From NCBI GenBank assembly GCA_013407085.1, contig JACCGJ010012970.1, positions 1 to 64,000 of the forward strand: a stretch of DNA of 64,000 bases, written 5' to 3'. The position numbers and the translations under genes are program-made. Position 1 is the stretch's first letter, and the number at the start of each line of letters is the position of its first letter. Positions 1-64,000 of the stretch are shown here, in pieces. Below the pieces are notes generated by a model, which did not search any database, was not told the DNA's origin, and saw only the letters and a program-made list of their open reading frames with translations. This DNA comes from Atriophallophorus winterbourni (lineage: Eukaryota > Platyhelminthes > Trematoda > Plagiorchiida > Microphallidae).

Positions 1-622
<622 letters not shown>

Positions 623-902
623 ACGTTGATAAGTGGATTGAGTGATATGTATTGTTAGAAATGTGGCACATGTGCAATTGTTGACTTTCTTTTGATTATC
701 ATGTTTGATATTTTCTCAATCTTACCTTGGAATGTTTTTGTGATTATAAGTTCTCTATTTCAAACCACAATTGATTTGATTTGCAAATTATATCGTATTT
801 ATTTATTATTTAATATGTGTTCACTTTGGTTCCGTGCTTGCCACCTAAGTCAAATCTTACTCGTTTAGACGTACTGTGCCTTTATCCGCATTCGATAGTT
901 TA

Positions 903-2280
903 TGATTTATTCATAGATTTATTCATAGATTATATGCAGGTAAAAAGCTATGCTTAACAAGACCCACAAAAATGTACATCGGGTCGGATGGTAAAAATAT
1001 CAAAATATTGTTAGATTATTGTCAAACACAAAAAACATACTTTTCCATGTGGATATCTAGTGATTTTTTGAAAACTTCAACAGTTCCAGATTGTACCACA
1101 TGAGTAGGTAAACTGTTCCACAGTTGCACATTGCGAACGGAAAATGCATATTTGCGGCAGTTCAACCTGCTATGCTGTTGGTAAAGTTTTAATTGGTGAC
1201 CTCGCAGATGTGTGTTATGGGAAAGATGAAACAAATGACCGCAAGGATGATTTGTTTGATTAAGCACTGTCCAAATGAATATAAGTGCTCCTCGTTTCCG
1301 TCTGTATTCAGCCGAATGCAAATTCAATAATTTAAGTCGCGTTTCGTATGGATAATTTGATAGTCCCAGGACGAGTTTTGTCGCTCTGCGCTGTGGAGTT
1401 TCTAATAGCAGAATATCTTTTTTCAACCAAGGATCCCATGCCGGTATAGCATATTCAACATGAGGACGGATGTACGTTGAAATCAATTTGCAGGCAATAT
1501 TGGGGTCAAACGAACCTAGGACTCTTTTAAGGAGACCCAAGTTGTTTTCAGCTTTGCAGGCAGCCAGTCGACATTGCATTGAGTTTCCTAAGTCTGATTG
1601 GATAATCACACCTAAATCTTTTTCGGAGGAGGCGGGTTTAATAACAGTGCGACCAAGATAATATTCTTTGCTCGACTTGCTGTTGAGAGACAATAGGCTG
1701 CATTTCGAAGCATTCAGGGGCATTTCGTTGTCTATGGACCAAGTGTGAATCATATCGAGATCCCGTTGCAGGTTCTGTGTGTCGTCTGTGGAGTCTATCT
1801 TGCGCCAAAGCTTTGCGTCATCAGCGAAAATAAGCACGGACGACTGTAATACAGTAGGCAAGTCGTTTATATATATTAAAAACAAAAGCGGTCCGAGGAC
1901 TGATCCTTGTGGGACACCACGGGCAACTTTAATCGACTCGGATAGTTCGTTTTTGACTCTCACGTACATCTCACGAGATATCAACCATTCTTTAATCCAT
2001 GCATGGAGTTTACCCTGTACTCCGTAGGTGAGTAGTTTCGACGAAAGTATTTCGTGATTCACACGATCGAAGGCTTTTGAGAAATCGATATAAATTACGT
2101 CCACGGAGTGGCCGGCATCCAGTAGCTCAGACCAAGATTCTTTTGCTAATAGCAAGTTTGTCAGACAGGATCGTTTTTTCCTGAATCCATGCTGGGCCTC
2201 GGAGATTAAATTATTAATCTCAAAGTGATTCCGTAAGGCATCAGCTATTATGGACTCCATTACTTTGGATAGCACTGGAA
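903..2280 (-). mobile_element. CR1-A non-LTR retrotransposon, 5'-truncated copy
   Basis: A minus-strand LINE fragment with the 3' end on the left. The 3' terminus carries two copies of a 12-bp unit (ATTTATTCATAG as read on the plus strand, 904-930), resembling the short tandem tails of CR1 elements. The terminal sequence (GACCCACAAAAATGTACATC, 960-979) recurs at about 17823 and 48804, the 3' ends of two larger CR1-A copies. Similarity to those copies stops near 2280, marking the 5' truncation. It contains one uninterrupted RT reading frame. Confidence 0.88.
1022..2275 (-). CDS. CR1-like reverse transcriptase, C-terminal 417 residues
   Basis: The frame encodes the reverse transcriptase used for target-primed reverse transcription of a non-LTR retrotransposon. 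Visible RT motifs in order are QHGFRKKRSCLTNLL, DVIYIDFSKAFDRVNH (first catalytic Asp in IDFSKAFD), GVPQGSVLGPLLFLIYINDL, and the catalytic FADD box in VLIFADDAKLW. The CR1-type C-terminal region follows, with PHVEYAIPAWDPWLKKD and LWNSLPTHVV. The first visible Met (MLSKVMES) lies inside the RT domain, so this is a 5'-truncated fragment with no native start; the EN domain and ORF1 are absent. There is no stop or frameshift over 417 codons, unlike the other CR1 copies here, which suggests a younger insertion. It cannot mobilise itself without EN. Confidence 0.9.
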   Translation of the reverse strand: MLSKVMESIIADALRNHFEINNLISEAQHGFRKKRSCLTNLLLAKESWSELLDAGHSVDVIYIDFSKAFDRVNHEILSSKLLTYGVQGKLHAWIKEWLISREMYVRVKNELSESIKVARGVPQGSVLGPLLFLIYINDLPTVLQSSVLIFADDAKLWRKIDSTDDTQNLQRDLDMIHTWSIDNEMPLNASKCSLLSLNSKSSKEYYLGRTVIKPASSEKDLGVIIQSDLGNSMQCRLAACKAENNLGLLKRVLGSFDPNIACKLISTYIRPHVEYAIPAWDPWLKKDILLLETPQRRATKLVLGLSNYPYETRLKLLNLHSAEYRRKRGALIFIWTVLNQTNHPCGHLFHLSHNTHLRGHQLKLYQQHSRLNCRKYAFSVRNVQLWNSLPTHVVQSGTVEVFKKSLDIHMEKYVFCV

Positions 2281-2439
2281 TGTTTTAGTTGATAGAATGC
2301 TTGTGTCTAGTTTGCTCACCTTTGTTTTCATTTTTAGAAAAGTGATATTAATACTTTCAAAATCAACCGAATGTTTAACTCTTCCACGTCTACATACGTA
2401 ACATATGCTTGGTAGATATTCTATGTTCAGTATGTTAGA
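2281..2439. other. short unassigned stretch
   Basis: AT-rich sequence between the truncated CR1-A copy and the hammerhead repeat. I see no coding or repeat signal. Confidence 0.5.
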
Positions 2440-2470
2440 TGTTTATTCATGCCTGGAGATCCTGATCCTA

Positions 2471-2515
2471 CTCTCCTTAATTAATGAGTGCAAGCAGAAT
2501 GAAATCGATGTTAGA
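2471..2515 (+). ncRNA. degenerate hammerhead ribozyme (HHR-1)
   Basis: Core-like order TAATGA, a GTGC stem-loop, GAAAT and TCGATG. The CUGAUGA box is altered (TAATGA), and the CCGGTC preceding the cleavage site reads TCGATG. Probably inactive; identified by alignment to the intact copy at 8256-8297. Confidence 0.5.
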
Positions 2516-2684
2516 GTGTTAGTTCGTGATGGGAATGCATTAAAATGAGGATTGTTTTGTTCGAGCTTTTGGCTTTAACCCACGTGTTTGAGAAAGTTTC
2601 TCGTGGCTACCTTATCCAACAGTGGAATACATCATGCTAACCATTTCTTCGCCGTTTGAAGACATGTAGATCCGGATCCAACTA

Positions 2685-2727
2685 TTCCTACTTGATGAGT
2701 GCAAACAGAACGAAACCGGTCTTCGTG
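2685..2727 (+). ncRNA. hammerhead ribozyme motif (HHR-1), C3 changed
   Basis: Reads TTGATGA, stem-loop GTGC-AAACA-GAAC, GAAA, then CCGGTC. Compared with the consensus, the first core base is U rather than C (UUGAUGA) and stem II has one mismatch. The strand that should close stem I (GTGGGG in other copies) has become a GT microsatellite. Likely inactive. Confidence 0.65.
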
Positions 2728-2747
2728 TGTGTGTGTGTGTGTGTGTG
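2725..2747. repeat. (GT)n microsatellite
   Basis: A short GT run directly after the hammerhead core, lying where other copies have the GTGGGGTGTG stem I strand. It may have expanded from that GT-rich sequence. Confidence 0.9.
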
Positions 2748-2829
2748 CGACGGAAATGCATGCAACTGCGGATTAGATGTTCTATATTTCGAATATGTTG
2801 ATATTTTAGAATAATGTAATTTTTAAAAT

Positions 2830-4719
2830 TAAATATCATTTATTGTAATGAAAGAGGTAATAGGACTAAATTTCAGAAGATATGCATATTATATGTGTGA
2901 TTACTGCGGTTGATTACATTTAGCAGCGTACTGCATAATAAGTTCTGGGCATTACAGATATTACGGGTTATTCAAGTGCGAGTAATACAATCGGATTCTG
3001 TGAAACAGTAAGTGAAAAATGATAAACGTTGTAATGCCATTTATATTCATTTACTGAAATTTAGTTATCGTGCTATAATCGCATCCGGATCAAAACGTGA
3101 AAATAGTGCTTCCAACTATTTCCTCCAGAATAGGATGGGGAATGAACAGAAAAGTATTGTAAAATGGCGACAAGCCACTTTTAGTTGGATTCATAATTGC
3201 CTATTTGATTACCTACTTTGTTCAGACACGAGCAGGTTTGCAAACATTGCATTGATTTTGCTAATCATCAAAACATAAACATTTTGTAGGTGGAGGAACT
3301 AGATCTCTTTTTTGATTCAACGTCTATTGCGTTGATCTCGAAAGATTCCATGACCCTCGAAGCAACATTAAACATGTAAGCTCGTGATTCGCAACAACTC
3401 TTCACTTGCCAATCAATTCGATCCTGAGGTTGAGCTTACTAAATTCAATCACGTTTATTCACGAATCCCACAACCTCAGAGAAAGACATTTGGTGAAAAC
3501 GTTCATTACAGACATGACAGAGAATTATAACTCGTACATGTCTTTTATTGGTAAATCCCGTTACGATAACACTGACTACTACATGTCTGTACCAGTTGTT
3601 CATTTCATCTGATTTGCCAATCGATTTCGTGCTATTCATTCCATTTCAAGCACTCAAACGTTGGTTTCTTTTAACCGACCATGTTAAATTGCATATCATT
3701 CAATAGCAACTGATGTAGTCCATTAGTTCATGTAATTAATGAGAGTACTGCACGAACAGTTGTGATGCATTCTCTTGCAACCCAAATTTTGCGGGTTTGC
3801 GCTTTTGCCGTCGGACTAGTTGTCTCATCCTTATCAATGTTGTGTATTTTGATGTTGCTCTGCATGTCACCAGAGAGATACTGATTAATAATCTTGGTTG
3901 GTGCCTTTGATATCACTACATTATGAGTACGATCAAGTTAACAAATATTTTTATTTGTTTGTTTCGAAGTAGCTGACTTAGAAATATATTCGCTGTACGA
4001 GTTTAAACCGTGACAAATTGGAAATTGTCGACTGACTAAGATTCCAGTGAGGCAAGAGGGCGAATTATTTTGCCAGATCACCTCAATTTATTAGAGAAAA
4101 CCTATTAATTATAAAAATGGTGTAGAATTTGTATTTTATAGGCAGAATGAACAACCGGAATTCTTAATTATAAACCAGTTTTTGATAGTTTACCATAAAA
4201 CTTGTTAACTCGATTTGGACCAACTTGTTGTGGCATAATGGTTAACATTTTAGAAAATATTCCTGCAAGGAAATGGTCTAAATTTGTGAAAGAATCTTAG
4301 AATATTCAGGGTTATCTTAACAAATATCAAGCTGATGAATATAACCTGATAAAAGAGATAATCAATCCAAACACATGACAATTTCGACCAAGCTCAATCA
4401 ATTCAGTTCAATTCAATATAACAGTGGATCGACAGAAATAACAGTGGATTATCGGATTTCGTTCGCATCGTAAACTAGGTAACGGTTGTCCGTAACATAA
4501 TATGCAAAGTATTTCAGCAGCTAACAATATATGTAAGCTTAGAATTCATATCGTGAACAAGAAACAAAATTTTCTGCGCACTCTCATGAGATTAAATAAT
4601 ATACTGGATGGATCTCACATTTTCGATGCAACTCAGCTAAATTGCAACACACAATGCCTAGTAAACTTGACGCAAAATAATCCGTATTATTTATAATCCA
4701 CAAAAGCGGTCTGAATCGG
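2830..4719. other. unassigned AT-rich region
   Basis: No protein domain, repeat shared with the rest of the window, or RNA gene recognised. Only short ORFs occur, without family signatures. A weak Cys/His-containing minus-strand frame at 3445-3639 is too short to call. Confidence 0.5.
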
Positions 4720-4796
4720 GAAGAACATTACGAAGCGAATATGTGTAGGTCAGGGATTGGATGGTGTTTGTTCGCTGAGTTAGCATTGTAACATTG

Positions 4797-4842
4797 GGAC
4801 GTTTCGTCATCAAGCTAGATGACATCGTCAGCTGAGCTCCTT
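4797..4842 (-). ncRNA. hammerhead-like motif in PLE-1 3' region
   Basis: On the minus strand: CUGACGA, a 6-bp stem II (GUCAUC/GAUGAC), GAAA, then CGUC, matching the hammerhead core order with a very short stem III as in Penelope ribozymes. The flanks do not form a convincing stem I (only one pair next to the core), so it is either decayed or needs a longer-range stem. Position just 3' of the PLE ORF supports the assignment. Confidence 0.45.
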
Positions 4843-4906
4843 GCGAATTTTTTGTAACCGTCGTGTTTTCTGATTTTATACGCCAACCGTTCTATTTGTT
4901 TCCTCG

Positions 4907-7100
4907 TCATTGATTGTTCTCAATTTCACACGATTTAATGTTCGGTTCCTCATTGACACATACATGTCGTCCAACGTGTTGATTCAATGATCGCGTTGTG
5001 GAGTGCCACGCCTTGAAGAATTTCCGTATGTGGCGCGTGCGTCCCCATTCAATGACTCTGGTTCCATTCCAGTTGACTTGGTGTCCTTCTTGGTCGACGT
5101 GAATTGATAGTAACGATTTGTAATCGTGCCTCCTTACCGCTGATTGGTGTTCACTCAGTATGGTAACCAGCCTCCTTCCAGTTTGACCCACGTATTGCAT
5201 CTCACAATCGGCGCACGGGATTTTTTAGACCACGTTTGTTTTGACTTCTTCTTTCAAGCTATCTTTCAATTTACACAGCTGATTGCGGAGTGTTCGCGTA
5301 TGTCTGTGTGCAACATTGATTCCGAGTGGTCGCATTACTCTTGTAGCGATTTCTGAAACATTCTCAATGTATGGTAAAGGTTTCCTGACCTGTGTGTTTG
5401 GTTGCTCCGTAGACAAGCTTCTTGTCGATTTGTATCAAATTATAAAGCTCTTCGGGTAACCGTTCTTCTTCAGGACATTGAAAAGGTATGATTTCGTCCT
5501 CTATCAGCGTTTCAGACGAGTTGCAGTGCGTCTGCGCTCAGTTGAACAGCGTTCGTACGCATCTCATTTGTGTGCAATCGAATGCTTGATTTTAAAGTTT
5601 AGAATTTTGTCCGTAAGTGTGTGCTTCCGGTAAACACTTGTCTGGAAAGATCCTTTGTCACTTCTAGTTACGAAGACATCCAAGAACAGTAGGCACCCGT
5701 TGATTTCAGTTTCTTTTGTGAACTGTATTCCTGTGAAGACGCAATTCAGTAGATTTTGAGCGATTTTTACTTGCGATTTGTTTATTATGACAAAGGTGTC
5801 GTCCACGTAGCCTACCCAAAGTTTCGGTTTTATTTGAGGAATGGCAATGCGTTTGAATCTCTACATTACTGCTTCCGTTATCAGTCCAGAGATAGGTGAC
5901 CCCATTGGAGCTCCTTTGACCTGCTCATACATTTTTCCATTAAACTTGAGACAAAGGTCGAAGAGCGTCATTAGTTCCTCATGAGTAACTCGATTTCCGC
6001 CATATGTTGTTCCGTGTTCCGTTAGCAGCGACTTTAAGGTCGATCGACGTGAATTGGGCAGTGACATCGAATGAGATCATCAGCTCGTAGTCAGGAATCT
6101 TCAAGTTTTGCAGTTTTTTGAGAAATTCCTCTGCCGATTGTTCGGAATGGTCCGAGCCTCTGACGAGATGTAGGAGTTTTCTTCGTAGTTCTTTCGACAA
6201 TCTATACGAGAGTGCTCCCGGCAGTGAAACAATTAGATGCAGTCAGATACCTTCTTGGTGCACCTTTGGTAGATCGCAGAATCGCGGAATTGAGGAATCT
6301 TCCGGTTTCATTTGGAAATATTCAACACTGGTAATCTGTGTCTTGAACTTCAGTCTTTTGAGAGCAGCGTTAATCTTGTTTTCTTGTCGTTTTATATCAT
6401 ATTCATTGACTTGCCGGTTGGTGGTCGTGTCCCGCTGCAGTTCTTCAGCTTCCTCGATGTAATCAACTTTATCCATGACTACCGTCATTCGCCCTTCGTC
6501 TGCTGGTAAAATGACTATGTTCTCTTCGTTTTTAAGTTGTTTGATGGGTTTCCTTTCCTCATAGCTAAGCATCGGGTGTTCTAAGTTTCTCTGCAATGTG
6601 GAAATGATTTTTTGCCGAATATTTTCCCTTGCGTCTTGATCCAGATACTGAGATTAGATTACATCCTCCAGACCTGCTAAGAATTCACTTGCGTCGGCAT
6701 CCCGATAATCAAAGTTTAGTCCATTTGCAAGCAGCCGTTTTTCGGTTGTTTTCAATTACATTGTTGAGAGGTTTCTCACCCATGTTTCTGCGTAATTATC
6801 CTATTCATGAGGCAATTCTTAGCAATTTCAAATCAAGTGTTCTTCGCTTCTTCATTTTTGCTCGGCTCGTTTTCATCTTAATTGATTTCTCCAGGTCATC
6901 TGTTAGTTGCTGCCCCATGTGGACGTCACACCTGGCTAGTTCTTCCTTCATTATAGCTTTGTTAATTGCACGTGGATGATTGAGGGTGGACGACGTTGTA
7001 AGCATTTCGGTGTTAGTCGGTTTCGTTTGCATTCGTGTAAAAAAAGCTGCTCGTTCGTTGATGCTGCTCTATGGCGGTATGTTTGGCATGGTCTGGCATA
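4907..7100 (-). pseudogene. Penelope RT plus GIY-YIG endonuclease, frameshifted
   Basis: Domains from N to C: an upstream region with ILPADEGRMTVVMDKVDYI (about 6510-6450); LPKVHQEG and SFDVTAQFTSIDL, the first catalytic Asp motif of Penelope RTs (about 6275-6040); GAPMGSPISGLITEAVM (about 5925-5861); YVDDTFVIIN, the catalytic YVDD box (about 5810); an RT-EN linker with GINVAHRHTRTLRNQL; then the GIY-YIG endonuclease with MQYVGQTGRRL, an H-x5-GH segment and VIEWG (5200-5000). The endonuclease nicks the target and the RT copies element RNA from it. The ORF is split into at least six overlapping pieces by frameshifts and stops, so it is dead. Order and motifs leave little doubt about the family. 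Confidence 0.88.
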
Positions 7101-7165
7101 CTTGAGCGTGTCTCGCCCAAAATTGTTCAATAGTTTGGGGAAATATCCATATTGCTAAAGTGAAA

Positions 7166-7989
7166 ATGGGCCTTAATTCGACAACAAATATTCGCCAATA
7201 TACACCACGGAAAAGTCGGAGGTATTGTTTACCGATGAAAAATTATTCATGCAATTTTTCTAGTAACAATTTACTATTGCTAAAACCTTTTATGCCTCGA
7301 GACTACAGATACCGTCATCGTATTACGGGACGTAATGTAATTAGCCAACGGACGAGACTGTATTTTGAAAGTAGTATAACGCTACGAAAGTCAACTGTGA
7401 TAAACTGACTACATCGTCATCCAGTTTAACTATCTCTTTCAAGCACTAATAACAAGTAACGCCAGTAAAACGGTTGAACGGATCGACATAATGGATTCGA
7501 AAGATATTGTCCAAAACGTTATTAGATGCTGAGCGTAAACCAGAAAAGTTAATGACTTCTCGACATAGTTAATAGTCAACCTAATCAATCTAGTCGACGT
7601 ATGCCTCAAATTTTCATCAAAATCTCAAAAATAATTTGATCCAAGAACATACGCAATGATGCTTGACGACAGCAACGACGAAACCCAGTTTAGATACTTG
7701 GAAACCATCCGTTTACTGAGCAATATTGCACCAATTTGTTGATTCACGACAAGCTGTACTAACAAGAAGGAATGTTACGCATGATAGAGTTTAACCCTAA
7801 GATCTTCTATCGTGTGTTTAATGATGAAATAAACTGCGTCCTCACCCGCTTCAGCTGAACCGAAAACAACTGCATTAGAAACCATCAAAGAACAAGCCAT
7901 TTTTTATCATCTGTCCTAAGACCAACAGAACATGCGATATACGTACCATATCTGTCCATCTTAACCGCTGCTGGTCTTCAAATAAATGT
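7166..7989. other. unassigned region
   Basis: No domain, repeat or RNA signal recognised between the PLE and the next CR1 fragment. The CR1 fragment may begin somewhat left of 7990. Confidence 0.45.
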
Positions 7990-8255
7990 CCCGTTAGAAA
8001 CCTGGCTTTACGCATCAGTTTATCTGAAGACCGAGAAGTTTCTTGGTGCCGACGGAATAACTATTCTCATGTTCAAGCAACGTGCGTAATTCATATAACA
8101 TACACTCATATAAACAAGGAGCGCTTGTATGCCACTGTTGGATAAGGCCTGTACGACCGACCTGTTCAAAGCATGTGTCCAAACACATGTTAAATGGGGT
8201 TTAACCCATAACCATGAAACAAAATATTCATTTGCATGCTTTTCCGTCATTCACA

Positions 8256-8297
8256 CCCCACGACCGGTTTCGTGCTGTTTGCACTCATCAGGTAGAG
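8256..8297 (-). ncRNA. hammerhead ribozyme, all core bases intact (HHR-1)
   Basis: Minus-strand order: stem I strand CUCUAC, core CUGAUGA, stem II GUGC-loop AAACA-GCAC (four Watson-Crick pairs), core GAAA, minimal stem III CCGG, UC, cleavage site, then the second stem I strand GUGGGG. Stem I gives six pairs (C-G, A-U, U-G, C-G, U-G, C-G). Predicted self-cleavage lies between bases equivalent to 8262 and 8261. The two-pair stem III without a loop is the minimal form known from schistosome Sm-alpha and Penelope hammerheads, which often work as dimers. Confidence 0.85.
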
Positions 8298-8612
8298 ACA
8301 GTAAGATCAGGATCCGCATGCGCTTGAAACAGTGGATGAATGGTAAACAAGGAGCCCTTGTATGTCACTGTTGGATAAGGCTGGTATGACCAACCTGTTC
8401 AAAGCATGTGTCCAAACACATCAGACAACATGCAGATGCATACAAATAAGCATTTTGGTTCATGGTTATGGGTTTAACCCCATTATACATGTGTTTGGAC
8501 AAATTTTTTTAAACAGGTTGGTCGTACCAGCCTTATCCAACAGTGGCATACAAGCGCTCCTTGTTTACCATTCCCCCACGGTTTCAAGCGCATGCGGATC
8601 CTGATCTTACTG

Positions 8613-8655
8613 TCCCTACTTGATGAGTGCAAACCGAACGAAACCGGTCGTGGGG
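8613..8655 (+). ncRNA. hammerhead ribozyme motif (HHR-1), C3 changed
   Basis: Plus-strand partner of the inverted copy: UUGAUGA, GUGC-AAACC-GAAC, GAAA, CCGGUC and GUGGGG, with stem I strand CCCUAC. The conserved first core base is U instead of C and stem II carries a mismatch, so activity is doubtful. Confidence 0.7.
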
Positions 8656-9010
8656 TGTGAATGACCGAAAAGCATGCAAATGAATATTTTGATACACTCA
8701 TATACTTTTCTAGTACAACACTTATGAATATCGTGATTCCAAATCATTGGAAACGTGAAATAATTTCTCCTATTTATGAAGGAAAAATAACACCGATATT
8801 TTTAATTACCGGCCCATTACTTTTGACCTGTGATTCTTAAACTAGTTGAAAGCATTATTGGTGATGAATTAATGAAACATTTTGAAAACCATCAGGTGCT
8901 TCCAATAAATGAGAACAAGTGTAAACGAAATTATTCTTGCTTATCTAATCTGTCGATAACGGTGAACGATTTGTCTTAAGCGTTAGATGATGGTCAGGCG
9001 ATTGATATGT

Positions 9011-10060
9011 GAAAATGGGTAACTTCGACTAAACTGTAGAATATATTTACATTTGTTCGTGTTAGATTTACTTGATTTTATCTTCCACCGTTAGTCAATC
9101 AACTGACCAACATAAATTTAAAACTAAATTGAACGAGTTTTCATATTTGACATTCTAATTTTGACAATCCTTAGCTTTGTGTTAAGCCTAATGATTTTTA
9201 GAACATTAAATACCATGAAACACCTTGAAACCTTGGGTGGAATCTTATGCGGAGTTATTCTATGGTGAGGAATTTGTGATTAACTATGCCTGGAATTCAT
9301 TGAACAGCTTGCACTTATCGGGTATATCAAACTCTTGAAAGTGCGGGACAACCGTTTGTCTTTTAGCTCATTCACTGCGGACAAAGTTGGAGCAAGTTTG
9401 CCATTTGCTGGGCCGAGATAAACAATGCGAACGAGAATTATCCTAATGATCAAATATAATCGAAGCTATTATGTGTCGAAACATTCTGAACGCGCATAAC
9501 ATTATTAACTTTATTTATTCACACAGAAAGCTTTTCGATATAAGATAAATTTTGAATATTAGGAGCAATGCTACCAAACTAAGGTTCCCACTGCAACGAA
9601 TGAGCGGAACAGTGACAAAATCTTTCCATAATTATTTTTTTAAGGTAAAATCTCATATGTGTTTCGGTCGTTTTCCATATTATTTTTTATTTGTATTACA
9701 TTTTTGTGTAATCTGCTTAACGGATCGAAATTTCCCATCAGGTATTTTAAGTATACGTTAAGTTTACCTAACATACCTATGCTTTATTTTACTATATTTC
9801 AATCTATCGTGTTATGTTCACAAACGAACTGAGACTGGAGTATCATTTTATAATAAAACTCAGTCTCAGGAACACAGCAATCAAATTCTGGAAACAAATA
9901 CAATGAACGTTATACCAATGTCCCCGTATGAATACACTACAGTAAAGAATCAATTACGTTCATGATCTATTCTTTTCCGTCAATCTTGGCTAGATTAATA
10001 TAATTTGAACTAGGATCTTATATTAGCATTCGATGATTTTGAAACAGCAATGTTCTTGAA
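9011..10060. other. unassigned AT-rich region
   Basis: No recognised domain or repeat. Short ORFs only, including 9552-9761, with no support as an exon. Confidence 0.45.
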
Positions 10061-10066
10061 ATGCAG

Positions 10067-10295
10067 GTATATCAAAATGCTGGTCTGGCAATCAACGCTG
10101 TTTTATCTAAATGTGGCGAACATTCACATGAATCAGTAACAGGCCAAGTGTTTTATTACATGACCGCAAAAATCGTCACTTCGGGTGAATGGTTTGGCGA
10201 CGATGACGAATTACAACTCCGATTCCTGCGGACATTATCGGAACAAAAAGAACTTTGCGACCACGTGTTTTTGTTATCACAACCTGGAATGATTG
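10067..10295 (+). CDS. candidate host gene internal exon, function unknown
   Basis: A 229-bp open segment bounded by an acceptor (ATGCAG before 10067) and a strong donor (GTGAGT at 10296). It encodes 76 residues plus one base, starting VYQNAGLAINAVLSKCGE and ending LLSQPGMIG, with an acidic central part (EWFGDDDELQLRFL). Composition is unlike the transposon ORFs and there is no stop, frameshift or repeat match, so I infer a host exon. I do not recognise the protein family. It could continue to 15771, where a phase-compatible acceptor exists. Upstream exons were not found. Confidence 0.5.
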
Positions 10296-10831
10296 GTGAG
10301 TAATTATTTGTCTATAATTATAGTATAACACGCTAGATTTGTTGCGATGAATTTGTTTTTCAAATTGTGAAACCGACCCAGCTATAAAAACCATTTAAAC
10401 AGAACAATATTTTGGAAATTAAATCTTCCCAAAAATCAGATTATATGATTTCATATCGTTTTCCTTGCGATATGGGCTATATTATATTGTATTACTCATG
10501 TTTAGAATAATTTCATATAGAAACTGGCGCTGTTTGAAGGTGTAAAATAAGTGGATATGATGGCAATTTGTGCGTCGTTTAGTAAAATATGTCTGTTGAA
10601 TGTAACCTAAGTACATCGTTTTTCTTACTAGCATGTTTCATTGGAACAAAACCGTTTTTGTGCCAATGCATGGTTTGAATTCCTATCTACATGCACCGCT
10701 TGTATGGCACTGTTAGATAAGGCTGGCACGACCAACCTGTTCAAACACAGGTGTCCAAACAGATGCATAATGGGGTTTAACCAAAAACCATAAACCAAAA
10801 TGCTCATTTGCATGCATCTCCATCACACACA

Positions 10832-10874
10832 CCCCACGACCGTCTTCATGCTGTTTGCACCCATCAGTTAGGGG
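10832..10874 (-). ncRNA. hammerhead ribozyme motif (HHR-1), core changes
   Basis: Minus strand: CUGAUGG, GUGC-AAACA-GCAU, GAAG, ACGGUC, GUGGGG, with upstream strand CCCCUAA. Stem I is retained and stem II keeps a G-U closing pair, but CUGAUGA has become CUGAUGG and GAAA has become GAAG, so it is probably inactive. Confidence 0.6.
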
Positions 10875-11146
10875 CTGTATGATTGGGATCCGCATCTACT
10901 TGAAACAGTGGATGAATGGTAAACAAGTGGCGATTGTATGTTACTGGTGAATAAGGCTGATACAACCAACTAGCATGCAAATGGGCATTTTAGTTCATGG
11001 TTATGTGTTAAACCGCATTATGCCTGTGTTTGGAAACATGTGATTAAACAGGTTGGTAGTACAAGCATTATCCAGCATCGGGATACAAGAGCAACAGTTT
11101 TTCCATTTTTTCAATCTTTCAGCTAGATGTGAATCCTTATCCGACT

Positions 11147-11190
11147 CTTTCTAAAAGATGAGTGCAAATAAGACGATATTGGGTGTAGGG
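11147..11190 (+). ncRNA. degenerate hammerhead remnant (HHR-1)
   Basis: Recognisable only by alignment: AGATGA, GTGCAAATA, then ACGATATTGGGTGTAGGG in place of the GAAA and CCGGTC region. Core bases are lost. Confidence 0.4.
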
Positions 11191-11214
11191 TATATGTGTT
11201 TGATATGGAATTAT

Positions 11215-11655
11215 ATTAGGCAATATATAAGTGTTTGGTAAACGAATTATTGAATAAAATTCGTCTAATTTCTTTTTAAACTAATGCGATGTAGTTGGTT
11301 GAGCAATGGTATAAGGTAAACTGTTCCAAGTTATACAGACTCGGACAGAATAAAATACGGTATAGGGTTCAGGTAGAAATGCGGTACGACCAGCATATGT
11401 TCATGGGTACGATAATTTATCGTAACCCTTCGCGTGAATAAATTCTGTAACGGATGGTTCAATGTATGGAATATTTTGTAAAGTAGAATGAGGTCTCTTC
11501 TGATTCGTCGATAGGATAAGTGGAACAGATTCCGTTGAGCTATCTTTTCTTTATAAGTCTGTTTCGGATGTTGAGAACTAGTTTTGTTGACAGGTGATAG
11601 ATACGCTGCATAAGTTCTACATCGTTTTTTAGCCAGACATGCATCGATGCACATA
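11215..11655 (-). pseudogene. CR1-like RT C-terminal fragment
   Basis: The minus strand encodes WLKNDVELMQRIYHLSTKLV, then RNLFHLSYRRIRRDLILLYKI and ITWNSLPYTIAQP, which match the CR1 RT tail seen intact at 1022-2275 and 20145-20546. Frameshifts separate the pieces. It abuts the hammerhead element on its left. Confidence 0.75.
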
Positions 11656-11899
11656 TATTGTTACAGTTAATGCCTACCAGTAAGACGTTAACCATAACCC
11701 GTGTTCCACGATTTTGACCAGCAAAAATAATACAACTTCGAATGGGATAGTTGAACGTACGGTATTTGAGATTTGAGCGCCCCGAATCAGTTGTTGAAAA
11801 TGTTCCTGAATTCAACTCATAATCAAGCCATCCGGTTACATTCCCATTACCATTTGTATTTTCATCGTCAAACACTAACAATCCGTTAAATGAGTGCAT
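11656..11899 (-). other. unrecognised open reading frame fused to CR1 tail
   Basis: About 80 residues open on the minus strand from MHSFNGLLVFDDENTNGNG to RVMVNVLLVGINC, then running without a stop into the CR1 tail. Gly/Asn-rich with a hydrophobic C-terminal stretch. I recognise no family and see no CR1 similarity. It may be chance, an exon relic or an unfamiliar element ORF. Confidence 0.25.
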
Positions 11900-13164
11900 A
11901 ATTTTGCATTTTTACATCTGAATCGGAAACTACCACATCACATATAACGCTATTTCGACGCGAAACTACCGAAAAACATCGTTCCGATTCCCTTCCTATC
12001 AGTCTTGATTTTTTACGCTACCGAATAATTTTTAATACATAGTGGCTCTAATTTGCACCGAAATTTTTTTACATACATTGCATGACACTTTGTTTTAAAT
12101 TGAAACTCTTGAGACATTACATTAAATATAATAACACAAATAAGTTATTCGTATTATCGGTATAAATATTTTCACAGATAAACCTATTGAAAATGGGAAT
12201 GTCGGTAAATTTATCCAAGTTATATATAATCCATGCAACCGTGCAAAACTTGCTATATTTTTTCTGCTCTCTGTCTCCCTATATAAATATATAGTTTCAT
12301 GTCAGTTATAAAACATTGAAATTGAAATTTTTTGTAATAAATAGCTGGAGTCCTGTAGAAAGCACGGCAGCACGATGAATAAAACTTGCCATTTTTAATC
12401 GGGTGGTCAATGTTTCAATCTTCATGCAGTTGAACATTTCGCGAATTTTATTTCACATCAGTTCCTAATCACAATCGAGTATGAAATGGATACTAACAAC
12501 ATTTGGAAAAATTACAGCCGCAGCTCAGTAAAATGTACCGTGGGTAAACTTACATCACCAGAACATCTATTCTTGAATAAAACCGCCATCGTCCTTTACT
12601 GCAAGGTGAAGTATTGTGACTTGTGATATGTCCATGTATGGTCTAAAGGCAATTAACCACTCGGAAACACAGGGACTGTATAAGTGCTTCTCGGGCTATG
12701 TCTCACTATAATTGCTATATAGTTTCACAAAATTTATGAAATAACATAGTGCATAATTGCTATAGCTGTATATACCGAAATCTATGTTTCTATCTTGGAA
12801 TTTCAGACAAGTTTGAATAAAAAATGTACATTTTATTTATCATTTATTTTGTATCTCTCGATTGTATAAATTAGGGAGATGCTAATCAAAGTTCTGTTGG
12901 ATAAGGTCGACACCAACAACTTGTTCAGCCAACACACATGCAGGGCCATTCTGCCATCGCAGCATGGATATGGATCTCATTTGTCTTGTATAATGAGTTT
13001 AATCAGAGAGTTAGAAGAGTAAACGAAATAGTTGGATAGAATTCCTTGCATTTACGTTTGTTTCTTTGACATTTTGAAAGATTTTGGCAGAATTATTTAA
13101 AATTTCATTTTTCAAAAACTGATGCATTTATGAATCTGTAATTCATTTCGCAAATGGTTGTGAC
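11900..13164. other. unassigned AT-rich region
   Basis: No coding signal. The only recognised item is an HHR-1 unit remnant at 12880-12965. Confidence 0.45.
12880..12965 (-). repeat. HHR-1 unit remnant without hammerhead
   Basis: GTTGGATAAGGTCGACACCA and the following AACTTGTTCA, CAACACACATG correspond to the inverted HHR-1 unit segment at 8147-8200. The hammerhead portion is missing. Confidence 0.5.
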
Positions 13165-14060
13165 TAGCTTTCAGATCGCCTCACAGGTGTTAGAGTAAAC
13201 GGAGGGCTATCCGAAAACATAAATACCACCAGCGGAGTCTCACAAGTACCTTCGTTAGGCAATCTACTTTTTCTATTATACATAAGCGATTTACCCACAA
13301 TACAATCCTCAAAAATGGCCCTTTTGGCGGATGATACGACATTTTTTGATGCGAATTAGTTCTACAGATGAAAATGCAATGGAATTTGGACAACGTGTCA
13401 GATTCAGCGGTTATAAATGATACGACGTCGAACATACGGAAAAGTAATATGTTGAACCTTGGTAAGAATGTTCCTTGGATATATTAACTGGGAAATACCG
13501 AAATTGGCTTGGAGCTCGTTGGACAAAAATCTTGGAGCATATATTAGTGGAAACCTGATGAACAATATTTACTGTCAGAAATATATATCGAAAGGCTAGC
13601 ATGATTGTTGGGTATCTTTGAAAGAATATTTTGAAGATTCTCGCTGGTAACGTTGTCAAGGTTAATGAATGCCTACCATTGCCCTACAATGGAAAATGCG
13701 GTAGTGTTTTTGGCTCCTTGGCCACAAACATATACTGCTACCTTTCATAAAATCTATCATACAGCAACAGAGTTAGTGATTGGTCTTCACAATGTTCCGT
13801 GCACCGTAAAATTGCGACGACTGTATTAATGTGACTTTATCCAAAGGAGGATAAGGCGTGATATTATTGTGATCTATAGAATTGTGTGTACCAAAGGAAT
13901 TAGTCTAAGAAACTTGCTTCAGGAGTTGGCTGATAAAATGACATGTGGACATGCCTTATCTCATTTTCGCCTTAAGATTTCATATTGATTGTCGTTGTAC
14001 TTATTTGCGTTATTACCTTGTAATTCAATAGTTCAACATGTGGTTGACCCCTGTTTGCAT
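13165..14060 (+). pseudogene. CR1-like RT fragment, decayed
   Basis: The plus strand shows DRLTGVRVNGGLSENINTTS, then SGVSQVPSLGNLLFLLYISD (from GVPQGSVLGPLLFLLYINDL) and MALLADDTTFF, the altered catalytic box (LADD in place of FADD), followed by stops and by thumb-like sequence to about 14060. Both ends are truncated. Confidence 0.75.
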
Positions 14061-15770
14061 GACGATATTTAAGGAAAATCGGAATAATATATGCAGAAGT
14101 TTGAAAACTTTTATAATCATCACATTTTATTTCATACCGTAATCTTGTGGTGTTGTTAACGTTTCAATTATAAATCTTTGAATCATTGATTCTTTGATCC
14201 CTTGAAAGCAACTTAGAAATTTGACACCATGTGAAGTGTAGTGCGTCAATTGATTTTAATCACTTTTGTCCATCACAAAACCTCAACGCTTATTGTGGCC
14301 TATGACGTTTGTAGCCAGCTTAGCATCGATCAGGCAAATACAAGTGAAAATGTAATTTTGGAATTAGGCAGTTATATAACATGGTTTCGTTGCAACCTCC
14401 TCTTATTCCATAACGCCAGATTGCTTGAACAAAATTTCGCATCTTTATTTCTTTAAAAATGCGCAATTATTGGTTAAAAAACACTCTTCTTCCAACATCT
14501 AATCACGCTTTAATACATCGTAGTGTTGAGGTTTGTACTGGCAGTTATTCCAATTTTATTCATTATAAGAAAGGCTAAAAACTTGGGTCTTCTTTGTAAT
14601 CTTAGATACACGATTTAGTGAGCGTCTGATACATATTTCTACCTTCACTAGAGAATAACTATCGTTCTATTTAGTAATTATCATATCGACGTACAGTATA
14701 ACGTTCAATAAAACGGAGGCGTGCAAAAAAGTAAGAAACAATTCAATTCATTTTGTTCTATTGTGATGTAGATTTTTAAAACGAATATTTCTAAAGCTGT
14801 GAATTTATACTCATCCACTCATGATTAACTGATATTAAACTTATTAGGTCTAATAAATTTAAAGAAAATTTATTTCACTGATAAGGCAGTGAGTTATACG
14901 TTTGTAAAACGGGTTAATTGAACTAATATTATCCGAACTGAATTACAATCAGAGATAAATAATTATTGTGAATACATTACTTTTCAGAAATATATTTATC
15001 GACATCTGCCTGAAAGGAAATACACACATTAAAATTGTATACAGAATTTTTTTAATTCTCTGGCGCCCATGAAAACCTGAATAAATGTCTGAGGAAAATA
15101 AAGGCTAAAATTGCAATATTGCTATATATAAAAAATAACCAATAGCCTATCATAAATTTCAATTCTTAAATGGAAAAAGAAGCCTGATAATAACTAAAAC
15201 CAAGTAATTGCTTTCCGCTGGACGCCTGCTACATTTTCAAGTCTCTTTATCTTAGACTAGCGTTTATATTGAAGTGTATGCCTTCGTCATACCATATGAG
15301 AGCGTACCGAGCAGCTGAGGATAGATTGTCGCATAAGTCAAGATTTTACTACGATTCATTTATTGTGACCAAAATAATAACATTTCTGGGCTATAAATCA
15401 TAAGGTATATATGTGAAAATATTTCACTAAAAACTATTCAATTTCGCATGTTCGTACCTTCGAAATTTAATTGAAGGAGTTGATTGAATATAATATACGA
15501 TGCACCATAAAATGGAAATTGATCCTAACGATTAGCAAATCAAATAAGCAATACAAGCACAAAATAAGGATAAGTTGTAATTCTTCGAAAATTAATTTTC
15601 GTCATTGTCTTAAAACGAATTAAAATTTATATTTGTCTTCGCTATTCTCCTCGAAGTTTTTAAAATGACAATTAAGCAATTTCGCACATTATTTTAACTC
15701 CGGTATTACGCGAAAATCGTCATAAACTTTCAATCATGAACTATATATACAAGATTTATTTATTTTCTAG
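14061..15770. other. unassigned AT-rich region
   Basis: No recognised gene or repeat. If 10067 and 15771 belong to one gene, this is intron. Confidence 0.45.
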
Positions 15771-15796
15771 GTACAGAAACTTTTGGAACGATATAA
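15771..15796 (+). CDS. possible terminal coding exon of the same gene
   Basis: A pyrimidine-rich acceptor (TTTATTTATTTTCTAG, ending 15770) is followed by sequence that, in the phase left by the exon at 10067-10295, adds GTETFGTI and then TAA at 15794-15796. Phase match and acceptor quality are the only support. Another frame stays open to 15992 and meets a GTAAGT donor at 15988, so the exon could instead be internal in a different frame. Confidence 0.25.
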
Positions 15797-17287
15797 TTCT
15801 AGTTGCCAAGTAATATCAGCTAACACCGATGTGCTAAAACTCCGTGTTTCGATACCCCTGGCGCAAATGTGCTCATTGGAAGAGAAATGTCAACATTTTC
15901 AAATTTGTTCACTTCTCGGAATATCAAAGATGTTGCATCATGGCAGTACAGGTTGTTTGTTCTCCATGCGTTTCCCAACTGCGAATAAGTAAGTTTATTC
16001 CGTATTAATGTTTTATATTCCACCAGTTGCATTTATCCCGCTATTTCAATTGAATTATATATTTATGAAATATTCCGTCTTTCAGGCAATGATGTCATGG
16101 AACAAGTCGTTCATTCAACATTATCCAACGTGCATGCAAAAATTACGTTTCATACAAAATATATTGATGCGTAATTTGCAAATTTCAATTTGTTTTAGAG
16201 ATTGGGGTGATTTAAGAATGAAAAACACTACGAAATTGGAGCGGGCTGACTTTTCTTTCCGCTGTCTTTTGGTAAACGTGACACTCGGGTTTATTCTGCA
16301 AGTTTCTTCCATTTTTTCATCAAACCATAACCTAACTACTCGATCAAAATTACATATAGTCCGATATGCATAAAACCAAAATTTAATGGCTATTTACAAG
16401 AAAATAACTAATTGCACAACTACTTAATCCGAAAATTTAAACAAGATGGGAAACACCGAAGCGTTCGTTTGAAAAATTGGGAAGGCCGTTTTAACTGGGC
16501 TAAACACAAACACATTGGTTGTATGTGCTGTATAAATGATGGTTAAGTTTCACCAAAAGATTTATTATGTCAACAGATAATACTGCAAATTTTGGGAATT
16601 CCTGGCTTTAGTTTCTTCTGTGTAACCTTTGATGAAATACATATTGGATTCATGTACATCTAATGAGAAAAGGAAAATAAATCGAAAATTATTCCGACGA
16701 ATCAATCACATTTATTTACCTTTACACTGTCGTTGAATTATTTCAAAATATTCTCAACCGCTTCCACTGCCACAATATACATATTTCATGACCTGACTTT
16801 GAGCCACCTGTAAAGATGAATGTCAAGATATAATTGAGCATTCATCCAAAACTTTGTGAACATTTTATTTAGCCCTGACTCAGAAGGTGGTTTGAATGTC
16901 ACGAAAATGATATATGCATATCTATTGAGCGATTCAAATACAACTCGTATGTAGAATCTGACTTCAACCAAAACTTAACCACCATGCTCTCATTGGATTA
17001 ATGCAAAATATTCCGAACAGTTATTGGTTTTGCAGCGAATGCGGGGCTCAGCGAATCACTAGACTACAGAATAATCCATACGACGTATCACTCTCTCGGT
17101 TACCCATTAAAAATTGGTTCAAGTCTCCTGGCATAGAGTTATGATCTTACCCTCCAAATATTACATTTCTGCATAAATAATTGGCCAAAATGTTATTAAG
17201 TCTGTATGCTTTCTCTAAGACAGTTTAGCATCAGAAATTGTTTCGTCACCGAGTGAACTGAATTTCAAGGAAAATTTATGAACATTT
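15797..17287. other. unassigned AT-rich region
   Basis: Several ORFs of 60-120 codons occur without family signatures. An AATAAA lies at about 16676. Nothing firm. Confidence 0.4.
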
Positions 17288-17345
17288 GAATTCAATTCAA
17301 TTCAATTCTAATGGTCTAAAAAGCACATAGATATACAAAAATCAG
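17288..17345 (-). repeat. CR1-B 3' tail fragment
   Basis: (TTCAA)n followed by TAATGGTCTAAAAAGCA is the 3' terminus of CR1-B in minus orientation, as at 19901-19950. The sequence beyond about 17345 is not clearly CR1, so this may be an extremely 5'-truncated insertion. Confidence 0.6.
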
Positions 17346-17814
17346 ATTAAAGATTTACAGATTATATTAGACGGCTATTGCTTGTCTTGAGATGATCAAT
17401 TCCCAGGTGATGTTGTGCCATATCTCGTCGACGCGCTATTCTTTTTGAGTTCATAGTTTTCGGGAACCAATCAAAATTGTGCACCAACGAATCATAAAAG
17501 TGACAAGTTCTAAAACTAGAAAATTGAACTCCTGGATTTTCTATGATGTCATTAACATTAGACAAGCGAGAAATTATCTCACGACAAGAATCAGGTACCC
17601 GGCTTGAAGGTCAATATAACTGATATTCGTGGGACATGGGGACATATTCTCTTGAGTCACGAATGCTCGAAATTCACTATTCAAAGGTAAACAGCCTACT
17701 CGATGTATTAAAGCCAAAACCCAAAGTAACTAAGTAACTAGTTCTCCTGCCAGTACTTGAGAACCAATTGATTAAATCTGTTTAGTCATAGATGATACGC
17801 GGTTGAAAAAGATA

Positions 17815-19632
17815 TACTTTAAAAGACCCACAGAAATGTACATCGGGTCGGATGCTAGACAATATCAAATTTTTTTGTTAAATGATTATTGTTAAACATG
17901 AACACATATATATGATATATATGATTATCGGAGGATACGGGTTTAGTAACAGATCGACCTATATAATATCCTTTGATCAACTTGCAGTTGAGCGATAAGA
18001 AGCTTTATTTCGAAAGATTCACTGGCATTTCATTGTCTAGCTTTGCGTCATGAGAAAAATGAGCACTGACAGCTTTACTATATTAGACAAGTCGTTTATA
18101 TATATTAGAAACATGAGCGGTCGAGGACGTATTCTTTTGGGATATTAAGAGCAAATTGTATTGACTCTGATAGCTCATTTTTCACTATCACGTACATCTA
18201 ACGGGATATTAACCGTTATTTAAACCATGAATAGAGTTTACCATCCGTAGGCAGGGAGTTTTGACTAGAGTAGTTCCTGATTGACAAGATCGAATGCTTT
18301 TAAAAAATCAATATGAATTACGTCAACGAAGTTGCCAACATCCGGTATCTCAGACCAGGCTTCTTTCGCTTATAGAATGCTTGTCATGCAAGATCGTATT
18401 CCTCCTGAATCCATGTTGTGCTTCAGAGAATAAGTTATAGATCTCAAGTTGATTCCGCAATGCATCAGCAATGATAGACTCCGTTACTTTAGATAGCACA
18501 GGTAATAAATCTAACGGATGATAGTTTACCGCATTTCTTCTTTCACTGCCCACGTAGATCGTAGGATTCATGGCAATTTTCTTGTTTTTTGCACGAAGTT
18601 ATGTTCGAGCATTATCTTGAACACCTCAGACGTCGATGTTGTCAATTCTGAAGACAGGTTATGCACAGGCTTAGGGTGTATATTATCTATTCCGGGTGAA
18701 CTTGTTTTCTTCATCGTCATTAATTTTGTTTTAACAACGTTCGAAAGGAATCCTAACTCGTGAATATTTTGCAGGCTGCAGCTTTTAGATTTCAGATATT
18801 GTCCATGGGTCAAATCGTGCGAGATTACTGATGCAAATTGCTGTCGAATAACGCTTTCACAATCTTTAAATGATTTAACTATGCCAGTAGGAGAATCAAG
18901 TGTCAGTATTCACATGTGTACACACCTTGGAGGTTGTTTACCTGTTTGTACAATGCTTTGGAATTCATGAAAATTTATTAGATTAGATAGATGTGGTAAT
19001 GTTTTCTATCATTTCGATTTAGGCAGACACACTTATTTCGTAATAATTTAGTTGCACCACTTTAGTCGTGACGGATCATTCAAGTACTTATTTCAGATTT
19101 TGCCTGGTTTACACATCTCGTTCCGCGTACTGCTTCTAAGATGCTTTTTGGATGCTGCTTGTTGCTTATTATTTGTAAGTTTGATGACAAAACAATGATG
19201 ATACGGAGTTGGTTGTAAAATGTTCCCATATTTCCTCAGCTAATCTGAGTTCAAGGAAATCCCGTCGATTGGCGGTAATAAGAGCTCGAAGCAAGTCATA
19301 GTTCATAGTTGTATATGTTCGTTGACTATTTTCTACTGGCTCGTATTGATAGGTATAATCAAATGTCATGACAACATGATCAAGAAGAAGAAGAAGAAGA
19401 AGAAATTGACTTTATTCATACACACGAATTTTCAGCTGTTACAATAATTTCACCACAAATTTAAAAAAATGATAAACATGTCTCTCACTCAATCGGAGTG
19501 GCGCTGCGGATGAAAGAGATTCGATCATGAGTTCTTTGTTTGTGAGTATGATGTCCAGGGTAGATGAAGTTTGTTCTGATCCAAATCTCGATGGTTGTTG
19601 TACATAGTTATAAAGTGGGGTTAAAGTAAACA
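17815..19632 (-). pseudogene. CR1-A copy 1: RT, linker and EN C-terminus
   Basis: Minus-strand translation yields the EN C-terminal part (IESLSSAAPLRLSE, then HVVMTFDYTYQYEPVE after the LINE-C interruption), a linker (KTSSPGIDNIHPKPVHNLS at about 18700), and RT motifs NYHPLDLLPVLSKVTESI and SEAQHGFRR (about 18500). The middle of the RT, including the catalytic boxes, is badly decayed or deleted. Multiple stops and frameshifts. Confidence 0.8.
19383..19487 (-). mobile_element. LINE-C 3'-end insertion with (TTC)n tail
   Basis: (AAG)n followed by AAATTGACTTTATTCATACA on the plus strand is the reverse complement of the LINE-C 3' end at about 27865-27914. It sits exactly between EN codons for LRLSE and DHVVMTF of CR1-A. 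About 100 bp long, so extremely 5'-truncated. Confidence 0.7.
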
Positions 19633-19900
19633 AGTTGCGCTTGTATACCGCTGTTGGGTAATGTTGGTACGACAAAACTGTTCCATCACACGAGCCCCAA
19701 TTCATGTATAGACTGAGTTTAAAACCCATGACCATGAATAGAAAAGGTTGTAAACCCAATCTACATGAGTGGGGGCTCATGTGATTGAACAGGCTGGTCG
19801 TACCAACCTTAGCCAACAGTGGCATACAATGGGCAGCTTGTTTACCATTCTTCCACCGTTTCGAGCGCATGCGGATACTCATCCTACTGTCCATACATGA

Positions 19901-21752
19901 TTCAATTCAATTCAATTCAATTCAATTCAATTTTAATGGTCTAAAAAGCATATAGCTATACAAAAACCACAGAAAAATATGGAAATTTACAAATAACATA
20001 TCTCAGTAAAAACGGGATTTGTTTGCTTACTGAACAGTTCGGGAATCAGGTAAAAATCCAAATGATAGAAACTGTTTTCACTCAGTGGAATGGCACATGT
20101 ATGTCCATGGGGTCGAGATGATTTGATGTGTGAGTTCAAAGTTATTAGGTTGTGGAATACATAGTCTCAATGTTCGGATGGGTCGACAGGAATTTGTCTA
20201 AGCTGGATTTGAATATGTCCAAGTTGGGTGCATGTGCAACATTCGAGGGTAGGGAGTTCCAAGTGAAACATACACGTACAGAATAAAAATATCTTCGACA
20301 GTTCAGTCGCGAGTCGGGAATTAGTACTGTGTACTCATGACTCCGGCTGGTTCTTGGTGGTTGTCGTGTGAATAGTGTATTAAGGGGATGGCTGGGGGTA
20401 TGCAATATGTTAAACATTAGGATCAGATCACCTCTAAGACTTCGGTAAGGAGAGTGGAAGAGGTTGAGGTTTGCAATACGATCTTCGTATTGTGTGAGCT
20501 GTAAGCCGCACACGAGCTTCGTGGTCCGATGATAGATTCGCTGCAAGAGATTGATGTCTTTCTTTAACTAGAGTGACCAAGCCTGAACCGCAAACTCCAT
20601 GGTGGGCCTCAAGTAGGTATTAATTAATCGATGAACCGTCGGCTTCGTGAAACTCCCAAACACGCGTTTAAGCAGAAGCAGTACTTTTGACGTCTTTTCC
20701 TAGACAGCCTTAACGTTGTGTGACGGTTTCAACGTGCTGCTCACCCACACACCCAAGTCCTTCTCCTTGTCAGTTATTTCAAGAGTGTGGGAACCAAGGG
20801 TGTAAGAGAACTCGAAGGGTTATTCAACTGTCAATACCTTGCATTTACTCACATCTAAAGGAAGTTCATTTCGAACCGACCATTCCTGTAAGACATTGAA
20901 GTCCAGCTGAAGCTGTCTGTAATCCTCAGTTGTGCGTACTTGTGTCCACAACTTGATATCATCCGCAAATAGCAAGATTTTGCACCGAACAAGTTTTGGT
21001 AAATCGTTTACATAGAGCAAGAAAAGAATTGGTCCAAGCACCGATCCCTGTGGCACTCCACTTGTTACTGTAATGGGCCGTGACAAAGCACCATTAACCC
21101 TTACTCGAATAACACGGTCACGGAGATAATCCTCCAACCAGGCTAGCGATGAGCCCTTGATGCCACATTGCTCTATTTTTTGTAGTAACGAACTGTGGTT
21201 AACACGATCGAATGCTTTGGACATATCCAGATAACAAGCATGTATGGTGAAACCTTTGTCCACAGCTTGTGTGCAGTCATCAAGGGCAAGAAGAAGGTTT
21301 GAAAGGCAAGAGTGTTTTTTTCTGAAGCCATGTTGTTCGATTGCGAGCAAGCAATTATCTTCCAGGTGATTTGTGATGCTGTTAGCAACGAGGCGCTATA
21401 TCACTTTAGGGATCACCGGTAGTAGTGTTACTGGTCGATAATTGAATACTTCAGAACGGTTCCCTCCTTTTTAGATGGGGGTAATGATACCAGTCTTTCA
21501 TTCACAGAGAAATCAACCTTGAGTTATAGAGAGGTTAAATAAGTAGGTAAGCGGTGTACACAAAGAATAGGCACAGCTTCTGAGGATCAGCGGGGTAATT
21601 TCATCAGCTCTAGGAGATTTTTCGTGTTGTGATTTAACAATGTACGGAGGACACTGTCCGAGCTAAAATTTAGTTGCTGTAAAACGTTTTCTGGCGAGAT
21701 CACGGAGGTCAAAGGACTGGTTACGGTGTTCGGTGGACTGAAGACAGTGGAG
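19901..21752 (-). mobile_element. CR1-B, 5'-truncated, inserted in a hammerhead core
   Basis: The 3' terminus on the left is (TTCAA)n plus AATGGTCTAAAAAGCATATA. The left flank ends in TACATGA, and the right flank resumes with AGTGCAAACAGAACGAAACC, so the element split TGATGAGTGC. The 5' end lies in the EN-RT linker. No long target duplication is visible, as expected for CR1. Confidence 0.8.
20145..21750 (-). pseudogene. CR1-B linker and reverse transcriptase
   Basis: From the 5' side: linker (FSTVFSPPNTVTSPLTS), then RT with AIEQHGFRKKHSCLSNLLLA, ACYLDMSKAFDRVNHSS, SGVPQGSVLGPILFLLYVND and the catalytic box LLFADDIKLW (20820-21350), then the C-terminal region QRIYHRTTKLVCGL and FTWNSLPSNV, ending ETMYSTT (20145-20546). 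Only a few lesions separate the blocks (a stop at about 20820 and a disrupted stretch 20550-20820). The core RT is otherwise well preserved. Confidence 0.88.
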
Positions 21753-21833
21753 AAGTGCAAACAGAACGAAACCGGTCGTGGGGTGTGTATGTGTGATGGA
21801 GATGCATGCAAATGACCTTTTATATTCATGGGG

Positions 21834-23253
21834 TTAATGTAATTATTTCTTGAAGAAAGCTTTTGATGTTATCGTTACCCGTAATGTGTGTGGCAAGTGT
21901 CGTTACATTAAAATCACCCAGCAGGAACGAATGTGAGTAGGGGAGCTTCAATGCAAAACGTATTGCGTTAGAAATAACAATGTCCTCTGCAGGTGATGAA
22001 GAAGGGGAGCGATAAATCAATGCAGATACGGCTATCATGCAGGTCAATAGAGCAAAACAATGTATCTGTGAATCTAGCTCCAGAGCGAAAAGTATAGTAC
22101 AATGATGCTTTCATATGATTAGAGGGGGACAGCGCCACCTGTTGTTGCACGATATTTTCTGTAAATCATCATTAGTGCGAGCTTGAACTCAGAATCCTGT
22201 AGGGAATTACTTAACCACGGTTTGTTCATGCAGTCAAATCCCATCTCGCGGTGGTCGCGCGTGAATACTGTTCAGTGAACTTGCCCAGAAAGCCCTTAGC
22301 ATTGGTGTAACTGCATGATTGAGATTTTATTTTGGGGGGTAGATTAAGAACCCATAGTAGTGTATTCGCCGACCCAGAAATGGTCGGCTTCTCCAGGATT
22401 TTATCTCAGGTGCATTTTATTGACTTAGTAGCGAAGTCATTTCAGCAACAATAGTGTTCTTGCGTTTTATGTCGTATACTGCCCGAATACCAATTTCAAT
22501 AGTTGCCAATCTTCGGCACGCCTAGTGTAAGCTACCCTTAATTTTGTCAGTAAGGAATTATATTTCAAATAGAGGAGGCTGCTGAAATTCCTTTTTTCGC
22601 TTAAGGCGCATTATATAAGTCGTTATTTTATCCTTTAAACCTGGGAACTCTTGTAAAAATCTTCGTTTACTGCAATCGTGCTGCAGTCGTTTACTGGATT
22701 CTTATGCATTAGTATTGGGTGTTCGATACATCTCGATAGGTTGAATGGTACTGCTCAGCAGATTCGGTAATTTGAAGTTACCCTCAATTAAAAATACAAA
22801 TTGAATATAGAATTAACCGTGCGAAATTTGTCGAGTAGGGCCAGATTGTAAGCTTCCTGTGCAGACAGTAGACGATATACTACTCCCAAAACACAGTCGT
22901 CGCCTTTAGGTAATCGGACTGAGCACCACAGTGTATCCCGCAACACGATGTCTAGATCCGTAAACTTACGGCACAACGGTTTTTGGCCATAATAAAAAGC
23001 TACTCCTCTTCCTCTGGTTTTACGGTCACGGCGAATAAGTGATATCCGGGATAATTTTAGTTCACCATTTGTTTGGTGATTCTGTAGCCACCTTTCCGTT
23101 ACGGAAATGATGTTTCGTAAACATTTCAGAAAATCTGCACGCAGTTCACTGATTATGTTTCCATGACATTGTGCGTTGGTGCAGATGCATTTCATAGTTG
23201 TTTTTCTCAACAAGGATGGGGTGTGGGGAAGGAGTTTAGCGAAGTGCAGAATA
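21834..23253 (-). pseudogene. CR1-A copy 1: apurinic-type endonuclease N-terminal part
   Basis: Minus-strand pieces: NIISVTERWLQNHQTNGELK, RDRKTRGRGVAFYYGQ, LRDTLWCSVRLPKGDDCVLG (the VVYR region), and further left YRSPSSSPAED and HSFLLGDFNV, the GDFN catalytic motif of LINE endonucleases. Stops and frameshifts separate them, and a stretch around 22150-22790 is poorly preserved. The endonuclease would nick target DNA to prime reverse transcription. Interrupted on the left by the hammerhead element and on the right by pogo. Confidence 0.85.
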
Positions 23254-23639
23254 CAGTGGAACCCACCTACTACGAAATTGTTTCCAACGAATTTGTAGTT
23301 TAAACGAACGCACCATGATTTCTCAAATAAATTCCTTCTTTGCAACCGTGTGGGGCCTTCAAATCGGCCGTGCACAAACGATCAATTTTCTCCACATTGT
23401 TTTTCGTCATTTTTCTTCATTTGTCATGTTTTCATATCAACAAAGGACGAATTTTAACGCGCCCAGTTTAAATCAATTACGTGATGTCGTGTTCTCCAGT
23501 GAGAATTCTGATATAAAAAAATTTAGCTATGCTTTTCGGGAAAAATTGGATAATATATTGAAGCAAGCATTAAAAAATAAAAGGAAACATCGTGCAGGCT
23601 GGCAAGTCGCTCATCGTCGACGCCATGACTTATCTAGAA

Positions 23640-23808
23640 TGCCTATACCTTGTATTTTATCATCAAAAGTTCGTTCGCTTTGATCCAAGTATGGTGAGAT
23701 TTCACAACTGCTCACTACAAAAATTTCAAAGCATTCCGGCATTGCCATGTTCCAAGAAACCTGGCTTCGCTCGACAATAGAAAATGAGTTGCTCTCCATT
23801 GAAGGATT
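23640..23808 (+). pseudogene. LINE-C endonuclease, N-terminal fragment
   Basis: The plus strand reads SSKVRSL, then after a stop YGEISQLLTTKISKHSGIAM and FQETWLRSTIENELLSIEGF, the ETW active-site motif of APE-type endonucleases. Interrupted at 23809 by Gypsy-3. Confidence 0.65.
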
Positions 23809-23962
23809 TGCAGTAGACCAGATTACTACAATAATGTCCCCAAGAATGTTGGAGAAAAGGCGCGGTAGCCAAAACTTGTGAAGAGCGGTCACGATGCACG
23901 CACGAACGGAAGTTATAATTGTCAAGGTCAATGTTTTGATAAGGAAAAACAAGTGGTGTTCA
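23809..23962 (-). repeat. Gypsy-3 3' LTR
   Basis: Aligns with the right LTR (ATGTCCCCAAGAATGTTGGA shared) with a gap of about 20 bp. Adjacent internal sequence on the minus strand is GGAGGGGCGCTG, a polypurine-like tract. Confidence 0.8.
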
Positions 23963-24187
23963 CAGCGCCCCTCCAAGAAGTCTGGTCAGCGAAGACTTCT
24001 GATCGGGAGTTGCCAGTAGCGTGGGCATGCGGGTGTCAGGTAACCCCGGGTAGGAAAGTAGTCTCTCAGCAACCAGTCACATAGAAGTCAGCCAGGGCGC
24101 TCGGTCTGCGTGGGTCGATCTTCGGTGGTTCTAGAGTTGGGTGTACGTGTGGTTATTATCAAATATGGTGGGGTTTCCATGAAAGTG

Positions 24188-24571
24188 TCATGCTGCACGT
24201 ACCCACTGGCTTTCGGGCATACTACAATTTTTCATAACAAACATAACGCAAGCACGAATGTCATGATGGAAACGATTGCGTATGACGTGACTAATACGCC
24301 GTCTAAAAGCAGACAGGCTAAGTAGTCGGAAAGCGCTTTGCGATAGGTCGCAAAGGATATTGCCCCAAGCACCGGGCAAGGGTAGAGGTGTGATGAAAGG
24401 ATAGGCGTCCCGGAGCTGTGCGATGCCGGCATCGGTAGCTTGCACTGCAGCGATTTCGCTGAGGTCGAGGGAGAGTGTCCAGTCTATCACACACGTTGTT
24501 GAGATAGGAATTGTGGCACCTAAGATATATCGTATGTCAGTCGTAAAATGACTGACAAAATCCTGGTGCAT
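24188..24571 (-). pseudogene. Gypsy-3 RNase H/integrase junction fragment
   Basis: The minus strand encodes FVSHFTTDIRYILGAT, the end of the RNase H domain of CsRn1-type Gypsy polyproteins, followed by DLSEIAAVQATDAGIAQLRD and an integrase-side segment with FRRRISHVIRN. Gag, protease, most of RT and the integrase core are missing. Confidence 0.75.
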
Positions 24572-24865
24572 AGTCTCTCTAGGAGAGTACCTACCCGACG
24601 ATCCGTTGATTGATGTACGAGGGGCTTACAAACAGTAAACAAAGTAAACTGTCTGCCCTGTAGATTGTGTTCTAACCCGACTTGTGAATTAATCATCAAG
24701 TGTAGTTATGTAATGTATATGACGTTTTGATGTAAAACGTGTCAAAGGTAAACAAAATATCCTGAAATAACGCCGATGTAAATCGGGAAAAGACGTCCTG
24801 GAAAAAAATCTCGACTTGTGCGTGGATATTGGGCTTACCAATTGTAGTACGCGTAGGATTCGTGC

Positions 24866-24883
24866 ATCACGTCGGGCTCACCA
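24866..24883 (-). promoter_or_regulatory. Gypsy-3 primer-binding site (tRNA-Trp-like)
   Basis: The minus strand next to the right LTR reads TGGTGAGCCCGACGTGAT, close to the tRNA-Trp-complementary PBS (TGGTGACCCCGACGTGA) used by CsRn1-type elements. Three bases separate it from the LTR. Confidence 0.7.
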
Positions 24884-24886
24884 ATT

Positions 24887-25062
24887 TGTAGTAGACCAGA
24901 TTATTACAATAATGTCCCCAAGAATGTTGGAGAAAAGACACAGGAGATGAAAGGTTTATCGCGGTAGCCAAAACGTGTACACAGCGGTCACGATGCATTC
25001 ACGAACGGAAGTTATAATTGTCAAGGTCAATGTTTTGATAAGGAAAAAGAAGTGGTGTTACA
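24887..25062 (-). repeat. Gypsy-3 5' LTR
   Basis: Plus-strand ends TGTAGTAGACC and GGTGTTACA, about 176 bp. The outer TSD GATT follows. Confidence 0.8.
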
Positions 25063-27520
25063 GATTCAACTGTTTTCGTCTTGACTGAACCTGTCCCTTG
25101 AGGAATTGTGGTGGCGGTGTTATCACATATATTCGAAACGACTAGTGCTCATGCTGCAAACAGATTTTTACTTTCGACAAGCTTGAAATATCCTGCCTGG
25201 CTGTCGAATGCAAACCCCGACATCTTTCCAATTTTCAATCCCTTATTTTTACAAATACTTATGTTATCCCCAATTGTCAATCTAACGTTTTTAATGCATT
25301 CATTGATGAACTCCTAATGAAACTTGCTCCTTTTCAAAATTCTTTGATTCTTTTAGCTGGCGACCTCAATGACTGCAATGTATCTATGCTTTCCCTATTG
25401 TCGCTCAAAAATGTTGCTCAAACTCGAGCTGACGCATTTTTGGACTTCGCCCTAACAAATGCACCTCCTCTTTTACACGCCCGCAAGTTTGCTCCAATTG
25501 GTAATTCTGACCATTGGATTATCAAACTTCTCCCTAAATTTTATGGAAGCACTGGACATAGATACCTCACCCGTAGTAATGGCAAAAAGGTGACTTCCAG
25601 AGCTTGTCAGCATGACAATATTTCAACCCTCATGAAGATGATGTCTCCACAGAATGTGATGTTGTGACATCCTATCTTAAATTTTGCTTTGAAATCTGTT
25701 GTCCTAAAGAAACTATATTTGTGAGTCATCAACGTTTTTCCTCTGTCCACCTAAAACGCCTAAGGAGAATGAAAGAGAAAGCCTTCAAAATATAGGATCG
25801 TAAAACTTTTGCGTTGTTTTCCCAGTCAATCAAGCTCGAAATTCGACGTCTTGAAAAGCTGTACACGAAAACACTTCTTGGAACGAAAGACAGTCGTCAC
25901 CTATGACGTGCGCTTAAACAAATTTGTGGAAAGAACAATAGGAAATCCCCACCTATTTTTGATATTAATTCCTTGAAAGAATCGTTCGTGCACCAAATTA
26001 CTGATAATGACTGTGAAGAGAACTTTATTTTGCCCCCATCCTCCTTTTCCGATTCAACTTTCACCAACATACACGAGGTCTTTTGTGCACTTTCGGCTGT
26101 CTCACGCTTAAGGCTGCAGGATCTGATAAACTCTCGCCCATTGTATTGAAAGTATGTTCTAGAGTGCTATCATCCCCCATCACATCCATTTTTAATCGTT
26201 GCATGGAAAGAGCAATTATGCCGGATTGCTGGAAATCTGTCTGCATTAGCCCAATTCCAAAGAAAGATCCCGGCAAATACCGTCCTATCGCGTGTACATC
26301 GCAGTTGCTCAAGGTACTTGAGAAAATTGTTTTACGGCAACTCGTGTCCAGTTGTCAGGTGCATGATGCTCATTAGTTCGCGTACCGGAAAAATCGTTCA
26401 ACTGTCGATGCTGTCGCTGTACTCACAGATTTTATCTCACGTTCTCTAGATAGCAAATCTAGAGCTGTACAACCTTGTGTGTTGGATCACACAAATTTAT
26501 TTAACAGTGTTCTAAGAAACTCCTCACTTCAAAAATTATCTGATCATGGCGTCACAGCAAATATACTTCATTGGCTGGCATCCCATTCTGAAGGTCGTAT
26601 CCAATACACAGTCGCAAACGGCCAAACATTCCGTGAAATAGCTATTCCCCGTGGTGTCCTTCAAGGTGCAATATTGTCCCCATTTCTATTTTTCCTTCAT
26701 GTTTCTGATCTTCTTTCTTACCTATCTGCACTTACCCTCAAATACAGGGATGATGTTGCCATTGCAGTAAATCAAAATCGTCGGATCGAGCAGCATGCCT
26801 TATGATCAATGGTAACGAACATTTGTCAATGGTCCTCCATGATTGGTTTATCGTCGAATCCTTCAAAATGCAGCGAAATTGTATTTTCCAACATGATTGG
26901 ACAACGTCGTTTAGCCCTTCATCAAGAAGTTCCTCGCGTTTATCTTAACGGCTTGGTGTTCGACAGATGTTGCAGCTTTAAGTAGCTTGGTGTTACAATA
27001 TCTGAAAATCTTAGCTGAACTGAACATGTTACAAGGGTATTCATAAAAGTGCGCCAACTGTCATTCTACGAACTACGTCTCCGTTCTTTCTCCGTTCCAC
27101 CAAATGTCATTCAACTTTTCGTTTTTTCTTGCATCATTCCCCACCTTCTTTTTGCATCTCCTGTGATTTTTTCCGGCCTCTTTGAAAAGGATTTTACGAT
27201 GGTCAGAAGATGCATTAAGCTCATCTGAAGATTGAGTTGTGTTTCCGCTGATGACATTCGAGACACTATTGTCAATCGTCATTTTCGTGAATGCAGCAGA
27301 TTGATCGCGAACATTTCTACTGATAGTTTACATCCATTGAACAAAAGCCTTGTTTCTTGCAGATCTTTTTCCTTCACCCGAAGCCGGTACGTTATTCCCT
27401 ATTCAAGAACGAATAAATTTAGAAATTCATTTATCTCATACTTGGCCCGATACATGGTACAGCAATCAAAAGCTGTTACAGAGTTGAAAGAACGAATGAC
27501 AATTTTCTAATGATGCCACG
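25063..27520 (+). pseudogene. LINE-C endonuclease C-terminus and reverse transcriptase
   Basis: The plus strand encodes ILLAGDLNDCN (the GDxN motif of EN) and NSDHWIIKLL (SDH motif) at 25317-25667, then RT motifs AAGSDKLSPIVLKVCSRVLS, IPKKDPGKYRPIACTSQLLK, RGVLQGAILSPFLFFLHVSD and LTLKYRDDVAIAV (about 26100-26790). The catalytic box is YRDD rather than YADD, and the first Asp motif reads LDHTNLFNSVLR instead of a DxxxAFN form, so it is catalytically dead as well as frameshifted. Thumb and C-terminal remnants extend to about 27500. Confidence 0.8.
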
Positions 27521-28259
27521 ATGTCCCAGTTAATTTTCGAGTTAATTTTCCAAATTCCCCTAACATTTGTCTAGCCCATGGTATCCTGACACTTTTTAGC
27601 ACAAGTATTACTTTATTGTGTGGCACTTCATATATTTTATTTTATTTGCATTATATAAGGAATCTAATTTATTGATGCTATGAAGTTGGAGGAACGCTAA
27701 CCGATTTTTAATTCACTCTGAGATGTCCTGTTTTTTTAATTTTTTTAATTCCCGTCACATTTGTCTATCCCGTGGTAACCTGATACTTCGTTGGCCTATG
27801 TATTATTTCATTGTGCGCACGCTATACATATTTTTTATTGGTATCATGTGGAGAAATTAATCTATTGCTGAAAATTCGTGAACACGAATAAAGTCATTCT
27901 TCTTCTTCTTCTTCTTTAAAACATTAGTACAACGAATCAGCTCGTTACTAATCTCGCTTTTGACGAACACTGTACACGTTCCCGACAGCTATGTTTGTTC
28001 AATAAAGTTTCATACAAAAAAACGAAATCGCTTTGTCTTGCCCTTAACACACAAAGCTCCATCAAGAGTGGCCTGCAGTGCGCTAAGAATAGAACTGACA
28101 CCGCTTGGCGAGACACAGGCAGCCTAGCCTCCAGTGTGCTAACTGACTCGCACGCACGCAAAAGAAAATCACGTGAATTCTCTGTGACTGGTAATCACAG
28201 ACCTATGACAAATTGCAATCGCTCAAGCAGACACTTCATTCCCTTTTTACAGTTACACG

Positions 28260-29911
28260 ATGGATGACAGAAAGCGAAAACGAGAGCAGTTCAGCCTAGA
28301 TAAGAAAAGGGAAAATTTAGCTGAAGTGGAGATTGGCCAAATTACAAAATCTGAAACTGCTAAAAAATACTGCGTAGCAAAATTAACGCTGTCCACCTTC
28401 ATGCAGCAGAAGAATCAACTCTCTGAAACAACATTCATGTCAGACAGAAAGCGACTGCGAGCTGGCCCGACTAACAAGCACGATTTGCTGGGTGAAGCCG
28501 TACTGACATGCTCCAAGCAGGTACGGTAATACATTTTCACACTCTCATTGCATTAAAAAGAATAAATTTATTGCCGTCCATATCCTTAACAAATAGAAAA
28601 CATAAAAATATAAATCCAGCAAATGAAACCGAAACGAACGAAAATTATTATTGCACGCACTTATTAGGCCTACCTTGTTTTGTTGTTGCAGGCTCATGCC
28701 CAAAACGCTCTCGTCAGCGGTCCGATCCTACTGATGAAGGCACAGCAGATTGCGACTGAACTAGGAATGGACAACTTCAGTCCAATGAACGGATGGCTTG
28801 ATCCCTTCAATTGGCGAAAAGGGATAGTCTACAAGGACATCGTCGGTGAAAGTGCCTGTGTCAACACTGATCTGACAGACGACTTTCTCCAAACGAAGCT
28901 CACAAAAATTATGGCCACCTATGAACCGCAAGACATTTAAAATTGCGATGAGGCGGGATTGTTCTACAGATGCTCGCCGGACAAGACACTATTCCTGAAA
29001 GGCGAGCGATGCAGTGGAGGCAAACAGTCCAAAGAAAGACTTGCAGTCATGATCTGTGCTAACATGACTGGCTCTGAATAAGTGCCGCTACTTGTGATTG
29101 GGAAGTTTGAGCCGCCACGGTGTTTTAGTGGTATCAAAACTCTGACATGCTCCTACAAAGCTAATAAAAAAGCGTGGATGACATTGCAGCTTTTCGAGGA
29201 GTATGCTCAAAAGTTTGATCGTCGCATCACAATGAAAAAAGAAAGGTTTTCCTCCTGATCGACAATGCCCCTGCACATGGGAAGATCACTGGACTGAAAT
29301 CGGTGAAGATTTGTTGTCTTCCTCAAAACACCACTTAAGTTCTCCAGCCATGTGATCAGGGGATTATTCAGAACATCAAGGTGAACTACCGACAGGATGT
29401 GACTCACCGATACCTACTCGACCTTGCCGAAAAAAGCGACGAATTCAAACTGAACGTGCTAGATGCCACGTTCATCGCTAGAACAGCCTGGAGAAACGTG
29501 TCGGAGGATACAATAGCGAATTGTTTCCGACACGCTTCCACATCAGTGCTCGAAAATCCAGAATGTTGGCACTCTGATGTTCATTTCGAGAAATACGTGA
29601 ATTTTGACAATGACATTCAAACCTTTGGTGATCAAACTGTGTCAGAAATTGTCCAACATTTGATGCAGGCTCAGTCTGAAACAACTGATGGAACAGCCGC
29701 AGTGTCATTGTCGGACAAAGACAATGAAACAGAAGTCGTAGATCTGTCTGTGAAAGAGGCCAGGAGTGCTTTCGATCTATGCAGGAGATTTTTTAGGATA
29801 AAAGAAAGAGACGACGAAGGAGAACTGGAATTAGTGGAGGGAGAGATAGAGGCCGTTGCGAAGTCAAAAGTTAAACAAAAGAGCATCGCCAGCTACTTCA
29901 TGAAAGCGTGA
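28260..29911 (+). pseudogene. pogo/Tigger-like transposase, one intron, inactivated
   Basis: Exon 1 (28260-28520) starts MDDRKRKREQFSLDKKREN and carries the CENP-B-type N-terminal HTH. Exon 2 (from 28692) has a second, Tc5-type HTH (QIATELGMDNFSPMNGWLD), then the DDE domain: NCDEAGLFYRC (first Asp), LIDNAPAHGKITGL (second Asp) and LQPCDQGIIQ (third Asp), ending KQKSIASYFMKA. Such proteins excise and insert the element at TA. Lesions are TAA at 28938 before NCDEAG, TAA at about 29080 in GSE-VPLL, a frameshift near 29245 before LIDNAP, and TAA near 29335 before VLQPC. The final QKSIASYF fits a PCNA-binding PIP box. Confidence 0.88.
28521..28691 (+). other. spliceosomal intron in the transposase gene
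   Basis: 171 bp between AAGCAG and GCTCAT, beginning GTACGG and ending TTGTTTTGTTGTTGCAG. Removing it joins SKQ and AHAQNAL in frame (phase 0), continuing the homologous protein across the gap. Confidence 0.8.
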
Positions 29912-30479
29912 GATTGGACTGTCAGTGTGCGTGCAAGATGTTTTTACTACTTCGTTTTAGAACAAATTTAATATTATTTATATGAACTTAGATTCAATAT
30001 TGTGATCTGTGTGCTGTGGCATCATCTTTACATCAAATGGATTACACGCATGCAGAAACACACAAAGGTAGAAATTCTTTACTTTTAATTGTCTACACGT
30101 GTACAGATAAACGGCGGCAAAATCACATGTCTGACAATGCGTTTTACTTGCAACGAATTCCGCTTTTAACGAACATTTTACTCTCCCCCAGATATTCTTT
30201 GTACCCGGGTTCCACTGAATCTGTTAGGCCGACTTCTCCAGAGTAGTCATCTGAAATTATTTTGCTTGCAAGGATGCCTGATCGTTTTAGGCCATACTGT
30301 TGGAATACAGTTATCGGAAGTATCGGCTGAATTTGTTTCTGACACGTCAACTACTGATTGAGTTGGTAATGTTTCTCGTGGACTTTATGGTACATCTATC
30401 TGTCCAATATGAAGTTTCGATGCACTTAGTCTAAATTCTTGTGGCATTAGTGTGTGGCCATTATCCCTATTTGTTTTGA

Positions 30480-31615
30480 ATTAAATCTAACCGTGATGCG
30501 AAGGGGCGAAAGTCCAAAATTCGAGTTGAGGTTTTTGATTTCCACCAAAGCGGTTGGTGTAATAATTGGCAAAGGCGGTGGAAATATTCAACGTATCCGC
30601 GAAGAGCATTCCGTTAAAGTAACTATACCTGATAGTAATATCCCCGAAAGGGTGCTTGTGCTCGATGGAGATCTTGGCTCGATCATCGAAATCTTTATGG
30701 AAAATCTGGAACGAATGCAAAACAATCGCGATGATGGAGTTGACCTGAGATTGCTCGTTCACCAAAGCCAAGCTGGATGCGTCATTGGTAGAAGTGGATA
30801 CAAAATCAAAGAATTGCGTGAACAATCTGGCTTGCAAGTGTTGAAAGTGTATCAACTGCTTTGTCCCGGATCAACCGATCGTGTTATACAGCTTGTGGGG
30901 GCTGTTGATAAAGTTATCGAGTGCTTGCAGGCTATAGCTAAGCTTCTTGAAGGCGCTCCACCAAAAGGGTGCAGGCAGAATTATGATGCACGGGATGCTG
31001 ATGAAGCAACTGCTTCTGAATATGGTGGCTGGATTGTAAGTTCCCAAGGTCCTGGTTTGAGCTTCATACAGCGGAGTAATAATCTAGGAAACCCTGCGTT
31101 CAACCAGAACAATGTTCTAGCTGCCGGTATATTTGGTGCTGGAAATAATGGGAATATTGGCGGCTGATCTGGTGCACAATCATCTGCCGTAACGCAAGTC
31201 ATCGCTAATTCACTTCCTCATGCATCTGCTGCCGCCATGCTCGCAGCCACAAGTGGTCAGGCGCCCGGTAACGCTAATGCTGGACCAGCCGGTGATGCTC
31301 CCGCAACCGCTGCAGCTGCCATGATGGCTGCTGGCGCGAGGTTTGCCAAATCGCATGGCTATGAATTTCCTCACGCCCACAACCACGACTCAAGTTTCTG
31401 TGAGTAACAAAATGATGGGTGCCATTATGGGTCGTGGCGGTGCCCGAATAAAACAAGTTCGCGAAGAGTCGAATGCTGATATCAAAATTAGCAGACAAGA
31501 ACCTGGTGCTGAGGATCGCATCATCACCATAACAGGCACCCCTGAACAAATTCAGAACGCTCAGTTCCTTCTCCAAATGTGCGTGAAAAAGTACGGTGAC
31601 ATTAATGTCGCTTGA
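30480..31615 (+). pseudogene. HNRNPK-like: hnRNP K-like processed pseudogene (three KH domains)
   Basis: Intronless copy of a poly(C)-binding KH protein. KH1: ELRFLISTKAVGVIIGKGGG at about 30526, with the GKGG RNA-binding loop. KH2: LRLLVHQSQAGCVIGRSGYK at about 30751, then IKELREQ. KH3: [20 protein letters not shown] at about 31412, then DRIITITGT. Domain order, spacing and the C-terminal position of KH3 fit hnRNP K rather than PCBP. The first ATG at 30496 is plausible but may not be native; codons left of about 30480 come from the target site. Lesions: TGA at 31165-31167 and a +1 frameshift between about 31320 and 31345, before KH3. In hosts the intact protein regulates transcription, splicing and translation. 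This copy is a pseudogene. Confidence 0.9.
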
Positions 31616-31800
31616 CAGATCCAGAAAACCGTCCATCGTCGTCTTCAGTACCATTATTACTACTATTCTTGTTAACTTAGTAACGATTATGCCTCTCGCT
31701 CTCCATTGGTTGGTTTCCATTTCGAAGAAATTTAAAGCTGATGCGCAAGAAACGTCAATTGTTTGAAAATTTCTAATAGAACCTCTTTTATCGCAAGAAA

Positions 31801-31841
31801 GTGTGGAAAGGCATTCGAATTGTGTGGAAAGGCATTCGAAT
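31801..31841 (+). repeat. 20-bp tandem duplication at the chimera junction
   Basis: GTGTGGAAAGGCATTCGAAT occurs at 31801-31820 and again, complete to its last base, at 31822-31841. It lies where hnRNP K 3' UTR-like sequence gives way to CR1-B-like sequence. Confidence 0.9.
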
Positions 31842-31849
31842 TTAAAATC

Positions 31850-33944
31850 CGCACTCGCACTCGGAAATGGATTAAACTGCGAAATATGGCTTGAGAAACC
31901 ATCACCGGTAAACCACCGATGCCACATGGGAGACCTTCAAAAAACTAAGAAACCAGGTCATTACACTTATTGCTGAAGACAAAATACAGTATCAAGCTGT
32001 CATAATGTCTAAAATGGAACGGAATCCCAAGCTTCTTTACCAGATTGTGAACAAGCAGTGTTCAGTGAATCCAGGAGTTGCGGCCTTGCGGACGCCCACT
32101 GGAATGACCACAAATGCAGATGACACCGCGGATGCTTTGGTAAATTATTATGCTACAATATTGTGTCCAAAGGAAAGTGTGGATATACAAATGGATCCAG
32201 AAATAACGCATCCTCTACCATTGGACACAATAACCATAAACAAAGAAGAGGTGCTGGGAACTGTAGTATCGTTAAATCCCAGAAAATCCCCTGGTTGTGA
32301 TAAAATTAACCCGAATATACTCAAGCATTGTGCACAATCTCTATGCGCACCTCTAACAAAGTTATTCTGTGAATCGTTGTCGCAAAGTGTCATACCGACT
32401 GAATGGAAATCTGGTATAATCTCCCCGATTTTCAAAGGCGTTTGGAGCCTGCAAATTACAGACCTGTTACTTTGTTGTCCGCCGTAACCAAGGTACTCGG
32501 AAGGATCGTGGCAAACAAACTGAGCAAATACCTTGAGGAAAATAAATTTTTTTGGGAGCGCAACACGGTTTTAGAAGGGGATACTCCTGCCTTACTAACC
32601 TTCTCCTTACCCTTGACGACTGAACTCGAGCAGTAGATGCTGGGGATACTATCCATGTATGTTACCTCGATATGTAGAAAGCATTTGACCGTGTAAACCA
32701 CAGTATTCTCTTGCAGAAGCTGGAACGTTGTGGTATCACTGGCAGTCTGTTAGCATGGTTAGAAAATTACCTGACTGATCGGTTTGTTCAAGTCTCTGTG
32801 GACGGTGCTCTATCGAAGTCGGTAGCCGTGAAAAGTGGAGTGCCTCAGGGATCCGTCCTCGGACCAATCCTCTTCGCGCTTTATGCTAATGACATACCAG
32901 CTCTCATCAAATGCAAGATCGTACTGTTCGCGGACGATATAAAAGTTTGGTCTAAGATAAGTAAGTCGGAAGACTGCGAACTGCTCCAGAAGGATCTGGA
33001 CAACCTCCAGGCTTGGTCCCTAAAAATCGCATATTTTTCAATTTCCAAAAGTGTCACATGTTAAACATTGGCAAATATGTGGAGTACCAGTATTTTCTTG
33101 GAACACACAGCCTCTCGTGGACCATGGAACAAAGGGACTTGGGTGTGTTAATAAGCAACACCCTGGGGATGTCGAGCCACTGCAACTACGTCTATCGCAA
33201 AACATCACAGAAATTGTCACTCCTAAAGAGAATTTTTGGTAGGTTCTCAAAACAGACAATTCCCTGTATTATAAATACGTACATCAGGCCCACGATGGAA
33301 TATGCGGTTTAAGCATGGTCGCCATGGCCTAAAAAGGATGTTGCGACTTTGTAACTTATATATCATCGAGCTACCAAAATTGTCACTGGACTCAGCCGGA
33401 AACCCTACAATGAGCGAATCAAAACGCTAAATTTATTTGATTATCCACGTCGTCGTCTTTGAGGGGATTTGATTCTGGTTTACAATATTTTGAATACTGA
33501 AAATCACCCTCTACAATGCTTATTGAATCTACGGAGCTCGCATAATACAAGAGCTCACACATTTACTCTAACTGTCCCTCACTCGAGACTCAACTGCAGA
33601 CGACATTTTTTTGCCGTGCGAGTTTGTTTTACTTGGAACAATCTGCCAGACAATGTTGTAAAGTCACGAAACCAGCAAACTTTCAAGAGAAGTCTTGATG
33701 CCTATTTGACCCTAAACCCGTGCATCGAAGAAACATATACATCTTAACACCATACACCTACATTTGTAATCCCATCAATCGAAAACAATTTCTGCCCTTT
33801 GGATATTTACTTGATTCTTGAACTGCTCGGTAAGCAATCTAATCCCATTTTTGCTTGTTATATTATTCGTTGTTGTCATATTATTCTGTGGTTTTTTGTA
33901 AAGCTATATGCTTTTTAGACCATTAAAATTGAATTGAATTGAAT
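31850..33944 (+). pseudogene. CR1-B linker, reverse transcriptase and 3' end
   Basis: Plus-strand motifs: KLRNQVITLIAEDKIQYQAV, NPKLLYQIVNKQ, SLNPRKSPGCDKINPNIL and WKSGIISPIF (32005-32430), then LLSAVTKVLGRIVANKL, SGVPQGSVLGPILFALYAND, IVLFADDIKVWSK (catalytic FADD, about 32935), RPTMEYAV, FTWNNLPDNV, ending IEETYTS at 33747. The 3' UTR follows, with GCTTTTTAGACCATTAAAAT and a GAATT tail. Several frameshifts and stops (the first Asp motif near 32670 is preceded by TAG). Same family as 19901-21752. Confidence 0.87.
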
Positions 33945-34612
33945 TGTGTTCAACATATCTTCACGCAAGAACGTTATTTTAAGTGGCTTAAGACCGATGC
34001 CCTTATAAGTGGTAGATTTGGGGATGCGGAACGTGTCCGTCTCAGCTACATCGTGCAAACCAAGTATATCACTGAGGAATCTCCATTGTAGCTGATCGTG
34101 TTTGCGCAGCACTGCTTTATCAGTTGCTTCATCAGCTTCTGGGAATCACAAGAGGATTCAAATTTGATCATCCCTCTGCTTCGTTCCGTATAGTTTTTGG
34201 GAGTTCCAGGCCATTTCCAACAAAGACATGTAAGCGAAGATCCTAAAAGTGATCTTTGAACGCTCCCCGCGGAGGAGAAAGTCGCATATTGAGATGTTTT
34301 CTAGATCCCTTTCAGAGTTGTCCGCGATTTTAAGCAGTCTTGGTTGGTCCAGATTTGAGGAAGTTGGACTACGATTCAGTCGTATCAATGAAACTGGTTC
34401 AACTGGCTCCAAGTCCATGCTGCTGCATAACATTTTCCATTCTTCTTGATCGTGCTCTAGCCTGTCCCATAATAAGGTTGCACTCGTTTCTTCTACGCTG
34501 GTGCAAATCATGCTTAGTCCAGGGGCAGAATGTTTATTGTGTACCTGTCGCTTTCGCTGGTTGCTGGACGTTTCATCTGTCTTAGACCGAATACCTATCG
34601 TGACCACTTTGG

Positions 34613-35265
34613 GAGTAGGCAGCTCTACGAATTGTGTTCAAATAATCAAGTGAAAATATTGTTCCGACGTGCGCATCAGAGAGAAGCCAAGGAACTTCAA
34701 ACTATTATTGAAAAACACAACAAATGAATTAATAAACATCGACATGATGAGCGGGCATATCGGGTATTAATCAATGACTCCTCATTAGCTGAAAATTTGT
34801 TGAATAATGGCCACGATGTGGGTTAAAACAGGGGCTTAACAAGAGAGACTGGGCTGAAATCTCCACAATATGGCAATCGACGCTGCGACTGAACAATCTA
34901 GAGAGTTTTCATTTAATGTGATCTAGTTATGAAAAAGAAAGTTTTTGATGAATCGGTGAGAGCAGTTTTTGGTAACGTTTAGCTTCTGACTCAGAAGCTT
35001 CGTCAGACCAAGTGTATCAGTACGAACAGAGATTATGGTCACATTTCATTCACCTGACCAATCTTAAGCTGGCTAAGAACTACACAGCCCATGGTGGGTT
35101 CTGCGCTCGTAAGGTAGACAGGCGCGATCAATATCAACTGACGCAACGCCACCCCTACTTGCCGAATATTCCCTCAATTGTTTTGGTCTTTGCAGGTGTG
35201 AATGTCATCTGATGACCGATTAGCTCATTTGAGTACTTTGTCTCGCACGTTAATGTAGTGGTTAC
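34613..35265 (+). mobile_element. Penelope 3' fragment plus pseudo-LTR-like region
   Basis: 34613-34870 encodes decayed PLE endonuclease sequence (RQLYELCSNNQVKILFRRAH, SSLAENLLNNGHDVG) and has lost about 100 bp present in the copy at 55640-55985. 34871-35265 is the non-coding end shared almost base for base with 55986-56300, including a hammerhead on the opposite strand. It interrupts CR1-A ORF1 at 34612. Confidence 0.75.
34969..35012 (-). ncRNA. Penelope-type hammerhead (HHR-3), one core change
   Basis: Minus strand: stem I UUGGU, core CUGACGA, stem II GCUUCU-loop GAGUC-AGAAGC (six pairs), UAAA in place of GAAA, CGUU, then ACCAA closing stem I with five perfect pairs. Only the first G of GAAA is lost. 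Predicted cleavage after CGUU. Confidence 0.75.
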
Positions 35266-35550
35266 TTAATTTGCCTATATAAGATGCGCGTATCTTTTGT
35301 GCGCATTGAACCCGTTGACTAATTTTCCTCTCTAGTGATGTGGGATTCGTGTTGTGGGCGTTTATCATCGGTCCGGTTGACCTCATGGATGAATCGTCAA
35401 GTGGTTGTGAAACGTGGCTCATGTTTGATCAACTGATCTGAAGCCTGTGTAAAATTTCAAGAGACCTGAGTACAGCGAACCCAATTCTGCTATTGATCGA
35501 CACGACGCATTCATATCCGGCTTCAACTCGCTACACCATGTTTACAACAG
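35266..35550. other. unassigned, possibly Penelope-flanking
   Basis: Diverges here from the related sequence at 56300. A short minus-strand frame (35225-35422) has no recognisable domain. Confidence 0.35.
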
Positions 35551-35608
35551 AATCAAGGAATCATGAATCAAGGAATCATGAATCAAGGAATCATGAATCA
35601 AGGAATCA
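35551..35608. repeat. 15-bp tandem repeat, LINE 3' tail
   Basis: Four head-to-tail copies of AATCAAGGAATCATG, the last partial. It sits at the 3' end of the minus-strand CR1 derivative to its right, so it is best read as that element's terminal repeat. Confidence 0.8.
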
Positions 35609-36640
35609 AGATTTATGGTGATAAAAAGCTAATGCTCAACACGTACCATTGGATGACAACTATTGCGAAAAAAAAAATAATTAAAATCACATTGTTAATA
35701 TTTTTCTGGGTTCGTGTTGCCTCAATACACCGGGCCAAATTCAGGGTTTTGTTTGACGTATGCATCCAATTTCGATTTGAAAACATCAATTGTCGTTGCA
35801 TCCACAACATCTTGCAGTAGCGCATTCCATAGAACCACTACGTTTTTTGATGTATTGATTGCTTCAGTTTCGTTGGGAACGCTGCCGTCTACCGCCCCCA
35901 GCCGCGAATGTGTCGCACTCATGGTACTTGGTCTCGGTGGACAAAGTCTAATGTCTTTCGGTAAAGCACATTTTGCTATTTTCCATTCAGACTTGACAAA
36001 TTCATCCATGTCGCTAGTTAAAAGGTAATACTGAGAGGTTTCGGTCCGTCTTCTTTATAGTTTATTGAAAAAGGCACTCGGAAAGTGTCAGTGATCACAA
36101 CATTAGAAATATTAAGCAAAGACGCAAAGTAACGCCACTGCATGTAGTCATGATCTGCTGTTTCCTGTCCTGTTTCAGTGGTATTTTATGGTACCTCAAG
36201 TAGAACCATACTCCGCGATACCGTTTTTTCCTTAGTGTTTGAGGCACCCTTCCGTTCCCACCATGGCACATCAGGATATATCCGGCAATTTGAATTCGGA
36301 TCCGTCTTTAGTCGGTACGAATTTAGCAGTATGTTATCGATATCAGCCTCGCACTTCAGTGTAACTCTTAGTAACCGAGGTTGATCACTATGAGGTGAGG
36401 TGGAATGGCGAGTTAGACGAATCAATTTGTCAGGAGTAACATGTTCATTTTGCAATTGTTGACAAATTTGAGACCATATATCGAGGTCGTGTTAGTGTTT
36501 TCTATCTAACAAGCTCTCGCCGGACACTTTAACATTCGTACATATTACGCTTAACGAATGAGAACGCTTGTCGCATGAATCACTCACCAAATGATCACAC
36601 AATAACTGATATTAAACGACGAGTCTCGCTTTCAAGCATC
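35551..36640 (-). mobile_element. internally deleted CR1 derivative (ORF1 joined to RT tail)
   Basis: From the 5' side (right): ORF1 with VTPDKLIRLTRHSTSPHSDQ, LRVTLKCEADIDNILLNSYR and RIYPDVPWWERK (36186-36455), then MQWRYFASLLNISNVV and TDTFRVPFS (about 36100). It passes directly into the last part of an RT protein (NVVVLWNALLQDVVDATTID, FKSKLDAYVKQNPEF; 35722-35870), 3' UTR and 15-bp tail. EN and the whole RT core are absent, so it is non-autonomous. Confidence 0.78.
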
Positions 36641-37865
36641 GGCTAAATGAAATCCAGTTCTGAACTAGTTAGTCGTCTGTTGCGAAAGTCCCACGACCCA
36701 ACTTTACCAGTTTGTAATTCATGGTTATGGACCATGTTACTATTAGTGATACGAAAGAGGACACCACGGCGACCAACGTTGTAATACGCGTTGTAATACG
36801 TTACGTTGGAAGTCGACGGATCCTTTTTCGTTGACACTCATAATTCATGAGTGTCAAATCGCACGCTGAATTTATTTTCGAAGATCGTATGAAATAGTGG
36901 GTACCCGAAACTCGAGTGAATTCTGCCAGTAAGTGGTTCAATTCCTCGAGAATTTCAAACAACAGGTGACCAATAGTTTGATGAAAAAGCTCAGTGATTT
37001 CGTTAGCGCTCATAATTACCAAATTGAGCCCTGATCCGTGCGAAGCAATATATTAGACCTAGAAGACCTTAGCCAATCAAATAACCGTTTTGTCAAATGA
37101 ACGACCCGCATGTATTTTGCATTTGAACTACTGTCAAATCACAAGTAGGCAGATAAATTATCACAGCACAGATGACCTTGAACGATTGTAACAATATCGT
37201 TCCCCATCACATACTACATTGTTCAGCCAACATATGCTTCATTTAAAGCTCAAAACGCGCCATGCTTTTTCTGTGGAATGGATTTGAATCGATTGCTTTT
37301 ATATGCAAAGATTTGTAAGATTATTCTTAACAGATTATCAATATTGCTACATAAATTGCGTTAATCATGTCCCCGTTGGGAAACAATGTAGTCACGTCAG
37401 AGCTATTCAATCACTCAACTTCCTCATCTTGTACATTGACTACCTAGGTTTGTCGAACAGCTGTTTTGGACAACGTATCTCCTTAACTTTTGTATCGGTG
37501 CTCCGTCTGTCATTCAAGAATATTTGTGCTGCTTATATCAGGTGGACGTAAAATCATTGACTATAATCCGATTTTAGATTCAATGTATTCCGTTAATTTT
37601 CTCCCTGGTTTTACACGGATAAAAACAAAAACGTTATACAATATCTATAGTTCTCTTGAAATTATTTTTGCTGGCTATTTCTTATCAATATGGTAATGCT
37701 TCTTGCCGATTACAGTATAGATGTGATTTTATAATTCAGTGGACGGTACACGCTCTCGTATTTTAAAATAAAAATTGCTTCTGATTGGTTTTGTTTTTAA
37801 AGTGCTTTTCGAGAACTCAGTTAACGAAAGCATAAAGTGAATTGGTAAGCAGCCAGGCAATTCTA
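36641..37865. other. mostly unassigned
   Basis: 36643-37022 holds two minus-strand frames that may be further 5' ORF1 or leader of the CR1 derivative (ILEELNHLLAEFTRVSG), but I cannot confirm it. 37030-37865 shows no recognisable feature. Confidence 0.35.
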
Positions 37866-37869
37866 ATGA

Positions 37870-38160
37870 ATATCAATCACTGGTCTGTGATTCAGTCATG
37901 ACTAAGCACGTGCAGGATACCGGTCATAGCGTTGAACTTCGCAACGTAGAAGTGATAAGGTGGGGGCTAATACCATATAGGGAACGATTTCACGCTAAGG
38001 CGGTTAAGATAACAAAGGCTGGAAATAATGCGGTCAGAAGGGTGTATGGGGTTGATATATCCACAATCGGGCATCCGGTTATGTCGTTGATAAATATTAA
38101 CGTGCGTATCCCTTAGTGCGCGCACAAAATACGCAATTAAACCAATCGGACACACTTTCA
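37870..38160 (+). pseudogene. Penelope GIY-YIG endonuclease, C-terminal fragment
   Basis: The plus strand reads MTKHVQDTGHSVELRNVEVI, RWGLIPYRERFHAKAVKITK and AGNNAVRRVYGVD. The spacing of H-x5-GH, the hydrophobic VEVI and the basic tail match the endonuclease end of PLE-1 (SIHVDQEGHQVNWNG..VIEWG). N-terminal parts are missing. A hammerhead unit follows at 38180-38470. Confidence 0.72.
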
Positions 38161-38179
38161 AGCAATAAAAACAGCATTT

Positions 38180-38470
38180 CGTGTGTGTGGATCTATTCTA
38201 TCTATCTAATCATCGTCATTTCACTTGTCTTAAGTGTTGCTCACATCCCCTACACTTACACACCACTACCGGTAACTGGCTGTTTGCCGTCATCTGGTGG
38301 AGACAGTAAGATGAGGTTCAGTGAGCCTTGAAGCAGTAGATAAGTGGTAAACGAGATTTTACTTGAATACGGTTACATAGGGTTCTTACACTATGTGATT
38401 CTGTGTTTCAGGATCGTGGCTCGTTGTACGAACCCTATGCAACAGTGGGATTCATGTATGACTTTGTTTC
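38180..38470 (-). repeat. HHR-2 unit
   Basis: Shares with 54590-54730 and 58440-58925 the hammerhead at 38261-38305, AGTGGTAAACGAGA, and the GTTACATAGGGTTC ... GAACCCTATGCAACAGTG inverted arms (38370-38450). Non-coding; lies directly behind a Penelope endonuclease fragment. Confidence 0.65.
38261..38305 (-). ncRNA. degenerate hammerhead (HHR-2)
   Basis: Minus strand: CUCCAC, CAGAUGA (for CUGAUGA), CGGC-AAACA-GCCA, GUUA (for GAAA), CCGGUA, GUGGUG. Stems I and II are preserved while two core positions are changed. Confidence 0.6.
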
Positions 38471-38796
38471 TCACTTGTCTATATTAACAAACCTAACGAC
38501 TTCCATAGCCTGTGCATTTTTTTCCAATCCAGCTTAGTATTAACCAATTGCTTGCAATTAATCCTGATCTCTGTTCGTAATGACAACCTTATTTAACGAA
38601 AAATCATGTAAGAAGCGAAACGTTACCAATAAATTACGCTTTGGCCGATTATTCGCATACTTTATTTGTTAGGGATATGTTTCTCCGATCGCTCCCAAAC
38701 ATTTACAAATATTTTGTAGACAAATTATTTGTTTTCAATTCTTGAGTTATTTCAGGTGACTCGCCAAGTTTCGCGCTATATTTAGAACATTAAATC

Positions 38797-39119
38797 TATA
38801 GTAATTTTTAAAGTCTTTCATATTGTATCATTTTAATTTGTCAACTTAGATATTATCGTTTCGTTTCGATTGCCGATAACATCATATCGATTTATCGATT
38901 TCCTGTTACCATTATGACTCACATTTCACCGATTTCACCAGTTAACAACATTCATCTGTTGAATACCATTTGTACATAATCAACTCATTCATCAATTACA
39001 ATACACTCTATGTCCACGCATGCTCTTTGTTCTTCTGTGGTTGTATCGCAGTCGAAATTTTATCTGTGATATCACTGGAACACCGCATCCTCAGAATCCA
39101 TTCCTCTCTATCCACTGCA
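38797..39119 (+). repeat. Gypsy-1 5' LTR
   Basis: 323 bp; starts TATAGTA and ends CCACTGCA. Shared with the 3' LTR are GCCGATAACATCATATCGAT and GTACATAATCAACTCATTCA. Small indels separate the two LTRs, implying an old insertion. Confidence 0.87.
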
Positions 39120-39122
39120 AAT

Positions 39123-39140
39123 TGGTGAGCCGGATGAGCA
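39123..39140 (+). promoter_or_regulatory. Gypsy-1 primer-binding site, partly eroded
   Basis: TGGTGAGCC lies three bases after the LTR and matches the start of the tRNA-Trp-type PBS of Gypsy-2 and Gypsy-3, then diverges (GGATGAGCA). Confidence 0.55.
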
Positions 39141-42100
39141 CCGATGAGCAAAACGTGCTCTTGAAGTTGGCATCCCAATTCAGCAATTTGACTTCACAAT
39201 TACAGCACTTAAACAGATGCCGAAGCCGTCCTCGCAGTGGAAAGAACCCAATGCAGCTTGCAAACACAACACCAGAATCAGGAAAGCCGCGAAGCCAGGC
39301 AGTAAATGCTGCAGACCTGTCTGGCAATAACATGAGCCGCTTATTCTACGTCACTGATGGTTCAACAAAGATGCGTTTTCTGATTGACACGGGAGCCGAA
39401 CTGAGCGTCATACTAACCACAAACTCAGAACGCAGAAACCAATCTTCATTGCCCTACAAGCGGCGAACGGTACTCGAATAACCACATACGGCAAACGATC
39501 ACTCTCCATCGACCTCGGTCTGCGACGTAACGTTCGATGGAATTTCAGTGTTACCGACCTCAAAAACCATATCCTGGGAGCCGATTTCCTCTCAAACTTT
39601 AATCTTTCAGTAAACATGAATTCATGAAAGCTCATTGACAATGTCACAAAGATTAACGTAATCGGCCATTTGTCTTATTCACCATATAAACTATTCGAGT
39701 CCTGATTCCGGATACTGCACTGAATTACGTTTCTCTCATGAGGGAATTTTTGGATATCTTCAAACCATGTACACACGAAAACCCTGTGAAGCATGACATC
39801 AAACACCATATTTCAACCCGTGGACCTTGGGTTTTCAGTAGACCACGCAGACTGGCGCCAAACAAACTTTAAGCTGCCAAACGATAATTCGGGCATATGA
39901 AGGAACTCGGAATAATCCGTCCATCATATTCACTTTGGGCCACAACTCTTCACATGGTGAAAAAGAACAAACCGGACGCCTGGTGTCCATGTGGCGCTTA
40001 TCGTGCTTTAAATCGTTTAACGATCTCAGATAGATATCCCATTTCGCACATACATGACTTTACGCTGTCTCTTCACAGAAAATATGTGTTCTCGAAGTTG
40101 GATTTAGTGCGCGCATAACATCAAATTCCAATAGCTGAGGATGATATTCCCAAAACTGCCATCGCCACTCCATTTGGTCTATTCGAATTTCTTAGGATGC
40201 CATTCGGCTTACCCAATGCTGCACAAACTTTATCGAGATTCATGGACCAAGTTTTCCGCAGTCCATCTTCCTTCTACGTGTAGATTGATGATGTCCTAAT
40301 CGCAGTTTAAATCCCACTGAACATCTCGAACAACTTCGTGAAGTATTTCAACGCCTATGACATTACGGTATTGTGATTAATCCCAATAAATGTCTGCTTA
40401 GTGTGAGTTCTGTCGAAATTCTTGGACACAAAATTGATAGTTCCGGTATCAAACCGTTACCTCAAAAACCATCAGCTATTTATTATTATGAATCTCCCTG
40501 CTCTATCCGTCAAGTCAGAAGTTTCTTGGGTTTGGTTAACTATTATAGACGCTTTATTCTACAATGTGCTATGATTTCACATCCATTGACTAACTTGATA
40601 CGTTAAGAAAATGTGAATTTAAAATGAATGAAATATGCTCTAAACAAAGTCACTTTACTGACTTACATATCAACGAACCCCAACGTTCCTTTGTCTCTCG
40701 CTACAGATTCATAACAAAACGTAGTCAGCGCAGTCCTTTAACAATAATTAGACTATATCACCTAGCCACTCACTTTCTTTTCTCGGCTTTTTCAACCAGC
40801 TCAAACTCGATACAGTACGTTCGGTCGTGAGTTACTGGCTATCAATTATGCGATACGACATTTCAGATATTTGCTTGAAGTTCGTGTTTTCACAGTATGG
40901 ACCGATCACAAGCCACCAACGTTTGCTCTTTCTGAACCATCGAGTCGATATTCACCTTAAATTATATCTCGCAATTCACGAGCGACATTCGATATCTTTC
41001 CGGCTCGTCAAACAGAGTTGTGGATATATTCTCTCGGATTCATTTAATTGCTTTCGACTACCTGGAATCGACTTTGAGCAATTAGCGCGTTCGCAGCAAA
41101 CTGACCCTGTAATAAAACGGTACATTACTTTCCAATCCGGTAAAATCCGCCGTATTCCGATACCTAATTTTAATTCTTATCTGGTTTGTGGCATATCTAG
41201 TAGTAAGGTCCGTCCAATCGTCCCATCAGATTTGAGACGTACCGTATTCGCGCATTTGCTTGGTTTATCACATCTCGGAGTAAAAACTACTCGGAAGCTG
41301 ATGAACTCTCGGTATCTTTGGATTGACATGCATAAAGACATTCAACTTAGGACCAAGAGTTACTTCCGTTGTCAACAGAGCAAAGTCCAACGACACACTA
41401 TCAGTTTCCCTGGTATATTTCCACATGTTACGGAGGGCTTTCAGCACGTTCACTTGGATCTCGTTGGTCCATTAGCGGTCTCTAACGGTTGTTCCTATAT
41501 ATTGACCTGCGTCGACCGTTTTACCCTGTGGCCATTGACTGTAGCCATTCCAGATATCAGTGCAGAAACGGTTGTGAAAAATTTCGTTCCACATTGGATC
41601 AGCCTTTGGTGTACCGAACACTATTACTACTGACAGAATTTCCCAATTTCAGGGAATTAAATAGAACACTCAGTACAAAGCACATGCAGACTACAGCCTA
41701 TCATCCTTCTTCAAATGGCTTAGTCGAAAGATTTCACCGATAACTCAAAGCTGCAATCATGATTCATGGGATATCAGAACGTTGGTCCGAGTTATTGCCA
41801 TTGGTGCTTCTTGGTATTTGTACCAACGTGAAATAAGACCTTGGTTGCTTAGCTGCAGAGATGGTGTACGAAAGTACACTCAACCTACCTGACGAATTCC
41901 TGACATCTTCTGATCCATCTTTAGATCTTACAGCTCCACGATGTCAGTCGCCTTCGCAGCTCCATGAACTCATTACGAGCTATCCCAATTCGCCAACGTG
42001 CTCAACCGTTCTACATCACAGCCGACTTGTTTACCTGCGACTTTGTGTTTGTGCGTGCAGATCATGTACGTCCACCACTTTAACCACCATACACTGGTCC

Positions 42101-42380
42101 GTACAAGATGCTCAGCAGGCGTCCCAAGTATTTCGTTGTTTGACCGGAATGGATCAAAAGAAACCGTCAGTGTCGATTGTCTGAAAGTTACTTACGTAGA
42201 ATCAACATCGGTAGCGAAAACAAATACCACAAATGTTACTCCCCAGACACCCACTACAGACCAACACGTTCCTTCATCCGATTTGCCAGAAACCAACCTT
42301 ACTTACAAAGCCCTCATTACGTTCATGTCTCAAACCACCCGAAAATAACAGACAAACACGTTCAGGTCGTAAGGTACATT
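39134..42380 (+). pseudogene. Gypsy-1 gag remnant and pol, frameshifted
   Basis: Order: short gag end (MSTDEQNVLLKLASQFSNLT and a degraded zinc-knuckle region); protease with MRFLIDTGAELSVI (DTG) and HILGADFLSNF; RT with KLDLVRA, FLRMPFGLPNAAQT and YV-stop-IDDVLIA, the YIDD box broken by TAG (about 40281); EILGHKIDSSGI and FLGLVNYYRRFI; RNase H remnants (SQFTSDIRYLSGSSNRVVD lies in an unopened frame near 40970); integrase HHCC zone HLLGLSHLGVKTTRKLM with CQQSK (the first Cys is Ser), core HLDLVGPLAVSNGCSYILTC, TTAYHPSSNGLVERFHR and a C-terminal KVTYVEST. Typical pol order PR-RT-RH-IN. Many stops and frameshifts; the N-terminal gag is missing. Confidence 0.88.
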
Positions 42381-42450
42381 TTCTTACAAAGTTTGATGAT
42401 TTCATAACCTAATGCTTTTTTGAGCGTCTTTTTCTTGTTTCCGACGCTCT

Positions 42451-42463
42451 AGGAAGGGAATTC
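42451..42463 (+). promoter_or_regulatory. Gypsy-1 polypurine tract
   Basis: AGGAAGGGAATTC lies directly before the 3' LTR, where plus-strand DNA synthesis would start. Confidence 0.7.
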
Positions 42464-42797
42464 TATAGTACTTTGTACAGTCTTCTATTTTGTATCATTT
42501 TAATTGGTTAGCTTAGACAATTTCGTTTCGTTACGATTGCCGATAACATCATATCGATTTATCGATTTCTTGTTATCGTTATCACTCACATTTCACCGAC
42601 TTTCTGTTCGATCACCCAGTTAACAATATTCATCTGTTGAATACATTTGTACATAATCAACTCATTCAATAATTATAATACACACTATGTCCACGCACGC
42701 TTTTCGTTCTTCTGTGGTTGTATCGGAGTCGAAATTTTATATGTGATATAACTGGAACACACGCAGCCTCAGAATCTTGTCCTCTCTATCCACTACA
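42464..42797 (+). repeat. Gypsy-1 3' LTR
   Basis: 334 bp; starts TATAGTA and ends CCACTACA, followed by the target duplication AATC. Confidence 0.87.
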
Positions 42798-42869
42798 AAT
42801 CTACCTTGTACATATATTAGAGTTGGAATGTGAATGCTTCTAGTGTGAATACTGAAGTAAATCAAGCTG

Positions 42870-43399
42870 AGCTGGTAGTTTTTTAAGGTTTGTGAATAAT
42901 TATAATTATATGTTTTCCCACATTAGCTTTCGCGAATCATGCTGTGGTTGACGTGATCGAATGCGTTTGAATCATCAATATAGCAGGCATGAACGTATTA
43001 TCCTTGGTCAAGATACACTATCCAATCGTCCAGAGTGATGAGTAGATTTGATCTGTTTCGGCGAAACCCATGTTGCACTGCTGATAAAAGTCATTCCTTT
43101 AGTCATTCCTTGTTCTGTCATGAGAGGAAAAACACCTGGTTCCACTTTTGTTCTTTCATTCACAATTGTGTACATTATTTTTGGATTATTTCCACCATGC
43201 GTTGCTGGTACGTTTTTGTCCTGCAGAACCAGGGTGGTCACTCTGTTCCATATTCGGAAAAATTGAAACCAAATTACAGGAGTAGCAAGGCATAGACTCC
43301 TGTTTCAGTGAAATCCATTTTCTGTTTCCACTGCAAACAGTCAATCGGACATCTTCGCTGGGAATAAATCGAGGGTTTGAGTGGATATGTATCTGAAAA
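42870..43399 (-). pseudogene. CR1-C linker and RT start
   Basis: Minus strand: NPKIMYTIVNERTKVEPGVF in the linker, then QHGFRRNRSNLLITLDDW and HACYIDDSNAFDHVNHSM, the first catalytic Asp motif of the RT, changed to IDDSNAFD. Frameshifts present. Later RT motifs are absent. Confidence 0.78.
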
Positions 43400-43403
43400 T
43401 AGT

Positions 43404-43586
43404 TGTATTAGACTGACAACGACAACAACGTCCCCAAGAATGTTGAAGAAATGGCACAGGAGATGGATTATTTATCGCGGTAGCCATAAGGTGATCGAAG
43501 GTACAGTGAAGCAATCACGGAACACAAATCAACGGGAAGTATATATCAAGGTCAATTATTAGATACAGTAAAGCAATGTTGTTACA
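43404..43586 (-). repeat. Gypsy-2 3' LTR
   Basis: Plus-strand start TGTATTAGAC, end TTGTTACA. The boundary was set by alignment with Gypsy-3 and by the matching TSD. Confidence 0.75.
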
Positions 43587-44204
43587 CAGCCCCCTTCCAA
43601 AAAGTTTGGTCAGAGGTGAATTCTGATCTGGAATTGACAATTGATCTGGCCAAGCGGTTTTAGGTTGTTCCAGGATGGAACATAGTATCTCAGCAACTAG
43701 TCACTTCGAAGTCAGCCAAAGCACTTTATCTGCGTGTGTTGATTGTCGGTGGTTACCAGGATAATTACTAAGTCAAGTCAGGTCTCACATGCAGTGAACG
43801 TGCTGCCGGAGCCGAATCACATGGGGTGAACGTGCTGCTAACGGGAATCGCCAGTCTGGCATGGTCTTAGTATGTATCCAGTAGAAACAGATGTAGGCAC
43901 ATCTGCAGGCTTGACAACGAATAACCAGAATCTTTGAAAACATAGTCCGTGGTGAGAATTTCCTGCGCTTCCAGGGTTGATGGCAAACGGCCTCGCCTGG
44001 AGAAAGCTGAGTGGTGTGCAGTCTGGCAGGTAAGGACCTTGTCTGAAAAGTTTCGTTTTTGTCTGTGTGCTCATGATTGAAGCTACCGGGTAGGATGGCG
44101 ATACGCGTCGTTGATCCGGGGGTGGCGCATGCCACGGTTTTCACCGCGGGAGGTGCATGCGTACTTGAGGATTGAGAAAAGGAATAAATCTTTGGTGCAT
44201 GTGT

Positions 44205-45330
44205 TTAAGGCCACGACCGAGTTATAGTGATGAGGTACGTAAAACATGCACGGGCATATACCAAGTGATAATAACACGTTAAAAAATGTACTACATAATC
44301 GCCGAACCTTACGGGTTGCTGTTTCGCTCGCCTAGCTGTTGTGGTGGCAGACATTGAGATAGTAGAGTGCAAATTAGGGGTTATCACCTGTGGTGCTGGG
44401 TCTGGGTCTGGCGAAGTTGCTGAGTTAACGGCATTGTACATGAACGCCGGTTTGAATCTGTCAATCAAGACGTGTCGTGTCGACCGGCGCGGTCAATTGC
44501 AACTGTTTTTTGGGACTGCCGAATTAACTTATATGGTGCATCATAAGGAGGGTGAAGAGTTTACTTCACCATGTCGTTTCGGGTAAAGACATACTGGCAA
44601 TAAGTCATGTGGGACTGTTTGTCTTGAAATTGCGCGGGTGGTGGGTGGAAACGACTCCTATAGTGTCGCAAGCGCGCCACGTAATCTCCATAGGCAAATG
44701 GTTATTGCCTAGACGGGGAGACATATTCACCAGGTTATGCAATTGTTGGACCGTATGTTAACTCGGCGGCAGCGGCTTACAAAGGGATTTTGAAGGTTGA
44801 CCATAAACCTAGGAGGACAATCGGTGGGACTTCGGTCCAGTTAGTACCTCCGTTTGCCATTAACGCGGCTTTGAGTTGCCTGGGCAACCTTTCCAATATA
44901 CCATTCGCCGCAGGGTGATAGGCAGTATTTTGGTGATGTTGGCAACCAATGGTAGCCGGCAATTTACTGAAGGCGCCATGGAAATGGTAATCTCGGTCCG
45001 ATTTAACGTTACTCGGACAACCAAGTGTACTACCAGACGTTCGAAGAAGGCATTTGCAACTGTTTTGGAAAATCAGTTTGGTAGCGGAACGGCATCGGGC
45101 CACCCATTGAAATGATCTATGCAGGTGAGGATGTATGTATAGACACTTAAAGGTGGTAACGGGCCAATGAGGTTTACGTGGATGTGAGAGAAACACCTAT
45201 CCTGTTCGACAAAAGCTCCAAATGGGCTTCTGGTGTGTCGGTGGATTTTCGTGCGTTGACAATCACCGCACGCTTTAGCGCATGTGCGAACGTCCCTACT
45301 GGCTTTCGGTCCATCACGTAGACCTGTGGA
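44205..45330 (-). pseudogene. Gypsy-2 integrase fragment
   Basis: Minus-strand translation gives the integrase core: zinc-finger end near 45290; a region equivalent to PLPPLSVYTYILTCIDHF (frameshifted); FQWVARCRSATKLIFQN; STLGCPSNVKSDRDYHFHGA with the catalytic Asp in SDRD; and TAYHPAANGILERLPRQLKA with the catalytic Glu in ILERL. The C-terminal tail is IDRFKPAFMYNAVNSAT and RRAKQQPVRFGDYVV at 44205-44468. Gag, protease, RT and RNase H are gone. Confidence 0.8.
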
Positions 45331-45891
45331 TGTATCCTCGATGTTGAAAAGACGATTTAATCTTTTCGGGCCCCGGGAGGTTTCCGCTGGCGATTTGAGA
45401 TGGGCGGAAGGTTTGATGCAACGCCGCGCATCATCTCCGTATTTCCGATGTATCCAGCAAACGTGTGACCGTGTGCGACTACTCGAGTGTCGTGACTTAT
45501 AATTGAGTAGCGATCACCTATGGGTGCAGTTAGGATTGCGTCGCGTAGCTTTAAAAACATGTTCGCGGGGAGTTTCTGCGTTAAATGTGAAAACATGGCG
45601 GAGTCATCAATTATACTTTTAGAACTAAATTCTTTTTCTAAAAAATGAAACTAATACTCTGGGTCCTGTGAAATTAAGGTGGGTATTGTGATTACCGTGG
45701 ATGCCAACATAACGCTTTAAAATCACTCATGATGAACAATAGCAATTGGTGCAAAAATACACGATTAAACGAGTTAAAATAAATTACCTGAAAACTCCGA
45801 TGCAAAGCGGGAAAATGACGTACCGTATAAGATACACTTAGAATGCGTGTATTTCGGGCTTACCAACTTGTAGTACACGAAGAATTCGTGT

Positions 45892-45909
45892 ATCACGTCG
45901 GGCTCACCA
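45892..45909 (-). promoter_or_regulatory. Gypsy-2 primer-binding site (tRNA-Trp-like)
   Basis: Minus strand TGGTGAGCCCGACGTGAT, identical to Gypsy-3 at this site and one base off the tRNA-Trp complement over its first 17 positions. It lies three bases from the 5' LTR. Confidence 0.7.
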
Positions 45910-45912
45910 ATT

Positions 45913-46091
45913 TTTAGTACACCAATACAATAATGTCCCCAAGAATGTTGGAGAAAAGGCACAGGAGATGGCATATTTAACGCGGTAGCCAAAAGGTGCA
46001 CGAAGGTACAGTGAAGCAATCACGGAATACGAATCAACAGGAAGTATATATCAAGGTCAATTGTTAGGTACAGTAAAACAATGTAGTTACA
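45913..46091 (-). repeat. Gypsy-2 5' LTR
   Basis: About 179 bp, ends in GTTACA, followed by TAGT. Confidence 0.75.
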
Positions 46092-46095
46092 TAGT

Positions 46096-46900
46096 TTTAA
46101 AATAAGTTTTAATGTGTATTTGAATCATTGAAATCAAGTTGGACCTCGTTTAGTTCACAGAGTGCTTTTCTGAATCTGCATATGTCGACTTTACTGATTA
46201 CCTTTGTCTCGTTGCAGTGTCTGAAAGGCACTAAAGACGTAATCGAACACAAGCCCTACATGGTCACTCCGCCCCAATGGAGCTTCGTAGTCGATTGATT
46301 CGATAGCTGATGCGTTCGAAGTAGGAAGAAGGTCCAGAAAAGATAGCTGATCTGTTCCTTTCATTCGTGTATGTTTGAAGACTTGGTTGTACAAGCGTAC
46401 TAGGTCGAATACTTCGCAAAGTTTTTGTATCAGTGTATTCGTTTGATGCTGGCCTCTTAAGTATAGCCGCGGAAGCTTTAAGTCCCTTATGATTAGCATT
46501 TGAGGCTGCTGTCGAGCGTTGAGGCGGTGAAATCTTTCAACTAGCTTATAGTTGTGTTCTGTAGTCGATGTTGGTGAGCGGTATTTGACCCTGACGGTAC
46601 AGCTGTCACCAGATTTCAGGTCAAGTGAGCAGCACAGCGTTTCAGTGAGTGAAGGATCAGTATTTGAGATGATGTTTATCTATAGTCGCTCGTGACAATA
46701 CAACGCAACACCACCTCAAACGCCACCACGGTCACGGCGTAGGAGTGTCATATTAGGAATAGAAAGATCACTGTCGGTCATAATCGATTGATACTAAGAT
46801 TCAATCACAGCAATAAGATCAGGGGAATTGATAACACAAATAATAATCAGTTTCGCCAACTTGTTGATTAAACATTGAGCATTTGTATAATGACATTTGA
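46096..46900 (-). pseudogene. CR1-C endonuclease
   Basis: Minus strand: GVALYCHERL, LCCSLDLKSGDSCTVRVKYR, MLIIRDLKLPRLYLRG (where active LINE endonucleases have GDFN), then LSFLDLLPTSNASAIESID and APLGRSDHVGLVFDYVF, with the SDH catalytic motif. The GDFN-type motif reads RDLK, which would remove the catalytic Asp/Asn pair. Frameshifts occur between 46500 and 46900. Confidence 0.8.
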
Positions 46901-47099
46901 TCGATACTGTTTTATGTAGTGATGAATCATGTGGTATGTGATGAGGCGTCAAACAGTGTGATGCTGAATCACACTGAATAGTCGCTGACCGCCGGCCTTG
47001 GGAATTTCTCGGTCCCGATTGGTTAAGCCGTACCTATGAAGTTTTATTTATGTATTGATTTCTTACATTTGGTTGGAAAGGCTGCTATCCACTGTCTCC

Positions 47100-48310
47100 A
47101 CACAGGCAGTGTTTGACGTACGACATTGGGTTTGGGTGGGCTAAGACTAACATCCTTGGGTAACGTTCATTTTCCTTTTTTAATTCTAACATTACTATTT
47201 CGGCTAAAGGAACTCGAAAAGTGTCCACAACATCGGTTTTAGAATTACCAAGAGAACACGCAATGTAGCGTCAATGCTTGCCGTCGTGCTCTACGGTTTC
47301 CTGAATCGAAACTCCAGAATTATTTTCTGGTACACCAATTAGAATTATACTTCGTGATACCGTTTTACCTTGGCGTTCAAGCTACCCTTCCTTTCTCACC
47401 ATGGTACATCTGGATTTTTGCGTTAGTTTGAGACGGGATCTGTCTTGAGTAGGTCCGCATTCAGGAGTAAGTTCTCGATATCAACGTCACATTTCAGTGT
47501 GATCTTCAGCAAGCGAGGTTGAACAATATGAGCTGAAGTTGAGTGTCGAGTTAGTCGAGTCACTTTGTCTGGTATTACATGTTTTATTTGCATCAGGTGG
47601 CAAAGTTGAGACCATTTCTCGAGATCGTGTTTCTGTTTGCTATCAAACAGGCTTACATGGGACTCGCTAACGTTCGTATATACCTCGTTCAATGCGCATG
47701 GGGAGTTGTTATTACATATCGGAAAGTCAGAAGTTTAAGAATGTAAACAATTTTTTGATTGACTTTGTGAGTCGCAGCTTTAGAATGCAGAGCTGAGGTC
47801 GACCGTATAGCACAACTCTGTGAGATTTTTGGCTGATTCCTAAACGGATTTTTTCTTTGTTGTCACACACATAGCTTTAGTCTAAGATTGCTTCAGTGGT
47901 GGTTCCGAAATCGTTGTATTATTAATATGGTTTACATCAGTGATCACCCGATCAACATGATTTACCAAAATTTCCTCCACTCATCGAAAGTTCAACTCGA
48001 AACAAGCCATCCATTTTTCTATTTTAGTTTCAAAATTATCGGCATCGTGCAAGGATTTAGCTCTGCAACGAACACAGAAATAGCAGGCACCTGGAACCTT
48101 TTCATTATTTATTAATGCTCTCGAATCATGTGCTAAAGTAGGGTCACATTTACCATTGATCCTGCCCATACACATCAAACACGTTATGATTTTACTCACA
48201 TTGTTAATCATCGGTTGTTCACACGAATAAATGCTGATAGCTATGATCGAAAGTAATACAGAATTCTTGGAATAAGATAAATCTGAGCAGATTCGTTGAA
48301 GATATGTCAC
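47100..48310 (-). pseudogene. CR1-C ORF1 with N-terminal Cys-rich finger
   Basis: The N-terminal part (48310-47981) has cysteines in CLMCMGRINGKCDP and CYFCVRCRAKSLHDADNFET, a PHD-like zinc-finger layout. The C-terminal part (47692-47423) has VIPDKVTRLTRHSTSAHIVQ, LKITLKCDVDIENLLLNADL and LKTDP, as in the other ORF1 copies here. ORF1 proteins of this type bind element RNA; the exact role is inferred. The pieces are separated by frameshifts. Confidence 0.72.
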
Positions 48311-48352
48311 AAAGTGTCAAAGAAAAAAATGCAAACGCACAACAGAAACTAT

Positions 48353-48725
48353 TTAAACGTGTCTAGGGAAAAATCCGGTCAAGCTTTGTGAAAAGATCCT
48401 CACTGTTAACGTAGTCAAATGACTCCGTTTGATTAGGAAAAAAACAGAGTTTAATGTCATACGCTGTCTCTGACACTTGAAGTTGTCTCCAGGAGGGGAT
48501 CGTGTATACAGTTGATCTTTTCCTGCTAACGCCAAATTGAGATTCGGAGTAAACTCCAACAGCTAAAACTGGTAGCCGGATCTGTAAGACGTCTGCAAAA
48601 AAGTTGCTTTTAACATTCAGAAGAGAGAATACGCTGTAATTGTTGCATTCACATAGAGCAAGAATATTTTCGAACAGCTCGGTGATCTTGGTATCTCGCA
48701 TCCCTTGTGGGACATAGTTCTCCTG
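48353..48725 (-). pseudogene. RTE-like LINE, RT fragment
   Basis: Minus strand: FADVLQIRLPVLAVGVYSES, QFGVSRKRSTVYTIPSWRQL and SFDYVNSEDLFTKL. This corresponds to the RT segment at about 61700-61480 (ADRIYSESRCGFCKGRSTVDM). The catalytic FADD box is not included. Confidence 0.7.
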
Positions 48726-48784
48726 TCAGCACACAAGAAAAAATTAATTAAAGCTGTTTATTCATAGATAATACGCATGTAAAA

Positions 48785-50640
48785 AAGATATACTTTAAAA
48801 GACCCACAAAAAGGTGCATCAGATCGGTTGGTAAATAATATCTGAAATGTGTGTTAAAGATTATTGTCAAACGTGAACGTATACTTGCCCATATGGGCAT
48901 CTATCGAGTTTTAAAATGCGGCAATGCTTTCAGATTGTACCACGCGAGTAGGTATAGTATTCCACAAATCTACATTGTGAACGGAAAAAGCGTATTTCCG
49001 GTAGTTCAACCTGCTACGCTGTTGGTAAAGTGTATATTGGTGACTACGCAAATTTGTGCTGATTGAAAGATATAACGAATGGCGGCTTTGATGATGGATG
49101 GTGGATGTGTGTTGAAATCAATTTCCAGATTATATTGGGGCTCTTCTCAGGAGAAACAAGTTTCTTCGGCTTTGCTTTCGAGAGTCGACATTGCCTATAG
49201 TTTTCTAAGTCAGACTGAGTAACCACGCCAAAATCTGTATCGAAGGATACGGGTATAATTGCAGCTCGAACTATATAATATCCTTTGTTTAACTAGCTGT
49301 TGAGCGATAATGAGCTGCATTGAGAGGCATTAAGTGGCATTTCATTGTCTAGCTTTGCGTCATCAGCAAAGTAATAATTGGCGGCTGTGTAATAGTAGGC
49401 AAGTCATTGATATATATATTAGAAACAAGAGCGGTTCGAGGACTTATTCTTGTGGGATTTTAAGGGCAACTTGAATAGTCTCGGATAGCTCATTTTCACT
49501 CCCATGTACATCTCATGGGATATTAACAAATTCTTTAGTCAATGCATAGAGTTTACCATCCACTCCGTAGGTAAGGAATTTCGACAAGAGTAGTTCGTGA
49601 CTAACACGATCAAATGCTTTTGAAAAATAAATTTTAAATTACGTCCACGGAGTTGCCAGCAGCCAGACCAATCTTCTTTCACTAATAGAATGCTTATCAG
49701 GCAAGATCGCTATTTTTTGAACCAATGCTGTACATCAGAGAGTAAGTTATGGATCTCAAGTTGATTCCGCATTGCATCAGCTATGATAGACCAAATTACC
49801 TTAGATAGCACTGGTAATAAAAGCTAATGGACGATAGTTTAACGCATGTTTTCTTTTGCTGCCAACGTAGATCGGACTATTCAGGGCAATTTCCATGTTT
49901 TTTTCGACGAATTTCTTTTCAAAAATTATCTTGAACACCTCAGATGTCGGGTTGCCAATTCTGTAGACAGGATATGCAAAAGGTTAAGGTTTTATAACAT
50001 CTATTCCGGGTGAACCTGTTTTCTTCATCGTCTTTAATTTTCTTTTAACAACGTTCGGACTGAATTCTACCTCGTGAAGAAGTGGCAGGCTGCAGCTATT
50101 AAAGTTCAGAAACTATTCATAAGTTGACACTTGCGATAATACTGATGCAACTTGTTGTCGAAGAATTTTTACACAATCTTTAAATGATGTCACTAGGCCA
50201 GTAGGAGAACCAAGTGGCAGTATTCCCATTTAAACACTCCGGATGTTGTTGACGTGCTTGTACAATGCTTTGGATTTCATAACAATATTTTCGACTAGTT
50301 TGATTTGGTAATGTTTTCTATCATTTCGATTAAGCAGACACACTTATTTCGAAATAATTTGTAGTTGCACCACTTCAGTCATGGCGGCTCATCCAAGTAC
50401 TTATTCCAGATTTTGTCACAGGTACACATATATTTCCGTGTAATGCTTCCAAGTGGCTTTTTTAGATGTTGCTTGTTACTTATTATTTGCATGTTCAATG
50501 ACAAAACAAAGATGATAGGGAGTTTGTTGTAAAAGTTTCCCATATTTCCTGAGTTGATGTGAGTTTAAAGAAATACCATCGTTTGGCAGTAATAAGAGCT
50601 CGAAGCAAGTCATAGTTCATAGTTGTATAAGAAAGAGATT
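48785..50640 (-). pseudogene. CR1-A copy 2: RT and linker, heavily decayed
   Basis: Nucleotide alignment with the open copy at 903-2280 is clear (AGATTGTACCACGCGAGTAG, GAGATCTCAAGTTGATTCCG-type matches), but the frame is full of stops and small deletions. No long RT ORF remains. Confidence 0.75.
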
Positions 50641-52144
50641 CGATCATGAGTTCTTAGTTTGTGAGTATGATAAGTTAGATGAGGTTTGTTCAGATCGAAA
50701 TCGCGTTGCTTGTTTTACATAGTTGTAAAGTGGGGTTACTGTAATTATTCCTTGAAGAAAGCTTTTGACGTTATCGTTATGCGTGTGGCAATTGTCGGTA
50801 CATTAATATCACCCAGCAGGAACAAATGTGATTAGGGGAGCTTCAATGCACAATGTATTGCGTTAGAAATAACAGTGTCCGCGGCAGGTGATGAAGAAGG
50901 GGAGCGATAAATCAATGCAGCTACGGCTATCATGCAGGTCAATAGAGCAAAACAATGTATCTGTAAATCTAGTTCCAGAGCGAAAAGTAAGCTACAATGA
51001 AGCTTTCATATAATTAGAGGAGGACACCGCTACCATTTGTTGCACGATATTTTCTGTAAATCATCATGTGTGGGATCGTAAGTTTATAATCCTGTAGGAA
51101 ATTACTTAACCACGGTTTGCTCATGCAATCAAATTGGAAGCGCGTAAATAATGTTCAACCAACATACCCAGAATGCCCTTAGCATTGGTGCAACAGCATG
51201 ATTGAAATTTTATTTTGGGGGGTAGATTAAGAACCCATAGTAGTGGATTCGCCGACCCAGAAATGGTCGGCTTCTCCAGGATTTTATCTCAGGTGCATTT
51301 GATTGACTTGCTAACGAAGTCATTTCAGGAATAATAGTGTTCTTGCGTTTTATGTCGTATACTGCCCGAATAAGAATTTCAATAGGTTCCAATTTTCGGC
51401 ATTGGTACCACGCCTAGTGTAAGCAACCCTTAATTTCGTCAGTAAGGAATGATATTTTAAATGGTGGAGGCTGCTGAAATTCCTTTTTTCGCTTAAGGCG
51501 CATTATATAAGTCGTTATTTTATCCTTTAAACCTAGGAACTTTTGTAAAAGTCTGCGTTTACTGCAATCTTGTTGCAGTCGTTTACTTGATTCTTATGCG
51601 TTCGAATTGGGTGTTCGATAGAGCTCGAAAGTTTGAATGGTACTGCTCAGCAGATTCGATAAATTGAAGTTACCCTTAATTAAAAATACAAAATTGAATA
51701 TAGAAGTAAGCATGCGAAATTTGTCGAGTAGGTCCAGATTGTAAGCTTCCTTTGCAGACAGTAGACGATGTACTACTCCTAAAACACAGTCTTCGCCTTT
51801 AGCTAATAGGACTGAGCACTAGAGTGTATCCCGCAACACGATGTCTGGATTCGTAATCTCACGGCACAACGGTTTTTGGCTATAATAAAAAGCTACTCCG
51901 CTTCCTCTGGTTTTACGGTGACGGCGAATAAGTGACACCCGGCATAATTGTACTTCACCATTTGTTTGATGAGTCTGTAGCCACCTTTCCATTACGGTGA
52001 TGATGTTTCGTAAACTTTTCAGAAAATTTGCACGCAGATCACTGATTATGTTTCCATGAATTTTGCGTTGGTGTAGATGCATTTCATAGTTTTTTTCTCA
52101 ACAAGGATGTGGTGTGAGGAAGGAGTTTAGCGGAGTGCAGAATA
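50641..52144 (-). pseudogene. CR1-A copy 2: endonuclease
   Basis: Minus strand: NIITVMERWLQTHQTNGEVQ, RHRKTRGSGVAFYYSQ and DIVLRDTL at 51819-52082. It aligns at nucleotide level with 21834-23253 throughout (for example ACCCATAGTAGTG and CGACCCAGAAATGGTCGGCT). Confidence 0.8.
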
Positions 52145-53078
52145 CAGTGGAACCCACCTACTACGAAATCGTTTTCAACGAATTCTTGGGTTGAACGAAC
52201 ACACCATGATTTCCCAAATAAATTCCTTCTTTGTAAGACTATTTAAAACATTAGTACAACGAATCTGTTCGTTACGAATCTCGCCTTTGACGAACACTGT
52301 ACACGTTCCCGACAGCTATGTTTGTTCAATAAAGTTCATACGTACAAGGAACTCGCTTTGTCTTGCCTTTAGCACACAAAGCTCCATAAAGAGTGGCCTG
52401 CAGTGCGCTAAGAATAGAACTTACGCACAGCTTGGCGAGACACAGGCAGCCTAGCCGCCAGTGTGGTAACTAACTCGCGCGCACACACAAGAAAATCACG
52501 TGAATTATCTGTGACTGGTTATCACAGACCTATGACAAATTGCAATCACTCAAGCAGACACTTCATTCCTTTCTTACAGTTACACGATGGCTGACAGAAA
52601 ACGACAGTGACACAGAAGTCGTAGCTTCGTCCTAGATCTGCTTTTGATCTCTGCAGGAGAGTTTTTTAGGATAGATGGAAGAGACGTCGAAAAGAACTTG
52701 AATTAGTGGAGAGAGAGATTGAGGCCGTGGCGAAGTCAAAAGTTAAACAAAAGAGCCTCTCCAGCTACTTCATGAACTGTCAGTGTGCGTGCAAGATGTT
52801 TTTGTTACTTTGTTTTAGAATAAATTTATTATTATTAACATGAACTTGGATTTAATGTTGTGATCTGTGGGCTGTGGCATGATCTATACATCAAATGGAT
52901 TACACGCATGCAGAAACACACAAAGGTAAGACATTCTTCACTTCTTTATTGTTTATACGTGTACAGATAAACGGCGGCAAAATCACATGTTTGATATTGC
53001 GTTTTACTTGCAACGAATTCCGCTTTTAACGAACATTTTACTCTCTCCCTGGATTTTCGTTGTACCCGGGTTCCACTG
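52145..53078. mobile_element. pogo/Tigger internal-deletion (MITE-like) copy
   Basis: 934 bp with inverted ends CAGTGGAACCC and GGGTTCCACTG, flanked by TA on both sides. It keeps the 5' region up to the first transposase codons (ATGGCTGACAGAAAACGACA) and the last codons (ending KQKSLSSYFMN), and lacks the rest. It occupies the same position in CR1-A as the 23254-30217 copy. Confidence 0.87.
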
Positions 53079-54430
53079 TATCTGTAGGCCTACTCCTCCA
53101 TAGTAGGCATCTAAAGTTTTTTTGCTTGCAAGGATGCCTGATCGTTTTAGGTCGTACTGTTGGAATACAGTCAACTATAGTATCGACTGAATTTGTTTCT
53201 GACACGTCAACTATTGATTGACTTGGTAGTGTTTCTCTTGGACTTCGTGGTGCATCTATCTGTTCAATATGAAGTTTCGATGCGCCTAGTCTAAATTCTG
53301 TTGGCATTAGTGTGTGGCCATTATCCCTATGCGTTTTGACAGTGTTCAACATATCTTTATTTTAGGGGCTTAGGACCGATGCCCTTACAAGTCGTATATT
53401 TGGGAATGCGGAACGTGTCCGTCACAGCTTCATCATGCAAACTAAGTATATCTCTGAGGAATCTCCATTGTAGCTGATCGTGTTTGCGCTGCACTGCTTT
53501 ATCAGTTGCTTCATCAGCTTCTTGGAATCCTAAAAGGATTCAAATTCGATCATCCCTCTGCTTCGTTTGGTCTTGTTGCTGGGAGTTCCGGGCCATTTCC
53601 CACAAAGGTATATCAGCGAAGATCCTAAACGTGATCTATAAAGGCTCCCTGCGGAGTAAAAAGTCGTATAGTAAGATGTTTTCTAGATCCCTTTTAGAGT
53701 TTTCCGCGATTTTAAGCAGTCTTGGTTGGTCCAGATTTGAGGAAGTTGGACTACGATTCAGTCGTATCAAGAAACCGGTTCAACTGGCTCCAAGTCCATG
53801 CTGCTGCACAACATTTTCCATTCTTCATTATCGTGCTTTAGCCTGTCCCTTAGTAAGGTTGCACTCGTTTCTTTTACGCTGGAGCAAATCATGCTTAGTT
53901 CATGGATAGAATGTTTATTGTGTACCTGTCGCTTTCGCTGGTTGCTGGACGTTTCAACTGTCTTAAATCGAATACCTATCGTGACCACTTTGGGAGTATT
54001 TTGCACGGTGAATTTTGGTTTTGAACCTGAGGGTTTTTGCTGAAAATTCAGATTAACAGGTGGCTTTGGCTCCGAAAACTTTTGTGGACCATGGGTGTTT
54101 TGGGCAGTCAGGCCTGTTGCCGTCGTAGTTTTAATTATGTCATATTGATGAGGAGAACGCACTGCAAGATTTCTCGGCACATTTGATACACCTGAACCTT
54201 GGCATTGAATGATTTGCCGAGATACAGCTTTTATCCGACTTTTATTGTAATCAAAACCTATACGCGCAAACTGAGAACTATGATCGGTGGCCAGAGTCTC
54301 TACCGAGGCCTTCAACAATTTTATATTAAGCTCTAAGCACAGCATCCGATCATCTGGGTCATTTTGCTGGACACTTGATACAACGTGCCAAACATTGGTT
54401 TAGTTGGACAATTTTACACACTTATCATAC
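53079..54430 (-). pseudogene. CR1-A copy 2: ORF1
   Basis: Minus strand from the 5' side: LVYDKCVKLSN (about 54400), NDPDDRMLCLELNIKLLKAS, ETLATDHSSQFARIGFDYNK, LSMICSSVKETSATLLRDRL, LCSSMDLEPVEPVS, then after frameshifts VSETNSVDTIVDCIPTVRP (53160). The 192-residue open stretch 53767-54345 is the longest ORF1 piece in the window. No clear CCHC knuckle is seen in this part. Confidence 0.75.
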
Positions 54431-54589
54431 ACCAGACATGTTTTCATCATTAAGGATCGCTATAGCCTCCAGGGAAAATGAATTATGTGTGAGCAGTTGC
54501 TAAACGTGACAGATTAGAACTTATCGCTCACTACCTTATCACGCATGCTCCGCTAACATCAGTTTGCACCAAAAGATATCGGTCATTTG

Positions 54590-54730
54590 TAAGCACCCCA
54601 TCTAACAGTGGCATACAAGTATACCTTTGTTTACCACTAATAAACTGTTTCAAGGCTCATTGAACCTGATCCTAATGTCTCCACCTGATGACGGCAAACA
54701 CACCTAACTCAGTATTGGTGTATAAGAGAT
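54590..54730 (+). repeat. HHR-2 unit fragment
   Basis: CCATCTAACAGTGGCATACA, TTTGTTTACCACTAATAAAC and CCTGATCCTAATGTCTCCAC lead into a degenerate hammerhead. It mixes features of HHR-1 (CAGTGGCATACAAG) and HHR-2 (CGGCAAACA), suggesting one superfamily. Confidence 0.6.
54678..54720 (+). ncRNA. degenerate hammerhead (HHR-2)
   Basis: CUCCAC, intact CUGAUGA and CGGC-AAACA, then CACCUAACUCAGUAUUGGUG in place of GCCAGAAACCGGUAGUGGUG. The 5' half of the core is intact; the GAAA and cleavage side is lost. Confidence 0.55.
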
Positions 54731-54811
54731 GGAAATTTGAGCACCAGAACATATCACATTTCATAACATTGTGGTCAACCAAAACTACAAATCACAGCAT
54801 AAAATCAGTAT

Positions 54812-54900
54812 GGGATCGTGAAACGATTCAAAGCGTAATAATCACCACGTGGCGTTCGGCTTGTTAACCGGACGTCTGTTCGAATAACGTCGGTCTCCCC
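54812..54900. other. tRNA-like sequence next to an LTR (extended PBS or tRNA relic)
   Basis: Plus strand contains CGTTCGGCTTGTTAACCGGA (54853-54872), close to the tRNA-Asn anticodon arm, then GTTCGAATAACGTCGGTCTC and CCCA, a T-arm/acceptor-like end finishing in CCA two to four bases from the LTR start. 54812-54818 (GGGATCG) can pair with CGGTCTC. The D-arm region is the wrong length and the T stem does not pair well, so it is not a functional tRNA gene. The last 18-24 bases act as a PBS for the minus-oriented LTR at 54905. Confidence 0.4.
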
Positions 54901-54904
54901 AATT

Positions 54905-55226
54905 TGTAGTGGATAGTGAGGATTTGTTCGTCAGGCTGCGTGTGTTCCTTTTATATCCACATACAAGATTGACGTCTAAACAACAACAGAATAAGGAGAA
55001 CATCGCGTGGAAAAGGTGTTTATTTTTAGTATAGTGCGTTGACCATTTAAAAATAGATGAATAGTATTAACTTAGTTAACGAACATAAAATTAATGAAAT
55101 GTGAGTGACAACGTTGAAAAGAAATCTATAGATCAATATAGTGATATCGGTATTCAGTGTGAAACAATAATGTAGAAGTTAAAGAAATAACATGATACAA
55201 GACATAAAAATGTATAAATCACTACA
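54905..55226 (-). repeat. LTR (Gypsy-type), isolated 5' LTR
   Basis: 322 bp with inverted ends TGTAGTG and CACTACA. A PBS-like sequence (minus TGGGGAGACCGACGT) lies immediately to the left, making this a minus-strand 5' LTR. No internal Gypsy domains follow, so the element is truncated. Confidence 0.7.
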
Positions 55227-55354
55227 GGTCAACAACAAAATCCAAACTTCAGTCTAAAACAAACCAGTTAACACGGCTGCCGTCCTGAGGTAAACATCGG
55301 GGCCTTCTAGATAAGTATTCAGATCCGTAGCCTCGTCCTTATTTCATAAAATCG

Positions 55355-55985
55355 AGCAATTGTGTAATGATGCTTCACAACTAAATCGAGCTCATGAAGA
55401 ATCCAATCAACGACTCATAGACGACGACTATCCTACGAGTTTGTATAAAGCCAATAAAACCAGGTACAATGACCAACACCTAAAACAAAGAAAGACTGAC
55501 CAGCTACGGAATGTTTATCCCATGCAAAAAGGTGTATCAGAAGCGCATATAAGAATATTGAACACGGTCATAATTCGGGTAACAGAAAAGTAAGAACTCT
55601 TCGTTCGGCTTTGTTGCTCCTTAAGGATAAAATTACGTTTAGGCAGCTCTACGAATTGTGTTCGAAGAATCAAGTGAAAATATTGTTCCGATGTGCGTAT
55701 CAGAGAGAAGCCAACGAACTTTGCACGAGTATTGAAGAACACAACAAGTGAATTAAGAAACATCCACATGATAAGCGGGCATATCGGGTATTAATCAATG
55801 ACTCCTCATTAGCTGAAAATTTGTTGGATAATGGCCACGATGTGGACTTTGGCAACATAGATGTAATACGGCGTAGCATTAAGCCTTATATTGAAAGTTT
55901 GCCAGCGGAGGCAGTTGAAATCGCTAAGGGTTAAAACAGGGGCTTAACAAGAGAGACTGGGCTGAAATCTCCACAATATGGCAAT
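55355..55985 (+). pseudogene. Penelope RT-EN linker and endonuclease fragment
   Basis: Plus strand: VYPMQKGVSEAHIRILNTVI (linker resembling PLE-1 before GINVAHRHT), KVRTLRSALLLLKDKIT, RQLYELCSKNQVKILFRCAY, NGHDVDFGNIDVIRRSIKPY and LPAEAVEIAKG. Order matches PLE-1; the GIY-YIG core residues are poorly kept. Frameshifted. Confidence 0.75.
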
Positions 55986-56300
55986 CGTCGCTGTGAGTGA
56001 ACATTCTAGAGAGTTTTTATTTCGTTTCGCTTCTGACTCAGAAGCTTCGTCAGACCAAGGTTGTCAGTACGAACAAAGATTTAGCATACATTTCATTCAC
56101 CTGACCAATCTTAAGCTGGTTAAGAACTACACAGTCCATGGTGGGTTCTGCGCTCGTAAGGTAGACAGGCGCGAACATTATCAACTGACGCAACATCACC
56201 CCTACTTGCCGAATATTCCCTTATTTGTTTTGGTTTTTGCAGGTGTGAATGACATCTGATGACCGATTAGCTCATTTGAGTACTTTGTCTCGCACGTTAA
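55986..56300. repeat. Penelope pseudo-LTR-like region between two converging PLE ends
   Basis: Nearly identical to 34871-35265 apart from a 60-bp gap, sharing TTCACCTGACCAATCTTAAG and TGATGACCGATTAGCTCATT. It carries a damaged hammerhead on the minus strand. The left neighbour is a plus-strand PLE end, the right neighbour a minus-strand PLE end. Confidence 0.7.
56022..56062 (-). ncRNA. damaged Penelope hammerhead (HHR-3)
   Basis: Minus strand keeps stem I strand UUGGU, CUGACGA, stem II GCUUCU/AGAAGC and an intact GAAA, but the cleavage side reads CGAAAU instead of CGUUACCAA, so the cleavage site and stem I partner are gone. Confidence 0.65.
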
Positions 56301-57185
56301 TGTGTATCCGCTGCAGAAACAGACCCAAGATTGCGATGATATCAGCTCTCATCCACCTCATTGATTGCATTCTTACCAGCCTTTGATATCTCAACCGCCT
56401 CAGCGTGAAGTCCTTCCATGTATGGTTTTATTACCCGCCTTATCACTCCGACGTTATCAAGATTAACGCTGCGACCGTGTGTCCAGCATGTGTTCAGCTA
56501 GTACTGAATCTCTGATGAGTTATTGATATTCAATCGAATTGTGTGGCTCCTCACCGATTCGATATTTGTGTTTAAGTTCTCTGGATGTTTGCCCGATATA
56601 TACTTCTGAGCAATTCCTCGCGCAGCCTGAAGGCGTTTTAACCTTGAGACGTGTTAATAATTATCGGAGCGTTCTATTCCTTTTATATGTTACACGTATA
56701 CCTGCATTATTCGAGATTCGACTTATCTCGATGCCTCCATAACGTAAGTTATAAAAACCGTTGCACGGCAAACATTTTCCGTTTTAGGTGCTGCTTATTT
56801 TACCTGTTTTAGTCTGCGTTGAATTAGGCTCTTAAGGTAACCATGGTCAGTAAGCCGACGACTAAATACCTGATAGGATCGCTTTTTAACGGTGGCATCG
56901 CTGTACAAGCGTTCAACGTTTTACAACAGAGATTTCGAAAATGAATTAAATACCTTTTGGGGTGCGCTGATGAGTACCACAAGACCACATCTGTGTCGAT
57001 TGGCTTACGATAGACCGTTGTGCTTATTTTACCATTCGAGGTTTATGATGATGAATGTATCATCGACATAAGGCCTCCATATCTTAGGCCAAAGAGCTTT
57101 ATTTTTTAGATCTGACTCACCTTATGTATATTTGGGAGCCCATAGAACCTACGGGTCTATGCAGATTTCGGTTATTGTCTGAACC
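56300..57185 (-). pseudogene. Penelope RT and GIY-YIG fragment, minus strand
   Basis: Minus strand: WRPYVDDTFIIIN, the RT catalytic YVDD box (about 57090-57040), RLTDHGYLKSLIQRRLKQ, QKYISGKHPENLNTNI, SVRSHTIRLNINNSSEIQY and GLHAEAVEISKAGKNAINE (about 56390). Decayed by stops. The last motif parallels HAKAVKITKAGNNAVRR at 38000. Confidence 0.75.
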
Positions 57186-57539
57186 ATAATCCATGACCAA
57201 GTTTCTCCTTAATACAACGCAAGTATATCGAAATCACCAGCTTACGGTTATTCTTAATCGACGTGGTTCTCATGCTCTCAATAAATTCATGAGAACCTTC
57301 AGCATGGTCTGGTTTTCCCTTATTTCTTTATTAACATTTTGCGAGTATCACTGTGGCCTTCCCTTTGTCGGGCCTAGTGATCACTATTTCTTCATTCTTC
57401 TACAGATTAAAAGGTACTCGCTGGTTATTTTGCGTGAAGTTAATACTTTCAGGATGTTGTTTCTTGATAATACTGGCTACAGCCAGAAACCGGTAGTGGT
57501 TTGTAAGTGCGGGTATGTGAGCAACATATTACTTGGGTC

Positions 57540-57790
57540 ACCCATAAGCACCTTGATTACTTGACCAAGAATCACTTTGTGATTCCGTGACCGAACATCG
57601 TGGGTCGTTGTGCGAACCCTACGTAACAGTATCATTCAAATATATGTTTGATTATCTCATTCACTGTATCAAGGCTTACTGAACTTTGCTCTAGCCAATC
57701 GTTTTTCATATTTTGTTTTCATGAAATCACACTCGATTTCATGCACCGGAGTGCATGACTCTGGGCCACACCTGAATCTATACATGCTGT
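57540..57790. repeat. HHR-2-associated repeat without hammerhead
   Basis: Shares with 58780-58925 the blocks TTTGATTATCTC, TCAAGGCTTACT, AATCACAC, TTGATTTC and GAGTGCATGA. The segment that carries a hammerhead in other copies is not seen here. Confidence 0.6.
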
Positions 57791-58439
57791 TTTGCTTCTG
57801 TGTTTGTACTGATTTCTGTCTGACTCATGGTTCATGCACAGTCTTTCGTGGTACATAAAAACACGACTATTGTTTTGTTGATAATGTTCAACTGATTTAA
57901 AAATCGATATCGTATAGCATTTTGTATTAGCGAACTCTCTTTATTATGGTTATAAATTTTCAATATAAATTCGTGCGAAATTACATACAAAAATGATGAA
58001 TGAAATAATTTTATTTGAGTTGGGAAATGTTTCAATGTTTCATGACTGCCATCAAATATTTCTTTTTTCATTTTTAAATCTAAGCGAAAATTTCAAACAA
58101 TTCTCTGGCCAATTTGCGAATTCGTGGTTTCAAAGATTCAGCAATGTATCGGACAAGGTACGTGACCAATCAAGGAATCATATTCATTAAAAATGAAAGT
58201 TCCTAATGAATCAGTGAGAGCAGTTTATTAGTAACGTTATTATCATGATTATGATTTCCAAATCGATAACAAACCTTTTCCATTATATTGATGAATCTTA
58301 CGAACCACGAGTTCGCAAATCGGCCAGCGAGTTTGTACGAACAGCCGAAGTAGAAACCAGAGGGACGAATCATCGAGTATTGCTCAAGCACTCATGGCGC
58401 TTATGGATTACCGAAGTAAGGTGTTGCTTACATCATCCA
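57791..58439. other. unassigned
   Basis: AT-rich. Only AATGAATCAGTGAGAGCAGT (58204-58223) matches the Penelope end at about 34945-34965. Nothing else recognised. Confidence 0.4.
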
Positions 58440-58447
58440 CACATACA

Positions 58448-58488
58448 TCACTACTGATTTCTGGCTCTATGTCTACATCAGGTGGAGG
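58448..58488 (-). ncRNA. hammerhead motif (HHR-2), partly degenerate
   Basis: Minus strand: CUCCAC, CUGAUGU (for CUGAUGA), a disrupted stem II, GCCA, GAAA, UCAGUA, GUGAUG. GAAA is intact; the last core A and stem II are changed. Confidence 0.6.
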
Positions 58489-58689
58489 TAGTAAGATTTG
58501 TTTCAGTGAGCCTTGAAACAGTGGATAAGTGGTAAACAAAGTTATACTTGAATGTCACTATTACATAGGGTTCGTTCAACTAACCACGATGTTCAAACAC
58601 AGAATCACACAATGATTCCTAGTCAAGCACTAAAAGGCAAACATAGATGACCAAAGACATGCGATGCAGTCATCCCTCGCACTTACACA

Positions 58690-58732
58690 CCACTACCGGT
58701 TTCTGGCGGGTTGCCGTCATCAGGTGGAGACG
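58690..58732 (-). ncRNA. hammerhead ribozyme, near-intact (HHR-2)
   Basis: Minus strand: stem I CUCCAC, core CUGAUGA, stem II CGGC-AACCC-GCCA (three pairs plus C-A), core GAAA, stem III CCGG, UA, then GUGGUG. Stem I has four consecutive pairs (C-G, A-U, C-G, C-G). Compared with HHR-1 (CUCUAC/GUGGGG), the changes preserve pairing. The cleavage triplet would be GUA. Confidence 0.78.
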
Positions 58733-58925
58733 GTAAGATTAGTTTCAATGAGGCATGGAACAGTATTATTCAAGTATATATTTGATTATCTCTTATCCAC
58801 TGTTTCAAGGCTTACTAAACTTTGCTCCGGCCAAACGTTATTCAAATTTTGTTTTCACGAAATCACACTTGATTTCTTCATTCATACATCAGAGTGCATG
58901 AGTCTGGGCCACACCTGAATGATAC

Positions 58926-59055
58926 AAATATCAAAAAATATTGTTAAAGATTAATGTCGAACGTGGAAACATAATTGTGCATATGGGGAATCTAGTGATT
59001 TTTTTATAGCGTCAATTGTTTCAGATTGTACCACGTGAGTAGGTAAATGTTTTGG
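58926..59055 (-). mobile_element. CR1-A 3'-end fragment
   Basis: Aligns with positions 1000-1115 (GAATCTAGTGATTTTTTTAT; AGATTGTACCACGTGAGTAG). Extremely truncated. Confidence 0.7.
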
Positions 59056-59244
59056 GACCAGAGTATGCTGTTATTATTTGTTTAACAATTAGGATGAAGC
59101 GCTCCTTGTTTAGGATGAAGTTGGTTTTTACCGTCCACTGTGGAGTTACTGTATGGAAGAACAGATACTGCTCTCCACTGCTCAACGTAGATAATTTCGT
59201 TATCAAGCAAATACCGCCGATTGACCGATGGGTGCCTATAACCG

Positions 59245-59466
59245 TGAGTCGCAAAAACAGCCTAAATGTTGACTTGGATGTATTGCAAGAGACAGGATTA
59301 CCAGACACTGGTATGCTAACAGAAAGTGATCAAACATTTTTTGGGAATGGGGTAAAGATACCATTATGTTGGTCAACGCTTATGCACCGATGCTCTCTGC
59401 GAGGCTTATTAAAAAAGACACTCTTGCCATCACTTCGCGTGCGTATGTAAATGCCTTCTGTTCTCA
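59245..59466 (+). pseudogene. RTE-like LINE fragments (EN forward, RT inverted)
   Basis: Plus strand: DLDVLQETGLPDTGMLTES and, after a frameshift, LVNAYAPMLSA, matching EN at 63158-62703. The last about 45 bp (GCCATCACTTCGCGTGCGTA) match the minus-strand RT at about 61248 in opposite orientation. Confidence 0.65.
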
Positions 59467-59467
59467 T

Positions 59468-59620
59468 CTAATTTGGACAAATACTTGAGAGACAACCCAA
59501 ACTTTGATACGATTTACACTACATGAGTTTTTCTGTTCTTCTTTTTTATTGTATATACCTCATAACTCCATCCTATGGTTATTGTTAAGCTAAATGCTTT
59601 TTAGACCATTACAACTTTGA
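59468..59620 (+). mobile_element. CR1-B 3'-end fragment
   Basis: The plus strand encodes LDKYLRDNPNFDTIYTT, the last CR1-B codons, then 3' UTR with ATGCTTTTTAGACCATTA and a TTTGAATCAC repeat tail. Confidence 0.7.
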
Positions 59621-59699
59621 ATCACTTTGAATCACTCTTAATCATAATCTATGATTCAAGGATTAAAGGATTTATGTTTAAAAATGTTAATACTCTACA

Positions 59700-60430
59700 A
59701 CACAACAGGATTACGGTATGAATGAAAATGCTAAAAAATATAATAGTATGATACGAATGATTTTCGTATGTATGTGTAAGTCCAATTTCGTTTTAAACAC
59801 CGCCAGGCAAGGAGAGTCCACCGCACGTTGAGGTAGGGAATTCCAAAGAAAAAATGGCGCCGCCAATTAATACGGGAAATTGGGACGTAAATGGATAAGG
59901 TTTGTCCGCGTGTCACTTTTTCATCACACGCATCATGCAAGTGTTTCAGTGGATGTCCTTCGGTAGACACAATACTATAGGCCAGAATAATATCGTGTCG
60001 TATCCTCCTTTGGCTAAAGTCACATAGACTCAGACGGCGCAAACTTTTCCTCTTCGAACCATTACTAACTTTGTTGATCTGGGATAGATTTTATCAAAGA
60101 GAGAAATATCTTTTCGCAGCCAAGAAACCCAGACCTCTACCGCATGCTCGATCGTAGGTCGAAGGTAGACGTTTATTAACCTTGGTAAGGTTACCAGCGA
60201 GAACCTACCAAATATTCTTCGAAACATACCTAGCAATCTGTTGGTCTGTCAATATTTATTCTGGCAGTGCACCGTGCTCCTTAGGTTTCCAATAATCCAT
60301 ATTCCAAGATCTTTTTCCAATGAGCCCCATGTTAATTTTTCAGTTCCTAATCGATATGTCCAAGGAACATTCTAGCTAAGGTGGAGCATCTTACTTTTCC
60401 GTATGTTCAATGTCTTATCATTCATGGCCG
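59700..60430 (-). pseudogene. CR1-D RT C-terminal fragment
   Basis: Minus strand: LGMFRRIFGRFSLVTLPRLI, RPTIEHAVEVWVSWLRKD, then after a frameshift MRRLSLCDFSQRRIRHDIIL and GHPLKHL, CR1 RT tail signatures distinct in sequence from CR1-A, B and C. The catalytic core is absent. Confidence 0.78.
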
Positions 60431-60469
60431 CCCAATTTGACACAACAGTCCTCAAAATCGTGCCACTAA

Positions 60470-61052
60470 AACTGTGTAGTGGTATTTGGTGCCAGAGTTA
60501 GTACAGATTACGAGTCCTGGAAAAACTCTCTCGGAAGGTTCGGAGTAGGTAAAACCAATGAAAATTGACCACTGTGTTTCGAACTGTGAATCCGTTTTAG
60601 TCATTGTTATTAAATCTTTCTTTCAAACAAAAACACAACATAAATTCTTTTGGAATCATCCTTAGTCTAAGCATTGGCATCAGCTGGATATTATTCTTGT
60701 TAGGTGCACTAATATAGGAAGCGTAATCCTCACGTATCATATCAAAACTCAGACCGCGACACTGACCGTTCGCTAGTTTGTGCAAATCTGAAGATTCCCC
60801 AGACCAGATTTAACAGCGACAAATTGTCTGCTAACTCAAGAATAGCGAACTCGCATGTACGAACCAAATCTAGCTACGGGATTTGCAAAAGCCTTCATAA
60901 CTGAGTTCAACAAGACAACCCAACTCGAATAAGCCTCAGAAAACTAGGAATCGCTAAAAAGCTGCATATACCGAATCGCAAAACTACTGAGTTGACTGCT
61001 GTGTTGCAGGAGAAATGGTCAGCATTCTTGAAGTTCAAAAGTATGCCAACAG
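60470..61052 (+). pseudogene. RTE-like LINE endonuclease fragment, plus strand
   Basis: The plus strand, through several frames, encodes SLGRFGVGKTNEN, WHQLDIILV and EPNLATGFAKAFITEFNK, then the linker start ending MPTDE. It matches 62703-62080 of the minus-strand copy and meets inverted RT sequence at 61053. Confidence 0.75.
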
Positions 61053-63160
61053 ATGAAGGACTTTGGTCTTGCTCATGCTGATTGTTAGACCAAAGTTTTT
61101 GCATGCCGACGAAAAACAGTCCATTAACAACTGTAGGTTCTCTTGGGAGTGAGCAATAAAGGCTGCATCGTCGGCAAACAACAGGTCACGGATTATCACA
61201 TCTCGTACTCTGGTTTTTGCTCTCAACCGGTTCAGGTTGAAAAGCTTGCCATCACTTCGCGTGCGTATGTAAATGCCTTCTGTTCTCATCTTAGAAACGC
61301 GCTTCAGAAGCAGAGCAAAGAAAATGCCGAACAGCGTGGGAGCAAGAACACACACTTGTTTGACGCCTCGGCGAATTTCAAATGCTTCTGAACAGCAACC
61401 GTTAAAATGGACTGAGCCTTTCATGCCTGAGTGGAACGAGATAATGAGTCTCAGCAGCCTTGGGGGCAGCCTACAAGATCAAGCATTTTGAAAAGACTCG
61501 CCCTGCTCATGTATTCGAATGCCTCAGTTAAATCAATAAAAAAGCGTATAATCGCATACGCTATTTCTGACATTTTTCTCGAAGTTGCTCAGGGAGATGA
61601 TCATGTCAACGGTTGATCTCCCCTTGCAGAAGCCACATCGAGATTCGGAGTAAATTCTATCAGCTAAAACTTGCAGCCGGATCTGTAAGACTTTAGCAAA
61701 CAACTTGCCTACAACTTCAGGAGGAAGATTTCTCTGTAATGGTTGCAGTCGCCTCTATCTCGTTTATTCTTGAAGAGCGTGATGATCTTTGTGTCTCGCA
61801 TCTCTTGTGAGACACCCCCCTCCTGCCAGCACTGGAGAAGCAAATGGTGACAATCGCCTTACGAAATAAAGAATTAATGGGAGCCGTTTTAAGTTGGTTT
61901 GGGCCAATGGCTCTCTTGATCCCATCATACGTACAGTGAAAATTTCCGGTTTCCGCAGCTTTTTGAATATTGAGGCTAACTTCATTCCAATAGTCGTTTG
62001 CACATCGCCTTGCTGTCTGATGGACCTTATTTCCAGCTGCTCTTAGAAGACGTATGTTTTCATCTGTTGGCATACATTTGAACCTCAAGAATGCTGAGCG
62101 TTTCTCATCCAGCACAGCAGTCATTTCAGGAGCGTTTGCTTCGAACCAATCGCTCGTTCAAAGTTTCTTTGGACCGAACGTGGAAAGTGCGACTCGGCAT
62201 ATGCAGCTTTTTATCAATTTCCAGTGTTCTGAAACAGATTTAAGTGAAATTGCCTTGTTGAACTCATCTGTGAAGGCTTTTGCGAATCTCGCAGTTAGAT
62301 TAGGTTCGCACATGAGAGTGACGTCTATCCTAGGCTTAGCCGACAATTTAGTGAGGTGAAATCTCGTGTGGGGAAGCTTCAGATTTGCACAGACCAGTGA
62401 ATGATCAGTGTCGCAGTCTGCGCTTTGATATGATCTGGTGAGGAGCACGCTTCCTATATTAGTACGCTTAACAAGAATAAGATCAAGCTGATGCCAATGC
62501 TTAGAGCGAGGATGTTTCCAAGAGACTTTATGCTGTGGTTTTGTTTGAAAGAAAGTGTTACTGACACAAAGAATTAACTGTGTGCACAATTCTGTAAGGC
62601 GTTGCCCATTTTCATTGGTTTTACCTACACCGAACCTTCCGAGACAGTTTTGCCAAGGCTCGTAATCTGCACCAACTCTGGCATTGAAATCACCCAATAC
62701 CACTACACAGTTTTCTGTGGCACGTTTTGCAGGACGGCGGTGAGGTTATGATGAAAAGCGTCTTTCTCAGCAGGCGTCGCAGAGAGCGTTGGTGCATAAA
62801 TGTTGACCAACCTAATGGTACCAGTAATGCAACTCAGATTTAGAGTCCAAATCCGTTCGCTCCCGCTGATGCTCGGTTCTGTTGCTTTTAGAAGGTCGTT
62901 TCGAACGGCAAACCCAACTCCATGCAGTCGAGGATCATCAGAACCCATTCCTTTCCAAAAAAACGTGTAATCTCTTTCTGTTAGCTTGCCAGTGTCTGGT
63001 AATCGCGTCTCTTGTAGGGCAGCCACATCGACATTCAGCCTCTTTAGCTCATTGCTAATCACGGAGGACTTTCTAACGCCTCTGATATTCGAGTCGTCGT
63101 CATGAAATCCTGGAAGCATGGACCGGACGTTCCAGGTTCCAAGTTTCAGAACTGACATTT
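61053..63160 (-). pseudogene. RTE-like LINE: endonuclease, linker and RT
   Basis: Minus strand from 63158: EN with LGTWNVRSMLPGF, VAALQETRLPDTGKL and VVLGDFNARVGADYEP (GDFN), then SWKHPRSKHWHQLDLILV and CDTDHSLVCANL (the SDH-type motif reads TDH) to 62158. Linker: NEVSLNIQKAAETGNFHCTY (61717-62124). RT: CGFCKGRSTVDM, GVKQVCVLAPTLFGIFFALL and DLLFADDAAFIAHSQ (FADD, 61035-61424). EN and RT are each long and little damaged; the linker-RT join has stops and missing sequence. The EN resembles the host-annotated craniofacial development protein 2-like family derived from RTE-type LINEs. Confidence 0.85.
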
Positions 63161-64000
63161 GTTGTTTGGTATTTCGATTTGCTGGTGCGGAAAATTACTG
63201 TCTGCTTGTCGGTTGATTCCTAATCTCCATGCACCCAATGAGGTTAGCAGACCGTGGCGAGACGGCACCTTATTGACTGGGGGCTGCCCAGCTTGAGGCG
63301 GGCGGTAGCCGTCCAATGAGACCTGGAAGTCTCTCCCACTGTCGAAAGCAGCCCCAGGCGCTTAGCTCTACGCCAGTCGAGCCATAGCTTTTAACCGGTA
63401 TCTGCTGCTTCCCGTTTTACTTTCCTTAGAAGCGGAATGGAGTGTCTTCTCCATTGGTGCGTTGTGATGTACGCCAGGGCAGTTCAATATGGAAAATTAG
63501 CTGTTGCCCATGCAGCAAATGATTCCTCTCCACGGCACGACTGGAACCAAAGGAACAGCTAGGCTGATACGTTCGGACAACGATGCCGTCGCAGGAGCCG
63601 GCAGGTCGAAGTTGTATAAAACTTCAAACTGCCTAACGGGACTCCGGCTCCGGATGTTTCCTCGAGGTTGACTCCTGAAGCCTTTTCCATGAAAGGATGT
63701 AGCCAAAAAAGTGGAGGTTGGAGATAAGGGTCTTCCTTCCCCTATGTGTGTCGCCTTCTTGGACTAATGAGCTCCACCTGCCTGAAGAATGCTGGTTTTG
63801 AGGCGCCAGTCAGCCGCCTTCGCCTTTTCTACTGTCAGTAGAAGCAGTTTCACCGGGTCACACAGGGCCACGCGTGCAGTCCAGGAGCTGAACTTGGTTG
63901 TTAGAGGCTATATGAGACGCGTGCCATTGAAGTATTATTTGAATTAGGAGCTAATCCCCAAAACCGCCCCGGCCGTAACAACCTTGGAACCATTGGGACC
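63161..64000 (-). other. 5' untranslated region of the RTE-like LINE
   Basis: GC-richer than the rest of the window and without a convincing ORF. It directly precedes the EN start codon at 63158, so I read it as the LINE leader and promoter region. It continues past the window edge, so the 5' end is not seen. Confidence 0.5.

Follow-up and report, generated by a model that had tools for sequence, protein, structure and literature searches.

Copy A, a 579-bp head-to-head insertion carrying two hammerhead motifs, is most likely a retrozyme of the animal (non-LTR) type, a non-autonomous retroelement with hammerheads, whose insertions bear a Penelope-like signature. It lies in a repeat-rich flatworm sequence of 64,000 b with a G+C content of 39.9%, the whole of which was analysed and is referred to here as the window. 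We think it probable that copy A arose when a multimeric RNA was reverse-transcribed at its target by two-ended, Penelope-type target priming. The initial annotation had proposed a mobile element that is non-coding, has hammerheads and target duplications, and is kin to retrozymes and Penelope pseudo-LTRs (pLTRs); this much is supported. The element most likely does not represent a new class replicating in inverted-dimer form, and the inverted pairs look like one form of insertion.

Animal non-LTR retrozymes consist of tandem repeats of 150-450 bp with type I hammerheads, and platyhelminths are among their hosts (Cervera and de la Pena 2020, PMC7229834). They form dimers up to tens-mers, are expressed as small circular RNAs and have a highly self-paired unit-length RNA. 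Candidates for their mobilisation are LINEs or Penelope-like elements, the latter being called a strong candidate because both they and the retrozymes have type I hammerheads, occur as tandem copies and are found in the same hosts (PMC7229834). A review repeats the LINE and Penelope candidates, and states that no conserved motif in retrozyme repeats points to the partner.

Copy A and its surroundings comprise the following features (window coordinates).

8113-8691, copy A, 579-bp head-to-head insertion inside a retrotransposon that we take to be CR1-like
8100-8112, left copy of the 13-bp target site duplication ATACACTCATATA
8692-8704, right copy of the 13-bp target site duplication ATACACTCATATA
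8113-8219, minus strand, partial direct unit (nhmmer, unit model positions 2-107), its outer end being site M (after CTTGTT)
8220-8421, minus strand, inverted unit with an intact-looking hammerhead, arm start at unit position 32
8438-8691, plus strand, forward unit (T arm), start at unit position 214, its outer end being site T (AATATTTTG)
8256-8297, minus strand, type I hammerhead, core CTGATGA...GAAAC, stem III ACCGGT (Rfam RF00163, Hammerhead_1, 30.9 bits, E 1.1e-5)
8614-8655, plus strand, decayed type I hammerhead (Rfam RF00163, 20.4 bits, E 0.033)

The perfect 13-bp duplication that had been reported around 579 bp is borne out, with exactly that length between its two copies. Between random window sites 300-900 bp apart, an exact shared 13-mer was seen in 3 of 20000 trials with a slack of +-12 nt and in 0 of 20000 with +-2 nt. 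When copy A and one 13-mer are removed, the joined flanks give a continuous, one-frame alignment of 174 residues (45.1 bits) to an RT-type protein from another part of the window, whereas the uncut sequence aligns as separate pieces of 30.0 and 26.9 bits. Excision therefore restores an RT-type reading frame, that is, an empty site, and copy A is a true insertion. An ORF related to its target is RVT_1 by Pfam.

Self-comparison of copy A shows that insertion positions 108-579 form an inverted repeat and that positions 1-107 are a further partial unit, overlooked in the initial annotation. On the minus strand the reading order is inverted unit, unit, partial unit. As the partial unit stands in tandem with the inverted unit, copy A consists of ~1.4 tandem units that meet a single unit head-to-head. 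The inverted unit and the forward unit described earlier, each with a hammerhead, are confirmed: the arms are identical at 184 of 199 aligned positions (gaps not counted), and both hammerheads match Hammerhead_1 of Rfam, below the curated gathering score of 34 bits.

An Rfam scan of the entire window at the curated threshold returned zero RNA families. RF00163 type I matches are also present in genomic array units, one of which reaches the gathering score. Decay of the plus-strand hammerhead in copy A consists of TTGATGA instead of CTGATGA, together with a stem II mismatch. A simple hammerhead core pattern fits 270 of 355 full genomic units and fails in 85. The helix III position is ACCGGU, one A-U pair over the palindromic CCGG, a layout of the sort reported for one axolotl hammerhead type that is more active as a dimer (PMC7229834). 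In 22 chosen divergent copies 78.8% of the cells at hammerhead pair positions are paired, compared with 74.4% in shuffles and 28.8-50.0% when the partners are slid. Stem II pair 27-37 is U-A in 13 rows and G-C in 9, and is broken in none; two pair positions are unpaired in 12 and 11 of the 22 rows, respectively. Pairs changed on both sides number 2 in these copies against a shuffle mean of 3.2, which is no excess. The hammerhead fold is supported by this comparison of copies, and self-cleavage is predicted.

A unit profile built from 15 window pieces gave 20 matches in the window at E <1e-3, in both orientations and with the 15 model pieces included. Head-to-head copies are A, B, C, F and partly H, direct tandems are D and a copy at 57.5 kb, and fragments are E, G and a copy at 12.9 kb. 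Those that bear on the argument are as follows.

10688-11209, copy B, plan as in copy A, older, with a different centre and without a clear duplication
19614-19901, copy C, two partial arms head-to-head, without a complete hammerhead
2451-2774, plus strand, copy D, direct tandem of ~1.4 units that ends near T, with a candidate 9-bp duplication TTAGATGTT
38231-38470, copy F (second subfamily), head-to-head
58417-58819, copy H (second subfamily), tandem plus head-to-head piece

The copies at 10.7 and 19.6 kb had been read as repeats of the plan of copy A. The first has the same unit plan, but its centre is ~44 bp shorter. The second does contain two arms head-to-head, but its forward arm stops inside the hammerhead at an (ATTCA)n run, its other arm ends before the hammerhead, and the 13-bp duplication with one mismatch that had been claimed for it was not found, since no 13-mer with at most one mismatch is shared between 19441-19800 and 19781-20150. 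Copies F and H are members of a second subfamily, which has a different stem II and a GUA cleavage triplet. Copy F has a candidate 10-bp duplication TCACTTGTCT (38221-38230 and 38471-38480; 9 bp in the fixed search frame), the right copy of which is also similar to unit sequence. Second-subfamily copies at 57560-57760 and 58755-58890 share sequence past the unit (CTTTGCTC..GCCAA..), which may be a longer variant or a duplication.

A genome search with copy A (537-Mb assembly, 15,840 contigs), which placed the window at C8224, gave 333 matches in the 40 of 6192 candidates that were scored. Stretches from 33 contigs in the best-scoring part of this search were fetched for end statistics, so that arrays are over-represented. 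At these best-scoring loci the unit is found mostly in direct tandem arrays with a period of 232-233 bp and one to tens of units, the longest having 33 unit matches in one fetched stretch. Inverted matches occur at array ends (L009, L010, L011), between opposed arrays (L021, L028, L029, L032) and as short inserts (L025, L039, L041). The 355 full units yielded a 228-column consensus; with its linker the unit is 233 bp long and has 45.5% G+C (unit position numbers are ~4 above model position numbers). It is non-coding, the consensus frame stopping after 13 codons and an RT/GIY-YIG ORF being absent. The predicted fold of a 233-nt circle is 59% paired (z -1.9 vs 200 shuffles).

With a type I hammerhead per repeat, a tandem period of 232-233 bp, G+C <50%, no ORF and target duplications >4 bp, the unit resembles animal non-LTR retrozymes (PMC7229834). 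It differs from them in its head-to-head inserts and two recurrent 3' ends, and the words 'inverted' and 'head-to-head' occur 0 times in the main text of PMC7229834. No published description of a head-to-head arrangement in retrozymes was found in a literature search that covered few subscription papers. The unit is also like schistosome Sm-alpha, a non-autonomous fluke repeat with a type I hammerhead, to which it is likened by description only (PMC6155905). Plant LTR retrozymes (PMC4918200) are likewise non-coding with a hammerhead in each repeat (PMC7761336). Unlike these, which are described with a 4-bp duplication, a PBS and PPT and a type III hammerhead (PMC7761336, PMC7229834), the unit has a type I hammerhead and target duplications of 8-14 bp.

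Two positions recur at the outer ends. Site T lies 42 nt after the predicted hammerhead cut and site M 84 nt before it, the T-M distance being 126 nt. Across the 33 loci and the window, RNA-sense 3' outer ends fall at T (model positions 225-229, ...AATATTTTG) in 21 of 61 cases and at M (103-110, ...CTTGTT) in 10 of 61, and 30 of 61 lie outside both. The 5' outer ends are scattered, with 0 of 27 at T and 1 of 27 at M (Fisher 8e-6 vs the 3' ends). Excluded from the 3' set are the end at L029 3534, which runs on into the next unit, and all ends <=60 nt from a stretch edge. As the profile stops at 229, ends early in a following unit also appear as T; by eye, most T-type flanks depart from the unit within a few nt, and that of L016 after ~8.

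Target duplications of at least 8 bp were found for 7 of 39 elements compared with 34 of 1482 mismatched flank pairs (p 5e-5), and duplications of at least 10 bp for 2 of 39 compared with 5 of 1482 (p 0.012). This set comprises all 39 clusters (of 56) with >30 nt of flank on both sides. An earlier count of 7 of 24 against 7 of 552 used clusters picked after their flanks had been viewed, and the 39-cluster repeat is therefore the figure relied on. The duplications measure 14 bp at L035 (a direct array of four units), 13 bp at copy A, 9 bp at copy F (10 with other trimming), 9 bp at copy D, and 8 bp at each of L009, L033 and L025. About one of the seven is expected by chance, and that of L033, which overlaps unit sequence, is the weakest. 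Three inverted inserts (A, L009, F) have a duplication of at least 8 bp.

Unequal exchange and inversion of a satellite DNA, with no reverse transcription involved, would account for the long homogeneous tandem arrays. Recurrent 3' against scattered 5' ends, target duplications and the restored empty site make it a barely credible source of the inserts. T and M at 3' ends beside target DNA, with 5' ends that vary, are the mark of target-primed reverse transcription from fixed sites. The machinery could in principle be that of a LINE (CR1 or RTE) acting with twin priming in a SINE-like manner. Twin priming also yields 5' inversions, duplications of 8-14 bp are compatible with LINEs, and the window contains several RVT_1 ORFs. 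Against this, neither poly-A nor a simple repeat is present at T or M in the listed ends (by eye), the wide overlap of the arms calls for two templates or one multimer, and Penelope-like elements of the same genome have the same head-to-head form; mobilisation by a LINE is thus, in our view, distinctly improbable.

The centres of the inverted inserts bear on whether these replicate as such. Twelve inverted clusters were found; among their right ends, the one recorded for L029 is not genuine. Strict T and M ends are combined in 2 of the 12 (A, L009), and L025, F, B and L039 come within ~16 nt of this; in none of the twelve is the same site found at both true ends. Arm starts on the repeated consensus could be given for ten centres.

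Copy A, 214/32
Copy B, 213/59
Copy C, 14/229
L009, 208/11
L010, 51/215
L011, 175/85
L021, 38/78
L029, 191/206
L032, 114/154
L039, 186/51

No two arm-start pairs agree, and all ten mapped centres differ. L021 and L028 have one common centre but resemble duplicates of one locus. Arrays at L013:2292, L021:1592 and L028:1934 end at unit position 171-173 against one flanking repeat, and these shared ends are probably duplicates of one locus, unless this junction to another repeat has arisen more than once.

Replication in inverted-dimer form, at least in A and B, would suit the likeness of these two copies, which agree in unit number, combine an outer end at M with one at or near T (roughly so for the forward end of B), and begin their T arms within 1 nt of each other. 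The difference between their centres could stem from a single deletion. T-arm starts of A, B and L009 lie within 7 nt, so that the starts alone leave room for a common origin and later deletions. However, the M-arm starts of the three are 32, 59 and 11, the seven other mapped centres are unlike these, and direct arrays have the same outer ends. The forward arm of copy A shares 96% identity with the array consensus and 94% with the inverted arm of the same copy (unit positions 62-233), against 66% and 79% with the forward arms of B and L009, B being decayed throughout. In a tree of unit positions 62-233 the two arms of one locus pair with each other at B, L010 and L029 (support 0.71-0.77), and at L009 with negligible support only. 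The tree and the identities speak against a common origin of the A, B and L009 inserts. With direct arrays dominating the best-scoring loci, centres that differ and corresponding arms ungrouped in the tree, the fixed inverted-dimer architecture earlier suggested for the class is not supported; replication as a fixed element is disfavoured, and we regard it as very unlikely even for A and B, where it remains arguable.

Snap-back self-priming as the sole origin of copy A is also disfavoured, as its M arm is more than one unit long and ends at a site other than that of the T arm. The 15 of 199 positions at which its arms differ could equally be later mutations. Arm starts fall at 191-216, directly after the predicted cut at 191, in 6 of 20 cases (p 0.019) and at 186-230 in 8 of 20 (p 0.026), both intervals having been chosen post hoc. 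In L029 both arms begin at, or <=15 nt after, the predicted hammerhead cut. Among direct arrays 0 of 27 have a start near the cut, in a profile that short leading pieces would escape. Hammerhead-made 5' ends at the centres are suggestive only.

Under the proposed two-ended mechanism the template would be multimeric transcripts, either tandem or circles read more than once. A staggered double cut would provide two 3' ends, each of which would prime cDNA synthesis at T or M. Both cDNAs would then proceed toward the RNA 5' side and be joined at their meeting point, and the centre would vary as a result. The enzyme would most likely be Penelope-like (RT plus GIY-YIG endonuclease); the end positions, the target duplications and the same arrangement in this genome's Penelope-like elements suggest a Penelope-type RT as the mobiliser.

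Published Penelope-like elements offer close parallels. The A. vaga element Pen2a has two direct pLTRs and an adjacent inverted pLTR with a 9-bp duplication, and 22 codons are given for pLTR plus tail (PMC3846280). The Anolis enzyme (PAc) is described as cutting and extending both DNA strands, with two adjacent internal RT start sites that bound the 'tail', and its element has 26 nt from the ATG to the hammerhead cut; in vitro, insertion proceeded with no need of hammerhead cleavage, and no RNA reads ending at the cleavage site are reported there (PMC11167929). The ATG of our unit sits within the hammerhead core, the predicted cut being 27 nt and site T 69 nt from it. Like these elements, the unit has a head-to-head inverted terminal unit, a short target duplication, a hammerhead overlapping the ATG and two alternative end positions (PMC3846280, PMC11167929). 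It is unlike them in having no RT/endonuclease ORF and in forming long ORF-less arrays, and its T-M distance of 126 nt compares with ~30-40 nt for the published Penelope tail.

Penelope-like elements are present in this genome. A broken one lies in the window at 4970-7142 on the minus strand (tblastn vs six Penelope-like proteins, best E 5.7e-157), and a search for its target duplication gave two 8-mers only. A hammerhead-like stretch of this element at ~4797-4831 (minus strand), seen by letter pattern and by eye, has a longer stem II and is unlike that of the unit. A genome search with P0124 gave 54 scored Penelope-like matches, 30 of them without an internal stop; many stand in tandem, their matched stretches being separated by 64-187 nt. 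Runs of two or three such ORFs have equal spacing within a run (98 nt in C10209, 83 nt in C13126, 64 nt in C10286). In C9552 two open Penelope-like elements stand head-to-head, with 99.5% identity between their inverted arms across 600 bp of fetched sequence. By eye, ORF starts of the abundant Penelope clade have a motif that resembles a hammerhead with a stem II of 6 bp; Rfam at E up to 1 gave no hammerhead on two junctions of this clade (L044, L045). One Penelope-like copy has its 3' outer end at +108 from the ATG, compared with +69 for T of the unit, and a start site of the Anolis enzyme at 111-118 nt is near that position (PMC11167929). No target duplication was found for this copy or at C4155. 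Pfam on single Penelope pieces returned nothing useful. The sequence GAATATTTT, common to T and to one Penelope copy near its 3' end, was taken as a chance match because other Penelope copies differ there. Rfam HH9 is a family known from amniote introns, and a match to it (42.5 bits, E 4e-8, gathering score 52) was observed at L054:1729-1800 (C4155:28428-28499), at the start of a 5'-truncated Penelope-like copy, with a second, weaker match at L054:1474-1544.

The kinship could be closer still if the unit were the pLTR and ORF start of one Penelope-like family that has lost its ORF, the inserts being ordinary ORF-less Penelope copies. The ATG in the hammerhead core, with the cut at +27 and T at +69, would fit this, as would the minimal hammerhead, a form reported for Penelope-like elements (PMC6155905), and the head-to-head arrangement with target duplication known from A. 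vaga Penelope. In copy E (21737-21821) the corresponding frame continues through the tail by eye. Against this reading, the consensus frame stops after 13 codons, and no Penelope-like ORF continuous with the unit was found. The unit has no similarity to, and shares no pLTR sequence with, ten stretches (junctions, ORF ends, a centre) around Penelope ORFs of one abundant clade of the same genome (best E 1.9). A search of L009-L041 and the window located Penelope pieces (E up to 1e-5) nowhere but in L015, L022 and the window itself; none, including those beside arrays in L022 and L015, is fused in sense to the unit. To our knowledge, long ORF-less arrays are not typical of pLTRs. On this evidence descent of the unit from such a family is unlikely. 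Since the ten stretches lack similarity to the unit, the Penelope-like partner in the retrozyme reading is a putative one.

As a tentative extension, possible though not probable in our estimation, animal retrozymes as a class may integrate by Penelope-type two-ended priming at two fixed sites on hammerhead-processed multimeric or circular RNA, the cDNAs meeting head-to-head. If this were true, junctions would record RNA 5' ends (compare L029). End positions, duplications and head-to-head centres make the question of the retrozyme mobiliser testable on any assembly.

Two further features of the window were observed. At 30490-31164 on the plus strand there is a coding stretch that resembles hnRNP K and stays open for 225 codons; it is either a retrocopy or one exon and is closest to fluke proteins (an unnamed protein 82%, Fasciola gigantica 80%, Paragonimus 78%, Schistosoma 75%). 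The window begins with an ATAG microsatellite of 156 copies at 1-622.
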